A model generated the notes under the pieces. It did no database searches and was not told where the DNA came from. It saw only the letters and a program-made list of their open reading frames with translations. A stretch of 51,217 nt of DNA from Candidatus Magasanikiibacteriota bacterium (GTDB lineage: Bacteria; Patescibacteriota; Patescibacteriia; Magasanikbacterales; UBA922). Location: positions 1 through 51,217 of the forward strand of contig JACPGR010000025.1 of NCBI GenBank assembly GCA_016182415.1. The letters are read 5' to 3'. The translations under genes and the position numbers were made by a program. Below, piece by piece: positions 1 to 51,217 of this stretch (within the stretch, counting starts at the first letter, position 1; each line of letters opens with the position of its first letter).

Positions 1-92
1 ATCAAATCCGGAGTCTCAATTGCGTCTCGAAGCGTGGTAAAATATTGTCGCTCATTAGTCTTGAGCGGTTGACGTTTGTAGACTGGGGGCAT
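1..92 (-). CDS. N-terminus of a DUF2726-like protein (partial)
   Basis: An open frame starts with ATG at 92 and runs off the left edge of the window. Only 30 residues are visible, beginning MPPVYKRQPLKTNERQYF. The block with LKTNERQYFTTLRDAI resembles the start of DUF2726 proteins, which open with a Leu-Thr-x-x-Glu-Arg-x-Phe/Tyr pattern and belong to a nuclease-like fold. The assignment rests on this short match alone. The next 400 bases upstream on this strand hold no other gene, so this is probably the first gene of its transcript. Confidence 0.4.
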   Translation of the reverse strand, partial: MPPVYKRQPLKTNERQYFTTLRDAIETPDL

Positions 93-104
93 AGGAATAT
101 ATTA

Positions 105-126
105 ATTCCGAAACGAAGTGAGGAAT
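105..126. repeat. Short palindrome, ATTCC...GGAAT family
   Basis: ATTCC at 105-109 pairs with GGAAT at 122-126 around a loop of the cgaaacgaagtga type. A second copy of the same family (ATTCCTCGCTATGCTCGGAAT) lies just before gyrB at 20477-20497. This looks like a dispersed REP-like sequence. Confidence 0.5.
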
Positions 127-420
127 CTTTCGAAGAAATGGACATGCCTATTACCTAAGTATTAAGTACAAAACCAATCCATTTTTTTTAAATAATCCCG
201 TAATATCAACGCCGGAAGCTATTTTATATATTTGATTACATTATTTTCCTTCACAATTTATTTTATGAAGAAAGATAAAGCAATTATCTTTTGTAGTTTC
301 GTATGTTCTGTGGGTTCGCATTTTGTCTAGTACTGAGTAAATTTAGTTTTTCAATATTGTATCTCTAACAAAGGTAAGAAAAAAACAGTTGTAAAATTAA
401 GTTTATGAAGTACTAGTTTA

Positions 421-439
421 CCCTGAGTGAATCGAAGGG
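421..439. repeat. CCCTGAG...TCGAAGGG dispersed repeat
   Basis: CCCTGAGTGAATCGAAGGG is an imperfect palindrome. The sister copy, CCCTGAGCCTGTCGAAGGG at 42062-42080, lies inside the thrS coding sequence. Motifs of this form are dispersed in many bacterial genomes. Confidence 0.55.
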
Positions 440-466
440 TAGTTCCGCATCACACTATATATACAA

Positions 467-495
467 CAAAAACTCCCCTTTCTTGAGGGGTTTTT
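467..495. terminator. Bidirectional terminator hairpin
   Basis: An AAAAACTCCCC arm and a GGGGTTTTT arm flank a short loop, giving T-runs on both strands. No gene directly precedes it on the plus strand. Confidence 0.6.
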
Positions 496-905
496 ATCTA
501 AACTAATTTGTGATTGCAGGCAAAACCATGGGAATCCAGAAGTTCGTCTCTAGTGTATCATATTGCAATTGATGATACAACATTTTGGACGTGACACCAG
601 AATAAGATTGCGAGGACGACCGCGTCGGATTTTTCGCAATAAAGCTAAGTGGAGCGTTTTTTGACGATTTTTGACCACTTTTGGTTGCTCCACAAGCATA
701 CATCAAAAAAAGCAACTTGTCAAACGAGAACAAGTGAATAAGTGTATGTCAAGAAAGGGTATTTGTTGGCTCTATGTAGCAAAAAATATTTTAAGCGTAG
801 AGAATAATGGACTTTTTTACCACAGAGTTATCCACATATGTATAGAGGCTTACGAGGCTCTGTTTCTTGACTCCTGAAACCAATAATCTAACTCCACAAA
901 CGTTT

Positions 906-936
906 CCCCCCTTGAGGGGGGCAGGGGGGTGTTTCA
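906..936 (+). repeat. CCCCCCTTGAGGGGGG + CAGGGGGGTGTTTCA repeat
   Basis: A palindromic C6TTGAG6 core is followed by a G-run and GTGTTTCA. Near-identical units occur at 12229-12258 (with an inverted partner at 12171-12200) inside the O-antigen ligase gene, and at 50496-50526 beside the IS66 element. Confidence 0.7.
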
Positions 937-967
937 GCGAAGTCACTAAATCCATCATAAACGAACG

Positions 968-1020
968 AACCCCACGAGCGTCTGCCGGCTTGTCTGCCTG
1001 CGTCCGCTCGCGGGGTGCTC
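968..1020 (-). terminator. Hairpin downstream of the NUDIX gene
   Basis: Read on the minus strand, ACCCCGCGAGCG pairs with CGCTCGTGGGGT around a GC-rich loop, followed by TTCGTTCGTTT. It starts a few bases past the NUDIX stop codon and probably terminates that transcript. Confidence 0.55.
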
Positions 1021-1022
1021 CT

Positions 1023-1589
1023 TTACGCCTTAGTGGTGATGCACACCCCGAGGTGTGCCAGTGCGCGCATCGTGGTCATGACCGCCGACGGTTCGTTGAT
1101 CTCGCCAGCTACGACCATCCTGAGCCACTCGTCGACTTTGACGAGCCCACGCTCGATGTCCTCCCCCGAGTCGAGCTGCTGCTCGCCGACGAGCTCGCAG
1201 CCCGTGGCGAGGAAGCAGTGGAACTGCGTCGGCGAGTTGCGGCTGGACATCCAGCCGTGGCCGAGGTAAGTGACCTTACCCGCCTCGTACCCCGTCTCCT
1301 CGCGCAACTCCCTGCGCATCACAGTCTCGGGAGCCTCGTCGGCGAAATTCGCCGTCCCTGCCGGGAGCTCCCATTCAATGCCATCGCGTCCCTGCTTGTA
1401 CTCACGCACCATGAGGACTTGACCGTCCTCGGTGATCGCGAGCACGACCGACCAAGGGCGTTGCTCAAACAGAACGAACTCTTCCTCCTCGCCAGTCTTC
1501 GGGTTAAGGAACATCTGGGAAGTCAACGATTTGCCGAACTTCCCGGCCAATTTGGTGGGTTTCCCCACCTTTTGCCATTTTAGGATCAC
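1023..1589 (-). CDS. NUDIX hydrolase, ADP-ribose pyrophosphatase-like
   Basis: A 188-residue NUDIX protein, probably cleaving a nucleoside diphosphate linked to a small group such as ADP-ribose. The NUDIX box is visible as ELPAGTAN, then E, seven residues and RELREETGYE. The first spacer is one residue longer than the GX5E consensus. The GTG start at 1589 is chosen because a GGAGAGG ribosome binding site lies four bases upstream. The longer frame reaching 1682 would run through the promoter and a hairpin. The gene is far richer in GC than its surroundings: two sampled 60-base lines hold 41 and 38 G+C. This suggests transfer from a GC-rich donor. It stands alone, with its own promoter and downstream hairpin. 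The family call is firm; the substrate is not known. Confidence 0.85.
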   Translation of the reverse strand: MILKWQKVGKPTKLAGKFGKSLTSQMFLNPKTGEEEEFVLFEQRPWSVVLAITEDGQVLMVREYKQGRDGIEWELPAGTANFADEAPETVMRRELREETGYEAGKVTYLGHGWMSSRNSPTQFHCFLATGCELVGEQQLDSGEDIERGLVKVDEWLRMVVAGEINEPSAVMTTMRALAHLGVCITTKA

Positions 1590-1602
1590 GACACCTCTCC
1601 AG

Positions 1603-1648
1603 AAAAAAAAACGAAAAGCCCAACCCTGCGTACCTCGCAGAATCGGGC
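1603..1648 (-). promoter_or_regulatory. 5'-leader hairpin with U-tract before the NUDIX gene
   Basis: Right at the predicted transcription start, GCCCGATTCTGCG pairs with CGCAGGGTTGGGC (13 pairs including wobbles). It is followed by TTTTCG and nine T. This has the form of an intrinsic terminator but lies between promoter and ribosome binding site, so it could be an attenuator or a stabilising 5' cap hairpin. No gene lies upstream on this strand for it to terminate. Confidence 0.6.
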
Positions 1649-1653
1649 CTGAG

Positions 1654-1682
1654 AATTTAGCACGATATATATATATAGTCAA
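1654..1682 (-). promoter_or_regulatory. Promoter of the NUDIX gene
   Basis: TTGACT (-35) and TAAATT (-10) are separated by exactly 17 bases. The bases before the -10 are GTGC, fitting the GC-TATA pattern seen at other promoters in the window. Confidence 0.7.
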
Positions 1683-1713
1683 GTGTAGCTGTGGATAGAA
1701 AAATTATTGTCAT

Positions 1714-1765
1714 GTTGTTATATTATTCGTTATTCGTTATTCATTATTCATTATTCGTTCTTAAT
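1714..1765. repeat. Imperfect tandem TTATTCG/TTATTCA repeat
   Basis: About six consecutive units of the heptamer ttattcg/ttattca lie upstream of ftsK. It is too irregular and short for CRISPR and is most likely slippage-derived simple sequence. Confidence 0.6.
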
Positions 1766-1783
1766 TCTTCACTCAACCCAAAG

Positions 1784-1813
1784 TTAGCGCCCTTCACAAA
1801 ATTATGCTATACT
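1784..1813 (+). promoter_or_regulatory. Possible ftsK promoter
   Basis: TATACT at 1808-1813 is preceded by ATGC (extended -10). A weak TTAGCG lies 18 bases upstream. The predicted start is about 30 bases before the chosen ATG. Confidence 0.45.
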
Positions 1814-1849
1814 TATCTAGATCTAATGCACTTCATCCCGTCACTATCT

Positions 1850-4240
1850 ATGGCCCAAAAAAAACATCCCAAATCATCACGCCTCGATCCTACACTTTCT
1901 CGTGGCATTATCGCGGTGTTACTCACAATTTTGGCCGCGATTATTATCCTTAGTTTTTTTGACAAAGCAGGATTCATTGGTGTCATGCTCGACGACTATA
2001 TTTTGAGTTTTTTATTCGGCTCGATTCGCTATGCTGCTCCGGTGATTATTCTTATTCTCTCATGGTTTCTCATTCGCGATGTCAGATACAATTACCGCCC
2101 CACGCATGGTATGGGTGCCTTATTATTTTTCTTATCACTCTCAAGTGTGATACACCTTTCATTTGAAACTGGAGAAATGTGGCGACAGTCACTTGAGGGA
2201 TATGGCGGCGGAATTTTCGGCATGCTTGCATGGCCCATGAAACAATATTTGGGAAGTCTCGCGGCCTACATTATTTTAATAGGCCTTGTCGTCATTTCCA
2301 TTTTCCTTATTTTCAATACCACGCTTGCAGCCTTTGTACTCATTCATAAAAAAATTATTGAAGGATTTGGTTTTCTTGGAAAAGGACTTGTATATATTGT
2401 CAAAAAATTATTTGTACCATATGGACGAAGTGAAAAAGCAGGCCTCGCCTATGTCGAAAGTAATTATGAACAAGAAGATGAACATGAAGAAGAGGAACCA
2501 GTCAAAAAACGATTATTTTTTCAAAAACATATTCACGCAGATACCGAACAACAAGATGATGCACATACTACAGACGAACATGTGCAAAAAGCAATTACCC
2601 ATGCACAAATAAAAACACACCATACCGATTCAGATGTCTGGTCAAAACATGTGAGTATCAAAAATCTTCCACCGCTGACATTACTATCAGACAAACGAGG
2701 CAAACCTACGAGTGGCGATATTCAGGCAAACGCGCAAATTATTCACGATACATTCGCGCAATTTAATATCGGAGTAGATATGGGAGAAGTTCGTGTGGGC
2801 CCCACTGTAACTCAATATTCTCTCAAACCTGACCGAGGTGTAAAACTCACCCGCATTACCTCACTGTCAAATGATCTCGCGCTTGCACTCGCCGCGCATC
2901 CGATCCGTATCGAAGCGCCAATTCCGGGCAAGTCTCTCGTCGGCATTGAAGTGCCCAATGAAAAAGCAGCGATGGTTAGTCTCAAAGAACTCCTCGAAAC
3001 AAAAGAATTCAAAATACGCGAGCATCGTATGATGATCGCGCTTGGAAAAGATGTGGCTGGCAAAACATGGTTTGCCGATCTGCCAAAAATGCCGCACTTA
3101 CTCATTGCAGGCGCGACAGGATCAGGTAAAACGGTTTGCGTCAATACAATTCTTATGAGTTTGCTCTATCAAAACACGGCTGAAACACTTCGTATGATCA
3201 TGGTCGATCCAAAGCGTGTGGAATTGACATTATACAATGGTATCCCCCACTTACTTACTCCGGTCATTACAAATACCGCAAAGACAGTCAATGCACTCAA
3301 ATGGTGTATTGGCGAAATGGACAGACGCTTTGAACTCTTAGCAAGTGTTGGATCACGCGATATCGGATCCTACAATACAAAATTTTCTGCACACAAAATT
3401 CCACATATTATATTTGTGATTGACGAACTTGCGGATCTTATGGCGACCGCTGCAAATGAAATCGAGGCAGGTATCATTCGTCTCGCGCAAATGGCTCGAG
3501 CGGTGGGAATATATTTAATTGTTGCAACCCAGCGTCCAAGTGTCGACGTAATAACCGGCCTTATGAAAGCAAATATTCCGGGACGTATCGCATTCTCGGT
3601 TGCGTCCCTCATTGACTCGCGTACAATTCTCGACGTGCCGGGCGCGGAAAAATTGCTTGGCCGCGGAGATATGTTGTTTCAAACTGCGGAACTGAGTAAG
3701 CCTGTGCGTATTCAAGGTGCTTATATTTCCGAAGAAGAACTCAAAAACGTGGTCAACTATCTCAAAGGCGACGAGGAGCCGGAATATGATGAAACCATTG
3801 TCGGCCTGCAACAGGGCGCTACGGTCAACATGTTTGGCGGATTAAGCGATGATCAAGATCCCTTATTTGAAGAATGCAAGCAACTAATTATCGAAAGCGG
3901 CAAAGCCAGCGCCTCATATTTACAACGCAGACTCAAAATCGGCTATGCACGCGCTGCTCGAATTCTTGATGAACTCGAAGAAGCTGGCGTCATCGGTCCA
4001 GCCCAAGGCGCAAAACCTCGTGAGATATTAGTGACAGAACATGATGCAGGTGCTACAATGAGTGCAAATAGTTTTGATGATCCAGACACACATGTAGATA
4101 ACGAAGATACACTTGACAAAGAAGAAACAATTGATGATGAAGACATTGATACGGTCGTCGATGACGAACCTAGAGAAGAAATTGATAATGAAGAGGAAAA
4201 CGTGGATATAGAATTTGAAAAACCACGGTTCAATTATTAG
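1850..4240 (+). CDS. ftsK: DNA translocase FtsK/SpoIIIE
   Basis: A 796-residue membrane-anchored motor that moves chromosome ends across the division septum. The N-terminal ~190 residues carry about four membrane segments, followed by an acidic linker. The motor domain has Walker A GATGSGKT near residue 421 and Walker B IIFVIDELADLM near 520. A winged-helix gamma domain (residues ~670-727, with SYLQRRLKIGYARAARILDE) would read orienting DNA sequences. After it comes a strongly acidic tail of about 55 residues, rich in Asp and Glu, which is not usual for the family. ATG 1850 (MAQKK) is preferred; an in-frame ATG at 1826 sits closer to the predicted -10. A long palindrome follows the stop codon and separates the gene from the RodZ-like gene. 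Confidence 0.95.
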   Translation: MAQKKHPKSSRLDPTLSRGIIAVLLTILAAIIILSFFDKAGFIGVMLDDYILSFLFGSIRYAAPVIILILSWFLIRDVRYNYRPTHGMGALLFFLSLSSVIHLSFETGEMWRQSLEGYGGGIFGMLAWPMKQYLGSLAAYIILIGLVVISIFLIFNTTLAAFVLIHKKIIEGFGFLGKGLVYIVKKLFVPYGRSEKAGLAYVESNYEQEDEHEEEEPVKKRLFFQKHIHADTEQQDDAHTTDEHVQKAITHAQIKTHHTDSDVWSKHVSIKNLPPLTLLSDKRGKPTSGDIQANAQIIHDTFAQFNIGVDMGEVRVGPTVTQYSLKPDRGVKLTRITSLSNDLALALAAHPIRIEAPIPGKSLVGIEVPNEKAAMVSLKELLETKEFKIREHRMMIALGKDVAGKTWFADLPKMPHLLIAGATGSGKTVCVNTILMSLLYQNTAETLRMIMVDPKRVELTLYNGIPHLLTPVITNTAKTVNALKWCIGEMDRRFELLASVGSRDIGSYNTKFSAHKIPHIIFVIDELADLMATAANEIEAGIIRLAQMARAVGIYLIVATQRPSVDVITGLMKANIPGRIAFSVASLIDSRTILDVPGAEKLLGRGDMLFQTAELSKPVRIQGAYISEEELKNVVNYLKGDEEPEYDETIVGLQQGATVNMFGGLSDDQDPLFEECKQLIIESGKASASYLQRRLKIGYARAARILDELEEAGVIGPAQGAKPREILVTEHDAGATMSANSFDDPDTHVDNEDTLDKEETIDDEDIDTVVDDEPREEIDNEEENVDIEFEKPRFNY

Positions 4241-4242
4241 AC

Positions 4243-4321
4243 GGATACGAAATACGAACAGTACGAAATTACGAAAGTGATTGGTATGTTCGTAATTTCG
4301 TACTGTTCGTATTTCGTATCC
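4243..4321. repeat. 33-bp-arm perfect palindrome, GGATACGAAATACGAA family
   Basis: Two 33-base arms (4243-4275 and 4289-4321) are perfect inverted repeats around a 13-base loop. The same sequence family recurs at 32725-32857 with nearly the same loop, and in fragments at 20205-20325 and 43737-43767. Its right arm also covers the -35 region of the following gene. Confidence 0.85.
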
Positions 4322-4324
4322 CAA

Positions 4325-4330
4325 TATAAT
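4325..4330 (+). promoter_or_regulatory. -10 box abutting the start codon (leaderless)
   Basis: A perfect TATAAT ends three bases before the ATG at 4334, so transcription would begin at or just after the start codon. No ribosome binding site is present. Confidence 0.5.
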
Positions 4331-4333
4331 GAT

Positions 4334-5029
4334 ATGGATAATTTTAAAAAAAAATGTCTCATCCCCCAAACCCGCGTCTGCATCCGCCTTAAAGCTATAC
4401 GCGAGGCTGCTTCGGTGTCGCTTGAAGAACTTGAGAAAAAAACGAAAATACAAAAAAAATATTTACAGGCACTTGAAGAATGTCGTTTTGACGATATCAA
4501 ACAATCTTCGGTGTATCTCAAAAACTTTGTCAAAAAATATGTCAGCGCGCTTGGAGAAAATCCACAGCCTTTTTTGGATCAATTTAGACATGAAGAACTG
4601 CGACTCGAAGAAGAGAGATTGACTGTACATCCGGCAAAAGCCTATGCAAAAATTAGTTTTAGCAACATGCCAAATATCCTCCGACATACACTCATTGTCG
4701 GAGTTGTATGTGCGTTTCTTCTCTACATGGGTTTGCATATACAAAACATATTGCAACCGCCAAACCTTTCAATAATATCCCCGTCTGACGGACACATCAC
4801 CTATGAAAGCACTATCGAAATTGCAGGAAAAACCGATCCGGAAACAAAAGTTACGGTAAACGATGAAGTCATCAAAAACGATGAGCTGGGTAATTTCAAT
4901 CAACTGATTACCCTAAGCCCCGGCATCAACACAATCGTCATCAAAGCGGAAAACAAACATGGCAAAAATTCCACAGAAACGTATCATGTAATTTATAAGA
5001 ATAACCAGTTTTTCTCTTTGAATAGATGA
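4334..5029 (+). CDS. RodZ-like helix-turn-helix membrane protein
   Basis: A 231-residue protein. A cytoplasmic HTH_25-type domain (residues ~13-80, with RLKAIREAASVSLEELEKKT) is followed by one membrane helix (~residues 112-132). The extracytoplasmic part looks like a Big/glucodextranase-type beta domain (ISPSDGHITYESTIEIAG). This is the RodZ layout, in which the HTH contacts MreB and links the cytoskeleton to wall synthesis. No mreB is visible here, but rodA lies at 18.1 kb. The ATG at 4334 is chosen over an upstream frame because the upstream part would be encoded by the palindrome. The gene is probably transcribed leaderless. Confidence 0.75.
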   Translation: MDNFKKKCLIPQTRVCIRLKAIREAASVSLEELEKKTKIQKKYLQALEECRFDDIKQSSVYLKNFVKKYVSALGENPQPFLDQFRHEELRLEEERLTVHPAKAYAKISFSNMPNILRHTLIVGVVCAFLLYMGLHIQNILQPPNLSIISPSDGHITYESTIEIAGKTDPETKVTVNDEVIKNDELGNFNQLITLSPGINTIVIKAENKHGKNSTETYHVIYKNNQFFSLNR

Positions 5030-5044
5030 GAAAAACACTCGTGA

Positions 5045-5182
5045 TAATATACAAATCAAGATTAAGAATAAGATTAAGATCATATATATCGAGATATAGT
5101 GGAGATATATAGAGATAGTCTTATTCTCAATCTTAATCTTTTATCCCTATCTCAACCATATCTCAATTTTATCTCAACATAT
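5045..5182. repeat. Intergenic palindrome, AAGATTAAG / TATCTCAATTT family
   Basis: AAGATTAAGAATAAGA pairs imperfectly with TCTTATTCTCAATCTT, and repeated TATCTCAA units follow. Related sequence stands at 23604-23720 and 41889-41966. It fills the gap between the RodZ-like gene and recA. Confidence 0.6.
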
Positions 5183-5200
5183 ATTCAGACAAACCCCCGT

Positions 5201-5229
5201 TTGACACCTAATCCCAAACACGATACAAT
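5201..5229 (+). promoter_or_regulatory. recA promoter
   Basis: TTGACA and TACAAT are spaced by exactly 17 bases. I see no clear LexA-type palindrome nearby. The leader contains a short AGAG...CTCT hairpin followed by six T (about 5240-5262), which might attenuate weakly. Confidence 0.75.
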
Positions 5230-5280
5230 TAACCATATAAGAGGGTATAGCTCTCTTTTTTATTCCTAAAAAACAAGCAT

Positions 5281-6339
5281 ATGGCAGCAAAAACAGACAG
5301 TCCAAAAATGGAGGCAGCACGAACCGCAATAGACCAAATTAAACAAAAATATGGGGATAATTCCATTATGCGTTTTGGAGAAGCAAAAGCAATGGAAGTA
5401 GATGCCGTCTCTACCGGATCCATCTCACTTGATCTTGCACTTGGGGTAAAAGGCATACCACGCGGCCGAGTTACAGAAATCTTTGGGCCAGAATCAAGCG
5501 GGAAGACCACACTTGCGCAACACATCATTGCTGAAGTCCAAAAACTTGGGGGTATTGCAGCATTTATCGACGCTGAGCATGCGCTTGATCCAGACTATGC
5601 ACGCAAAATTGGAGTTGACGTAGACGCACTCTATATCTCCCAGCCAGACACCGGTGAGCAAGCACTTGAAATCATGGAAACGCTCGTTCGTTCAAATGCA
5701 GTTGACGTCGTCGTCATCGACTCAGTAGCAGCACTCGTACCAAAAGCCGAAATCGAAGGAGAGATGGGAGATTCACACATGGGACTCCAGGCTCGCCTGA
5801 TGTCGCAAGCCCTCCGAAAATTGACCGGCATTGTGAGTAAAACAAAAACCATAGTTGTTTTTATCAACCAAACTCGACAAAAAATCGGTGTCTTCTTTGG
5901 AAATCCTGAAACCACGACGGGGGGAAACGCACTCAAATTTTACAGCTCAATCCGTATCGAAGTACGACGCGCAGCACAGATCAAACAGGGAGACAAAATC
6001 ATTGGAAATAGGGTGAAAGTAAAAGTGGTCAAAAATAAAGTCGCAGCACCATTTCGCACCACAGAATTCGACATCATGTACAACGAAGGAATTTCTGTGT
6101 CTGGAGATTTGATTGATACCGGTGTTGCCTACAAAGTCATCAATAAATCCGGCAATAGTTATGCGTATGGTGAAGAAAAACTTGGAGTCGGCCGAGAAAA
6201 AGCAAAACAATTTTTGCGTGAAAATCCAAAACTCATGAAACAAATCACCCAAAAAGTATGGGAAGTGGTCGAGCGAGGTGAAGCTCCACTTGAGGAAAAA
6301 GGTAAAGCGGGGGAGAAAGAAGATGTGGAGGTGGAGTAG
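5281..6339 (+). CDS. recA: Recombinase RecA
   Basis: A 352-residue RecA, the ATPase that forms filaments on single-stranded DNA for strand exchange and repair. Walker A GPESSGKT is at ~residues 69-76, followed by the [12 protein letters not shown] block, [10 protein letters not shown] and the L2-region [14 protein letters not shown]. In the stretch usually written NQIRMKIGVMFG this protein reads [12 protein letters not shown]. The C-terminus ends in a short acidic tail, as is usual for RecA. The gene has its own promoter and a strong terminator, so it is monocistronic. Confidence 0.98.
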
Positions 6340-6368
6340 GATTTGTCACGTAACACATATCACGTACC

Positions 6369-6400
6369 AAAAAAGTATCAGAGAAACCTGATACTTTTTT
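6369..6400. terminator. recA terminator
   Basis: AAAAAAGTATCAG and CTGATACTTTTTT form a perfect 13-bp stem with a six-base loop, with T-runs on both strands. Confidence 0.9.
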
Positions 6401-6409
6401 GTGTACACC

Positions 6410-6446
6410 GATTCTCTCCTTCGTTCGAGTTGAACGAAGGTGAATC
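6410..6446. other. Hairpin between recA and a small gene
   Basis: GATTC-n3-CCTTCGTT pairs with AACGAAGG-n-GAATC. It lacks a T-run and lies 40 bases beyond the stop of the small minus-strand gene. It may protect or end that transcript. Confidence 0.4.
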
Positions 6447-6485
6447 GACTCCAGAGCATCTGCCTGCTGCTCCGGCCGGAAGGAA

Positions 6486-6659
6486 CTAGAAGGTCGAAAT
6501 CGTGATTGTCCTAACCCCAACCCAACGTGGGGTCTGCGGGGAATCACTGGTTTTTTCTTGTCCTAGTTTAGCTTTCAATTGATCAATCTCACGATGAGCA
6601 ACCTCCAGCTCTTCTTTTGCTTTTTTGAGCTCCTCTCGGAGCTCTTCAACTTCGGTCAT
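6486..6659 (-). CDS. Small coiled-coil protein (57 aa)
   Basis: A 57-residue reading frame begins at an ATG preceded by a strong ribosome binding site, GAAGGAGG. The first ~35 residues form a charged heptad-like helix (MTEVEELREELKKAKEE) typical of a short coiled coil. The tail is Ser/Pro/Thr-rich and ends in ITISTF. I do not recognise a family. Its start codon overlaps the stop of an upstream mini-frame as ATGA, suggesting translational coupling. The good ribosome site and amphipathic pattern make it likely to be real despite its size. Confidence 0.6.
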   Translation of the reverse strand: MTEVEELREELKKAKEELEVAHREIDQLKAKLGQEKTSDSPQTPRWVGVRTITISTF

Positions 6660-6757
6660 TTTTCCTCCTTCGCAAACCCCTCGAGGTCGGCGACACTACT
6701 TTTGTACTTCAAAACTACCAACTCTCTCTCTTTGTCAAATTCTCTGTGGTCATGCAA
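6656..6757 (-). CDS. Possible 33-aa upstream peptide coupled to the coiled-coil gene
   Basis: A frame starting at TTG 6757 encodes a charged peptide (HDHREFDKERELVVLKYKSS and onward) and stops at TGA 6658-6656. That stop overlaps the next ATG as ATGA. There is no clear ribosome binding site and the start is non-ATG. It could be a leader peptide or part of an unrecognised small gene. Confidence 0.3.
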   Translation of the reverse strand: MHDHREFDKERELVVLKYKSSVADLEGFAKEEK

Positions 6758-6768
6758 TTCAAATGTAC

Positions 6769-6792
6769 AAAAAAAAACGAGGTGGAAGCCTC
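6769..6792 (-). promoter_or_regulatory. Leader hairpin plus U-tract
   Basis: On the minus strand GAGG-CTTCCA-CCTC is followed by G and nine T. As in the NUDIX leader, it sits immediately after the predicted transcription start and before the genes. Confidence 0.4.
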
Positions 6793-6795
6793 ATT

Positions 6796-6824
6796 TAAAT
6801 AATTACTAAACGTTTGATTGACAA
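6796..6824 (-). promoter_or_regulatory. Promoter of the small coiled-coil operon
   Basis: TTGTCA and TATTTA are spaced by 17 bases. Its -35 box overlaps, on the other strand, the -35 box of the candidate small-RNA promoter, giving a back-to-back divergent pair. Confidence 0.5.
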
Positions 6825-6846
6825 AATATATAATTATTGCTATAGT
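6818..6846 (+). promoter_or_regulatory. Promoter of a candidate small RNA
   Basis: TTGACA, 17 bases, TATAGT, with TTGC just before the -10. This is one of the best promoter matches in the window, yet no plus-strand gene follows. Confidence 0.65.
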
Positions 6847-6852
6847 ATAAAC

Positions 6853-6920
6853 ATATTTGGTTTTCCCGACTTTGTCGGGATAGCTCCGCATCTCGATTTT
6901 ATCGAGATGCTGTTTTATTT
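6853..6920 (+). ncRNA. Candidate ~68-nt small RNA with two hairpins
   Basis: Downstream of a strong promoter come two perfect hairpins: TCCCGAC-ttt-GTCGGGA (6864-6880) and GCATCTCGAT-ttt-ATCGAGATGC (6888-6910). They are followed by TGTTTTATTTT, which completes an intrinsic terminator. No reading frame of note lies inside. The RNA would end within the last codons of the convergent mazF gene, so a few bases are antisense to its mRNA. Function is unknown. Confidence 0.5.
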
Positions 6921-7340
6921 TAAATCATTTCCAAATTGTCTAAGAAATACATCAACCAACTTAGTGAACTGTACATTATCCAAAATTCCTTTTTTTCTAA
7001 GTAATCTACGAGAACTAATAGTCCGTCCTTGGGTGATATTTACCGCTCTCTTTTCTCCCTCAATAAATAAAATAAAATGATACCATGGTTTTGGATTTTT
7101 AATTTGAGTACTAATCGGCAACACAAAACACATACCGCCCGAATATTTTTTTATGATAATAACCGGACGTTCAAATAACTCATTTTTACCATCCACTTCA
7201 TACCCAATATTTTTCCCAAGGGCAACCCACCAAATCTCTTTTTCGCGAAAATATATTTCTTTTTCATCATTATAAATATGATGTCGAATCTTTCTTTTAG
7301 TCCAGTTTACAAATAATTCCTTGATATACTGTACAGTCAT
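6915..7340 (-). CDS. MazF/PemK-family toxin-like protein
   Basis: A 141-residue protein with the PemK/MazF core. IWWVALGKNIGYEVDGKN is followed by the RPVIIIKK strand, FVLPIST and the later TQGRTISSRRL segment. Family members are ribosome-independent mRNA endonucleases that bind a small antitoxin. Here the usual upstream antitoxin gene is absent: the gene starts nine bases after the SpoIID-like stop codon and follows it in the same transcript. An N-terminal extension of ~30 residues precedes the core. It may be an orphan toxin, or a domesticated member of the family seen in many Patescibacteria. Confidence 0.75.
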   Translation of the reverse strand: MTVQYIKELFVNWTKRKIRHHIYNDEKEIYFREKEIWWVALGKNIGYEVDGKNELFERPVIIIKKYSGGMCFVLPISTQIKNPKPWYHFILFIEGEKRAVNITQGRTISSRRLLRKKGILDNVQFTKLVDVFLRQFGNDLK

Positions 7341-7349
7341 ATTCTATAA

Positions 7350-9053
7350 CTAATAAACTCTCCCCACTTCAACCCCCGTATAATAATACTTGAGAATCTC
7401 CTCCCAATTTTTCTTCCCCTCTTCTGCCATATACGCAGCATCTCGAGCACTCATACCAACCCCATGCCCATATAGACTTTTTCCATCCCGCTTGTCATAG
7501 AGTGCAGGCACAGACACAAGCCATGGTTTTTCACCCCCGCCCCAGACCTCAGTCCAAGCACGAGTACGACCATCGGTATTAGCAAAATATGGCGTAATCA
7601 CAATATCGGTGTTATAGGTAATCATATACCCTCTAGTCTCCTGCGAAGCCTGCACTACTCGTGGCATCATGACTTCGCTCATATAGCCCAAATAGAGCTG
7701 ATCTCCGGTTGTTGCGACCACATCGAAATACCGCTCATCATGTTTGGTACTATATTCTTTGATATAATACGCATAGGTTCGAGCGGCGGTAAGCAAAGCT
7801 TTGATATATTCTATTGGCGAGCCATTTGAAGTCTCGGCAATACCAACAACATAATCTTCAAACAAGACATCATTAATCGCATATAAACTTCCTGACTTGG
7901 TCAATCGCAATTCAAGAGCTCCGCGATAGGTATTGAAATTACTTGGACCTTTCCAAGAGACACTGCGCGTATAATTCGTCAAACTAAAAACTGCATGCGG
8001 ATTAGTCTCAGGCTCAAGTCGAACGAACTGTGTCGTGTCAAAATTCAATTCACCACTCGTGAAACTATAGACCCCATTCACATACGACAAAACTCCGAGG
8101 CTGTTTTTTACCAAGATCCCCTTTTGTTCAAGTCCATCAAAAACAATATATGAATCTTCTGTTGATGTAAACTCAAGTTTTCCCTTGTCCGGATCCTTCC
8201 ACAAGCCGACTCGAATTCGAGGCTCTTCACTTAGACGAGGAGTTTCGAACGCTTTTTCATTCAATTCCGGCGCTACATAATAAGCAGGTGCATCCTGTGT
8301 AACGGTGACTGGAATTTGAATCACAAAATCAGGTATTATCTTCCCATCAGCCTGCAAACGCAATGACAAAGTATAATTCCCTTGTTTTATCGGCGCGCGC
8401 ACCTCAAATTCTTCACGCATAGTTCCCCATTGCGGAATTTCTTTTTTTGTTTCAAAAATAGTCCGTGTGCTTGCCCATCCATCGTCTGCAAAACTCAATT
8501 TCTGTGAAATGCCTGCAAGCCCACTTGGCTCATCAGCTACTAATACATATTTTTTCCATGTCGTAGCCCCGACATTTTGAAATGCAACAACCAAATCTAC
8601 TTCTTCACCGCCAACTGCAGTAATCTGTTTTTTACTCAACAAAAAATTTTTTGCACGGTAATCTCCAACTACTTCAACAGTAGATGTCGCCTCTATCTGT
8701 GGTGCAGGTACATCTGTTGCAATTTCTGTTAGAGGAACCACATCAATCTCGGCATAAAAATACCCGCCCTTTACCCAAGACCACGAATCTGCCGCAAGCC
8801 AAAATTTTTCTCTATAATGCCCCAATTTTGCAGGAGCTTTGAGCTGTAATTCAAGCATACCTGTTTGCCCTGGTTTTACTACTCCCATAATTTTTGCAGT
8901 TTGACGAGGTTCAATCCAGTTGGTGCCTTTGAATAACGAATTGTGATAGCGTGGTTCCATGGTATACGCAGAAAGATAAGTTTTACTTGAGCTATCCCAG
9001 GTCTTTGTCCCAATATTTTTGAAGGTGTAGGTGACGGTGATTGTTTTTCCCAC
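7350..9053 (-). CDS. SpoIID/LytB-domain surface protein, N-terminus disrupted
   Basis: From GTG 9053 the frame gives 567 residues. Two immunoglobulin-like NEAT/CARDB-type domains (FKNIGTKTWDS and VAFQNVGATTWKK) fill the first half. The SpoIID/LytB domain follows (YRGALELRLTKSG, AINDVLFEDYVVGIAETSNG, LLTAARTYAYY, GHGVGMSARDAAYMA). In SpoIID this fold is a peptidoglycan-cleaving transglycosylase. The frame stays open upstream to about 9214 and encodes plausible protein (YIGQSIPDPVQIEVG), but it contains no start codon and enters a repeat cluster. No signal peptide is found. The natural N-terminus has therefore probably been lost or separated by repeat insertion, and the gene may be a 5'-truncated pseudogene. 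Confidence 0.75.
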   Translation of the reverse strand: MGKTITVTYTFKNIGTKTWDSSSKTYLSAYTMEPRYHNSLFKGTNWIEPRQTAKIMGVVKPGQTGMLELQLKAPAKLGHYREKFWLAADSWSWVKGGYFYAEIDVVPLTEIATDVPAPQIEATSTVEVVGDYRAKNFLLSKKQITAVGGEEVDLVVAFQNVGATTWKKYVLVADEPSGLAGISQKLSFADDGWASTRTIFETKKEIPQWGTMREEFEVRAPIKQGNYTLSLRLQADGKIIPDFVIQIPVTVTQDAPAYYVAPELNEKAFETPRLSEEPRIRVGLWKDPDKGKLEFTSTEDSYIVFDGLEQKGILVKNSLGVLSYVNGVYSFTSGELNFDTTQFVRLEPETNPHAVFSLTNYTRSVSWKGPSNFNTYRGALELRLTKSGSLYAINDVLFEDYVVGIAETSNGSPIEYIKALLTAARTYAYYIKEYSTKHDERYFDVVATTGDQLYLGYMSEVMMPRVVQASQETRGYMITYNTDIVITPYFANTDGRTRAWTEVWGGGEKPWLVSVPALYDKRDGKSLYGHGVGMSARDAAYMAEEGKKNWEEILKYYYTGVEVGRVY

Positions 9054-9156
9054 CTCAATTTGTACCGGATCTGGGATGGATTGTCCTATGTATTTTGCAC
9101 TAAAACCCTCATCGCGCTCAATTGAATTTTTTGGGTAGAAATGATACCATTCGTAT

Positions 9157-9222
9157 ATTCTCCCCCTATAAGGGGGAGTTTCAGCCCGAGGCTGATCCGT
9201 CCTTTGGCGGAAGAGGGGGTCT
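9157..9222. repeat. Repeat cluster at the 5' end of the SpoIID-like gene
   Basis: TCCCCCTATAAGGGGGA is followed by an AGCCCGAGGCT palindrome and a CGTCCTTTGGCGG stem. A variant of the first unit (TCCCCTTATAGGGGA) recurs at 9491-9505. It lies in frame with the upstream extension of the SpoIID-like gene. Confidence 0.55.
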
Positions 9223-9242
9223 TATTAGAAGCAAAAATTTTC

Positions 9243-9423
9243 GTAACTATTCAGCCTCATGTCTGGTGAACGCAACTCTATCCCCGCCTTTCTCTTCCGA
9301 AGAGAAAGGAGACACGTGAACATTTTTCCCCTCTCTTCAGAAAGAGAGGGGCGAGGGGTGAGTTGCGTTCACGGAGAATGGGGATAGAGTTACGTTCACC
9401 CGTAAAGCGGAGTGAGTAATTAC
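9243..9423. mobile_element. MITE of the IS66-linked family, copy A
   Basis: A 181-bp element with ends GTAACTATTCA and, inverted, GTAATTACTCAC, followed inward by GTGAACGCAACTC on both sides. It is flanked by an exact 8-bp duplication, AAATTTTC (9235-9242 and 9424-9431). The interior holds CTTTCTCTTCCGAAGAGAAAG and CCCCTCTC stem-loops and no gene. Confidence 0.85.
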
Positions 9424-9515
9424 AAATTTTCTATACAACATATATCTGTAAAGAACAATTCAACAACTCCGCCCGACCCCACCTCGCCTCCCCTTATAGG
9501 GGAAGAAAAAACACT

Positions 9516-10940
9516 ATGTCCCTCATAAAACAACTCGCCCACAACACCCTCTCCCAAATAGTTGGAAAAATAATTTCCACATTTTTAGGTTTGCTTGCAA
9601 TAGGTATGATGACGCGATATTTGGGGACTGAACAATTTGGATGGTATATTACTGCAATTACTTTTTTACAATTTATTGGGATTCTTACCGACTTTGGACT
9701 TGTCCCAGTGACCGCACAAATGATGAGCGAACCAGAATTTGATAAAACTCAGTTGTTTAAAAATTTGTTGTCTTATCGATTTTTTACTGCACTGGTATTT
9801 TGGATTATCGCGCCGTTTGTCGCGCTACTATTTCCCTATCCGATTGAAGTCAAAATTGCAATTAGCTTTACCACAATTTCGTTTTTGTGTATTTCTATCA
9901 ACCAAACGTTGACCGGTCTCTATCAACATAGACTCAAAATGCATATTCCAGCCATTGCCGAAATTGTGGGGCGTATTGTACTTGTTGGAGGCCTCTGGGG
10001 ACTTATTCACTATCAACGTGGATTTTTGCCTGTGATGATTGTGATCACAGTTTCAAGTGTCGCATACATGCTCACCATGTTACTCAATGCGCACAAAGAA
10101 ATTCCGCTTGGATTTGCCTTCGACAAACATATTTGGAAATCCATTACACTAAAAATGTGGCCGATTGCCATTGCGATTATTTTCAATGTCGTATACCTCA
10201 AGGGAGACATTTTACTCCTGTCATTTTTTCGATCACAAACTGAAGTCGGGATTTATGGGGCTGCCTATCGCGTGATAGACATCGTCGCGCAGACCGCCAT
10301 GATGGTGATGGGGGTGATGCTTCCGCTTCTCACCTATTCATGGTCGAGAAATGAACGAGAAGATTTTGCACACCGCTACCAACTTTCTTTTGATACGATG
10401 ATGCTTATGGCATTACCCATCATGGCAGGAATGATCTTACTTGCAGACAAAATTATGATTCTTGTCGCAGGACAAGAATTTGCAGAGTCTGGGAATGCAC
10501 TTCGCATTTTGGCCATTGCCGTGTTTGGCGTATTTCTCGGTTCAGTATTCGGGCATACCTCGGTTGCAATAAACAAACAAAAAAAAACTCTCTGGATTTT
10601 TATCAGTGCCGCAATTTTGACACTTATCGGCTATTTAGTTTTCATCCCAAGATATGGCATGTATGGTGCCGCATGGATGACGGTGTTTTCAGAACTCTAT
10701 GTCGGAATTTTACTCTGGCTTGCGGTAAAAAAATACACGCAACAAAAATTGAGATTAAATACACTCTTCAAAATTTCGCTCGCGACTATGCTCATGGCTA
10801 GTATCATATACAAATTCGCATTTCTACATATACTCATACTTATTTTGATTGGCATACTTGCATACGGTATTGGTTTAGTGTTGTTTAGAGTGGTAACAAA
10901 AGAGACGATACGAGAAATTTTAATGACAAAAAAGATCTGA
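9516..10940 (+). CDS. Polysaccharide flippase (Wzx/MATE-like)
   Basis: A 474-residue, very hydrophobic protein with about 12-14 membrane helices. It starts MSLIKQLAHNTLSQIVGKII, the usual opening of the polysaccharide-biosynthesis (Wzx/RfbX) family of the MOP superfamily. TRYLGTEQFGWY and TDFGLVPV are typical early loops. Such proteins flip lipid-linked sugar units across the membrane. A purine-rich AGGGGAAG precedes the ATG. The DUF3800 gene begins one base after its stop and the O-antigen ligase lies 0.8 kb downstream, supporting a surface-glycan locus. Confidence 0.88.
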   Translation: MSLIKQLAHNTLSQIVGKIISTFLGLLAIGMMTRYLGTEQFGWYITAITFLQFIGILTDFGLVPVTAQMMSEPEFDKTQLFKNLLSYRFFTALVFWIIAPFVALLFPYPIEVKIAISFTTISFLCISINQTLTGLYQHRLKMHIPAIAEIVGRIVLVGGLWGLIHYQRGFLPVMIVITVSSVAYMLTMLLNAHKEIPLGFAFDKHIWKSITLKMWPIAIAIIFNVVYLKGDILLLSFFRSQTEVGIYGAAYRVIDIVAQTAMMVMGVMLPLLTYSWSRNEREDFAHRYQLSFDTMMLMALPIMAGMILLADKIMILVAGQEFAESGNALRILAIAVFGVFLGSVFGHTSVAINKQKKTLWIFISAAILTLIGYLVFIPRYGMYGAAWMTVFSELYVGILLWLAVKKYTQQKLRLNTLFKISLATMLMASIIYKFAFLHILILILIGILAYGIGLVLFRVVTKETIREILMTKKI

Positions 10941-10941
10941 T

Positions 10942-11622
10942 ATGGCACATATTTTTCTCGACGAAAGTGGACAATTTAACACACATAAAGATGGTAAGTA
11001 TTTTATAGTAGGCTCTTTTATAACGAAGGATCCATCTTATACTAAAAAAAAATTCCGTTCATGGCAACAAAGAAAATTTCCAAAAAAAATGCGTAATCAG
11101 CCTGAAATAAAATGGTCTGATATCAAAATTACTAACGAACTCCGTCTCGCAACATTAAAATTTATTTCAAATTTGAATATAGGCATCAATTTTTCCTATT
11201 TACTTAGAAAAAATATTCCCTCAATTTATATTAAAAACAAGCGAATAGACACAGGAACCCTTTATACCCATGTTATTGGAGAAACTCTATCCCTTTATTT
11301 ACCAATACAAGATCAAGTGTGTCGTATCTTTTGCGACAAACGACATTTAAAAGGTATCACCCATACACAATTTTTTAATATTCTACAATTACAAATACTA
11401 CCAGAATTACCGGCTAATACATTAGTTCAAATTGAGATGATTGATTCAATGTCCAATGCAAACATACAAATTGCAGACTGGATTGCAGGAGCCATTGCGA
11501 GTTATATTGAAAATAAACCACTCGGTAAAGATTACTACCACATACTCAAAAGCAATCTATTGTGTCCGGGAAAAGAATTGTTCCCTGATTCCCGGAATAT
11601 AACATCAAAAAACTCAACGTGA
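10942..11622 (+). CDS. DUF3800 domain protein
   Basis: A 226-residue DUF3800 protein, a family with an RNase H-like fold. The N-terminal IFLDESGQFN motif, the acidic residue in FCDKRH and the C-terminal NIQIADWIAGAIASY segment are family hallmarks and could form a nuclease-type metal site. Its activity is not established. It is translationally coupled to the flippase (one base between stop and ATG). Its own stop codon is inside the arm of a terminator hairpin. Confidence 0.8.
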   Translation: MAHIFLDESGQFNTHKDGKYFIVGSFITKDPSYTKKKFRSWQQRKFPKKMRNQPEIKWSDIKITNELRLATLKFISNLNIGINFSYLLRKNIPSIYIKNKRIDTGTLYTHVIGETLSLYLPIQDQVCRIFCDKRHLKGITHTQFFNILQLQILPELPANTLVQIEMIDSMSNANIQIADWIAGAIASYIENKPLGKDYYHILKSNLLCPGKELFPDSRNITSKNST

Positions 11623-11640
11623 TGGTTGAGTGTTTTGATG
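11603..11640 (+). terminator. Hairpin overlapping the DUF3800 stop codon
   Basis: CATCAAAAAACTCAAC pairs with GTTGAGTGTTTTGATG with one mismatch. There is no pure T-run, so termination strength is uncertain. From 11641 to 11774 I see only a small CCGGATACTCCGG palindrome. Confidence 0.55.
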
Positions 11641-11774
11641 AAGTAGCGTCTTACAAAATGGTTACCTGAGGCTTTAACATTCCGGATACTCCGGAGGAAC
11701 ACCCCAGCATCTCATAAGCTATTATTGCATACTTCACCATTACTATAACACAATAACTTGAGCGTGTCAACTGT

Positions 11775-13214
11775 ATGATGTATATATTTCTAACAATCTA
11801 TTCCGTCTTCTTTTTCTGTGTCAGCTACCGAAAGTTTCAACACGGTCTTTTTTTATTATTTCTACTACTCCCCACATACCTAATTCGATTCTCTATCGGC
11901 CCACTACCCTCGACGTTACTTGAAGTGATGATTTGGGTTTTGTGTATTGTTTGGGTTATAAAATATCACAAAACAATATTCTCTAACGTTAAATCTTTAG
12001 TCTTAAAACATACGTTTTTGTTTATTTCTATTTCTCTCTTTCTTCTAGCTTCAACTATCTCAATTTTTACCTCATCAAATCTACGAGCAGCACTTGGGGA
12101 ATGGAAAGCATTTTATGTGGAACCAATACTGGTGTTTTTGATGATAATTTCTGTTAGAAACACACGGTGTAACACCCCCCTAACCCCCCTCAAGGGGGGA
12201 GACCTACTATGTAAAGTATCAATCACATCCCCCCTCGAGGGGGGCAGGGGGGTGTTTCACGTCATCATCTCCGCCCTCATCCTCTCCGGCTTCATCACCT
12301 CGCTACTCGCCATCTACCAACACTATACCGGTTTTATGGTTCCACACGCCTTTTGGGCAAATAGAGACACCTACCGAGTAACGGCTTGGTACGGATTTCC
12401 AAATGGAGTGGGGTTGTTTTTGGCACCGTTAATACCACTTAGTTTATATGTGATAATAAAAAAATTTAATCTCGTCAAAGAAAGTATTTTAAGTTACAAA
12501 AAACAAGTAACAAACAAATCTCAAAAAATAAATCACAATTTGGAAATTGGAAATTTGGTATTGTTTGTAACTTGTATCTTGTTTCTTATTACCGGACCAT
12601 TGGCAATTGTATATGCAAAATCTACAGGTGGCCTCATCGGAGTCGTCGCCGGAATTGGGCTGTTACTCGTCTACTACAAAAAAACTCGCTGGCCAACAAT
12701 CATTATCGGAGTCATTGGCCTTTTTAGCCTTTTAGGCATTTCTAGCCTTTCAAGCCTCAAACAAGAGATCCTCTTCCAAGATCGTTCCGGTCAAATCCGA
12801 ATATCTATATACAAAGAAACACGAGAGTTACTCAAAGATCATCCGCTCGCAGGAGCCGGTCTTGCGTCGTACTCAAAAAAAATTGCACCCTACCATACAC
12901 TCGTCAATGGCGAACGCATTGAAATTTTTCATCATCCGCATAATATATTTTTGACGATGTGGGTAAATTTGGGATTGCTTGGACTAGTGGGTTTTATACT
13001 AATACTTATTTCATTTTTCAAAATAGGAATTACACATATCATGAACCACATAACACATAACAATAAAACAATTTTTGTGATAAGTTCTATGGTAACGTTA
13101 ATCACAACAGGATTGGTCGACTCCCCGTATATCAAAAATGATTTGGCGATTTTGTTTTGGGCAATTGTTGCACTTATAATTATACAAACTTCTGCAAAAT
13201 CAACCACTAAATGA
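11775..13214 (+). CDS. O-antigen ligase (Wzy_C family) membrane protein
   Basis: A 479-residue protein with about 10-12 membrane helices. The family signature FHHPHNIFLTMWVNLGLLG is near residue 393, followed by a membrane helix. Members join undecaprenyl-linked glycan to a lipid or protein acceptor, or polymerise it. An insertion of about 29 residues (~133-161) is encoded by a G/C-rich palindromic repeat and lies in a loop between membrane helices without breaking the frame. Start codons at 11775 and 11778 (ATGATG) are equivalent. The last codons and original terminator lie in the 72-bp sequence duplicated around the downstream foldback element. Confidence 0.82.
   Translation: MMYIFLTIYSVFFFCVSYRKFQHGLFLLFLLLPTYLIRFSIGPLPSTLLEVMIWVLCIVWVIKYHKTIFSNVKSLVLKHTFLFISISLFLLASTISIFTSSNLRAALGEWKAFYVEPILVFLMIISVRNTRCNTPLTPLKGGDLLCKVSITSPLEGGRGVFHVIISALILSGFITSLLAIYQHYTGFMVPHAFWANRDTYRVTAWYGFPNGVGLFLAPLIPLSLYVIIKKFNLVKESILSYKKQVTNKSQKINHNLEIGNLVLFVTCILFLITGPLAIVYAKSTGGLIGVVAGIGLLLVYYKKTRWPTIIIGVIGLFSLLGISSLSSLKQEILFQDRSGQIRISIYKETRELLKDHPLAGAGLASYSKKIAPYHTLVNGERIEIFHHPHNIFLTMWVNLGLLGLVGFILILISFFKIGITHIMNHITHNNKTIFVISSMVTLITTGLVDSPYIKNDLAILFWAIVALIIIQTSAKSTTK
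12171..12258. repeat. In-frame inverted-repeat insertion in the O-antigen ligase gene
   Basis: AACACCCCCCTAACCCCCCT at the left end and AGGGGGGCAGGGGGGTGTTT at the right end are inverted copies of the 906-936 repeat. The 88-base unit keeps the reading frame open, encoding NTPLTPLKGG and SPLEGGRGVF. Confidence 0.8.
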
Positions 13215-13257
13215 GATTTTTTAACCCGAGTGACAAAAAACCGACTGATAGAGCGTC
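13186..13257. repeat. 72-bp direct repeat, left copy
   Basis: Identical, by eye, to 13457-13528. It contains the last ten codons of the O-antigen ligase gene and the left part of its terminator, whose closing GGTTTT is missing here. Confidence 0.9.
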
Positions 13258-13456
13258 CTGACTTCCGCACTTTTTTCAAAATCTCTAAAAAATACCCTAA
13301 TATTGGCTAAGATTAGCGATTGTCTCTTTATTACTGGGTGTCTTAGAAATAAGCTAAATTATATGTTTATCTGAAAAAAATTATCTTAGCCAAGCCATTT
13401 TTTAGAAAAATTTTCTATTTTTTCCTGCTTTTAGGTGTCCTATTGCGGAAGTCAGG
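13257..13456. mobile_element. 200-bp foldback element with 13-bp terminal inverted repeats
   Basis: Both ends read inward CCTGACTTCCGCA. Two further inverted blocks occur in the same order in each arm, CTAAAAAAT and TTGGCTAAGAT, so the whole element can fold on itself. It has no coding potential. It interrupts the terminator of the preceding gene and is flanked by 72-bp direct repeats. Long, variable target duplications are known from the IS1634/IS1549 group, so a non-autonomous relative is my best guess. Confidence 0.75.
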
Positions 13457-13528
13457 AAACTTCTGCAAAATCAACCACTAAATGAGATTTTTTAACCCGA
13501 GTGACAAAAAACCGACTGATAGAGCGTC
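13457..13528. repeat. 72-bp direct repeat, right copy
   Basis: Matches 13186-13257 base for base by eye. This copy runs directly into GGTTTT and so carries the intact terminator. Confidence 0.9.
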
Positions 13529-13534
13529 GGTTTT
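13508..13534. terminator. Terminator between convergent genes
   Basis: AAAACCGAC pairs with GTCGGTTTT (nine pairs). It serves the plus-strand O-antigen ligase transcript and the minus-strand swivel-domain gene. Confidence 0.75.
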
Positions 13535-13547
13535 ACAATTCTAAAAA

Positions 13548-15002
13548 TTATTTTACAATAATTATTTTTCCTTTTTCTACATCAATTTCTACTCTATCCC
13601 CATCTTTCAAAACATTCGTCGCATATTTTGTACCCACGATACACGGTATCCCAAGCTCTCGACTTACGACTGCCGCGTGAGAAGTGATGCCACCTACATC
13701 AGTAATCACAGCCGAAGCTTTTTTCATCGCAAAAATATATTCTGGGCTTGTCATGGGTGCGACCAATATTTCTCCTTGCCGAAATGATTCGACATCATGC
13801 GGGTCAAGAAGTATCCGTACAATTCCTTTCACACGGCTTACACTCCCTTTACTTACAACCATCCCATGCAATTTGTCAGCTCCAACAGACGTTTTTATTT
13901 GATACAAATTCCAATAATATTCAACCTTGTCATGATATAAATTCTCGTATCCATCATAATATAGCGTTCCAAATCCTGCTCGTCGCTTTTCCAATTCTTC
14001 ATGCAAATTATTACCTGAGAGTATCTCAGTAATTTCAAAAAACCACGTATTGTACAGATCATCAATCGTATACGTATATCTACCTGATATTTCTTGCACG
14101 AGCATATCTTGAACGTGAATTGATTTCAAAATATATTTCTTTCGCTCATCTTGCCATTCCATTCCGTCGCTAATGGCACGCGAGGCATGCATACTCGCAA
14201 AAGACAACTTGAAATTTTTTTGAACTTCCAATTTTCGTTTTTGTATCATCTCAATATGTTGGGATATTTTTTTTCCTAAATCTGGATCAAGTGCTTTTTT
14301 TCGATTTTCAAAAAATTCAACCGACAATTTTTGCACACCCGCATAACTATTTTTGAGCCATGCAAAATTTTCTGCATGTTTTTTGATATCACTCGCGTCA
14401 AGCAAATCCAATTCCTCCTGCGCATAAAAAGAAATTTTTTCAGGCGCGGTCAAAATTTCCATAAGTGACATAATTTCTGTGTTGCTGAGCCCACAGGCGA
14501 AGTCCCGATCGTTATCGGGATATCTTATCTCTGTTTCAAGTAACTCTTTTAAAAAAGTATCAGACCCATAATTTGCAAGTTCTGGAACCACACTAATAGT
14601 CCAAAAATTTTGATATATCTCATGAAACTTTTTCCACAACTCTAAAATTTGTATATCATTAAGATTTCCTAAATTAGCATATTCAATTTCTTGCATACAT
14701 GCATCAAGATTCTCCACTACTTGTTTCCACTCTGTATACAATACATCTCTACTTTCTTTATAAAACATATACTGTGTAAACATACTCTTCCCCGCTTCAA
14801 TCTGATCGTGGGCATCAGAAAAAAATATCATCGAATTATTTTTGAATAAAAACATGGATTTTGACCAGCGATTTTGAAAACGTGGCGCGACTGTTTGTGC
14901 ATTTGTGTACGAAAACATCGAGGTAAACAAAAATTTTCCCGGCACTGGCCCCCAAACAAAAATTTCTCGATTTATGTCGAATGGATGAGTAAACTGTTTC
15001 AT
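13548..15002 (-). CDS. Phosphohistidine swivel-domain (PEP-utilising mobile domain) protein
   Basis: A 484-residue protein. The last ~90 residues are a PEP-utilising mobile domain: PMTSPEYIFAMKKASAVITD, then GGITSHAAVVSRELGIPCIVGT with the phosphorylatable His. In PEP synthase and PPDK this domain carries phosphate between an ATP-grasp kinase and a PEP/pyruvate barrel, and both partner domains are missing here. The first ~390 residues are helical, with no family I recognise. A paralogue lies at 28731-29798 with the same C-terminal domain. In-frame palindromic DNA at 14503-14520 encodes PDNDRD in a loop. The partner and substrate are unknown. Confidence 0.7.
   Translation of the reverse strand: MKQFTHPFDINREIFVWGPVPGKFLFTSMFSYTNAQTVAPRFQNRWSKSMFLFKNNSMIFFSDAHDQIEAGKSMFTQYMFYKESRDVLYTEWKQVVENLDACMQEIEYANLGNLNDIQILELWKKFHEIYQNFWTISVVPELANYGSDTFLKELLETEIRYPDNDRDFACGLSNTEIMSLMEILTAPEKISFYAQEELDLLDASDIKKHAENFAWLKNSYAGVQKLSVEFFENRKKALDPDLGKKISQHIEMIQKRKLEVQKNFKLSFASMHASRAISDGMEWQDERKKYILKSIHVQDMLVQEISGRYTYTIDDLYNTWFFEITEILSGNNLHEELEKRRAGFGTLYYDGYENLYHDKVEYYWNLYQIKTSVGADKLHGMVVSKGSVSRVKGIVRILLDPHDVESFRQGEILVAPMTSPEYIFAMKKASAVITDVGGITSHAAVVSRELGIPCIVGTKYATNVLKDGDRVEIDVEKGKIIIVK
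14503..14520. repeat. TCCCGAT...ATCGGGA palindrome inside the coding sequence
   Basis: A seven-bp perfect stem with a four-base loop, in frame. Similar TCCCGA/TCGGGA stems occur at 6864-6880, 15131-15146 and 16852-16870. Confidence 0.5.
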
Positions 15003-15042
15003 ATTGCAAAAGCCATTCTATAATAACAATAGCACTCTCCAT

Positions 15043-15071
15043 AGTATAACGAAAATTCGCATTATTAACAA
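15043..15071 (-). promoter_or_regulatory. Promoter of the swivel-domain gene
   Basis: TTGTTA and TATACT are spaced by 17 bases. The -35 overlaps the -35 (TTAACA) of the plus-strand promoter at 15065-15093, making a second back-to-back divergent pair in the window. Confidence 0.6.
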
Positions 15072-15093
15072 CGCGTGTTAAATATGCTATACT
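15065..15093 (+). promoter_or_regulatory. Orphan plus-strand promoter
   Basis: TTAACA, 17 bases, TATACT with ATGC before the -10. No plus-strand gene follows; a terminator lies 30 bases past the predicted start. Confidence 0.6.
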
Positions 15094-15099
15094 ACATCT

Positions 15100-15154
15100 G
15101 TGGAATCAGTGTAAAGAAGAGAAAAAATAATCCCGCGAGTCGGGATTATTTTTA
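15100..15154 (+). ncRNA. Candidate ~55-nt small RNA
   Basis: Begins at the predicted start of the orphan promoter and ends in a strong intrinsic terminator, a 13-bp stem AAAAATAATCCCG / CGGGATTATTTTT (15123-15153). The ~22 bases before the stem are unstructured and purine-rich (GTGTAAAGAAGAGA). The same hairpin also ends the relE-like gene on the minus strand. Role unknown. Confidence 0.45.
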
Positions 15155-15168
15155 TGGTTATTCTTATT

Positions 15169-15513
15169 TCAAACATCCACATGGCGTAGCTCCCACAATA
15201 TCATTTCCAAATGACCCGTAATCTCTTCTTTTGAAATATCTACTGTATCGCCTTTAAAATATATGGTTACTGGCACTAAAAATTCCTCAACTTCGAGTAA
15301 CAGGACAATCAACCGAAAAGAACCACTCTTCCTTTTTGAAAGATCTTTTTTACTCTGTACACGAAGCTTGTATACATTTTTTCCAAGATGAATCGCATGT
15401 TCTTTATGGAATTCTTGTAATGTCAACACAAGTGAGTCACGAAGTCTCGGATACTTCTTCAATAATTTTTTCAGCTGTTTTTTGAAATGTGGCAAAAGAA
15501 GTGGCTGAAGCAT
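15169..15513 (-). CDS. RelE/ParE-superfamily toxin-like protein
   Basis: A 114-residue basic protein. A helical N-terminus (PHFKKQLKKLLKKYPRLRDS) leads into strands with VYKLRVQ, KSGSFRLIVLLL and VTIYFKGDTVDIS, the usual RelE/ParE pattern. RelE-type proteins cleave mRNA on the ribosome; ParE-type proteins poison gyrase. This sequence does not decide between them. It starts three bases after the stop of the small gene at 15517-15714, the normal antitoxin-toxin order. Transcription ends at the hairpin at 15123-15153. Confidence 0.7.
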   Translation of the reverse strand: MLQPLLLPHFKKQLKKLLKKYPRLRDSLVLTLQEFHKEHAIHLGKNVYKLRVQSKKDLSKRKSGSFRLIVLLLEVEEFLVPVTIYFKGDTVDISKEEITGHLEMILWELRHVDV

Positions 15514-15516
15514 AGA

Positions 15517-15714
15517 CTATAGATCTTTCAATTGCTCTTCCAAAGAAGGTAACTTCTTTCCTGCAAATCTTTTTTTTACTTCATCACTCACCGCATCAGT
15601 AAAATATTCAAAACGCTGATCCTCATCTGTAAAGGGTTTATCGATAATATCCATAAAATATATCACCGCAAAACGAAAAAATTCCGCCTTGCTCACAAAG
15701 CCTTTTTCTTTCAT
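15517..15714 (-). CDS. Probable antitoxin, ribbon-helix-helix remnant
   Basis: A 65-residue frame from ATG 15714 (MKEKGFVSKAEFFRFAV). The motif resembles the second half of a ribbon-helix-helix DNA-binding domain, followed by an acidic toxin-binding tail. The codons upstream of the ATG continue the match (ILEKRIGKT) but contain no ATG, GTG or TTG, and they overlap the end of the coiled-coil gene in the -1 frame. The DNA-contacting beta-strand thus seems absent, unless an unusual start or a frameshift is used. Confidence 0.6.
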   Translation of the reverse strand: MKEKGFVSKAEFFRFAVIYFMDIIDKPFTDEDQRFEYFTDAVSDEVKKRFAGKKLPSLEEQLKDL

Positions 15715-15740
15715 TGTCTTACCAATACGTTTTTCAAGTA

Positions 15741-16688
15741 TTATTCCTCTCGTCCTTCTTTCTTGCGTTCGTCCTGTTCACTGCGCATTTGTTTTACACC
15801 CGACACACTTTCAATAACGGTTGCTGCCAATTTCTGAGCATGCGCGTTTGATTGTGATAACGCGTCTTTCAGAGAACGAATTTCCGTCTGATGTGCCTGT
15901 ACCAATGATTGCAAACTCTCAACACGCGCCTCAAGTGAATTCTTTTCTGCACGTCGCTCTTGTTCAAGCATGCGTTTTTCAATTTCAAATTCTTTGGTAA
16001 GTGTTGCGGTAACCTGTGTCTGCGCCTGTACAACCGCGTCTTCCAATTCTTGAGAAAAATGTTCTGTCTTTTGATGCAATTCACGCAATTCTTGTTCATG
16101 CTTTGAAACTTCTTCTTCACGCTGTGCAAACAATGCCTTGGTCTGTGCTGTTTCCTGTTCAAATTTCAATCGTTTTTCCGCAAGTTTTTCATCAAACTCA
16201 CGTTCTTCAGTACGACGCTTGGTATCGCGAGTATAGGAATACTCTTCTTCTTCGCGTTGACGTTCGTATTCTTTTTTTCGATATTCATCTTCAAAACTCT
16301 GTTTCTTCTCATCATATTGGGCGACCAAAAGCTGTAGTACATCATCAGCAAGCTGGATATTACGTACTTCTTGCAAATCTCTACTCTCAATATCATATGC
16401 CTTTCGAACATCTTCGAGCAAAGTGGTCTTTGCGGACAATGTGTGCAACATTTCGTCTAACGATGCACCCATCTTTTTTTTAAGTTGGTCTATATCTTGC
16501 TCAATAGTCTGCGAAGTCATTGTTTTTGTCTTTTCTACTATTTTTTCTTCCTCCTTTTTTTGCACCACCTGTTGAGCTGGAGGTAGCTTGTGTTGTTTAG
16601 CTTCCTGCAATTCTTTGCGTAAATTGTCATACGCATCCAAAATGTCCGCCTTAGTACTTTTTGCCGTAATGTCTATAACTTGTGCCAT
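15741..16688 (-). CDS. Long coiled-coil protein of unknown function
   Basis: 315 residues, almost wholly charged helix: Glu, Lys, Gln and Arg dominate and heptad-like patterns run from ~residue 60 to 290 (for example EYERQREEEEYSYTRDTKRR). No signal peptide or membrane segment is seen. It lies ahead of the antitoxin-toxin pair on the same strand, with its own promoter at 16719-16746. It may be structural or scaffold-like; I do not recognise a family. Confidence 0.7.
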   Translation of the reverse strand: MAQVIDITAKSTKADILDAYDNLRKELQEAKQHKLPPAQQVVQKKEEEKIVEKTKTMTSQTIEQDIDQLKKKMGASLDEMLHTLSAKTTLLEDVRKAYDIESRDLQEVRNIQLADDVLQLLVAQYDEKKQSFEDEYRKKEYERQREEEEYSYTRDTKRRTEEREFDEKLAEKRLKFEQETAQTKALFAQREEEVSKHEQELRELHQKTEHFSQELEDAVVQAQTQVTATLTKEFEIEKRMLEQERRAEKNSLEARVESLQSLVQAHQTEIRSLKDALSQSNAHAQKLAATVIESVSGVKQMRSEQDERKKEGREE

Positions 16689-16718
16689 ACTAAATTGTTT
16701 AAAAATAACTGGACAGGT

Positions 16719-16746
16719 ATCCTAGCAAATTGGTGCTACCTGTCAA
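16719..16746 (-). promoter_or_regulatory. Promoter of the coiled-coil gene
   Basis: TTGACA and TAGGAT are spaced by 16 bases, with TTGC just before the -10. Confidence 0.55.
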
Positions 16747-16765
16747 GTACACTATACCATTCCCC

Positions 16766-16794
16766 TTGATTTTTACTCTCAAATCCACTACACT
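16766..16794 (+). promoter_or_regulatory. tRNA-Ser promoter
   Basis: TTGATT, 17 bases, TACACT, ending 11 bases before the tRNA. Confidence 0.6.
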
Positions 16795-16805
16795 ACCGTC
16801 TCAAT

Positions 16806-16895
16806 GGAGAGATGTCTGAGTGGTTGAAGGTGCCGCTCTCGAAAAGCGGTGTCCCGACTCAGTCGGGACCGGGAGTTCGAATCTCCCTCTCTCCG
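16806..16895 (+). tRNA. tRNA-Ser (CGA)
   Basis: A seven-bp acceptor stem, GGAGAGA/TCTCTCC, with discriminator G. The anticodon arm is CCGCT-CTCGAAA-AGCGG with anticodon CGA, which reads UCG. The T arm is GGGAG-TTCGAAT-CTCCC. The long variable arm, GTCCCGAC-tca-GTCGGGAC, is as expected for serine, and resembles the TCCCGA palindromes seen elsewhere in the window. CCA is not encoded. Confidence 0.95.
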
Positions 16896-16954
16896 CTGTA
16901 TATCCAAAAACTCAAAAAACAACCTACACTAGTGCCAATTGATAGCAACAAGAT

Positions 16955-17638
16955 CTATTGCTTTTCCTCTTTTGTATCTCCCGCAACTTCTCCTTCTTTC
17001 TCTTCCTTACCTTTCTTCTCTACTTCAATATCTTCGACACTCTTAGGTTCGCCTTCTTCCATTGCTTTCAATTGCGCTTCACTTAGTGGAGCAGAAACTT
17101 TGGCAACCAGCACATCTCCCATTCCTGCATCAGAGAGTTTGATGCCAGCTGGAAGTTTGATATCTTTGACATGAATTACATCATCAAAGGTGGCAAGCAC
17201 TGAAATATCAATTTCAACTGAACTGACCAAATCTGTTGGAAGACATACAATTTCAAGCGTATCGTGTCCTTTTACCAAGGTTCCACCAAGTGCTTTCACT
17301 GCAGGAGATTCGCCTACAAATTCAATCTCAATTTCAGCAGTCATTTCTTCGTCCATCTTGATCTGACGAAAATCAACATGTATAATATTCCCTTTTACCG
17401 GATCAACTTGTACATCTTGAATCAATACTTTTACCGACTGATTTTCATCTTCGACACTAAAATCAACAAGACTTGATTCTCCGGCTTGGCTGTATAATTT
17501 TTCAAGTTCAATTGCAGGTGCAGAAACTGAAGTAGCTTCCCGGCCAGGTCCGTAGACAACACATGGCACACGGCCTTGTGCTCGTACCTGAGATGCGTCT
17601 TTTGGTATTCTTTTTTTTACGTGTAGTGAATAGGTCAT
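16955..17638 (-). CDS. rplY: 50S ribosomal protein L25 (Ctc form)
   Basis: A 227-residue L25/Ctc protein that binds 5S rRNA. The N-terminal L25 domain shows RAQGRVPCVVYGPG and QDVQVDPVKGNIIHVDF. The C-terminal TL5-type beta domain follows (EIEIEFVGESPAVKALGG and VEIDISVLATFDDVIHVKDI). A Glu/Lys-rich tail of ~40 residues ends the protein. Length and two-domain form match the Ctc type. Confidence 0.93.
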   Translation of the reverse strand: MTYSLHVKKRIPKDASQVRAQGRVPCVVYGPGREATSVSAPAIELEKLYSQAGESSLVDFSVEDENQSVKVLIQDVQVDPVKGNIIHVDFRQIKMDEEMTAEIEIEFVGESPAVKALGGTLVKGHDTLEIVCLPTDLVSSVEIDISVLATFDDVIHVKDIKLPAGIKLSDAGMGDVLVAKVSAPLSEAQLKAMEEGEPKSVEDIEVEKKGKEEKEGEVAGDTKEEKQ

Positions 17639-17682
17639 ATGTATATATTATTTGGTTAAACCAGCCAACAGGCAGGCATGGT

Positions 17683-18051
17683 TCATTTTATTCGGGATTC
17701 CACGGACAAATACTTTCCAAACGAAATCTTATGTACGATGTTATAATTCTCAAGCAGTGCGTGTTCATCCATCGGTTCGCGAATTTTGAATCGGCAGACA
17801 TCATCGTAACTTAAATCACTCAAAAGCCCCATGATTCCAACACCGATGTCTGAAATACTCACGAGCACGATAATGGCATGCGCGCATGAACTGCAGTCCA
17901 TATACAAGAGATGAGATACACCCTCTATGTGTTCGATAACACGGATATTTATTTCATCAAATGCAACATGGCAGACCGAACACTGTTGCATCACCTTAAA
18001 ATGCGATCGAAGTATCTCAAGTTGTTGTGGTAATACAGTCTTTTTAGACAT
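17683..18051 (-). CDS. Small protein with two CxxC pairs, unknown function
   Basis: 122 residues. CSVC (~24-27) and CSSC (~53-56) flank a strand-rich segment and probably bind one zinc ion, as in a zinc ribbon. The second half (LSDLSYDDVCRFKIREPMDE) is acidic and helical. It has a strong promoter of its own, and the L25 gene follows downstream on the same strand. I do not recognise the family. Confidence 0.65.
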   Translation of the reverse strand: MSKKTVLPQQLEILRSHFKVMQQCSVCHVAFDEINIRVIEHIEGVSHLLYMDCSSCAHAIIVLVSISDIGVGIMGLLSDLSYDDVCRFKIREPMDEHALLENYNIVHKISFGKYLSVESRIK

Positions 18052-18065
18052 ATTTTAGCGGGGCT

Positions 18066-18094
18066 ACTATAGCAAAATAGATAAATTTAGTCAA
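18066..18094 (-). promoter_or_regulatory. Promoter of the CxxC-pair protein
   Basis: TTGACT, 17 bases, TATAGT with TTGC before the -10. It probably also drives L25. Confidence 0.75.
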
Positions 18095-18109
18095 GAGTTG
18101 CGTCGCGTT

Positions 18110-19201
18110 TTAGGATGATCTCGCGGCACTCTCGGCAATACCAACAAATAAAAAACTAATTACAAGTGAAGATCCTCCATAACTCAGCAAGGGTAAGGTA
18201 ACTCCGGTAACCGGTACAAGCCCAAGAGCAGCTCCGACATTGATACTCATTTGAAGTAAAAAAATAAGGGTAATACCAAGCACAAGATAGCTTGAGAAAT
18301 CATTCCGACACATTCGTGCTATTCGTACTAATCGAAATAATACCACTAAATATAATAGCATAACAAGCGACAATCCTACAAAGCCAAGTTCCTCGCCGAT
18401 AACCGCAAAAATAAAATCAGTTTGCGCCTCAGGCAAAAAATGGAGCTGGCTTTGAGATCCAAATCCCAAGCCTCGCCCCTTGAGTTGGCCTGAACCAACG
18501 GCGATGATAGATTGTGTTACATTGTATCCCGAACCGAGCGGATCTAATGTGGGATTAACAAACGTCATAACACGTTCTTTTTGATATGGCTTGAATAAAA
18601 AAAACCAAGATACCGCGGCAACAAGCATACCTGTAAGTATAATTGCTGCAATATAGCGCTTTCGAGTACCGGACAAAAGCAATAAACCAAACCAACAACC
18701 AAATAAAATAAGCGCTGTCCCAAAATCAGGCTGAAGCATAATACATCCAACTAATATCAAACTCATCGTGAGCGTGGAAACTAGATATTGCCATGTTTCA
18801 AATCGCCGAGCTTGCCGGTCAATCCGCCATGCCAAAAAAATTACGAGTGCAACTTTGGCAAACTCCGCCGGCTGAAATGAAAATCCAAATAATCGAAACC
18901 AACCCGTAGTGCCGCGTACCGTCACCCCAAAAAATAAGACTCCAATAAGCAATAACACCGCAAGTATATATACCCATTTTGCCGATGTCTCATAAAATGA
19001 AACATGAACCTGCGACGCAATAAAAAAAACAAAAATCGCTATGAATAGCGCAATGATTTGAGTTGGAGTGTAGCTAAGCGACTGTCCTTGGGACAAATCT
19101 ACACTGTAAATAGCGGCAAGGCCAATAAGAGACAAAATGACCGTGGTCAAAGCCAAAATCCAGTCAAATTTGCACCAATCGCGAGATAGGAAACGAAACA
19201 T
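18110..19201 (-). CDS. rodA: RodA/FtsW-family glycan polymerase (SEDS)
   Basis: A 363-residue SEDS protein with about ten membrane helices, polymerising lipid II in the cell wall. Family motifs include GWFRLFGFSFQPAEFAK, MLQPDFGTAL, AQTDFIFAVIGEELGF and the C-terminal GLVPVTGVTLPLLSYGGSS. ATG 19201 is preferred over an upstream TTG at 19225. The call RodA rather than FtsW rests on its compact length and the lack of division genes nearby. The RodZ-like protein at 4.3 kb fits an elongation role. Confidence 0.88.
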   Translation of the reverse strand: MFRFLSRDWCKFDWILALTTVILSLIGLAAIYSVDLSQGQSLSYTPTQIIALFIAIFVFFIASQVHVSFYETSAKWVYILAVLLLIGVLFFGVTVRGTTGWFRLFGFSFQPAEFAKVALVIFLAWRIDRQARRFETWQYLVSTLTMSLILVGCIMLQPDFGTALILFGCWFGLLLLSGTRKRYIAAIILTGMLVAAVSWFFLFKPYQKERVMTFVNPTLDPLGSGYNVTQSIIAVGSGQLKGRGLGFGSQSQLHFLPEAQTDFIFAVIGEELGFVGLSLVMLLYLVVLFRLVRIARMCRNDFSSYLVLGITLIFLLQMSINVGAALGLVPVTGVTLPLLSYGGSSLVISFLFVGIAESAARSS

Positions 19202-19300
19202 ACTTGAGTAAAATCCAAAACTCAAATTCTAAAATAAGTTCAAATGTATCAAAGATTTAACACGATATCAAATTTAGAAACGCGCTTAACATGCTCCTAT

Positions 19301-20194
19301 TTAGAGTGGCATATATACGGTACTGTCAAATACATTGATAAGCGGCTCTAACACGACCATATCCACATGCAAATTATCTGCAAGCGAAGTGAGCTCAATA
19401 CTGCGTGTTTCTTTGGATTTGAACTGAGTAATCGTGAGCGGGGCAAGCCCGCTTGTTTGTCCATTATTGACAAATCGTACTGTAAAATCCGCTTGCCAAT
19501 AACTATAGAGCGACATATTGACAACATCAAACTGAATACTATTAGTTCCAGTATCTGTTGATTTATTTGCGGGAATAAATACGAGATCTCGCACCTCAAA
19601 TTGAATTCGGTCTGAAATATACGCAGCTGGATCGGGCAGTACATGCGCACTGATCCGTTTCCACTGTGCGTCAATAATAGAAAAATCCACACCTGTCGGC
19701 TGGCGGGACAGGTCATGGCCGAGAACCGTAATGATTCGATCTGCCCCGGGCAATATAATGCCAGTGCCTTTCTCCGTTTGCCCGCCACTATAGGTAAACA
19801 TATAGGTAATTTTGACAGCCCAACGAGAATTTTCATTTCGCACGTGAGCAATAAAATCATAGCGATCGGGTGACGCACCAAAGGTTCGTACTTGTGAGAT
19901 AATTAAATTTTTTGGAGCTTGATTTTGAATTGCGCTTTGAGAAACATAGGTGTTTGCAATACTTGCGATATGTTGATCATCGCGCACCATATCGATAATC
20001 AAATATTTGCCCCAGACAATAAGCCCGATAGAAATCGTAATCACGCTCCACACTGAAAGCGCAATAATTAAAATTTTGCGCAACAAAATTTTATGCCCCA
20101 CATACCACTGAGCGATTTGCAAACTTCGATTGGTGAACTCGCGCGTCGGGTCCTGATATTGCTTAAATTTTTCTTGAGACTTTTTTACAAACAT
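19301..20194 (-). CDS. Single-span membrane protein, unknown function
   Basis: 297 residues. A basic cytoplasmic N-terminus (~1-38) leads into one membrane helix (~40-63, IIALSVWSVITISIGLIVWG), then a beta-rich outer domain. Features include SQVRTFGASPDRYDFIAHV and DRIQFEVRDLVFIPANKS. No enzymatic motif is visible. A palindromic repeat at 19691-19712 encodes LSRQPTG in frame. The gene lies upstream of rodA on the same strand, so a surface or envelope role is possible. Confidence 0.65.
   Translation of the reverse strand: MFVKKSQEKFKQYQDPTREFTNRSLQIAQWYVGHKILLRKILIIALSVWSVITISIGLIVWGKYLIIDMVRDDQHIASIANTYVSQSAIQNQAPKNLIISQVRTFGASPDRYDFIAHVRNENSRWAVKITYMFTYSGGQTEKGTGIILPGADRIITVLGHDLSRQPTGVDFSIIDAQWKRISAHVLPDPAAYISDRIQFEVRDLVFIPANKSTDTGTNSIQFDVVNMSLYSYWQADFTVRFVNNGQTSGLAPLTITQFKSKETRSIELTSLADNLHVDMVVLEPLINVFDSTVYMPL
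19691..19712. repeat. ACCTGTC...GGACAGGT palindrome inside a gene
   Basis: ACCTGTCGGCTGGCGGGACAGGT is nearly palindromic and lies in frame in the preceding gene. Related CCTGCCGGCAGG-type sequences occur at 39610-39627 and near 17661-17680. Confidence 0.5.
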
Positions 20195-20204
20195 AATAAA
20201 ATAA

Positions 20205-20325
20205 ATTCGAAAATCGAAATACGAAATACGAAATACGAAACTAATATAGAATGACTCAAATATTTTTCGGATTTCGACTTCGACATGAGCTTAACCGAAC
20301 GAGTTTCATATTTCGATTTTTAAAT
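20205..20325. repeat. GAAATACGAAATACGAA palindromic repeat
   Basis: AAAATCGAAATACGAAA at the left pairs with TTTCATATTTCGATTTT at the right around a longer loop. It belongs to the 4243-4321 family. Confidence 0.6.
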
Positions 20326-20376
20326 AGTATACCAAAAATTTACAATTTTCACCAATATATTACAAATTTCGTCCTA

Positions 20377-20405
20377 TTGTTTTGTTCCCAAAACTGTGAT
20401 ACACT
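20377..20405 (+). promoter_or_regulatory. gyrB promoter
   Basis: TTGTTT, 17 bases, TACACT. The leader (~100 bases) contains an ATTCC...GGAAT dispersed palindrome at 20477-20497. Confidence 0.55.
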
Positions 20406-20475
20406 TAGCCCGTAAATTACATAGTAACAAACTTTAAGATAAATATTTTATATTTAAACCGCGCGTGGTAAGAAA

Positions 20476-20498
20476 GATTCCTCGCTATGCTCGGAATG
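20476..20498. repeat. ATTCCTCGCTATGCTCGGAAT palindrome
   Basis: A second member of the family at 105-126, located in the gyrB leader just before the start codon. Confidence 0.55.
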
Positions 20499-20499
20499 A

Positions 20500-22545
<2,046 letters not shown>

Positions 22546-22570
22546 GATACAGACTTAATACTGATACTAC

Positions 22571-22598
22571 AAAAACTTCCTTACTCAAGGAAGTTTTT
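22571..22598. terminator. gyrB terminator
   Basis: AAAAACTTCCTT and AAGGAAGTTTTT form a perfect 12-bp stem with loop ACTC. Confidence 0.9.
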
Positions 22599-22623
22599 TG
22601 ATATGTAACAATCAGAAGTGTAA

Positions 22624-22652
22624 TTGACCAGATACCAAAAAAATCATATACT
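22624..22652 (+). promoter_or_regulatory. Promoter of the repair-gene transcript
   Basis: TTGACC, 17 bases, TATACT, ending 24 bases before the frameshifted small gene. Confidence 0.65.
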
Positions 22653-22676
22653 TATATTCTGAGTACAGACAAAATT

Positions 22677-22897
22677 ATGAAAAAAATACTGCACGCAAGA
22701 TACAATGCCATAGCCATGGCAAACCCTCCATTTTGGAATAAACTTGTAAAAAATTACCCGATAAGTATTCTTATACAAAAATTGATGCAGACATACACTC
22801 AAGGGCTTTCTTTGAAAATAAAGTCTTGCAACATACCAAAAAGCACATTGAAAATATACTGGTACAGTACATATCTAGTGAATCTATGAATATATGA
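22677..22897 (+). pseudogene. Frameshifted small gene before alkD
   Basis: The frame from ATG 22677 reads MKKILHARYNAIAMANPPFW and onward to KLVKNY. After the A-rich run at ~22750 the protein-like sequence continues one frame over as PDKYSYTKIDADIHSRAFFE and ends at TGA 22895-22897. That stop overlaps the next ATG as ATGA, an arrangement expected of an intact upstream partner. A one-base deletion near 22750-22757 best explains it. It could be a real lesion or a sequence error. The family is not recognised. Confidence 0.5.
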
Positions 22898-23622
22898 CAT
22901 ATAAAAAAATCATGAGAGATCTAAAGACCTACGCTCGTCCAGACAAAATACAAATTCTGTCTAGTTTTTTTAAAACTAACAAAGGTCAATATGGCGAAGG
23001 TGATATATTTATGGGTGTACCAGTACCGAATCAACGAAGGGTGGCAAAAAAATATTTTAAAAACACAACTTATAATGATATTCAAAAACTGCTTACACAC
23101 AAAATCCATGAACACCGACTTACCGGACTATTTATGTTGGTATACAAATTTCAAAAAGCAGATCAAACGGAACGAAAAAATATTTTTGACTCCTATCTCA
23201 AAAATCTAAAATATGTAAACAACTGGGATTTGGTCGATACGACGACTCCACAAATTATCGGCGTATATTTACTCGACAAGCCGGAAGAACGCAAATTTCT
23301 CTACAAACTTGCACAATCAAAAAACCTGTGGGAAAAACGAATTGCAATACTTGCAACATATACATTTATCAAATACAATGACTTTGCCGATACGCTGGCA
23401 ATTGCCGAGATACTTCTAAAAGATTCTCATGATCTAATTCATAAAGCCGTCGGCTGGATGCTTCGAGAAGTTGGGAAAAAAAATCAAGATGTTGAAGAAG
23501 AATTTTTGAAAAAGTATTACAAGATAATGCCTCGGACAATGCTTCGGTATGCGATTGAGAGATTTACTACTCAAAAAAAAGCTTTTTACATGAAAAAAAT
23601 AAGTGGAGATAGATTGAGATAA
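22894..23622 (+). CDS. DNA alkylation repair protein (AlkD-like HEAT repeats)
   Basis: A 242-residue protein built of HEAT-like helical pairs. The AlkD family pattern includes GEGDIFMGVPVPNQR, the NNWDLVDTTTP segment with the conserved Asp, LWEKRIAILATY and HDLIHKAVGWMLREVGK. AlkD removes positively charged alkylated bases without flipping them. The ATG overlaps the stop of the small upstream frame, so translation was probably coupled. It begins a run of excision-repair genes. Confidence 0.9.
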   Translation: MTYKKIMRDLKTYARPDKIQILSSFFKTNKGQYGEGDIFMGVPVPNQRRVAKKYFKNTTYNDIQKLLTHKIHEHRLTGLFMLVYKFQKADQTERKNIFDSYLKNLKYVNNWDLVDTTTPQIIGVYLLDKPEERKFLYKLAQSKNLWEKRIAILATYTFIKYNDFADTLAIAEILLKDSHDLIHKAVGWMLREVGKKNQDVEEEFLKKYYKIMPRTMLRYAIERFTTQKKAFYMKKISGDRLR

Positions 23623-23720
23623 AATTGAGATATATGGAGATAATAAAAAACAAAATTATCTCAACTCTATCTCTATTTTATCTCAATATATCTCAATATA
23701 TCTCAAATTTTTAAAAACTC
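23604..23720. repeat. TATCTCAA/TTGAGATA palindromic cluster
   Basis: GAGATAGATTGAGATAAAATTGAGATA on the left side pairs with TATCTCTATTTTATCTCAATATA on the right. It follows the alkD stop and may end the transcript. Same family as 5045-5182 and 41889-41966. Confidence 0.65.
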
Positions 23721-23764
23721 AAATTATTTTAAATACAAAATCTTAATCTCAATCTAAACAAAAT

Positions 23765-24547
23765 ATGAAGATACTATCATGGAACGTAAATGGCATCCGC
23801 GCGGTAGCCAAAAAAGGATTTGCTGATTTTTTGAAAAACCAAAAAGCTGACATCGTCGGCGTGCAAGAAATAAAAATATCAAACGGACACAGAGAAAAAG
23901 AAATTTTTGATTTTCCAAACTATACTGAATACTGGAACTCTGCCGAGCGTCCCGGATATGCAGGAACCATGATACTAATAACAGAAAATCCACAACTTGA
24001 AAAGCGTTTTAACAAACATACAACAGGAATCGGGATGAGGGAATTTGATGTAGAAGGGAGATCCCAAACACTCGAATTCGACAAATTTTATCTAGTAAAC
24101 AACTACTTCCCCAATGCACAAGATGGACTCGTGCGCATGGAATACAAGCACAGATTTAATACCGCATTTCTCGAATATATAGAAAAACTCGACAAGAAAA
24201 AACCAGTCATTTTTATGGGGGATTTGAACGTCGCACATGAAGAAATAGACCTCGCACGTCCAAAAGATAATAGGTTAAGCCCCGGCTTTAGCGACGAAGA
24301 ACGAGCCGATATGAGCATGTTTGTAAACGCAGGTTTTAGCGATACCTTCCGTACTCTATACCCCGATAAAATTCAATACAGCTGGTGGAGTTATCGCTCG
24401 ATTGGCGCGCGAGCAAAAAATGTGGGATGGCGTATCGACTATGTCATGGTCAGTAAACGTATTATGAAACAAGTAAAAAACGCATTTATTTTGGATTCTG
24501 TGCTGGGTTCAGACCATTGTCCGGTGGGGATTGAAATTGATATTTAA
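23765..24547 (+). CDS. xth: Exonuclease III family AP endonuclease
   Basis: A 260-residue EEP-fold nuclease that cuts DNA at abasic sites. Family motifs in order: MKILSWNVNGIRAV, IVGVQEIKIS (metal-binding Glu), NNYFPNAQ, FMGDLNVAHEEIDLARPK, YSWWSYR, WRIDYVMVS and GSDHCPVGIEI (catalytic His). Length fits ExoIII/ExoA. It would process the abasic sites left by the glycosylases nearby. Confidence 0.95.
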   Translation: MKILSWNVNGIRAVAKKGFADFLKNQKADIVGVQEIKISNGHREKEIFDFPNYTEYWNSAERPGYAGTMILITENPQLEKRFNKHTTGIGMREFDVEGRSQTLEFDKFYLVNNYFPNAQDGLVRMEYKHRFNTAFLEYIEKLDKKKPVIFMGDLNVAHEEIDLARPKDNRLSPGFSDEERADMSMFVNAGFSDTFRTLYPDKIQYSWWSYRSIGARAKNVGWRIDYVMVSKRIMKQVKNAFILDSVLGSDHCPVGIEIDI

Positions 24548-24552
24548 TGCAC

Positions 24553-24583
24553 TGTAGAGACGGGGCAGTGCCCCGTCTCTACA
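24553..24583. repeat. Perfect 14-bp hairpin, TGTAGAGACGGGGC
   Basis: TGTAGAGACGGGGC and GCCCCGTCTCTACA flank loop AGT. There is no T-run, so it is not a classic terminator. GTAGAGACG-type hairpins are known as dispersed repeats in several phyla. Confidence 0.7.
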
Positions 24584-24606
24584 TGCACATGTTCATACAT
24601 CATAAT

Positions 24607-25416
24607 ATGATTGGTACATATTGCTTATTAAACAACAAAATAATCAAAGCCACAGACGCGATGATCCCCATCGACCATATTGAATTTACCTATGGTTTTG
24701 GGGTCTATGAAAATTTGCGAATGCGAAATTTTAAGATTGCACACGTAGATGAACATATAAAACGACTTTTTGAATCGGCTGATTTGATTCATCTTATCCA
24801 TCATTTTGATATAAAAGAAATAATTGACGCAACTCTAAAGCTTGTAGAAAAAAATAATATAGAAAACGCCAATATCAAAATGATTTTGGTGGGCGGTGAA
24901 AACCCGCTACTCTATACCTTCATGCTCGCACCAAAATATCTGGAGAAAAAAGAATATCGGGATGGCGTAAAAGTAATTAGTTATCATCATGAACGATTCT
25001 TGCCACAAGTCAAAAGCCTCAACATGCTTCCAAGCTATATCATCTATAAACTCGCTCAAAAACAAAATGCCTATGATGCATTACTTATAGACCGAAATGG
25101 AAATATTAGTGAAGGCACACGCTCAAACTTTTTTGCAATCAAAAACACCACACTCTATACTCCACCACGTGAAAAAGTATTGAACGGAATTACTCGACGA
25201 ACCGTAATCAAATGCGCGCAAAAAAACAATTTTGAAGTGAGTGAACAAGAAATTCCACTTGAAACTATTTTTGAGTACGACGGCGCATTTCTTACCAATA
25301 CGTCGGGAAAGATTGTACCTATACGAACAATTGATGGCACATCATTTGAGAAAATCTCATTAAAATTAATGGAACTAAAAAAATTATATGATGCACACCT
25401 ATCCAAAGAAGCTTGA
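24607..25416 (+). CDS. Class IV aminotransferase (PLP fold type IV)
   Basis: A 269-residue enzyme of the branched-chain aminotransferase / aminodeoxychorismate lyase group. Motifs: DHIEFTYGFGVYENLRMRN, HVDEHIKRLFESAD, VKSLNMLPSY (candidate PLP lysine), DALLIDRNGNISEGTRSNFF and LNGITRRTVI. ATG 24607 is chosen because the upstream frame passes through the hairpin repeat. Substrate cannot be assigned: BCAT, ADCL and D-amino-acid transaminase share these motifs. The next gene overlaps its end by 29 bases. Confidence 0.85.
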   Translation: MIGTYCLLNNKIIKATDAMIPIDHIEFTYGFGVYENLRMRNFKIAHVDEHIKRLFESADLIHLIHHFDIKEIIDATLKLVEKNNIENANIKMILVGGENPLLYTFMLAPKYLEKKEYRDGVKVISYHHERFLPQVKSLNMLPSYIIYKLAQKQNAYDALLIDRNGNISEGTRSNFFAIKNTTLYTPPREKVLNGITRRTVIKCAQKNNFEVSEQEIPLETIFEYDGAFLTNTSGKIVPIRTIDGTSFEKISLKLMELKKLYDAHLSKEA

Positions 25417-26068
25417 TACATCACAAATTTCACTCATAGTAGCAAATCTTTTGCCAATATTTGGTGTTGTTTTTTTCGACTGGGATATTGTATACATTAT
25501 CTATATTTATTGGGCAGAGAATTTTGTCATTGGGTTTTATACTATTTTAAAAATGATCAAAAGCTCAAATCAGACAGAGTATATTCATGAAGATGGTATG
25601 GTTGAAATTTACACACCTCAACAAAAAAATATGCTCAAATATTTTTCTTTTTTTGTTATCCCTTTTTTCATACTGCACTTTGGGGGTTTTTCCTTTGGTC
25701 ATGGTTTTATCATATCTATACTATTTGGCAAACCAAATATCACAAATTTTGATTTTTTTGTAGCGATCTTTTTATTATTTGTAAGCCATGGCATATCATT
25801 TTTCACTAACTTTATCAAAAATAAAGAATATCAAAGAACAATACCAATTATTGAAATGTTTAAACCATACACACGAATCGTGATTGTACATCTCACAATC
25901 ATCTTGTCTGCGCTAGTAACGACATGGCTTAAGCAGCCGATATGGCCTCTTATAGTACTCATCGCACTAAAAATAACATTAGACTTAAAAATGCACGAGA
26001 TTTCCCACAATAAAACCAAGCTCTATGCAAAAACTCAACATGCGACAAATTCGAGCCTTCCAAACTAA
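25388..26068 (+). CDS. DUF6498-like multi-span membrane protein
   Basis: 226 residues with about six membrane helices. YWAENFVIGFYTILKM near residue 41 and HGISFFTNFI near 137 resemble DUF6498 proteins, which have no known function. It overlaps the aminotransferase by 29 bases and the mutY-like gene by 44 bases, indicating one transcript. Confidence 0.65.
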   Translation: MMHTYPKKLDTSQISLIVANLLPIFGVVFFDWDIVYIIYIYWAENFVIGFYTILKMIKSSNQTEYIHEDGMVEIYTPQQKNMLKYFSFFVIPFFILHFGGFSFGHGFIISILFGKPNITNFDFFVAIFLLFVSHGISFFTNFIKNKEYQRTIPIIEMFKPYTRIVIVHLTIILSALVTTWLKQPIWPLIVLIALKITLDLKMHEISHNKTKLYAKTQHATNSSLPN

Positions 26069-26843
26069 CATTCTTGATTATTATCACAAAAACAAACGCG
26101 ATTTCCCCTGGCGTACCGCAATTACGCCATACAAAATTGTCGTGTCTGAAATTATGCTCCAACAAACGCAGGCTCCTCGAGCTGTCGAAAAATTCAAAAG
26201 TTTTATCAAACAATTTCCAAATTTCTCAGCGCTACATCATGCGGAATTTAAAGATGTATTAATTGCATGGCAAGGACTTGGTTACAATAGACGCGCAAAA
26301 TATCTAAAACAAATCGCTCAAATGGTTACCACCCAATACAAAGGCAGATTGCCACAAAATCCTGAAGTATTGAAAACACTCCCCGGCATCGGCTCACACA
26401 CTGCCGGATCAATATGCGCATTTGCATTCAATCTTCCAATTCCTTTTATTGAAACAAACATTAGATCTGTGTTTATTCATGAATTTTTTAAAGACAAAAA
26501 CGATATTCATGACAAAGACATCTGGCCTCTCGTCGAGCACACACTATACATCAAAAATCCCCGAGAATGGTACAATGCACTCATGGATTATGGTGCCATG
26601 CTCAAAGAAAAAAGCAAAAATCCCAGTAGAAAAAGTGTACATTATATAAAACAATCTGCGTTCAAAGGATCTGACCGAGAATTGCGTGGTAGAATTTTGA
26701 AAGTACTAACTACAGACGATTTGAAACTTGGCGAACTTATTTCAAAACTTGAAGAAGACGAAAGACGAGTAGAAAAAAATGTAGATGATTTAATGTTTGA
26801 AAAAATGATAAAAAAAATAGATGGAACTGTATCCATCTATTGA
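26025..26843 (+). CDS. MutY-like A/G-specific adenine glycosylase without Fe-S cluster
   Basis: A 272-residue HhH-GPD glycosylase. RDFPWRTAITPYKIVVSEIM then LQQTQAPRAVEKF carries the MutY Glu that protonates adenine. The helix-hairpin-helix is LPGIGSHTAGSI (~116-127). Where MutY and Nth have the catalytic Asp (DGN/DTH), this protein has FIETNIRSVF, a Glu at ~142. The cysteines that usually follow for a [4Fe-4S] cluster are absent; the region reads DYGAMLKEKSKNPSRKSV. Related compact MutY-like proteins occur in Patescibacteria. It may remove A opposite 8-oxoG, or have another base preference. A small hairpin overlaps the stop codon. Confidence 0.8.
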   Translation: MQKLNMRQIRAFQTNILDYYHKNKRDFPWRTAITPYKIVVSEIMLQQTQAPRAVEKFKSFIKQFPNFSALHHAEFKDVLIAWQGLGYNRRAKYLKQIAQMVTTQYKGRLPQNPEVLKTLPGIGSHTAGSICAFAFNLPIPFIETNIRSVFIHEFFKDKNDIHDKDIWPLVEHTLYIKNPREWYNALMDYGAMLKEKSKNPSRKSVHYIKQSAFKGSDRELRGRILKVLTTDDLKLGELISKLEEDERRVEKNVDDLMFEKMIKKIDGTVSIY

Positions 26844-26855
26844 AATAGGTATACA

Positions 26856-27173
26856 TTATTTCTTCTCATCCTCTGAATCTGGGCGATCATCATCAGGAGA
26901 ATTCCTCTTCCTTTTCTCTCGTTCTTCGATCACTTGTTGTGCAGTTTCAAAGATACTTAAAACTTCTTGCGGATCAAAACCTAAAACATTATTAACTAAT
27001 TGTAGATAAATATCGGCAGACTCTTCTTGAAGTGCACGAATTTGTTTCTTATCACGTTTTTCAAAAGAAACTTGTTGCAACCTCCTTACTTCATCATCAA
27101 GTATTTTCATCCTTTGTAATAATTCTTCATGAGTAGATGTGTGTTCTCCTCCATATTTTTCGGTTTCTGACAT
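26856..27173 (-). CDS. Short coiled-coil protein, unknown function
   Basis: 105 charged residues. A helix rich in Glu/Arg/Gln (RMKILDDEVRRLQQVSFEKR) is followed by a second (VLGFDPQEVLSIFETAQQVI) and an acidic tail (SPDDDRPDSEDEKK). It converges with the mutY-like gene (12 bases apart) and follows the VIT1-like gene by 19 bases on the same strand. Confidence 0.6.
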   Translation of the reverse strand: MSETEKYGGEHTSTHEELLQRMKILDDEVRRLQQVSFEKRDKKQIRALQEESADIYLQLVNNVLGFDPQEVLSIFETAQQVIEEREKRKRNSPDDDRPDSEDEKK

Positions 27174-27192
27174 AGTATTTTCTTAAAATAAA

Positions 27193-27918
27193 TTATTTTA
27201 ATAAAAACATATCGACTAATTGCCCCACTCCATACCCCACAAACGCAGCCACACTAGCAAGCGTACACATCTCAAGCCCTGCTTTCCACCAGGTGCGTTT
27301 GGTAAATTTGGTGGTACCAACACCGAGCAAAAATAATCCGACAAGCGTGATGATGATAGATACGACAATAGCAGTGTTAATCGAAAAAACCAGATATGGC
27401 ACCAATGGAATTGATCCACCTATGACATATGAAAAAAACATATACAGCGCATTTCGAACCGGATTTTCTTTTTTTCTATTTGGGATATTGAGCTCATGCA
27501 CAATCATTTCTTGCAAAAATAATTTTTTATTTTTTGATGCCGCAGTTGCCATCTCTTCAGCAAGCTCATGCGGCCAGCCATCATCCACATACATATCTCG
27601 AAGTTCATTTCTTTCCTCATAGGGAAATTCCTGAAGTTCTTCTTTTTCTTCTCGAATTTTATGATAATTGACATCTTGTTCTGATTTATTGGATAAATAA
27701 GACCCTATACCCATTGAAATGGATTCAACTGCAACTACAACAAATCCGGACAAGACGACCGTAAAATGATCATTGGTCGCAGCTGCAATTCCGGTGATTG
27801 CGCCAAGTGTTGAGACCATTCCATCTTCCATACCAAACACAATTTCACGAATCATCGGAAGTATCACGGAATCTTGATGATGAATATAGTGTGGGTTGTA
27901 GTGATGACGCATTGACAT
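27193..27918 (-). CDS. VIT1/CCC1-family iron/manganese transporter
   Basis: A 241-residue membrane protein. The first helix region REIVFGMEDGMVSTLGAITG and the SISMGIGSYLSNKSEQD motif are the VIT1/CCC1 signature. A charged cytoplasmic segment (~85-150, with EEKEELQEFPYEERNEL and ELAEEMA) provides the metal-binding domain. Three more membrane helices follow. Members move Fe2+ or Mn2+ out of the cytoplasm. It is divergently transcribed from nth. Confidence 0.9.
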   Translation of the reverse strand: MSMRHHYNPHYIHHQDSVILPMIREIVFGMEDGMVSTLGAITGIAAATNDHFTVVLSGFVVVAVESISMGIGSYLSNKSEQDVNYHKIREEKEELQEFPYEERNELRDMYVDDGWPHELAEEMATAASKNKKLFLQEMIVHELNIPNRKKENPVRNALYMFFSYVIGGSIPLVPYLVFSINTAIVVSIIITLVGLFLLGVGTTKFTKRTWWKAGLEMCTLASVAAFVGYGVGQLVDMFLLK

Positions 27919-27973
27919 ATCACCTGTATTTAAGTAGATTAAGTATACTCTTAGCTTTACAAAAAATCAAGCT

Positions 27974-28603
27974 ATGCAAAACATTCAACATCGAGCCACC
28001 CTCGTCCTCACCGAGCTCAAACGCCTCTTCCCCACATCCAAAACCATTCTCGAATTTTCAAACAATATCGAGCTTCTTTTTGCCGTCATGCTCTCGGCTC
28101 AGACTACAGATGTGCAGGTAAACAAGGTTACAAAAAACCTATTTCAAAAATACAAAACACTCGATGACTATATTAGTGCAGATCCTATTATTTTGCAAAC
28201 AGATTTGAATCGAGTGAATTATTACAAAACAAAAACAACATATATTCAAAAAACTGCAAAAATTTTGAAAGAAAAATATGTGAGTATTTTACCTCGCACA
28301 ATTGAAGAAATGATGGGGCTTCCCGGAGTGGGGAGAAAAACTGCAGTGGTCGTGCTTGGAAACGCCTACAATATTACTGCGGGAATTGCAGTCGATACAC
28401 ATGTAAAGCGTTTATCAAAAGTATTTGGATTAACCACGCATGATGATACTCAAAAAATCGAAACTGATTTAAAACAACTTTTTCCCAAAGAAGAATGGTT
28501 TTTGCTTACTAATCGGATGATTGAGTATGGACGAGCATATTGTCCGGCACACTGCAGACATGAAAAATGCCCTATTTTAGCCGAATTGAACAATCTGACA
28601 TAA
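27974..28603 (+). CDS. nth: Endonuclease III (Nth)
   Basis: A 209-residue bifunctional glycosylase/AP lyase for oxidised pyrimidines. VMLSAQTTDVQVNKV, LPGVGRKTAVVVLG (HhH with catalytic Lys ~120) and GIAVDTHVKRLSKVFG (catalytic Asp ~139) are all present. The C-terminal cysteine region reads YCPAHCRHEKCPIL: three Cys with short spacing and no fourth, instead of C-x6-C-x2-C-x5-C. The iron-sulfur cluster may be altered or missing. Confidence 0.93.
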   Translation: MQNIQHRATLVLTELKRLFPTSKTILEFSNNIELLFAVMLSAQTTDVQVNKVTKNLFQKYKTLDDYISADPIILQTDLNRVNYYKTKTTYIQKTAKILKEKYVSILPRTIEEMMGLPGVGRKTAVVVLGNAYNITAGIAVDTHVKRLSKVFGLTTHDDTQKIETDLKQLFPKEEWFLLTNRMIEYGRAYCPAHCRHEKCPILAELNNLT

Positions 28604-28730
28604 GACTTTCCCAAACCTTATTTTCTTGATATGATGAGAGTCGTAAGCCATCAGGAATAATAAAAAGTTTTTATTCGCTACCAGAATATATAATTTGAAG
28701 TCTATTTTAAAAATTAATTTTACCAACAAC

Positions 28731-29798
28731 ATGACAAATGATATTGTAAAATCGATTGAAAAAAAAGAATGGATAAAAAGATGGGCTGGCTCCTATACTT
28801 TTATTTCTGCTTCATACTGGGGAAAACAATACAAAACATCACTCGAACGTGAACTGGGTATCGGCTTTGATCATTCACTGTTTATTCACAAAAAAGGAGC
28901 TGTGTCTTTTTATTTGATTAAAAGTGAATTAGATAAATTTGGTATTACACTGGCGAAAAAAGCGACCGAAAATAACAAAGTTGCCATTCAATGGTGCAGT
29001 GATTTAAAAAATAATGCCGACATGATTACCAAAATCATGAAAAAATTTCAGGGAAAAATACCTTCGAAAACTGAGTATCAAGAATTTCTAGTTGCTTTTG
29101 ATAGACACCTTCCTCTACACAATGCCATTAAAAAAACTGTTGATTACTTGTCTATTGAAGTTTTAAAAAAGTTACTTCCATATTTTAAAGACGCTCGTCT
29201 TTATACTGAGGATGTATATAGTGACACTGAGAGCTTTTTTCGTAGTATCACAAGAAAAATTGCGGAAAAAGAAAAATACAATTCAGACTATTTAACCTGC
29301 TTGACTCAATTAGAATTTGAAAACTATTTACAAACTAAAAAACTTCCAAATGAAAAAATCTTGCAAATACGCTTTGAATCAAGTATTTTGTATTTTGAAA
29401 ACGACAAAGAATATATAGAAACCGGCAAACACACAGAAAATATTGAAGAAGTAATATTTAGCAAATCAATCCAAGGTAAAAAAGAAATTACGGGTGTATC
29501 TGCATACAAAGGTATGGCGATTGGAGTAGCCAGAATAATACCTGACCCACACCAAATTGGCATTTTCAACGAAGGTGATATTTTAATTACAGGGATGACA
29601 CGTCCCGAGTTTCTACCTATCATGAAGAAGGCCTCCGCTGTCGTGACGGATGCGGGAGGCATATTGTGTCATGCGGCTATATCTGCGCGAGAATTAAAAA
29701 TCCCGTGCGTAGTTGGGACACAACTAGCGTCGTCCATTTTTCATGATGGTGATAAAATAAAAGTAGATGCTAACACAGGCATAATTTCATTGGCATAA
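28731..29798 (+). CDS. Second phosphohistidine swivel-domain protein
   Basis: 355 residues from ATG 28731 (a TTG at 28695 is the alternative). The C-terminal ~95 residues match the protein at 13.5-15.0 kb: MTRPEFLPIMKKASAVVTD, AGGILCHAAISARELKIPCV, then GTQLASSIFHDGDKI. The His in CHAA is the likely phosphate carrier. The N-terminal part (KRWAGSYTFISASYWGKQY) is helical and different from any kinase domain. As with its paralogue, ATP-grasp and PEP barrel domains are missing. Confidence 0.7.
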   Translation: MTNDIVKSIEKKEWIKRWAGSYTFISASYWGKQYKTSLERELGIGFDHSLFIHKKGAVSFYLIKSELDKFGITLAKKATENNKVAIQWCSDLKNNADMITKIMKKFQGKIPSKTEYQEFLVAFDRHLPLHNAIKKTVDYLSIEVLKKLLPYFKDARLYTEDVYSDTESFFRSITRKIAEKEKYNSDYLTCLTQLEFENYLQTKKLPNEKILQIRFESSILYFENDKEYIETGKHTENIEEVIFSKSIQGKKEITGVSAYKGMAIGVARIIPDPHQIGIFNEGDILITGMTRPEFLPIMKKASAVVTDAGGILCHAAISARELKIPCVVGTQLASSIFHDGDKIKVDANTGIISLA

Positions 29799-29820
29799 CA
29801 ATTTACTAACCAAAAATACT

Positions 29821-30801
29821 ATGACGGTAGAGCAATCATTTATTACTCGCCACACAACACCCGAGCGAAACAAAACAGAAAGCGATCCACAATCAGAACA
29901 ATACCCTGATCTAACCGAAGGTGGAGTTGAAAAGGCAAAAGAAAGAGCCAAAAATGAAATGTTAGAATTGATAAAAAAAACACCCGAGGGAGCCGTTGTG
30001 TTTATTGGTGGTGTTTCCGACCAAGCACGCACCGCACAAACAGCAGAAATTTATGGAGACGCATTAGAAGAGGTCATTTATGATCAAACAAATAATGATG
30101 AAATTGAGGTTGTGACGAAAAAAAATATAGACGAACTAATCAAAGCATCAAATAAAAAACGGGCTACGGAAGTTGCAAAACAAGATTCTGAGAGGTCTTT
30201 AGCACAAATTGACAGGGATATGACGAAGACGCCAGATTACGAAGATGTTTTACAACAAATTACTGAATATTTGAAAAATGAAAACCCAAAAAAAAAGATA
30301 GTGATAACTTTCCCTGCTCAACTTAAAGGTTTTTCCTATGGTTTTCATGATAGATGGACAACCAATAGTGGTAAAAAGACAGAATACTTCAGCGAGGTTC
30401 TTAAGAAGCACAACAACGACCACACTCCAGCTGGTCTTGACTGGTTGGAGAATCAAGGCATTCTAACTACCGAGGACGGAAGAGAAATTCAAGGACCAAA
30501 CCCAACACAAGTGGCAAAAGATTATTTGGAAAGTTTGAGAAGATTGAGAAAATTTGCGGGCAAACATACAGATAGGCCAATAGTTATTGGCGGAGTAGGA
30601 CATCAGTGGGATTTGGATGCAGTTGTAACCTATTTAGCCAGTGGCGGTAAAGATGTGACTATTGAAAATTTTAGAAACTTAGTAGGTGATCAAGAAAAAC
30701 CACTGATTGGCGAAGCGGAAATGTTTAATTTTAGTATAGGTGAAAATCAAACTACTGTTGATTATCGAGAAAAACAATTAACGATTGATAATAACAACTA
30801 A
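29821..30801 (+). CDS. Histidine-phosphatase-like protein
   Basis: 326 residues. FITRHTTPERNKTE (residues 7-20) resembles the RHG motif of the histidine phosphatase (phosphoglycerate-mutase-like) clan. SDQARTAQTAEIYGDALE resembles the S-x-R-x-x-QTA segment, and GGVGHQWDLDAVVTYLASGG could supply the second His. The RHG Gly is replaced by Thr, and a ~130-residue insert lies between. Activity is therefore uncertain. It follows the swivel-domain gene by 22 bases on the same strand, so the two may be co-expressed. Confidence 0.6.
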   Translation: MTVEQSFITRHTTPERNKTESDPQSEQYPDLTEGGVEKAKERAKNEMLELIKKTPEGAVVFIGGVSDQARTAQTAEIYGDALEEVIYDQTNNDEIEVVTKKNIDELIKASNKKRATEVAKQDSERSLAQIDRDMTKTPDYEDVLQQITEYLKNENPKKKIVITFPAQLKGFSYGFHDRWTTNSGKKTEYFSEVLKKHNNDHTPAGLDWLENQGILTTEDGREIQGPNPTQVAKDYLESLRRLRKFAGKHTDRPIVIGGVGHQWDLDAVVTYLASGGKDVTIENFRNLVGDQEKPLIGEAEMFNFSIGENQTTVDYREKQLTIDNNN

Positions 30802-30855
30802 AATTAGAACTAATTCATTATCTAAATTGTAAGAACCAAAGCTTAATTAAAAATC

Positions 30856-32151
30856 ATGTCTGAACCCACAATCGTCACAATCGAAAAACTCGTCTTCGGC
30901 GGACAAGGCCTTGCGCGCGTAAACGGCAAGGTGATTTTTGTATGGAATGCCTTGCCGGGCGAGACAGTTGAAATTGAAATTCTCAAAGAAAAGAAAGGTA
31001 TCACCGAAGCAGTGGCAACAAAAATTTTAACTCCATCTCCACATCGCGTCGACCCCAAAGATGCGCACTTTCTTTCGACCAGTCCCTGGCAAATTTGTGA
31101 CTATACACAAGAAAATATCTGGAAAAAAGAAGTTGCGCTTGAAACCTATCGAAAAATTGGTGGTGATGTATTTTCTCAAATTGATCTAGACATTATTTTT
31201 CCCGACGAACAATATCACTACCGAAACAAAATGGAATTTAGTTTCACCATACTTCCAGATGGTTCAAACTCACTCGCTTTTTTTAAGCGTGGTAAAAGAG
31301 ACAAATTCCCAATCGAAAAATCCGAGCTTGCAGAACCTATTATCAACGAAACTGCAAACAAAATTCTGACATGGATCAATGAAAACCACATTCCGATTCG
31401 TAGTCTCAAATCTCTCATCATTCGAAGTGATGGACGAGGTCATGCGATCTCAGCATTATTTATCAAAGACAAATTACAATTTGAAACCTACCCCGAGACA
31501 AATACCAATCTACTTGGCTTTCAACTCTACTATTCCACACACAAATCCCCTGCTTCAGTCCCCACGCAACTTGTATACACGACAGGGCAAGATTATATTA
31601 CAATCGAACTTAAGACAACAGAAACTTCGACAAAACTCAAATCCGGCTTACTCAGTTTTTTTCAAGTACATATTCCAATTTTTGAAAAAGCACTGCATGA
31701 TATTGCAACGCATATCGGATCTGGCCATGACGTGATAGATTTTTACTCAGGTGTCGGATCAATTGGGCTTCCCTTGGCTAATTCTCAAACACAACTAACA
31801 CTTGTCGATAATAACGAAGAAGCAATTGAATATGCGAAGCAAAATATTATTGAGAACAACTTAAATAATAGCGAAGCACACTGTATACTTGCAGAAAAAA
31901 TGATTGATATTGTTACAAAAGACAAAATAATTATCGTCGATCCTCCGCGTGCAGGCTTGCACCCAAATGTGGTAACAAAACTTCTTGAAGTAACTCCTCC
32001 AAAAATCATCTATCTTTCCTGTGATCTCTCGACTCAAGCTCGAGATATTGGTTTACTTTCTTTAAAATACAGCATCACTTTTTCACAACTATACAATTTC
32101 TTCCCGAGAACCCCACACATAGAAGGGTTGGTGGTGCTTGAGAAAAAATAA
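30856..32151 (+). CDS. TrmA/RlmD-family RNA uracil-C5 methyltransferase
   Basis: A 431-residue SAM-dependent enzyme. An N-terminal TRAM domain (VFGGQGLARVNGKVIFV, then LPGETVEIEI) binds RNA. The methyltransferase domain has DFYSGVGSIGLPLA (~294), IIIVDPPRAGLHP (~361) and the nucleophilic Cys in YLSCDLSTQARDI (~388). It ends with FFPRTPHIEGLVVL. These motifs fit RlmCD/RlmD, which methylate U747 or U1939 of 23S rRNA. The exact target cannot be decided here. Confidence 0.9.
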   Translation: MSEPTIVTIEKLVFGGQGLARVNGKVIFVWNALPGETVEIEILKEKKGITEAVATKILTPSPHRVDPKDAHFLSTSPWQICDYTQENIWKKEVALETYRKIGGDVFSQIDLDIIFPDEQYHYRNKMEFSFTILPDGSNSLAFFKRGKRDKFPIEKSELAEPIINETANKILTWINENHIPIRSLKSLIIRSDGRGHAISALFIKDKLQFETYPETNTNLLGFQLYYSTHKSPASVPTQLVYTTGQDYITIELKTTETSTKLKSGLLSFFQVHIPIFEKALHDIATHIGSGHDVIDFYSGVGSIGLPLANSQTQLTLVDNNEEAIEYAKQNIIENNLNNSEAHCILAEKMIDIVTKDKIIIVDPPRAGLHPNVVTKLLEVTPPKIIYLSCDLSTQARDIGLLSLKYSITFSQLYNFFPRTPHIEGLVVLEKK

Positions 32152-32156
32152 ATTTG

Positions 32157-32185
32157 TTTACGAAGACACTCACACATGCTATAGT
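32157..32185 (+). promoter_or_regulatory. Promoter of the pilin-like gene
   Basis: TTTACG, 17 bases, TATAGT with ATGC before the -10. Confidence 0.6.
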
Positions 32186-32216
32186 GGGTATAGTTAATGT
32201 GTAAAAAATTCAAAAT

Positions 32217-32690
32217 ATGAAAAATACAACAATTTGGCTTATTATAGCCATCACAATTATATTTCCCTTCTCAGTAGTACACACCCAAGATGAGGCAACT
32301 ACGACCGAACAAACAAGCCAAGCACCTGAAGAATTTCCAGATTTTGAGCCTACACAAGAGATATCCCAAGAAGCACAAGACGACCCATTCCAGCTTGGGC
32401 CTATTGATAACAGCATTTTACTTGGGAGAGCAGAATTACCTGAGATTGTCGCAAATTTGATCAATGTTGCCCTAAGTCTGCTTGGTATCATTTTGCTCGT
32501 ACTTATTTTGTGGAGCGGACTACTCTGGATGACCTCGGGCGGAGACGATGAAAAAGTCAAAAAAGCGAGAGCTACTCTTGTTGGTGCCATTATTGGTCTC
32601 ATTATTATTCTTATGTCGGGGAGCATTGTCACATTCCTTATTGATGCACTGAGCTTGGCGACCGGAGGAGGATCAAATACTGATTTTTAA
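32217..32690 (+). CDS. VirB2/TrbC-like pilin or small membrane protein
   Basis: 157 residues. A signal peptide (~1-23, TIWLIIAITIIFPFSVVHTQ) is followed by an acidic, Gln/Glu-rich linker. Two membrane helices (~85-107 and ~118-140) are joined by a WMTSGGDDEKVKKARATLVG loop. This two-helix hairpin with GGDDEKVKKA is a common Patescibacterial relative of type IV secretion pilins. No other secretion genes are adjacent. It has its own promoter and a palindrome downstream. Confidence 0.7.
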   Translation: MKNTTIWLIIAITIIFPFSVVHTQDEATTTEQTSQAPEEFPDFEPTQEISQEAQDDPFQLGPIDNSILLGRAELPEIVANLINVALSLLGIILLVLILWSGLLWMTSGGDDEKVKKARATLVGAIIGLIIILMSGSIVTFLIDALSLATGGGSNTDF

Positions 32691-32724
32691 TGTACATTTC
32701 TAATTTATAAAATGATACTATTGG

Positions 32725-32857
32725 ATACGAAATATAAGATACGAAATACGAACTTTACGAAATTACGAAACGATTTGTATGTTCGTAATTTCGTACATTT
32801 CGTATTTCGTATCCACAATAGTTTCATAATTTCGTAAAGTTCGTATTTCGTATCCCC
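32725..32857. repeat. GGATACGAAATACGAA palindrome, second large copy
   Basis: GATACGAAATACGAA...TACGAAATTACGAA and its complement TTCGTAATTTCGTA...TTCGTATTTCGTATCC are arranged around loop acgatttgtatg, close to that of 4276-4288. An extra half-arm follows. Confidence 0.8.
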
Positions 32858-32898
32858 ATTTTTTTAGAATAACAACGTAATAACTAAACTAAATATAT

Positions 32899-33855
32899 AT
32901 GTCTGTATTGATTTCCGGTTCTCTCGCCTACGACTATATCATGGATTTCCCTGATAGTTTCAAAAATCATATTTTGCCAGATCAACTACATATTTTGAAT
33001 GTATGTTTTGTAATAGAAAAAATGAAAAAAAATATTGGTGGATGCGCAAGCAATATTGCCTATACCATGAAATTACTTGGTAGCGAACCGTTGATTTTGG
33101 GTCCAATCGGAACAGATGGTAGTGAACTCCTTGATTTTTTCAAATCAAATGACATAAGCACTAAATACATTCCAAAATCAACAGAGCTCATGACCTCTGC
33201 TGCGTATATCACGACTGACAAAGACGACAACCAGATCATCGCCTACTACAATGGCTCTGCCGACGAAGCAACTTCTCAACACATCGGGGACGTAACAGAA
33301 AAAGTATCACTTGCACTCATTGCGCCAACAAAAAAAGATGCCATGCTTGCACATGCAAAGCAGTGTTATGATTTGAGGATTCCATTTTGTTTTGACCCAA
33401 GTCATCAGCTCACTGCATTTTCAGATCAAGAACTCGCAAAAACCATTGGCCAAGCAAAATTCTATATTGGCAATGATTATGAACTCAAATTAACGCAGGA
33501 AAAAACCGGATGGGACGCAGATGAATTACTCAATCATGTTGAAGTCTTAATTATCACCCTAGGTGAACGGGGCAGTGTCATTCGTACAAAAGATGAAACA
33601 ATAGAAATCCCCCCATGCCCGGTCAAATCTGTCGACGACCCGACCGGTGCGGGAGACGCCTATCGTGGAGCCTTTTTTGCAGGATATGAGCGAGGCTTTG
33701 ATTTCAAGACCTGTGGACAAATGGCCAGTGTCGCGTCGGCCTATGCGATTGAGCACTATGGCACGGTGAACCACTCGTACACGATGGAAGAGTTTTCGAG
33801 ACGATATGAAGAGGTATATAAGGAACCAATTGATCTCAAAACAGGTTCTGCGTAA
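32899..33855 (+). CDS. PfkB-family kinase, adenosine-kinase-like
   Basis: A 318-residue ribokinase-fold enzyme. The N-terminal GGCASNIAYTMKLLG motif binds the nucleoside or sugar. DDPTGAGDAYRGAFFAGY near residue 246 holds the catalytic Asp and anion hole. Closest in style to the adenosine/sugar kinase subgroup that lacks a long lid. An adenosine role would fit with the SAH hydrolase at 37.9 kb, which releases adenosine. Other sugar substrates remain possible. Confidence 0.82.
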   Translation: MSVLISGSLAYDYIMDFPDSFKNHILPDQLHILNVCFVIEKMKKNIGGCASNIAYTMKLLGSEPLILGPIGTDGSELLDFFKSNDISTKYIPKSTELMTSAAYITTDKDDNQIIAYYNGSADEATSQHIGDVTEKVSLALIAPTKKDAMLAHAKQCYDLRIPFCFDPSHQLTAFSDQELAKTIGQAKFYIGNDYELKLTQEKTGWDADELLNHVEVLIITLGERGSVIRTKDETIEIPPCPVKSVDDPTGAGDAYRGAFFAGYERGFDFKTCGQMASVASAYAIEHYGTVNHSYTMEEFSRRYEEVYKEPIDLKTGSA

Positions 33856-33878
33856 ATTATCTTTGTTAAGGAAAAATT

Positions 33879-34760
33879 TTATTCAAAAAAATAATGTTCA
33901 CGCTTAGGATCAAGTATACCCTCCAAGGATTTCCACGGAATGGTAATCTGCGTCGACCCTGCACCAAAGACATCAAAGTGAAATAAAAGTCCACTCTCTG
34001 TAGGGACAAACTGCTGAAAATTTTTTTCTTCAGGGGTGAGATAGGACGCAAATATTTTTGTGGCGTCTGGATATATTTTCTCTACCTCTACTGCGATCAA
34101 CTTGGATATTATCACTTGATATTGCGAACCTTTCCTGAAGAACTGTTCAAGTAAAATCTGTCTACCCGCACCGACATCATATACAAATGGGATAAAGCGA
34201 CGCCATGTTTTAAACTGTCCAAAAGAATCAAGCGTCATGCGAAACTCAATACTGACAAAACTATCTGTCAAAATATGGGGTGTAAACCACGTTTTAATCT
34301 CATATCCCTTTTCACTTTTTAAAACCGCTTGGTTATTCCAATCATTGATTACTTTCTCGTAATTCTTTATAGCATCCTCGAGGACTGTGATGATCTCGCG
34401 GTTGACCATTTCCGTAGCATTCGAATTGGAAAAATTCGTTAATTCAGGATATGTCATGGTTATCGTATAATTTTCATGTTGATTTGTATATTCTTTGGTT
34501 TTTTCTGTAAAAAAAATGTTTTCTCTTGCAGTGCCACTCGGCGACGAAAACCGAAATGAAGAAACTATCTTTTCGTGAATTTTATTTCCTATTCCATAAT
34601 AAAATGGAGGATATATAAGGGAAAAACCCCAGTCTTTATGCTGATACATTTGCCAATCTCTCTGTTCTAGATGTGCCTCGCACTGCCAAAAAACAAATGC
34701 CCCCAAAGTGGCAATGACAAAAAAAGCGACTACAAGCAATGGGATTTTTTTTAAAAACAT
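33879..34760 (-). CDS. RsiV-like membrane-anchored protein (DUF4163/DUF3298)
   Basis: 293 residues with an N-terminal membrane anchor (~7-26). YTITMTYPELTNF starts a DUF4163-type domain. The C-terminal half with GAGRQILLEQFF and LLFHFDVFGAGSTQITIPW is a DUF3298/RsiV domain. In Bacillus this domain binds lysozyme and controls a sigma factor, but no sigma factor is adjacent here. It converges on the PfkB gene and lies downstream of the Cys-rich secreted protein, whose N-terminal domain resembles a lysozyme fold. Confidence 0.75.
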   Translation of the reverse strand: MFLKKIPLLVVAFFVIATLGAFVFWQCEAHLEQRDWQMYQHKDWGFSLIYPPFYYGIGNKIHEKIVSSFRFSSPSGTARENIFFTEKTKEYTNQHENYTITMTYPELTNFSNSNATEMVNREIITVLEDAIKNYEKVINDWNNQAVLKSEKGYEIKTWFTPHILTDSFVSIEFRMTLDSFGQFKTWRRFIPFVYDVGAGRQILLEQFFRKGSQYQVIISKLIAVEVEKIYPDATKIFASYLTPEEKNFQQFVPTESGLLFHFDVFGAGSTQITIPWKSLEGILDPKREHYFFE

Positions 34761-34842
34761 AAAAACATATGTGATAGTAATAAATGTAACCCAAACATAC
34801 CATTAATGCAAGTGACATAATAAAAATATCATTGTCAAGTGT

Positions 34843-34881
34843 ATGGCTCGGATGTGAATCGTGTGTCACAAACCGAGCCAT
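34843..34881. terminator. Hairpin after the Cys-rich protein gene
   Basis: ATGGCTCGG pairs with CCGAGCCAT around a 21-base loop. T-rich sequence follows on the plus strand; on the minus strand the T-tract comes ~15 bases later. A probable transcript end. Confidence 0.45.
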
Positions 34882-34919
34882 GTAGTGTCCTCCTTTTTTG
34901 GATCGTGCGTGTAGTCGTG

Positions 34920-36341
34920 CTACAGGCAGGTCACGTTGTAATTCCAGAAAGCTGATGATGAACCATAGGTCGAGGCACAGATCGTGGCAGTGCCGTTTGC
35001 AGTTGCGGTGCACGTGCACTCGGAGCTGTAAGCACCACAGGCATCATCATTGCTACAGGTACAGGTGCCACTGACCTTGAGGTATGGATCGCCAGAGAAG
35101 TTACTACAAGTAGAAATCTTGTACGACTTCCCGGCGACTGTTGCGAAGTTGTACGAATTTAGACATGAGGAACCACTGCTGCCGCCCGAACCGGATCCGG
35201 AGAACGGACCGGCTCCGGAGCAAATCGCTGTGCCACTACAAGTGGCCGTCACCTTGTAGCTCCAGCTTGCGGACGTCGAACCGTAGGTCGAAGCGCAGAT
35301 CGTGGCAGTTCCGTTCGAGGTCGCCTTGCAGGTACACTTCGATCCGAGACCACACGAATCGTCGTTGTTGCAGGTGCATGTACCATTCACTTTGAGGTAG
35401 GGATCTCCACTGTAGGAGTCACAAGTCGAGATGGTGTAGGTACTTCCGGCAGTGACCGGGAACGAGTAGGTCGAGATGCACTTGGAACCACTGTTGCCAC
35501 CCGAACCGGATCCGGAGTACGGTCCAGCACCTGAGCAGCTACCACCACTGGTCGGATACCAGTATGATGCACCGAACTTGGCGTAAAGCGAGTCAATTGC
35601 CGCTTTGTACATGGCCTTGATCTGCTCATGAGTAGTACTGCCACTACCACACCCAGTCCAGCCAGGCAAGCATCCGTTGTAGCAGGCCGCGAGCGCAGTC
35701 ATGAACGTGTCGTAGGCAGCAGTTCCAGGGGTAGCGCTATTGAACCATGCGAGAGCAACCTGCACATCGGCCGGATCGCTATAGCTCGCAAGGCAAGCGC
35801 CCGACGTTCCGGGGTTCTGTGCGTCAAAGCAGGGAGTGTAGGTACACTGAAATCCCAGCTTCTTAATCACGAAGTCGACTCCTGCGTCAGTATTGCCACT
35901 GACGTTCAGAATCGCGCTACCGTACGTGTTGGTGGTGTTGGTATAGGTTCCCGCGTCGAGCTGGAACATGCCGATACCACCCTTCTTGAGATCACACACT
36001 CCATCGCCACCGCCACCGAGGACACCGCCAGTTCCCGTGGGACAGTCAGCAGAGTTACCGACGTTGTTGCAGGCGAAACCCTTGGTGTACTCGTTGTAGC
36101 ACTGTGCCATGCCAGTCTCGTGGTTCGAAATGCCGGCGATGATGAGAGCATTCGTGATGCCCTTGTTCGCCGCACGCGCCTTCACGATGTCACAGCGTTG
36201 CTGGAGCTGCGAATCGGTGAGTGCGTTTTCGATCTCCATGAACTCCGTCTCAAACCCTTCGAAGTCACTCTCCTCTCCGATCTCCATGCACGTAGGCAGA
36301 AGAAGAAGTACAAAGAGCAAAGAGAACCAGCGAAAATACAT
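34920..36341 (-). CDS. GC-rich secreted Cys-rich protein: lysozyme-like plus two PPC-type domains
   Basis: 473 residues. A signal peptide ends in LLLLPTC (Cys 18), a possible though atypical lipobox. The ~40-230 region has ISNHETGMAQC and GGIGMFQLDAGTY, spaced like the catalytic Glu and helix of lytic transglycosylases. It also has many Cys, a style I associate with Myxococcota secreted proteins. Two ~95-residue C-terminal repeats follow. Each begins CSGAGP[YF]SGSGSGG, contains SGDPYLKV and NGTATICASTYGS, and resembles a disulfide-rich PPC domain. Sampled lines hold 34 and 40 G+C of 60, far above the neighbours. Strong candidate for horizontal transfer. A GAAGGTGAAG site precedes the ATG. Confidence 0.75.
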   Translation of the reverse strand: MYFRWFSLLFVLLLLPTCMEIGEESDFEGFETEFMEIENALTDSQLQQRCDIVKARAANKGITNALIIAGISNHETGMAQCYNEYTKGFACNNVGNSADCPTGTGGVLGGGGDGVCDLKKGGIGMFQLDAGTYTNTTNTYGSAILNVSGNTDAGVDFVIKKLGFQCTYTPCFDAQNPGTSGACLASYSDPADVQVALAWFNSATPGTAAYDTFMTALAACYNGCLPGWTGCGSGSTTHEQIKAMYKAAIDSLYAKFGASYWYPTSGGSCSGAGPYSGSGSGGNSGSKCISTYSFPVTAGSTYTISTCDSYSGDPYLKVNGTCTCNNDDSCGLGSKCTCKATSNGTATICASTYGSTSASWSYKVTATCSGTAICSGAGPFSGSGSGGSSGSSCLNSYNFATVAGKSYKISTCSNFSGDPYLKVSGTCTCSNDDACGAYSSECTCTATANGTATICASTYGSSSAFWNYNVTCL

Positions 36342-36583
36342 ACTTCACCTTCAATACAAAAAATGATTAGCTCATAACCCAGAGCTACAGGAAGTGGAAA
36401 ACCACTGTTCTATATAAAAAGGACAAATGTCCTCTATAAAATGTGTAAATTTACACAACTTATGAAGAACATTGTTCTTTTTATTTCCCTTTTCCCAAAT
36501 AAATTATAAAGAACAATTTCCTCCTTATTTTCACTTTGTCTTTTACATCAAACCAAACCTCCTTTTAAAATATATAAAAGACA
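36342..36583 (-). promoter_or_regulatory. Structured ~240-nt 5' leader of the Cys-rich protein gene
   Basis: Between promoter and ATG the RNA can form TTGTTCTTT/AAAGAACAA or, exclusively, AAGAACA-TGTTCTT; also GTGTAAATTTACAC, AGGACATTTGTCCT followed by five T, and GTGG-TTTT-CCAC. Two perfect ribosome binding sites (AAAAGGAGG and AATAAGGAGG) occur early, the first followed by an ATG-TAA pair. This suggests a regulated leader; no known riboswitch class is recognised. Confidence 0.5.
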
Positions 36584-36588
36584 ATTAA

Positions 36589-36618
36589 AATATAGCAAAA
36601 AAAAAAGGAGTTTGTCAA
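36589..36618 (-). promoter_or_regulatory. Promoter of the Cys-rich protein gene
   Basis: TTGACA, 18 bases with a long T-run, TATATT, with TTGC before the -10. Confidence 0.7.
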
Positions 36619-36738
36619 ATTTAGAATTTTTGACACAACTCCTTGAGTTAAAAAAATATTTTAAGAATCAAAAAAATGCATCAATTTCTCGACGCATTTT
36701 GAAAAAAATCTAATTTCTGTATAAAAAATCCAAAATTC

Positions 36739-36855
36739 GTAACTACTCACCCCCTATACTACTCATCAATTTTACAATTAAAGATGAGTCGACTCAACTC
36801 ACAAAAAGCTGAGAACTCACAGCGAAATTTTCCAAGAGAGGGTGGATGAGTTGCG
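36739..36855. mobile_element. Degenerate MITE of the IS66-linked family, copy E
   Basis: The left end GTAACTACTCACCCCC is intact and matches the IS66 terminal repeat. The right side keeps only GATGAGTTGCGTT. No target duplication is seen. The boundaries on the right are approximate. Confidence 0.45.
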
Positions 36856-36874
36856 TTGTAATAATAAAATAAAC

Positions 36875-36903
36875 TTGAATTAATCTCAAAAACACGCTAT
36901 ACT
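36875..36903 (+). promoter_or_regulatory. Promoter of the antiporter gene
   Basis: TTGAAT, 17 bases, TATACT with ACGC before the -10. The -10 sits in the loop of an ACACGC...GCGTGT hairpin followed by six T. Confidence 0.65.
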
Positions 36904-36937
36904 ATGCGTGTTTTTTATTCTTAAATGTATACACACT

Positions 36938-37903
36938 ATGATTATCCCAATCATACTACTTATCATAGGTCTTGGTATCTTAATACTTGGTGGTGAGTCT
37001 CTCGTACGAGGTGCTTCATCTATGGCGAGAAAATTGGGTGTAAAACCACTCGTCGTCGGACTTACTGTAGTCGCATTTGGTACCTCAATGCCGGAGCTTG
37101 TGGTAAATATCTTTTCTGCAATCGGAGGAAACACAGACATTGCGATTGGTAATATCATCGGAAGTAATATCGCAAATATTCTTCTGATACTTGGTATTTC
37201 AGCTATCATTTTTCCACTCACTGTCCAAAAAGGTACCACCTGGAAAGAAATACCGCTTGCCTTACTTGCCGCAGTACTGATTTTTATCATGGGCAATGAT
37301 CTATTCTTCGACGGTGTCTCAAATAATGCGCTTACTCGAACAGACGGCCTGGCACTTATCGCATTTTTTATTATTTTTCTTTACTACACCTTTGGTATTG
37401 CAAAAGTTGAAGGAGACATCAGTGAAGGGAAAGATGAACAAAAAAAATATACCTGGCCGGTATCAATCGGCTTTACCCTTGCCGGCGTACTATTACTTTT
37501 TATCGGAGGAAAAATACTTGTCGATAATGCGGTCATTCTTGCAAAACTCGCAGGGATGTCTGAAGCACTTATCGGTCTTACCATTGTTGCGATAGGCACC
37601 TCACTGCCTGAGCTTATCACTTCGGTAATTGCCGCACTTAAAAAAGAAAGCGATATTGCAGTCGGAAATGTAATCGGCTCAAACATCTTCAATATTTTTT
37701 GGATACTTGGATTTACTGCTACCTTATCTCCGCTTCCTTTTATACCCCAAATGGGATTTGATGTAATTATCAATATCATTGCAACGTTATTATTATTTTT
37801 CTTTATGTTTGTTTCAGGCAAACATAAATTGGATAGAGCTGAAGGAGTATTCTTTGTACTGGCATATATCTCATACGTCTCATTCCTTATTTACCGAGGC
37901 TAA
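36938..37903 (+). CDS. Calcium/cation antiporter (CaCA, YrbG type)
   Basis: A 321-residue protein of about ten membrane helices with two inverted alpha-repeats. GLTVVAFGTSMPELVVNIFS and IAIGNIIGSNIANILL form the first. GLTIVAIGTSLPELITSVIA and IAVGNVIGSNIFNIFW form the second. These carry the ion-binding Glu residues of Na+/Ca2+ exchangers. ATG 36938 is preferred, since the longer frame from a GTG at 36908 would begin inside the promoter hairpin. SAH hydrolase follows 18 bases later and is probably co-transcribed. Confidence 0.9.
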   Translation: MIIPIILLIIGLGILILGGESLVRGASSMARKLGVKPLVVGLTVVAFGTSMPELVVNIFSAIGGNTDIAIGNIIGSNIANILLILGISAIIFPLTVQKGTTWKEIPLALLAAVLIFIMGNDLFFDGVSNNALTRTDGLALIAFFIIFLYYTFGIAKVEGDISEGKDEQKKYTWPVSIGFTLAGVLLLFIGGKILVDNAVILAKLAGMSEALIGLTIVAIGTSLPELITSVIAALKKESDIAVGNVIGSNIFNIFWILGFTATLSPLPFIPQMGFDVIINIIATLLLFFFMFVSGKHKLDRAEGVFFVLAYISYVSFLIYRG

Positions 37904-37921
37904 TATACATCAACACAAACT

Positions 37922-39352
37922 ATGACACACGAATATAAAATCAAAGACTTGAGCCTTGCAGACTGGGGACGCAAAGAAATCGACATTGCTGAGAAAGAGA
38001 TGCCCGGGCTTATGGCAATTCGAGAAAAATATGCCGAGTCTCAACCACTCAAAAATGTGCATATCATGGGTTCTCTCCACATGACGATTCAAACAGCGGT
38101 GCTCATTGAAACACTCGTCGCACTAGGGAGCAAGGTCCGCTGGGCAAGTTGCAATATCTTTTCAACTCAAGATCACGCAGCGGCTGCAATGGCTAGTGCT
38201 GGAATCCCCATCTTTGCATGGAAAGGAGAAAGTTTGGAAGAATATTGGTGGTGTACCGAACGCGCCTTGGATTTTTCCGAAGGGTCCGCCTTGGGTGGAG
38301 GAGATAGTAAGGGTCCAGACTTAATCGTTGATGATGGCGGAGATGCGACGATGATGATTCACAAAGGTGTGGAGGTAGAATCTAATCTCGAGTTACTTAA
38401 AAAAGATTATTCGGCTGAGCAGGAAGACTTACATAAACTCATGAAACGTCTCAAAGTAGAATATGAAAAAAATCCTACTCGCTGGACTACAGTTGCAAAA
38501 CACGTAAAAGGCGTAAGTGAAGAAACAACTACCGGCGTGCATCGTTTACAACAGATGTTTGAAGCGGGTAAACTTCTCTTCCCTGCAATCAATGTAAATG
38601 ACTCCGTAACCAAATCAAAATTTGATAATATCTATGGATGCCGTCATTCAGTCGTCGACGGACTTAACCGAGCTATGGATGTAATGCTTGGCGGTAAAAC
38701 TGCCATAGTCTGCGGCTATGGAGACGTGGGTAAAGGCTGTGCCCAAGCACTCAAAGGCCAAGGGTGCCGTGTCATTGTCACAGAAATCGACCCAATTTGT
38801 GCACTGCAAGCCGCAATGGAAGGTTTTGAAGTTACGACACTTGAAGACACACTTGGACGAGCCGATATTTATGTAACGACAACAGGAAACAAGGATATTA
38901 TCCGTCTTGAACATATGGAGCGTATGAAAGACCAAGCAGTCGTCTGCAATATCGGACACTTTGACAATGAGATTCAAGTCGAGAAACTCAACAAGATGAG
39001 TGGAGTAACAAAAGTAACTATCAAACCACAAGTCGATAAATACATTTTCCCAAATGGCAATGAACTATATCTACTTGCCGAAGGCAGACTCATGAATCTC
39101 GGCTGTGCCACCGGCCACCCAAGTTTTGTGATGAGTAACAGTTTTTCAAACCAAGTCCTTGCACAAATTGATTTATGGACAAAAAATTACGACATCGGCG
39201 TCTATCGTCTTTCCAAAGAACTGGATGAAGAAGTCGCGCGCTTGCATTTGAGTAAAATTGGGGTTAAACTAACGGTACTTACAGATGAACAAGCTGAGTA
39301 TTTGGGAGTCAATAAACATGGTCCGTTTAAGGCGGAATGGTATCGGTACTAA
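37922..39352 (+). CDS. ahcY: S-adenosylhomocysteine hydrolase
   Basis: A 476-residue NAD-dependent enzyme that splits S-adenosylhomocysteine into adenosine and homocysteine. Landmarks: [61 protein letters not shown] (catalytic Lys), the NAD-binding [15 protein letters not shown] (~264) and NIGHFDNEI. The final motif reads [10 protein letters not shown], where many family members have EHYRY. Length fits the long (~470) form. The PfkB kinase at 32.9 kb could remove the adenosine. The MITE B region follows. Confidence 0.96.
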
Positions 39353-39415
39353 AATTCAAACCAGCAATATATAGCAACCACGCAAACAATATTTGCCCTA
39401 AAAATGAAAATATAC

Positions 39416-39663
39416 GTAACTACTTTGAATTACGAAACCTTTTTTGTGAACGCAACTCACCCCCGCCCTCTCTTGGAAAGAGAGGGAGACTCACGTGTCT
39501 CCTTTCTCTTCGGTAAGAGAAAGGCGGCTTCGACGTGGTTCCACGGTTCCATCGAGTTCACCGAGATGTGATGTCACCAGAACTGAGCTCAGCCGAACGA
39601 GGATAGCCATGCCTGCCGGCAGGCAGGAGTTGCGTTCACGAGTAAAACAGGGTGAGTAGTTAC
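39416..39663. mobile_element. MITE of the IS66-linked family, copy B
   Basis: A 248-bp element: left GTAACTACTTTGAATTACG, right end inverted GTAACTACTCACCCTG, with GTGAACGCAACTC blocks inside each end. An exact 8-bp target duplication AAATATAC lies at 39408-39415 and 39664-39671. It contains a CCTGCCGGCAGGCAGG palindrome (39610-39627). Confidence 0.85.
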
Positions 39664-39708
39664 AAATATACGATAATTACGGTAAATTATACTTTAAATT
39701 TATATAAT

Positions 39709-41541
39709 ATGACAGAAGGAAACAACAATATAAGAGGAGGAGAAAGACCTTTTAAATTGTCGCCTGAATTACAAGGTGGTCCTCCAAGCTTGAGAAGAAA
39801 GTTTCAAGTACAACCCCCTATGCCAGACAAAAGAAATGTTCCTGATAGGTATACACTGGAAAGGAAACACTCTGCACCACTGCCACGCAGCAGATTTCCT
39901 ATAAAAAAATCAGGTGCCATACTGATCCAGCTTCCTACACCAGAAGTAAACCTAGATGAATCTGATTTTGTAGCAGAATTAGCAGATGATAGTCACATAT
40001 CAAATACATCCTATGCCAAAATCAATTTAGCAAAAGAAAATATTCATGTTCTCACTGAGCCTGAATTTGCAGCACAGGCAAAAGTGCCAGACGACGAGGT
40101 GCCATACGCGGATATAGTGAAAAATAAAAATTCTGATCAAGATATTGAAATGGTTCTGAAACTAGTATCAAATATTCGTGAAGCTGCAATATATGCCAAA
40201 GATTTTTTTGATAAAACAAACAACAAATTTGCATCAGAACTTCTTGAGTGTGTGATATCAGACAAAGATAATAAATTCCCTACGCAACAAGAAGCTTTGG
40301 CAATTGCTCAAAAAATGGGATACACAACACTAACTACTATTGAGGTAAACAGTACACACAACAATGTTCAACAAAAATTGAAAGAATATCTAAATAAACC
40401 ACTTACAGAAATACAACAAGAATCTGTTAGTGCAGATATGAGGAGAGAATTTACGGGAACTGCGCTCATACCAAAACCAAACGTAAAAAAAATTCCATAC
40501 GTAACGAATACTCCAACACAATCAAAATCTGCAACTGAAACTGCTTCTGTTTCAACAAACATATCAGCTCAAGTAGAAGAACAAAAACCAAAAGGATTTT
40601 TTGCAAAATTTAGTCAAAAAATCACCCGAGGTATAGCCATCCTCGGGGCAGTTTTGGGACTTAAGACTGATGAAGCGTCAAAACTTCCTCCTCCAGTCAA
40701 ACCAGCACACATAGAAGCGCATACACTAAACACGAGCGGAGAGGATCTTACCAAAGTGGCAGAAACATTAAAATCTATTCAAACAAAAACATCAAACAAG
40801 CCAACCATTGCCCCTGTTTCGAAACGTGATAACAAAGAACAAGAAGATTCAAAAGGACAAAGAGAAGTGAACCACAGATCTGCTGAGTCTGATGAAAATG
40901 TTGTGGTTATCCCCTCTGAAGAACTTAAATTTGATACAGATGTTGAAAAACGATTAGAACAGATAGATCCAAAGAAAAACAAATTATCAAAAACTCCTCC
41001 ACCTATCTCTCATACTGCAAAAGAATACAAAGCAAAACCTCTGCAAGGCGAAGAACTTGACGCATGGAAAAAAAAACTTAATGCAGCAATGAGAGAAGCT
41101 AAACTCGCTACCATGACACCTGAACAAATCAAGGTACTCAACGAACAGACCGACTTAGCTGTAGAGCAAGTAGAAAAGGGACTTAAATCAGCAACAGATG
41201 ATCTTGAAACTGCCGCAAATAACGCAGATACTTCAAGTGGATTCGACAAAGAACAATTCAATACAGCTACGCAGCCAACAATTGACACGTTTAAACAAGA
41301 CATGGAACAAATCCAAATCCTTAATAATATAAGTCCAGACTTGCAAAATTTTCTTAATACTGTTCACAAGCTCAAAATCAATAATTCAAAAATATCTGAT
41401 CAAAATGCAATCATCAAAACACTTGGTACCTATCCTATTGCGCTGCAACTAACTCTAAGGAAACAAGCCCGCGAGTTGCTTAAAAATAAAACGAGATTTA
41501 ATACTAGAACAACAAATATTCTTAAATACATCGCTACCTAA
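39709..41541 (+). CDS. Large hypothetical protein, disordered and helical
   Basis: 610 residues from ATG 39709; a TATAAT directly abuts this ATG, suggesting leaderless transcription. The sequence is rich in Lys, Glu, Thr, Pro and Asn. A folded segment may lie at ~120-230 (EMVLKLVSNIREAAIYAKDF, then ALAIAQKMGYTTLTTIEV). A short hydrophobic stretch (ITRGIAILGAVLGLKTDEAS) is at ~320. The rest is low-complexity with helical patches near the C-terminus. No signal peptide. I do not recognise a family. Confidence 0.65.
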   Translation: MTEGNNNIRGGERPFKLSPELQGGPPSLRRKFQVQPPMPDKRNVPDRYTLERKHSAPLPRSRFPIKKSGAILIQLPTPEVNLDESDFVAELADDSHISNTSYAKINLAKENIHVLTEPEFAAQAKVPDDEVPYADIVKNKNSDQDIEMVLKLVSNIREAAIYAKDFFDKTNNKFASELLECVISDKDNKFPTQQEALAIAQKMGYTTLTTIEVNSTHNNVQQKLKEYLNKPLTEIQQESVSADMRREFTGTALIPKPNVKKIPYVTNTPTQSKSATETASVSTNISAQVEEQKPKGFFAKFSQKITRGIAILGAVLGLKTDEASKLPPPVKPAHIEAHTLNTSGEDLTKVAETLKSIQTKTSNKPTIAPVSKRDNKEQEDSKGQREVNHRSAESDENVVVIPSEELKFDTDVEKRLEQIDPKKNKLSKTPPPISHTAKEYKAKPLQGEELDAWKKKLNAAMREAKLATMTPEQIKVLNEQTDLAVEQVEKGLKSATDDLETAANNADTSSGFDKEQFNTATQPTIDTFKQDMEQIQILNNISPDLQNFLNTVHKLKINNSKISDQNAIIKTLGTYPIALQLTLRKQARELLKNKTRFNTRTTNILKYIAT

Positions 41542-41616
41542 ACCCCCAAGAATGACTATTCTGTTGACAAATGATACACTAAAGATACATAATTACTGAA
41601 CTTTGGCAAATTTTTA

Positions 41617-41805
41617 TGATTTACTTTGAATTACGAAACTCTTTTTTGTGAACGCAACTCACCCCCGCCCTCTCTTGATAGAGAGGGAGACTCACGTGTT
41701 TCCCCTCTCTTTCAAGAGAGGGGTGAGCCCGTAAAGGCCACGCGGTGGCCACGTGCCACTTTGCGTGGGGGTGAGTTGCGTTCACCAGCGGATGTGAGTA
41801 GTTAA
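41617..41805. mobile_element. MITE of the IS66-linked family, copy C (degenerate ends)
   Basis: The interior matches copy B: ACTTTGAATTACGAAAC, GTGAACGCAACTCACCC, a CCTCTCTT stem, and GGGTGAGTTGCGTTCAC near the right end. The outer bases have drifted and no target duplication remains. A GGCCACGCGGTGGCCACGTG palindrome lies within it. Confidence 0.7.
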
Positions 41806-41863
41806 AAAAGATTTCAAAATTTGAGATTATTTAGGAATTATTAAAGCAAGTTAGTATATACAC

Positions 41864-41890
41864 AAAAACAACTCTCTCGAGTTGTTTTTT
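41864..41890. terminator. Bidirectional terminator between convergent genes
   Basis: AAAAACAACTC and GAGTTGTTTTT form a perfect 11-bp stem with loop TCTC. It serves the large hypothetical gene and thrS. Confidence 0.9.
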
Positions 41891-41966
41891 AATTCTTATC
41901 TCAATTTTATCTCAATATATCTCTATGTATCTCAATCTTATCTCAACTATATCTCCACCTTATCTC
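41889..41966. repeat. TATCTCAA repeat run overlapping the end of thrS
   Basis: About seven copies of (T/A)ATCTCAA-like units follow the terminator and enter the last codons of thrS. Same family as 5045-5182 and 23604-23720. Confidence 0.6.
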
Positions 41967-43726
41967 CGTTCTTTAATCTCCCCCAACACCCGCTCCACAA
42001 ATTCCCCCTTACTCATCTTGACTTGATCCTTCTCCCCCCGAACACGAATCATCCAGTCTCGCCCTGAGCCTGTCGAAGGGTCGACCTCGATTTCTTTGTC
42101 ACCAAAAACGACTACATACGGAATTTTTTGTCCCGCAGCTTTGCGAATTTTATTTCCGATTGTTTCAGATGCATCGTCCACATCTACTCGAATACCAAGC
42201 GCATCCAATTCTTTGGCTAATGCATGCGCAGATTCTATATGTTTATCAGAAACCGGAGCAAGACCAATTTGCACGGGGGCAAGCCAGACAGGAAATGCCC
42301 CGCCATAATGTTCAATAAGTACAGATATAAATCGTTCGACTGAACCCAAGACCGCTCGGTGAAGCATAACCGGACGTACTTTTTCACCTGTGTCATCAGT
42401 ATATTCGAGTTCAAACCGTTCAGGCAAATTGAAATCAAGCTGTATCGTTGCAAGTTGCCAGATACGACCGATTGCATCAGTAGCTTTGAAATCAATTTTT
42501 GGACCGTAAAATGCTGCTTCACCTGCCACTTCGGTAAACTCAACTCCAATCTCTCTAAGTAATTCTCTCAATTGTCCTTCCGCGCGTTCCCAGACTTCCG
42601 CACCACCCAAATATTTTTCCGGATGTTTGGGATCACTGAGCGACAATTCCACACGTAAGGGCATACCAAATGCCTTGTAAAAAGTTTGGATTATTTCATA
42701 AAGCCCCTTTGCTTCGTCTGCCACTTGATCCAGCCTGCAAAACACATGTGCGTCATCTTGTGTGATAGATCGGACTCGAGACAAGCCTTGCAACTGTCCG
42801 ACATTTTCATCTCGATACACCGCAGTCACTTCACTCATACGAATCGGTAAATCTTTGTATGAACGAGGACGGGACGCAAAAATCTGTGTATGATGCGGAC
42901 AATTCATTGGCTTCATGACAAATTCCTGATCTGTCTTTTGACTACGGACATGAAAAATATCATCTGCAAATTTATCCCAATGACCTGAGACTTTATACAA
43001 ATCAGCCTTCGCAATATGTGGAATGGTAACTCGTGTATACCCATAGGGTTTCATAAGCGACCAAATAAATTTGGTAAGTTCTTCACGAATAATCGTTCCT
43101 TTTTCTGTAAACAGTGGCAAGCCCGGACCCACCAAATCAGAAAATACAAACAAATCCAATTCTTTACCTAGTTTGCGATGATCTCGAAGTTTTGCTTGCT
43201 CAAGCATTTCCAAATGTGCATTCAATTCTTCCTGAGTCGGAAAACAGGTACCATAAATACGCGTCAACATTTTATTTTTCTCATCCCCGCGCCAATAGGC
43301 TCCTGCGACAGACAATAATTTGAAATACTTCATTTCCTCTTGCGGATTATCTGAGTGACCACCTTTACACAAATCAAGAAAATTTCCCGGGTCATTTTCC
43401 GTAATAGTTTTTCCCTGACTTGCAAAATCATCAATGAGTTCAAGCTTATATGGATTTTCTGCAAAATCTTTTTTTGCTTGTTCGACGGATACTTCTCTCA
43501 CCACAAACGGCCCCCATGTTTTGAGAATTTCACGCATTTTTTCTTCGATTTTTGGTAGATCTTCCTCAGAGATTTTGTAGTCCCCCATATCAAAATCCTG
43601 ATAAAATCCACTTTCAATCGACGGCCCGATGGCATTGTGTGCACCCTTATAAATTTGTTTCACTGCTGACGCAAGTAAATGCGCACAGGAGTGTCGACGT
43701 TGGTCGAGACTGATATGTTCTGACAT
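41960..43726 (-). CDS. thrS: Threonyl-tRNA synthetase
   Basis: A 588-residue class II synthetase that charges tRNA-Thr. The N-terminal editing (SAD) domain has RRHSCAHLLASAVKQIY and DLCKGGHSDN. The catalytic core shows MNCPHHTQIF (zinc ligand Cys), YRDENVGQLQGLSRVRSI and PVMLHRAVLGSVERF. An anticodon-binding domain closes the protein. The TGS domain usual at the N-terminus is missing, as in other short ThrRS. PSTGSGR near the C-terminus is encoded by an inserted CCCTGAG...TCGAAGGG repeat. A T-box leader upstream would regulate it by uncharged tRNA-Thr. MITE D separates that leader from the ATG. Confidence 0.96.
   Translation of the reverse strand: MSEHISLDQRRHSCAHLLASAVKQIYKGAHNAIGPSIESGFYQDFDMGDYKISEEDLPKIEEKMREILKTWGPFVVREVSVEQAKKDFAENPYKLELIDDFASQGKTITENDPGNFLDLCKGGHSDNPQEEMKYFKLLSVAGAYWRGDEKNKMLTRIYGTCFPTQEELNAHLEMLEQAKLRDHRKLGKELDLFVFSDLVGPGLPLFTEKGTIIREELTKFIWSLMKPYGYTRVTIPHIAKADLYKVSGHWDKFADDIFHVRSQKTDQEFVMKPMNCPHHTQIFASRPRSYKDLPIRMSEVTAVYRDENVGQLQGLSRVRSITQDDAHVFCRLDQVADEAKGLYEIIQTFYKAFGMPLRVELSLSDPKHPEKYLGGAEVWERAEGQLRELLREIGVEFTEVAGEAAFYGPKIDFKATDAIGRIWQLATIQLDFNLPERFELEYTDDTGEKVRPVMLHRAVLGSVERFISVLIEHYGGAFPVWLAPVQIGLAPVSDKHIESAHALAKELDALGIRVDVDDASETIGNKIRKAAGQKIPYVVVFGDKEIEVDPSTGSGRDWMIRVRGEKDQVKMSKGEFVERVLGEIKERR
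42062..42080. repeat. CCCTGAGCCTGTCGAAGGG repeat inside thrS
   Basis: Read on the coding strand it encodes PSTGSGR in frame, in a loop of the anticodon-binding domain. Its sister copy is at 421-439. Confidence 0.7.
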
Positions 43727-43736
43727 ATTTTTTTAA

Positions 43737-43767
43737 AATTCGAAACTCGAAATACGAAATTCGAATT
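43737..43767. repeat. TTCGAAACTCGAAATACGAAATTCGAA fragment
   Basis: A short member of the ATACGAAATACGAA palindrome group, directly upstream of the thrS start codon. Confidence 0.45.
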
Positions 43768-43777
43768 TAAGATTATT

Positions 43778-43936
43778 GTAACTATTCACCTTACTTTACT
43801 CGTGAACGCAACTCTCCCCTCGCCCCTCTCTTACCGAAGAGAGGGGAAACACACGGCACTGTGTCTCCTTTCTCTTCGGTAAGAGAAAGGCGGGGATAGA
43901 GTTGCGTTCACAGGACATGAGATGGTGAATACTTAC
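43778..43936. mobile_element. MITE of the IS66-linked family, copy D, in the thrS leader
   Basis: A 159-bp element with ends GTAACTATTCACC and, inverted, GTAAGTATTCACC, each followed inward by GTGAACGCAACTC. Flanks are AGATTATT and AGATTTTT, an 8-bp duplication with one mismatch. It sits between the T-box terminator and the thrS ATG. Confidence 0.85.
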
Positions 43937-43948
43937 AGATTTTTTAAT

Positions 43949-44165
43949 AAAAAAACCCCAGTACCTATCCTCAAAAAAAATTTTAAGAATACATACCGGG
44001 GTCACAACAAATGTTGAGACGGTTCCACCCATGGTTTTAACTTTCGTTGAATTGTATCAGTTCTGCGCGTATACGTGGTACCATGTGGTTTCTCCTAAAA
44101 GAAGCTCTCAGCATATACTTCTTATCTCTGGTAGGGAACCTGCCACTGGGTGGGGTATACTCAAT
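43949..44165 (-). promoter_or_regulatory. Threonine T-box riboswitch of thrS
   Basis: On the minus strand the T-box motif GGGTGGAACCG is at 44030-44020. The antiterminator is visible: GGG, bulge TGGAACC, helix GTCTCAAC-attt-GTTGTGAC, then CCC. The same ACCCC begins a competing terminator, ACCCCGGTA (44002-43994) with TACTGGGGT (43963-43955) and seven T. Stem I closes with GTATAC (44160-44155) against GTATAC (44074-44069), with inner GTGG/CCAC and TTCCCTA/TAGGAGAA helices. The specifier loop holds ACC (44079-44077), a threonine codon, followed by A. All of this matches the gene it precedes. Confidence 0.88.
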
Positions 44166-44198
44166 AATATAGACAGCTTACTAAAAAACACTACAAGT

Positions 44199-44204
44199 TG
44201 TCAA
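44199..44204 (-). promoter_or_regulatory. Possible -35 of the thrS leader transcript
   Basis: A TTGACA lies 39 bases before the T-box base helix. A good -10 at the usual spacing is not seen, while TATATT/TATTAT lies ~28-30 bases downstream. The start site is therefore uncertain. Confidence 0.35.
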
Positions 44205-44282
44205 GTATGCCATCGACTCTCGCTTCTAGTCTCCAGCATCCAACACCCACAATTCCGGCATCCTAACCCTAACCCACGAACC

Positions 44283-45422
44283 TTACTCCACCTGCTTAAT
44301 CGTAATACTCACATGATCCGCCACATGTGGCACGCTACGATTCCACATCGGTCGAAAATGCATCTCTACACCTTGTACATGATCAAGCGACATCACATAT
44401 CGCCTCACTTCATCTTCAGTTTTTCCAAAAAACATAATTTTTTGCAATTCTTTTGTATTTGGGTCAATATCCACCAGTCCGCTATAGGATACTACTAAAT
44501 CCGCTGTTCTTGCAGCGGTATCAAACTGCGTTAAGACAACAGTAGGAGCGTCTTTCACAGACTGCAAGACTTCGCTCTTATCCACAACTTGCTTTTGGAG
44601 CATCTCTTGGGCATACTCCGTCAATTTTGCGTGGTCATAAAATACTCCCGCAACTGTTGCAGTTCCTGAAAGAACAAAGGAACTGGTCTCAACTCCAAGC
44701 TCCGCGTCATATGCAAATACCGCACCGCTTACTTCAAACAACGCTACCTTATCAGAATACAAGCCAACCAAAATTTCTGAACCCTTTTTCTTGATATCTT
44801 CAACAAGAATTTTTTCGGCTTTTAAAATATCAGCCTCTGACAAGACACCAATCTTTCGAACACCACCTGTCATCGCGGCCTCGCTTTTTGCATAAATTAG
44901 TTGTTGTTTTGCTTCATGTAGACCGGGAATTGTAAAACGTGATGGCCCAATATCACTTGCGAATCCTTTTTGATCTGCATAGACGTGCGCTTCGATAGTT
45001 CCGTTTGCCGGTACGATAACCCCATTTTTCAAACGAAACAAGACGCCGTCAGGTGTAAGCAGGCGGGTAGTGGCAATAAGCGGTTGCGCGATACCCGAAT
45101 CATTGATAAGTGTAACAGTTCCTTCAGAAACTCCTTCTTCAGTTTTAGATCCTTCAGGACTAAAGGTCTTTTCTAAGGTAAGGATAGTACTCGTCACAAA
45201 ACCTGGTACGGTCGCATCAGCAAGAGCGGAATTAATGGTAATGCTCCCTTGCGCTTCAATAGATTGTGATCGTGTAATAATTGTAATATCCGCGCGCTTG
45301 GCAGCCATAAAGACAATCGCACCCAGCAATATGATGGTGATGATTAAAAATGTAAGCGCTACGAATTTATAAAAGCGCACCGGCTGATTGCGTGGTGTGC
45401 CATTGATTGTGGTACTGACCAT
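44283..45422 (-). CDS. Single-span membrane protein with baseplate-J-like segment
   Basis: 379 residues. A short cytoplasmic N-terminus and one membrane helix (~20-43) are followed by a long beta-rich outer region. EGTVTLINDSGIAQPLIA, then TRLLTPDGVLFRLKNGVIVP and ADQKGFASDIGPSRFTIPGL, resemble the repeated core of baseplate J / gp47-like proteins. The last ~130 residues alternate helices and strands. It lies downstream of pilB on the same strand. I infer an envelope role but no specific function. Confidence 0.6.
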   Translation of the reverse strand: MVSTTINGTPRNQPVRFYKFVALTFLIITIILLGAIVFMAAKRADITIITRSQSIEAQGSITINSALADATVPGFVTSTILTLEKTFSPEGSKTEEGVSEGTVTLINDSGIAQPLIATTRLLTPDGVLFRLKNGVIVPANGTIEAHVYADQKGFASDIGPSRFTIPGLHEAKQQLIYAKSEAAMTGGVRKIGVLSEADILKAEKILVEDIKKKGSEILVGLYSDKVALFEVSGAVFAYDAELGVETSSFVLSGTATVAGVFYDHAKLTEYAQEMLQKQVVDKSEVLQSVKDAPTVVLTQFDTAARTADLVVSYSGLVDIDPNTKELQKIMFFGKTEDEVRRYVMSLDHVQGVEMHFRPMWNRSVPHVADHVSITIKQVE

Positions 45423-45429
45423 ATTTTAT

Positions 45430-45545
45430 TTTTTAAAATTCTAAATCCTAAGCTCAAAATTCAAATTATAAAAATCAAATGATTATTAATTGGTAATTTA
45501 AATTTTGAATTTGTTTTGAGTTTAGATATTAGAGTTTTGAGTTTA
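45430..45545. repeat. Intergenic AT-rich palindrome, CTCAAAATTCAAATT family
   Basis: CTAAATCCTAAGCTCAAAATTCAAATT is mirrored by AAATTTTGAATTTG-TTTTGAG and AGATATTAGAGTTTTGAG. It fills the gap between pilB and the membrane-protein gene. Confidence 0.6.
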
Positions 45546-45572
45546 TTCAACACCAAAATATAAATAAAGAAC

Positions 45573-47321
45573 CTAATCAATAACCCGAAACACTTCATCA
45601 AGGGTTGTAATCCCTTCACTAGCTTTTAGTATACCATCTTGTACCATTGTTGTCATCCCTTGTTCACGCGCAATTTGTGAAATCGCATGCTCAGATACAT
45701 TTCCCGATAAAATTGCCTGTTCAATTTCATCTACTATCACAAAAATTTCGTAAATTCCAATACGTCCTTTATACCCGATACCATTACATTTTTCACACCC
45801 TTTTGATTGAAAAAATGTTAAGGTTTGATTTTTCATTTTTTGTTGTGCGTCTGCCGGCATGAGTTCAATTTGTTCATGCAATGTTTTTTGAGTATGTTCA
45901 TCAAGCTGTTCAACTGACGTGGATACCTTACATGCAGTACATACACGACGCACCAAACGCTGTCCCATGAGACAATTGAGAGCAGGTGCAAGTAAAAAAG
46001 GCTGTGAACCCATAGACAAGAATCTCGGCACGGCTCCGGCAGCACTATTGGTGTGAATAGTCGAAAGCATCAAGTGGCCGGTGAGTGCGGCTTGAATCGC
46101 GATGTCTGATGTTTCCAAATCTCGAATTTCACCCACCATTACAATATCTGGGTCTTGACGTAAAATAGAACGCAATCCTTTTGCAAATGTATAATCTTTG
46201 GTGTGGTCAATTTGACTTTGGTTGACGCCTGCCATTCGATATTCGACCGGATCTTCAAGTGTGATAATTTTGACACCCGGTTTATTCAAAATTTTCAAAA
46301 TTGCATATAAGGTTGTTGTTTTACCAGACCCTGTCGGACCGGTAGTTACAATCATCCCATTTGGACGCGCAATTTCTTCACGCAACACCTTAAGATCTCG
46401 TTCGGACATGCCTAAGGACTCAAGACTAATCCCCTCTTCATTTTGGATGAGGAGACGCATCACAATACTTTCTCCAAACACGGTTGGAATGGTAGACACA
46501 CGTACGTCCACATCTCCTGTGGGGAGCTTGATGGTAAAACGACCATCTTGTGGTTTGTCCGTGATATTTATTTTAAGCGAAGAAACCAACTTAATACGCG
46601 ACAATAATTTGTGGAATAATTCTTTAGGAAGTTCTGCCACATCATGCAAAATACCATCAAGTCGAAATCGGACGACAATACGAGTTTCTTCTGCTTCCAC
46701 ATGTACATCAGACGAATCGACCTTGAGACTCGCACCAAGTAGAATGGTAATCAAATCAGTCGTGCTTGCTTTTTTAAGAAGCTCTTGCACACTGCGAAAA
46801 TCATTGACATCTGCCTGCACTTTTTCAAGATCTTCTGCCTTAATTTGAATATCTTTGCTGATTGGTTTTATATTTGGCATGGTATCATAGAGCTTCATCA
46901 CTCGATCCAAACTCACCGGTGAGATGACATACAAGCCCCCTCCCACATGTTTTTCTTCGAGTAACTCATTATAAAGTGCTTCGACTTCCGGAGTCTTGGG
47001 ATCTAGTGCTCCTAGTCGAATTTCATCTGAACTCGCATAAAAACAAACTACACCAAGACTCTCGGCTTGCTCGCGAGAAATTTGTTTCAAGGCCTCATGG
47101 GTTACCGGAAACTTGGTGAGATCAATATGCGGCATCCCCACCCGCGACGCATATCGCTGTGCTTTCAACTCCAGTTCCTTTCGCTTAATCTCATCCATCT
47201 TTTTGCCAAATTTTTCTTCTGTCTCATCTGATGATACGTTAAGAGACACCGATTCTTGCGGTGATGTTTGTGCGTCATCTTGTTGTGAAAGTAAATCGTC
47301 AATCGAAGAAAAACCGGGCAT
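45573..47321 (-). CDS. pilB: Type IV pilus assembly ATPase PilB / GspE family
   Basis: A 582-residue secretion ATPase that powers pilus extension. A divergent N-terminal MshEN-like domain (SREQAESLGVVCFYASSDEI) precedes the motor. Motor motifs: DVHVEAEETRIVVRFRLDG, Walker A GPTGSGKTTTLY (~326), the Asp box TLEDPVEY, Walker B RQDPDIVMVGEIRD and the His box TGHLMLSTIHTN. Two Cys pairs (CTAC ~460, CEKC ~520) form the zinc site typical of GspE/PilB. No pilC or pilT is in the window. Pili are a common means of attachment for Patescibacteria. Confidence 0.95.
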   Translation of the reverse strand: MPGFSSIDDLLSQQDDAQTSPQESVSLNVSSDETEEKFGKKMDEIKRKELELKAQRYASRVGMPHIDLTKFPVTHEALKQISREQAESLGVVCFYASSDEIRLGALDPKTPEVEALYNELLEEKHVGGGLYVISPVSLDRVMKLYDTMPNIKPISKDIQIKAEDLEKVQADVNDFRSVQELLKKASTTDLITILLGASLKVDSSDVHVEAEETRIVVRFRLDGILHDVAELPKELFHKLLSRIKLVSSLKINITDKPQDGRFTIKLPTGDVDVRVSTIPTVFGESIVMRLLIQNEEGISLESLGMSERDLKVLREEIARPNGMIVTTGPTGSGKTTTLYAILKILNKPGVKIITLEDPVEYRMAGVNQSQIDHTKDYTFAKGLRSILRQDPDIVMVGEIRDLETSDIAIQAALTGHLMLSTIHTNSAAGAVPRFLSMGSQPFLLAPALNCLMGQRLVRRVCTACKVSTSVEQLDEHTQKTLHEQIELMPADAQQKMKNQTLTFFQSKGCEKCNGIGYKGRIGIYEIFVIVDEIEQAILSGNVSEHAISQIAREQGMTTMVQDGILKASEGITTLDEVFRVID

Positions 47322-47354
47322 AAAAAAATTTCTAATCCGATAATTACAATCCGT

Positions 47355-47450
47355 TTTAATCTGTTTAATCCGTTAAATCTGCTGTTCCGTTTACGAATTT
47401 AAATGCGAAATCAAACAACAGATTTAACGGATTAAACAGATTTGAACAGA
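47355..47450. repeat. Intergenic palindrome, AATCTGTTTAATCCGTTAAATCTG
   Basis: AATCTGTTTAATCCGTTAAATCTG on the left is mirrored by CAGATTTAACGGATTAAACAGATT on the right (a perfect 24-base arm by eye). It sits between pilB and the next minus-strand gene. Confidence 0.75.
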
Positions 47451-47461
47451 TATATATAAAA

Positions 47462-48457
47462 TTATTTATTAGAGCCATGAAAAAGATGTACAAGTCTACT
47501 CACCACTCCCTTCTTATGCATCTTCGTAAACAAATACGTCCACGTCGCTGTCGTGAATACCGTAAACATCGATGCGATAAGCGCCATGTAAAGTGCAAAT
47601 AATATAAATCCAACGATGACTCCAGCCATAAACAATGCCTGACTATGAAACACGACTGCGATAGTCCACATAAATAAACTTGGCAAGAAAAATACATACA
47701 GACCAAATATCACCAGTGCAAGCGCAAGCACATTGAGTACAATCATGATAAACCCAATCTCAAGCGATACAAACCAATGATCCGTAAACATTCTCCACGC
47801 ATTTTGAAGTGCAGGAATTAATTTTTGATTTTCTACCACCACATATCCAACTGCGTAAACGAGTAAAAATGACAGTATCATTCCCATGACTGTCGCAAGT
47901 AAAAAAAGTAAGAGAAATAATAATATATCTCCAACTCGTGGAAAAATAATTGCATTATACATCCCCCATGTTGCAAATATAACAAACGAAATAGTGAGAA
48001 CTTTTCGCAAGATATTCAAAACTAAAAGTCTCCAAAAATGTACTCGACTCGCATGCCATGACACATCTGCATCTTCAAATTTTTTTCCTTTCTTGTCAAT
48101 ATAGCGAGCAGTACTATGTACAATCGCTCCCTGAGACACGACAGATATGAATAACAGCATCAATGCAAAACCTGCAAAAATTACCACAAGCCATAGGAGC
48201 CATACCCACTTATCTACACTCATCTCGAGTTGCTCTGCAATCGCGCTTGGCTTGAGTACCGAAAGCAAATTCCACATATAGACGAGTGCGGAAGACGAGC
48301 TCGTCGTCGCAACTCCACGAGTAATTTTTGCGATAAGCTCGACAAATCCCATCTGCCCCAAAAACGCCGCAAACAAACCAAACAACCACAATGATTTATG
48401 ATGCCAGGCAAGATCATATCCTGCTTTGAGTGCATCACGATAGGTAGGTTCTTTCAT
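47462..48457 (-). CDS. Multi-span membrane protein, unknown function
   Basis: 331 residues with about six to seven membrane helices. The start (YRDALKAGYDLAWHHKSLWL, then FGLFAAFLG) and the VVVENQKLIPALQNAWRMF segment are typical of a membrane-protein group with a repeated DUF975-like helical fold. No catalytic motif is seen. It lies upstream of pilB on the same strand, separated by a palindrome. Confidence 0.65.
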   Translation of the reverse strand: MKEPTYRDALKAGYDLAWHHKSLWLFGLFAAFLGQMGFVELIAKITRGVATTSSSSALVYMWNLLSVLKPSAIAEQLEMSVDKWVWLLWLVVIFAGFALMLLFISVVSQGAIVHSTARYIDKKGKKFEDADVSWHASRVHFWRLLVLNILRKVLTISFVIFATWGMYNAIIFPRVGDILLFLLLFLLATVMGMILSFLLVYAVGYVVVENQKLIPALQNAWRMFTDHWFVSLEIGFIMIVLNVLALALVIFGLYVFFLPSLFMWTIAVVFHSQALFMAGVIVGFILFALYMALIASMFTVFTTATWTYLFTKMHKKGVVSRLVHLFHGSNK

Positions 48458-48553
48458 ACAAAAAAATAAAAAGAGAGTAAAAATCTATATGCACTGAAGT
48501 ATAGCACATTTTTTTATTTTGTGCGATATTTTTGTTTAAAAATTTTTTCACAA

Positions 48554-48580
48554 TTGACAACTCTCTCTCTTTGCTAGTTT
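48554..48580 (+). promoter_or_regulatory. Promoter of the GC-rich two-helix gene
   Basis: A perfect TTGACA is followed, after 15 bases ending in TTGC, by TAGTTT. The spacing is short, so the exact -10 is uncertain. Confidence 0.5.
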
Positions 48581-48608
48581 AAGCACATCTCAAACCCATG
48601 AGGTTCAC

Positions 48609-48863
48609 ATGCCGAAAGTCCAACGCCTCGCTCCGTGCGAGGCAATGGTGGCGCTGTTCGGTGCCGTACTGGTCGTTGGGGGGATTCTCGGGTGTGCGTG
48701 GCTTGTGCCATTCCACACCGAGATATTTGTCTCAAACGTCAGCTTCGGCGCAACCATTCTCCTCATGCTGGCAAGCTTGTTGGTGACACTCTTCGGAGTG
48801 ATCATTTACCTGGGTGCCAGCTCGCTCCAGTTCAAACGACTTGAGCGAGAAGAGAAAGGATGA
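48609..48863 (+). CDS. Small two-helix membrane protein, GC-rich
   Basis: 84 residues with two membrane helices (~11-33, VALFGAVLVVGGILGCAWLV, and ~44-70, FGATILLMLASLLVTLFGVI) and a charged C-terminus (LEREEKG). A GAGG site precedes the ATG. The sampled line 48661-48720 holds 38 G+C of 60, far above the flanks, so it is probably acquired. It has its own promoter and a strong terminator. No family is recognised. Confidence 0.6.
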   Translation: MPKVQRLAPCEAMVALFGAVLVVGGILGCAWLVPFHTEIFVSNVSFGATILLMLASLLVTLFGVIIYLGASSLQFKRLEREEKG

Positions 48864-48889
48864 CGAACGCCACCTTTGGGTTTGCGACG

Positions 48890-48965
48890 ATAAAAACGAC
48901 GCCACCCAATCTATATTACAAAAAAATTTTGTCATATAGATTGGAGGATTTGGCGTCGTTTTTAT
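48890..48965. terminator. Long foldback terminator
   Basis: ATAAAAACGACGCCA / TGGCGTCGTTTTTAT (15 bp), CAATCTATAT / ATATAGATTG (10 bp) and ACAAAA / TTTTGT (6 bp) form one stacked hairpin with small internal loops. Confidence 0.8.
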
Positions 48966-48978
48966 GTTTGGAATAAAA

Positions 48979-49013
48979 AATAATCCCGATTAATTGGGAT
49001 GATTTTTTATTTG
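48979..49013. terminator. Second terminator hairpin
   Basis: AATAATCCCGATTAATTGGGATGATTTTTT has an AATCCC/GGGATG-T stem and a T-run. Confidence 0.6.
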
Positions 49014-49058
49014 GTAACAGCTGGGGTTCGAGTGGTAAGGTGATCACATAACCCCATA

Positions 49059-50472
49059 GTAACTACTCACCCCCCTTTACAAACTCTCTATACCAATCAT
49101 ACTAAATAGAGTATACTATAGGGGTATGAAAAGAAATGAATTACTACAATTATCAAAAGAGCAATTGGTGGATATGATTCTCATTCTCGAAATTCGTATA
49201 TCCGCACTTGAAAAAGACAGTTCCAACAGTAGCAAGCCACCTTCCTCTGATATGTCTCCTCCAAAGCGCCCGCGTTCCTTGCGCGAACGGTTAGGCAGAA
49301 AACGTGGCGGACAGTTTGGACATCCAGGAACGACGCGAACACAGATAGAACACCCAGATGATGTTATCACCTGTCGTCCAGACCAGTGCGATCACTATGG
49401 TGATTCCCTAAAAGGAGTGGATGGGGTGGGTTTGGGAGAAACGCCAAATAGCAGATATTCCTCCCATAAAATTGTCTGTTACTGAATACCAGCAAGAATC
49501 AGTCAGGTGTACACGATGTGGTACACGCTCCACCGGAACATTTCCTGAACACGTGACTGCCTCTTTCCAGTTTGGGAATACGGTGAGATCAATGATTACG
49601 TATTTGAATATTGTCCATCACATACCATATGATCGTCTGCGGATGGTCATGCAAGATATGCTCAATACCCGTATCGCAGAAGGAACAATCGAACATATTC
49701 TTGAAAGAGCCTATCTACAAGGAACCTCCCTGTACCAAGACATCCTCCCCTTGATAAAAGCATGGGCATGGATAGGTAGCGATGAAACAGGATCATGAGT
49801 GAACAAACAGAAATGGTGGCAATGGGTCTGGCAAAACACAGAAGGAACATATTACGCAGTAGATAAGCGCAGAGGCTATCAGGTGGTCAAAAACTATTTT
49901 GGAGAAAACTACAGCGGAACACTGGTTAGCGACTGCTGGAGTGCCCAGAATAATACACTGGCGACAGCAGGACACCAGCTGTGCCATGCGCACCTTTTGC
50001 GAGACCTTATCTTTTGTATTGATACTGAAAAGAGCAAATGGGCATATGAGATGAAAGTGTTTTTGCAATCCTCAGAGAAAGCCCGAGATCATATCTGGAA
50101 AGACGGTTTTGATCCTGCCGTGTGTGCATCTGTATTGCGACAGTACAACAATCGTCTCACACACCTGATAACACACGCAATCCAAGGAACAGAATCATGC
50201 AAACTTCAGAAACGATTCAAGAAACACCAAGAAAAGATTCTTCACTTCATGACCCAGTCAGATATCCCTTTTCACAACAACGCATCAGAACAAGCTGTCA
50301 GACAGGCAAAGGTAAAAAAGAAAGTATCAGGCTGTTTCAGAAGTGAGGCTGGTGCAAAGCGCCATGCAACATTACTTTCTATCATTGAGACGTGTAAAAA
50401 ACGAAATATGGATGTCTTTGGATCACTCAAGTTGCTGTTTCAAGGAGAGTTAGTGTGGGGGTGAGTAGTTAC
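49059..50472 (+). mobile_element. IS66-family insertion sequence, decayed
   Basis: A 1414-bp element bounded by GTAACTACTCACCCCC at 49059 and its inverted copy ending at 50472. It encodes only the TnpC-type transposase, like single-gene IS66 subgroups. No 8-bp target duplication remains (flanks ACCCCATA and CCACGATC). The terminal repeats match the outer ends of the MITEs in this window. Confidence 0.85.
49126..50464 (+). pseudogene. IS66 transposase TnpC with frameshift and nonsense codon
   Basis: Three pieces of one transposase. The first (49126-~49440) has the coiled N-terminus, SSNSSKPPSSDMSPPKR and a Zn-finger-like CRPDQC. The frame then shifts by +1 near 49421-49445; the sequence continues as RQIADIPPIKLSVTEYQ, with a CTRC finger and IGSDETGS (first catalytic Asp). 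A TGA at 49796-49798 stands where the conserved Arg of DETG(x)RVN is expected, consistent with CGA to TGA. The last part has LVSDCWSAQNNT (second Asp) and NNASEQAVRQAKVKKKVSG (Glu). Two independent lesions mean it is inactive unless recoded. Confidence 0.88.
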
Positions 50473-50495
50473 CCACGATCTTGCTCAGCAGGATT

Positions 50496-50526
50496 CCCCC
50501 CTTGAGGGGGGCAGAGGGGTGTTTCA
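50496..50526 (+). repeat. CCCCCCTTGAGGGGGGCAGAGGGGTGTTTCA repeat
   Basis: A third copy of the 906-936 unit, 24 bases beyond the IS66 right end and upstream of the regulator gene. Confidence 0.7.
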
Positions 50527-50562
50527 CTCACAAATCAAAATAAATCAATGTAATCAGTGTCT

Positions 50563-51217
50563 ATGAATATCTCCCAATTTGGCTTCAACGACTCCGAATC
50601 CGCCGTCTACCTCGCCCTCAATCAATACGGCGAGCTTGATGTACCCAAAACTGTCGAACACACGGATCTGAGCAGAACCACGGTCTATGAAGCGCTTACC
50701 ATGCTCCTGGGCAAGGGATTTATTGACTACAGAAAAGAAGGACGAAATGCTTATTACAAAGCAGGACATCCAAATAAGCTTGCAGGTATCCTTGAAGAAA
50801 AAAAACGTGAAAATACGCTTTCGATGGGTGAAATGGAAGAGACGATCCGCGCACTTACCGGATCATTCAATCTGGTACAAAACAAACCAGGGGTGAGGTT
50901 TTTTGAGGGAGAGCAAGGGGTATATGATGTATTAAATTATATTGCTGATGGATTTATTCCTAATACAGAAATACTTTCTTTTGTAAAAGTAAAACCCATG
51001 CAATACGAACAACAATTAGATACTGCTGTAGAAAACTTTCTTAAAAAAAGAATCAAGGCTAATGTCAAGACACTCGTACTTGCCATAGACAGTCCCGAAG
51101 CACGCGCACTAAAAAAAGAAGATGAAAATGCACTGAGGGAAACACGTTTGGTATCAAGTGGAGATACTTTTTTGGATTTTGTTGGAGGAGAAATCTTTAT
51201 TTATAAAGATGAAATAT
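50563..51217 (+). CDS. TrmB-family transcriptional regulator (3' end outside the window)
   Basis: 218 residues are visible and the frame is open to the window end. The N-terminal winged helix (FGFNDSESAVYLALNQYGEL, then DLSRTTVYEALTMLLGKGFI and YRKEGRNAYYKAGHPNKL) is the TrmB/HTH type. The C-terminal half starts PGVRFFEGEQGVYDVLNYIA, the ligand-binding or dimer domain seen in many TrmB-like proteins. The ligand is unknown. There is no clear ribosome binding site at the ATG. Confidence 0.8.
   Translation, partial: MNISQFGFNDSESAVYLALNQYGELDVPKTVEHTDLSRTTVYEALTMLLGKGFIDYRKEGRNAYYKAGHPNKLAGILEEKKRENTLSMGEMEETIRALTGSFNLVQNKPGVRFFEGEQGVYDVLNYIADGFIPNTEILSFVKVKPMQYEQQLDTAVENFLKKRIKANVKTLVLAIDSPEARALKKEDENALRETRLVSSGDTFLDFVGGEIFIYKDEI

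Follow-up and report, generated by a model that had tools for sequence, protein, structure and literature searches.

The question raised by this locus is whether the leader of thrS in a tiny uncultured patescibacterium (Candidatus Magasanikbacteria, which NCBI taxonomy places within the Parcubacteria group of the Patescibacteria) is a threonine T-box riboswitch and, if so, of which kind. The window, that is the whole stretch of 51,217 nucleotides of DNA that was analysed, had been given such an assignment in a first-pass annotation. On the evidence of sequence and comparison, the minus strand at 43949-44160 is well supported as a real threonine T-box riboswitch of a compact and reduced build. 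The leader lies between a same-strand gene (44283-45422, minus strand), which ends at 44283, and thrS, whose start is about 220 bp downstream of it, and it is directly preceded by a conserved promoter (Table 1). TTGAC[AG] occurs at the promoter position in 41 of 43 thrS leaders compared with 7% of shuffles, and transcription probably starts near 44168. A palindromic repeat of about 110 bp, found between the T-box terminator and thrS (43800-43914), would be expected to fold into a large hairpin once transcribed into the leader of the thrS mRNA; it recurs at about 40 places in the genome (79 matches, both orientations), including window positions 9266-9373.

Table 1. Features of the thrS leader and its surroundings, in window coordinates.
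Feature	Position	Strand	Basis
Probable promoter: TTGACA (44199-44204), 18-nt spacing, TAAGCT (44175-44180)	44175-44204	minus	-10 element inferred from relatives
Stem I base helix, 5' strand GUAUAC, pairs with 44069-44074	44155-44160	minus	covariation
Specifier region, 5' strand CCCA|CCCA (NNNA|GCCCA in relatives)	44147-44154	minus	GCCCA near-invariant in relatives
P2 helix, 5' strand GUGG, pairs with CCAC at 44085-44088	44143-44146	minus	covariation
Distal stem I module: AGAGA bulge (44125-44129), 6-bp helix AAGAAG/CUUCUU, apical loop UAUAUGCUGAGAG	44099-44131	minus	IDTM-like
P2 helix, 3' strand CCAC	44085-44088	minus	covariation
UGGU, partner of the 5'-strand NNNA	44080-44083	minus	pairing in alignments of relatives
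Specifier ACC (Thr) in 5-nt side bulge ACCAC	44077-44079	minus	relatives; tRNA-Thr GGU
Stem I base helix, 3' strand GUAUAC	44069-44074	minus	covariation
Single-stranded linker, 37 nt, in place of stem II; purine string GAAAG-UU-AAAA (44035-44045)	44032-44068	minus	
Antiterminator helix A1, 5' strand UGGG, pairs with CCCG	44028-44031	minus	98-100% of cells paired
T-box bulge UGGAACC; UGGA complements tRNA 3' end UCCA	44021-44027	minus	tRNA-Thr discriminator U
Antiterminator helix A2, hairpin GUC-UCAACAUUUGUUGU-GAC	44001-44020	minus	covariation, 32 leaders
A1 3' strand CCCG, common to the terminator	43997-44000	minus	sequence and computed folding
Intrinsic terminator hairpin, 5' strand GACCCCG	43954-44003	minus	-30.0 kcal/mol (44003 through T run)
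Terminator T run TTTTTTT	43949-43955	minus	sequence
thrS, threonine--tRNA ligase, presumed regulated gene	41960-43726	minus	TIGR00418, 653.8 bits (cut-off 383.65)

All of the sequences named for the leader in the first-pass annotation are found on the minus strand, namely the T-box sequence GGGUGGAACCG with its bulge, the CCC (43998-44000) that is common to antiterminator and terminator, the strong competing terminator with seven T, the GUAUAC/GUAUAC helix closing stem I, and the ACC (Thr) specifier followed by A. To describe the T-box as complete goes too far, as stem II, the stem III hairpin and a clear K-turn are missing. The 7-nt bulge, UGGNACC, sits between helices A1 and A2, and the specifier region CCCACCCA lies opposite UGGU-ACCAC, with the AGUA/GAA letters of a loop-E specifier loop absent in the window. 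The letters of the distal module agree with the RF00230 distal consensus, AGAGA / UGaaA (UGARA), and with those of one relative (L031), and to judge from them the module resembles the IDTM, the tRNA-elbow module. No stem II with an S-turn is present in the window, the linker carrying GAAAGUUAAAA with a purine motif that is conserved in relatives. A stem III hairpin is found neither in the window nor in most thrS leaders, the purines RRRxG...AA being kept here as GAAAG-UU-AAAA. The inferred transcription start leaves little room for a K-turn in the window; in short relatives an asymmetric 7 nt / GA loop, with an outer helix that is 61-63% paired and partly covarying, makes a K-turn at the base of stem I plausible.

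Computed folding gives the 3' segment -36.8 kcal/mol when free and -28.2 kcal/mol with the antiterminator forced, and the terminator should therefore win without tRNA. The antiterminator and terminator share a strand and are thus predicted to be mutually exclusive. A simple terminator scan does not list the thrS leader terminator, which may be because of an interior mismatch in its stem. Stem I alone folds no better than shuffles (z 0.20). The minimum free energy fold of the whole leader, which pairs CCACCC with GGGUGG of the T-box, was set aside because relatives do not keep this exact pairing.

The RF00230 scan that had been proposed as a check on the leader is negative, with no match in the window at any threshold tried, including E<=10 and permissive settings, and nothing in the whole genome at E<=10. 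Across the window, the genome and 13 relatives, RF00230 is silent on leaders of type A and gives 30 bits to one apical-loop leader. This failure is taken to reflect a limited reach of the model, since a model made from the relatives themselves does match the window: a leave-one-out model built without the window (R3) finds it with 90 bits (E 2e-23), as the sole match in 51 kb. Of the two outcomes that the first-pass annotation had jointly counted against itself, the lack of a covariance match and the lack of conservation, only the former occurred, and with RF00230; conservation is seen. A hit of RF02980, 'freshwater-2', over stem I (19.1 bits, gathering score 49.9) is considered to be chance, as its helices differ from the covarying ones. 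Elsewhere in the window, at 11639-11736 on the minus strand, lies a DUF3800-V RNA (RF02964), with 68.7 bits against a gathering score of 37.4.

Conservation of the leader is seen both in its letters and in its helices. The T-box core recurs with its specifier ahead of thrS in most relatives of the family and order, together with the terminator; in some relatives no T-box is recognised upstream of thrS. The specifier and T-box letters are near-invariant ahead of thrS across genera. Among 27 hand-parsed leaders, 132 of 135 cells of the base helix are paired, compared with 95.3 +- 3.2 in shuffles, and for P2 the count is 95 of 108 compared with 66 +- 4; in 43 aligned leaders, 98% of base-helix cells are paired. 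The covariation score is 0.442 in a plain MAFFT alignment of 20 leaders, compared with 0.200 after shuffling and no more than 0.157 after sliding, and 0.504 against 0.188 in 43 model-aligned leaders, where the alignment leans toward structure. A terminator is present in every one of the 31 internal-bulge leaders scored in relatives, and it overlaps the antiterminator strand in 25 of the 28 for which overlap could be scored. Under a strict parse of 31 relatives the linkers have a median length of 33 nt and a median MFE of -1.1 kcal/mol, and in 17 of the 31 the stem I arm is too short for an IDTM, IDTM-like letters being found in the window and the long relatives. The antiterminator hairpin loop of five leaders (L022, L049, L054, L056 and L062) holds long insertions with repeated CGGCCGGCAAGCCGTC-like sequence, perhaps a mobile palindrome inside the riboswitch.

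The specificity of the leader can be read at two points. In all 43 aligned leaders the specifier begins with AC; its third base is C in 40, U in 2 and A in 1, each of these codons standing for threonine, and the genome has tRNA-Thr with the anticodons GGU, which the first-pass annotation had expected, UGU and CGU. The discriminator is U in all three tRNA-Thr genes and complements the UGGA of the T-box. Homologues, covariation, specifier and tRNA discriminator agree in upholding a Thr T-box ahead of thrS in a patescibacterium. The same genome holds Gly and Ile T-boxes besides that for Thr, and the standard model misses all three. The discriminator U of tRNA-Gly corresponds to the UGGA of the glyS T-box, and the A of tRNA-Ile to the UGGU of the Ile-type leader. 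The Gly T-box ahead of glyS (L082, G000:C93:3550-4375) has GGC in a 6-nt apical loop, a UGGA and a specifier hairpin that sits above a K-turn-like AACGAA/GGA, with RF00230 silent on this leader. The Ile-type T-box (L180, G000:C58:1-2300, near 1590, minus strand) has the hairpin CCG-UCAUCAG-CGG with AUC, followed by UGGUACC, and precedes a NOL1/NOP2/sun RNA methylase gene. The ileS gene is on another contig (C24), with no T-box within the approximately 200 bp of upstream sequence examined; tandem repeats of about 10 bp, TATCTCAACG, lie upstream of ileS at the start of that contig (L250, 1-130), and similar ones just downstream of thrS.

Among the relatives, the specifier is GGC or GGA ahead of glyS and AUC ahead of ileS. 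The glyS leaders of one genus (L153, L155) appear to specify GGA instead of GGC, and the antiterminator/terminator strand-overlap score of glyS leaders is mostly zero. In several genomes (L154, L160, L165, L169), GNAT-type acetyltransferase genes separate thrS from its T-box, so that the switch would control these genes too. More distant patescibacteria also have T-box-like leaders before valS, where the loop holds GUC, and probably before serS (L213, L210), these genes being named by eye from their protein sequences.

The alternative that survives best, although we consider it very improbable, is that the leader is a T-box-like RNA that does not sense tRNA, and is either a fixed attenuator or responsive to something else, such as a protein. 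Such a loss would fit with the absent or unclear stem II, stem III hairpin and K-turn on which the published classes rely, and with the relatives that are devoid of even the elbow module. However, ACN and UGGA are held while the helices around them change, and the specifier and discriminator fit the gene and the tRNA in thrS, glyS and ileS leaders alike.

A tRNA-sensing T-box thus remains the preferred reading, and its distribution bears upon where it came from. At E<=0.01 a model of the window's form (R1) matches 60 of the order's 86 genomes, although its lowest-scoring hits there are other T-boxes, such as those of glyS and apical-loop thrS leaders, and the form is rare outside the order. 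Looser kin that keep the distal arm and the ACCA specifier are found in the class (L202, L215-L217), graded and in other families. The thrS leaders of family f8 and elsewhere have the specifier in an apical loop, for example CUACCAA or UUACCAG; taken with the arms of the relatives, they mean that one gene in one order has long, short and apical-loop forms of stem I. In the phylum at large, RF00230 scores at E<=1 in 89 of the 240 genomes, and in 8 of them above the gathering score. A discriminator-only model (R2) is specific yet narrow (25 of 287 phylum genomes), and is hence no measure of T-box prevalence. A pattern search of named genomes returned 21 records, mostly from Candidatus Magasanikbacteria or other Patescibacteria, one being labelled 'uncultured bacterium' (L053); a match in Kuenenia (L051), which is GC-rich and has neither antiterminator nor terminator, is read as chance.

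The first-pass annotation had supposed that a T-box in this lineage would widen the known range or point to transfer. That a working T-box was recently acquired from Firmicutes together with thrS, which concerns origin and not function, would accord with the transfer proposed for T-box spread in general (PMC7583486), but is harder still to credit: the element is present in 60 of the order's 86 genomes, other families of the class have graded relatives of it, and T-boxes with several different specificities occur throughout the phylum. Because T-boxes are widespread in the phylum and the thrS leader is common across the order, a recent isolated transfer is unlikely; an old transfer of the thrS T-box is possible. 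Least probable of all is that the hairpin merely terminates the upstream gene and that the resemblance to a T-box arose by chance or is left from a decayed one, for although that same-strand gene ends nearby, the terminator is strong and RF00230 is silent, a conserved promoter intervenes between gene and element, compensatory change keeps the helices paired, the specifier and T-box letters hold across genera as described above, and the leave-one-out match and covariation largely refute the idea.

It is very likely that the leader regulates thrS through attenuation of transcription, with uncharged tRNA-Thr as its signal. The present analysis provides the sequence, the helices, the specifier and discriminator match, the shared terminator strand and the conservation; tRNA binding, the sensing of aminoacylation, the elbow contact and the direction of control would follow from what is general in the T-box family. 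The GGU anticodon of tRNA-Thr would pair with ACC in the side bulge of stem I, and the distal stem I loops would probably stack on the tRNA elbow. When the tRNA is uncharged, its free UCCA end would pair with UGGA and hold the antiterminator, allowing the polymerase to proceed into thrS. With charged tRNA-Thr the end could not seat, and the CCC strand would instead join the terminator and bring transcription to a stop.

Four classes of T-box have been described (PMC10482949). Class I has a long stem I with an IDTM together with stem II, class II is the same without stem II and is glycine-specific, class III is short with an apical-loop specifier and a required stem II, and class IV is intermediate, with a side-bulge specifier and no IDTM, and is described as being like class III; classes III and IV are mostly translational. 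A review and a later paper take the view that a transcriptional T-box as a rule depends on a long stem I carrying the elbow module, and that the short ones mostly act on translation and rely on stem II (PMC7583486, PMC10482949).

The window shares with class II, the B. subtilis glyQS type, the transcriptional mode, a distal module that resembles the elbow module, a specifier in the 3' strand of stem I, a single-stranded linker for stem II, and the T-box antiterminator and terminator. In contrast to that glycine-specific class, it has a threonine specifier and thrS, the specifier is placed in a short bulge at the side, next to UGGU/NNNA, the loop-E letters AGUA/GAA are missing, and there is no stem III hairpin, with around half of the relatives devoid of the distal module. 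With class IV, the Actinomyces odontolyticus ileS type, it has the side-bulge specifier in common, and the short relatives likewise lack an IDTM; the window, though, has an intrinsic terminator and no stem II, and keeps its IDTM-like module. The apical-loop specifier of class III, the Nocardia farcinica ileS type, is found in the hairpin-type thrS, glyS and ileS leaders of the order, which differ in being followed by terminators, many without an obvious stem II, and the window has another form. RF00230 has the T-box bulge, the antiterminator and the distal letters AGAGA / UGARA in common with the window, although it scores neither the window nor the tested type-A leaders.

The build of the window is none of the four described classes. 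What appears to be new, judging from the sequence, is a transcriptional Thr T-box with a side-bulge specifier and neither stem II nor a stem III hairpin, and, in around half of the relatives though not in the window, the apparent loss of the tRNA-elbow module. We lean slightly towards regarding the patescibacterial thrS leaders as a further T-box class, which would be transcriptional and Thr-specific, with a side-bulge specifier accompanied by NNNA/UGGU and GCCCA, no stem II or stem III hairpin, and short members (stem I of about 45 nt) devoid of the elbow module, in which the codon and acceptor-end contacts alone would suffice.

No paper on patescibacterial T-boxes was found in the open-licence PMC literature, though RF00230 database annotations for them are likely to exist. 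The gene regulation of this phylum is poorly known, and the standard model misses T-boxes in it, among them all three of this genome. These leaders would break the link of the transcriptional T-box to a long stem I with an elbow module. Being very small, they may serve as natural material for testing the minimal requirements of a T-box, and the long, short and apical-loop forms, for one gene within one order, provide a natural series of stem I reduction.
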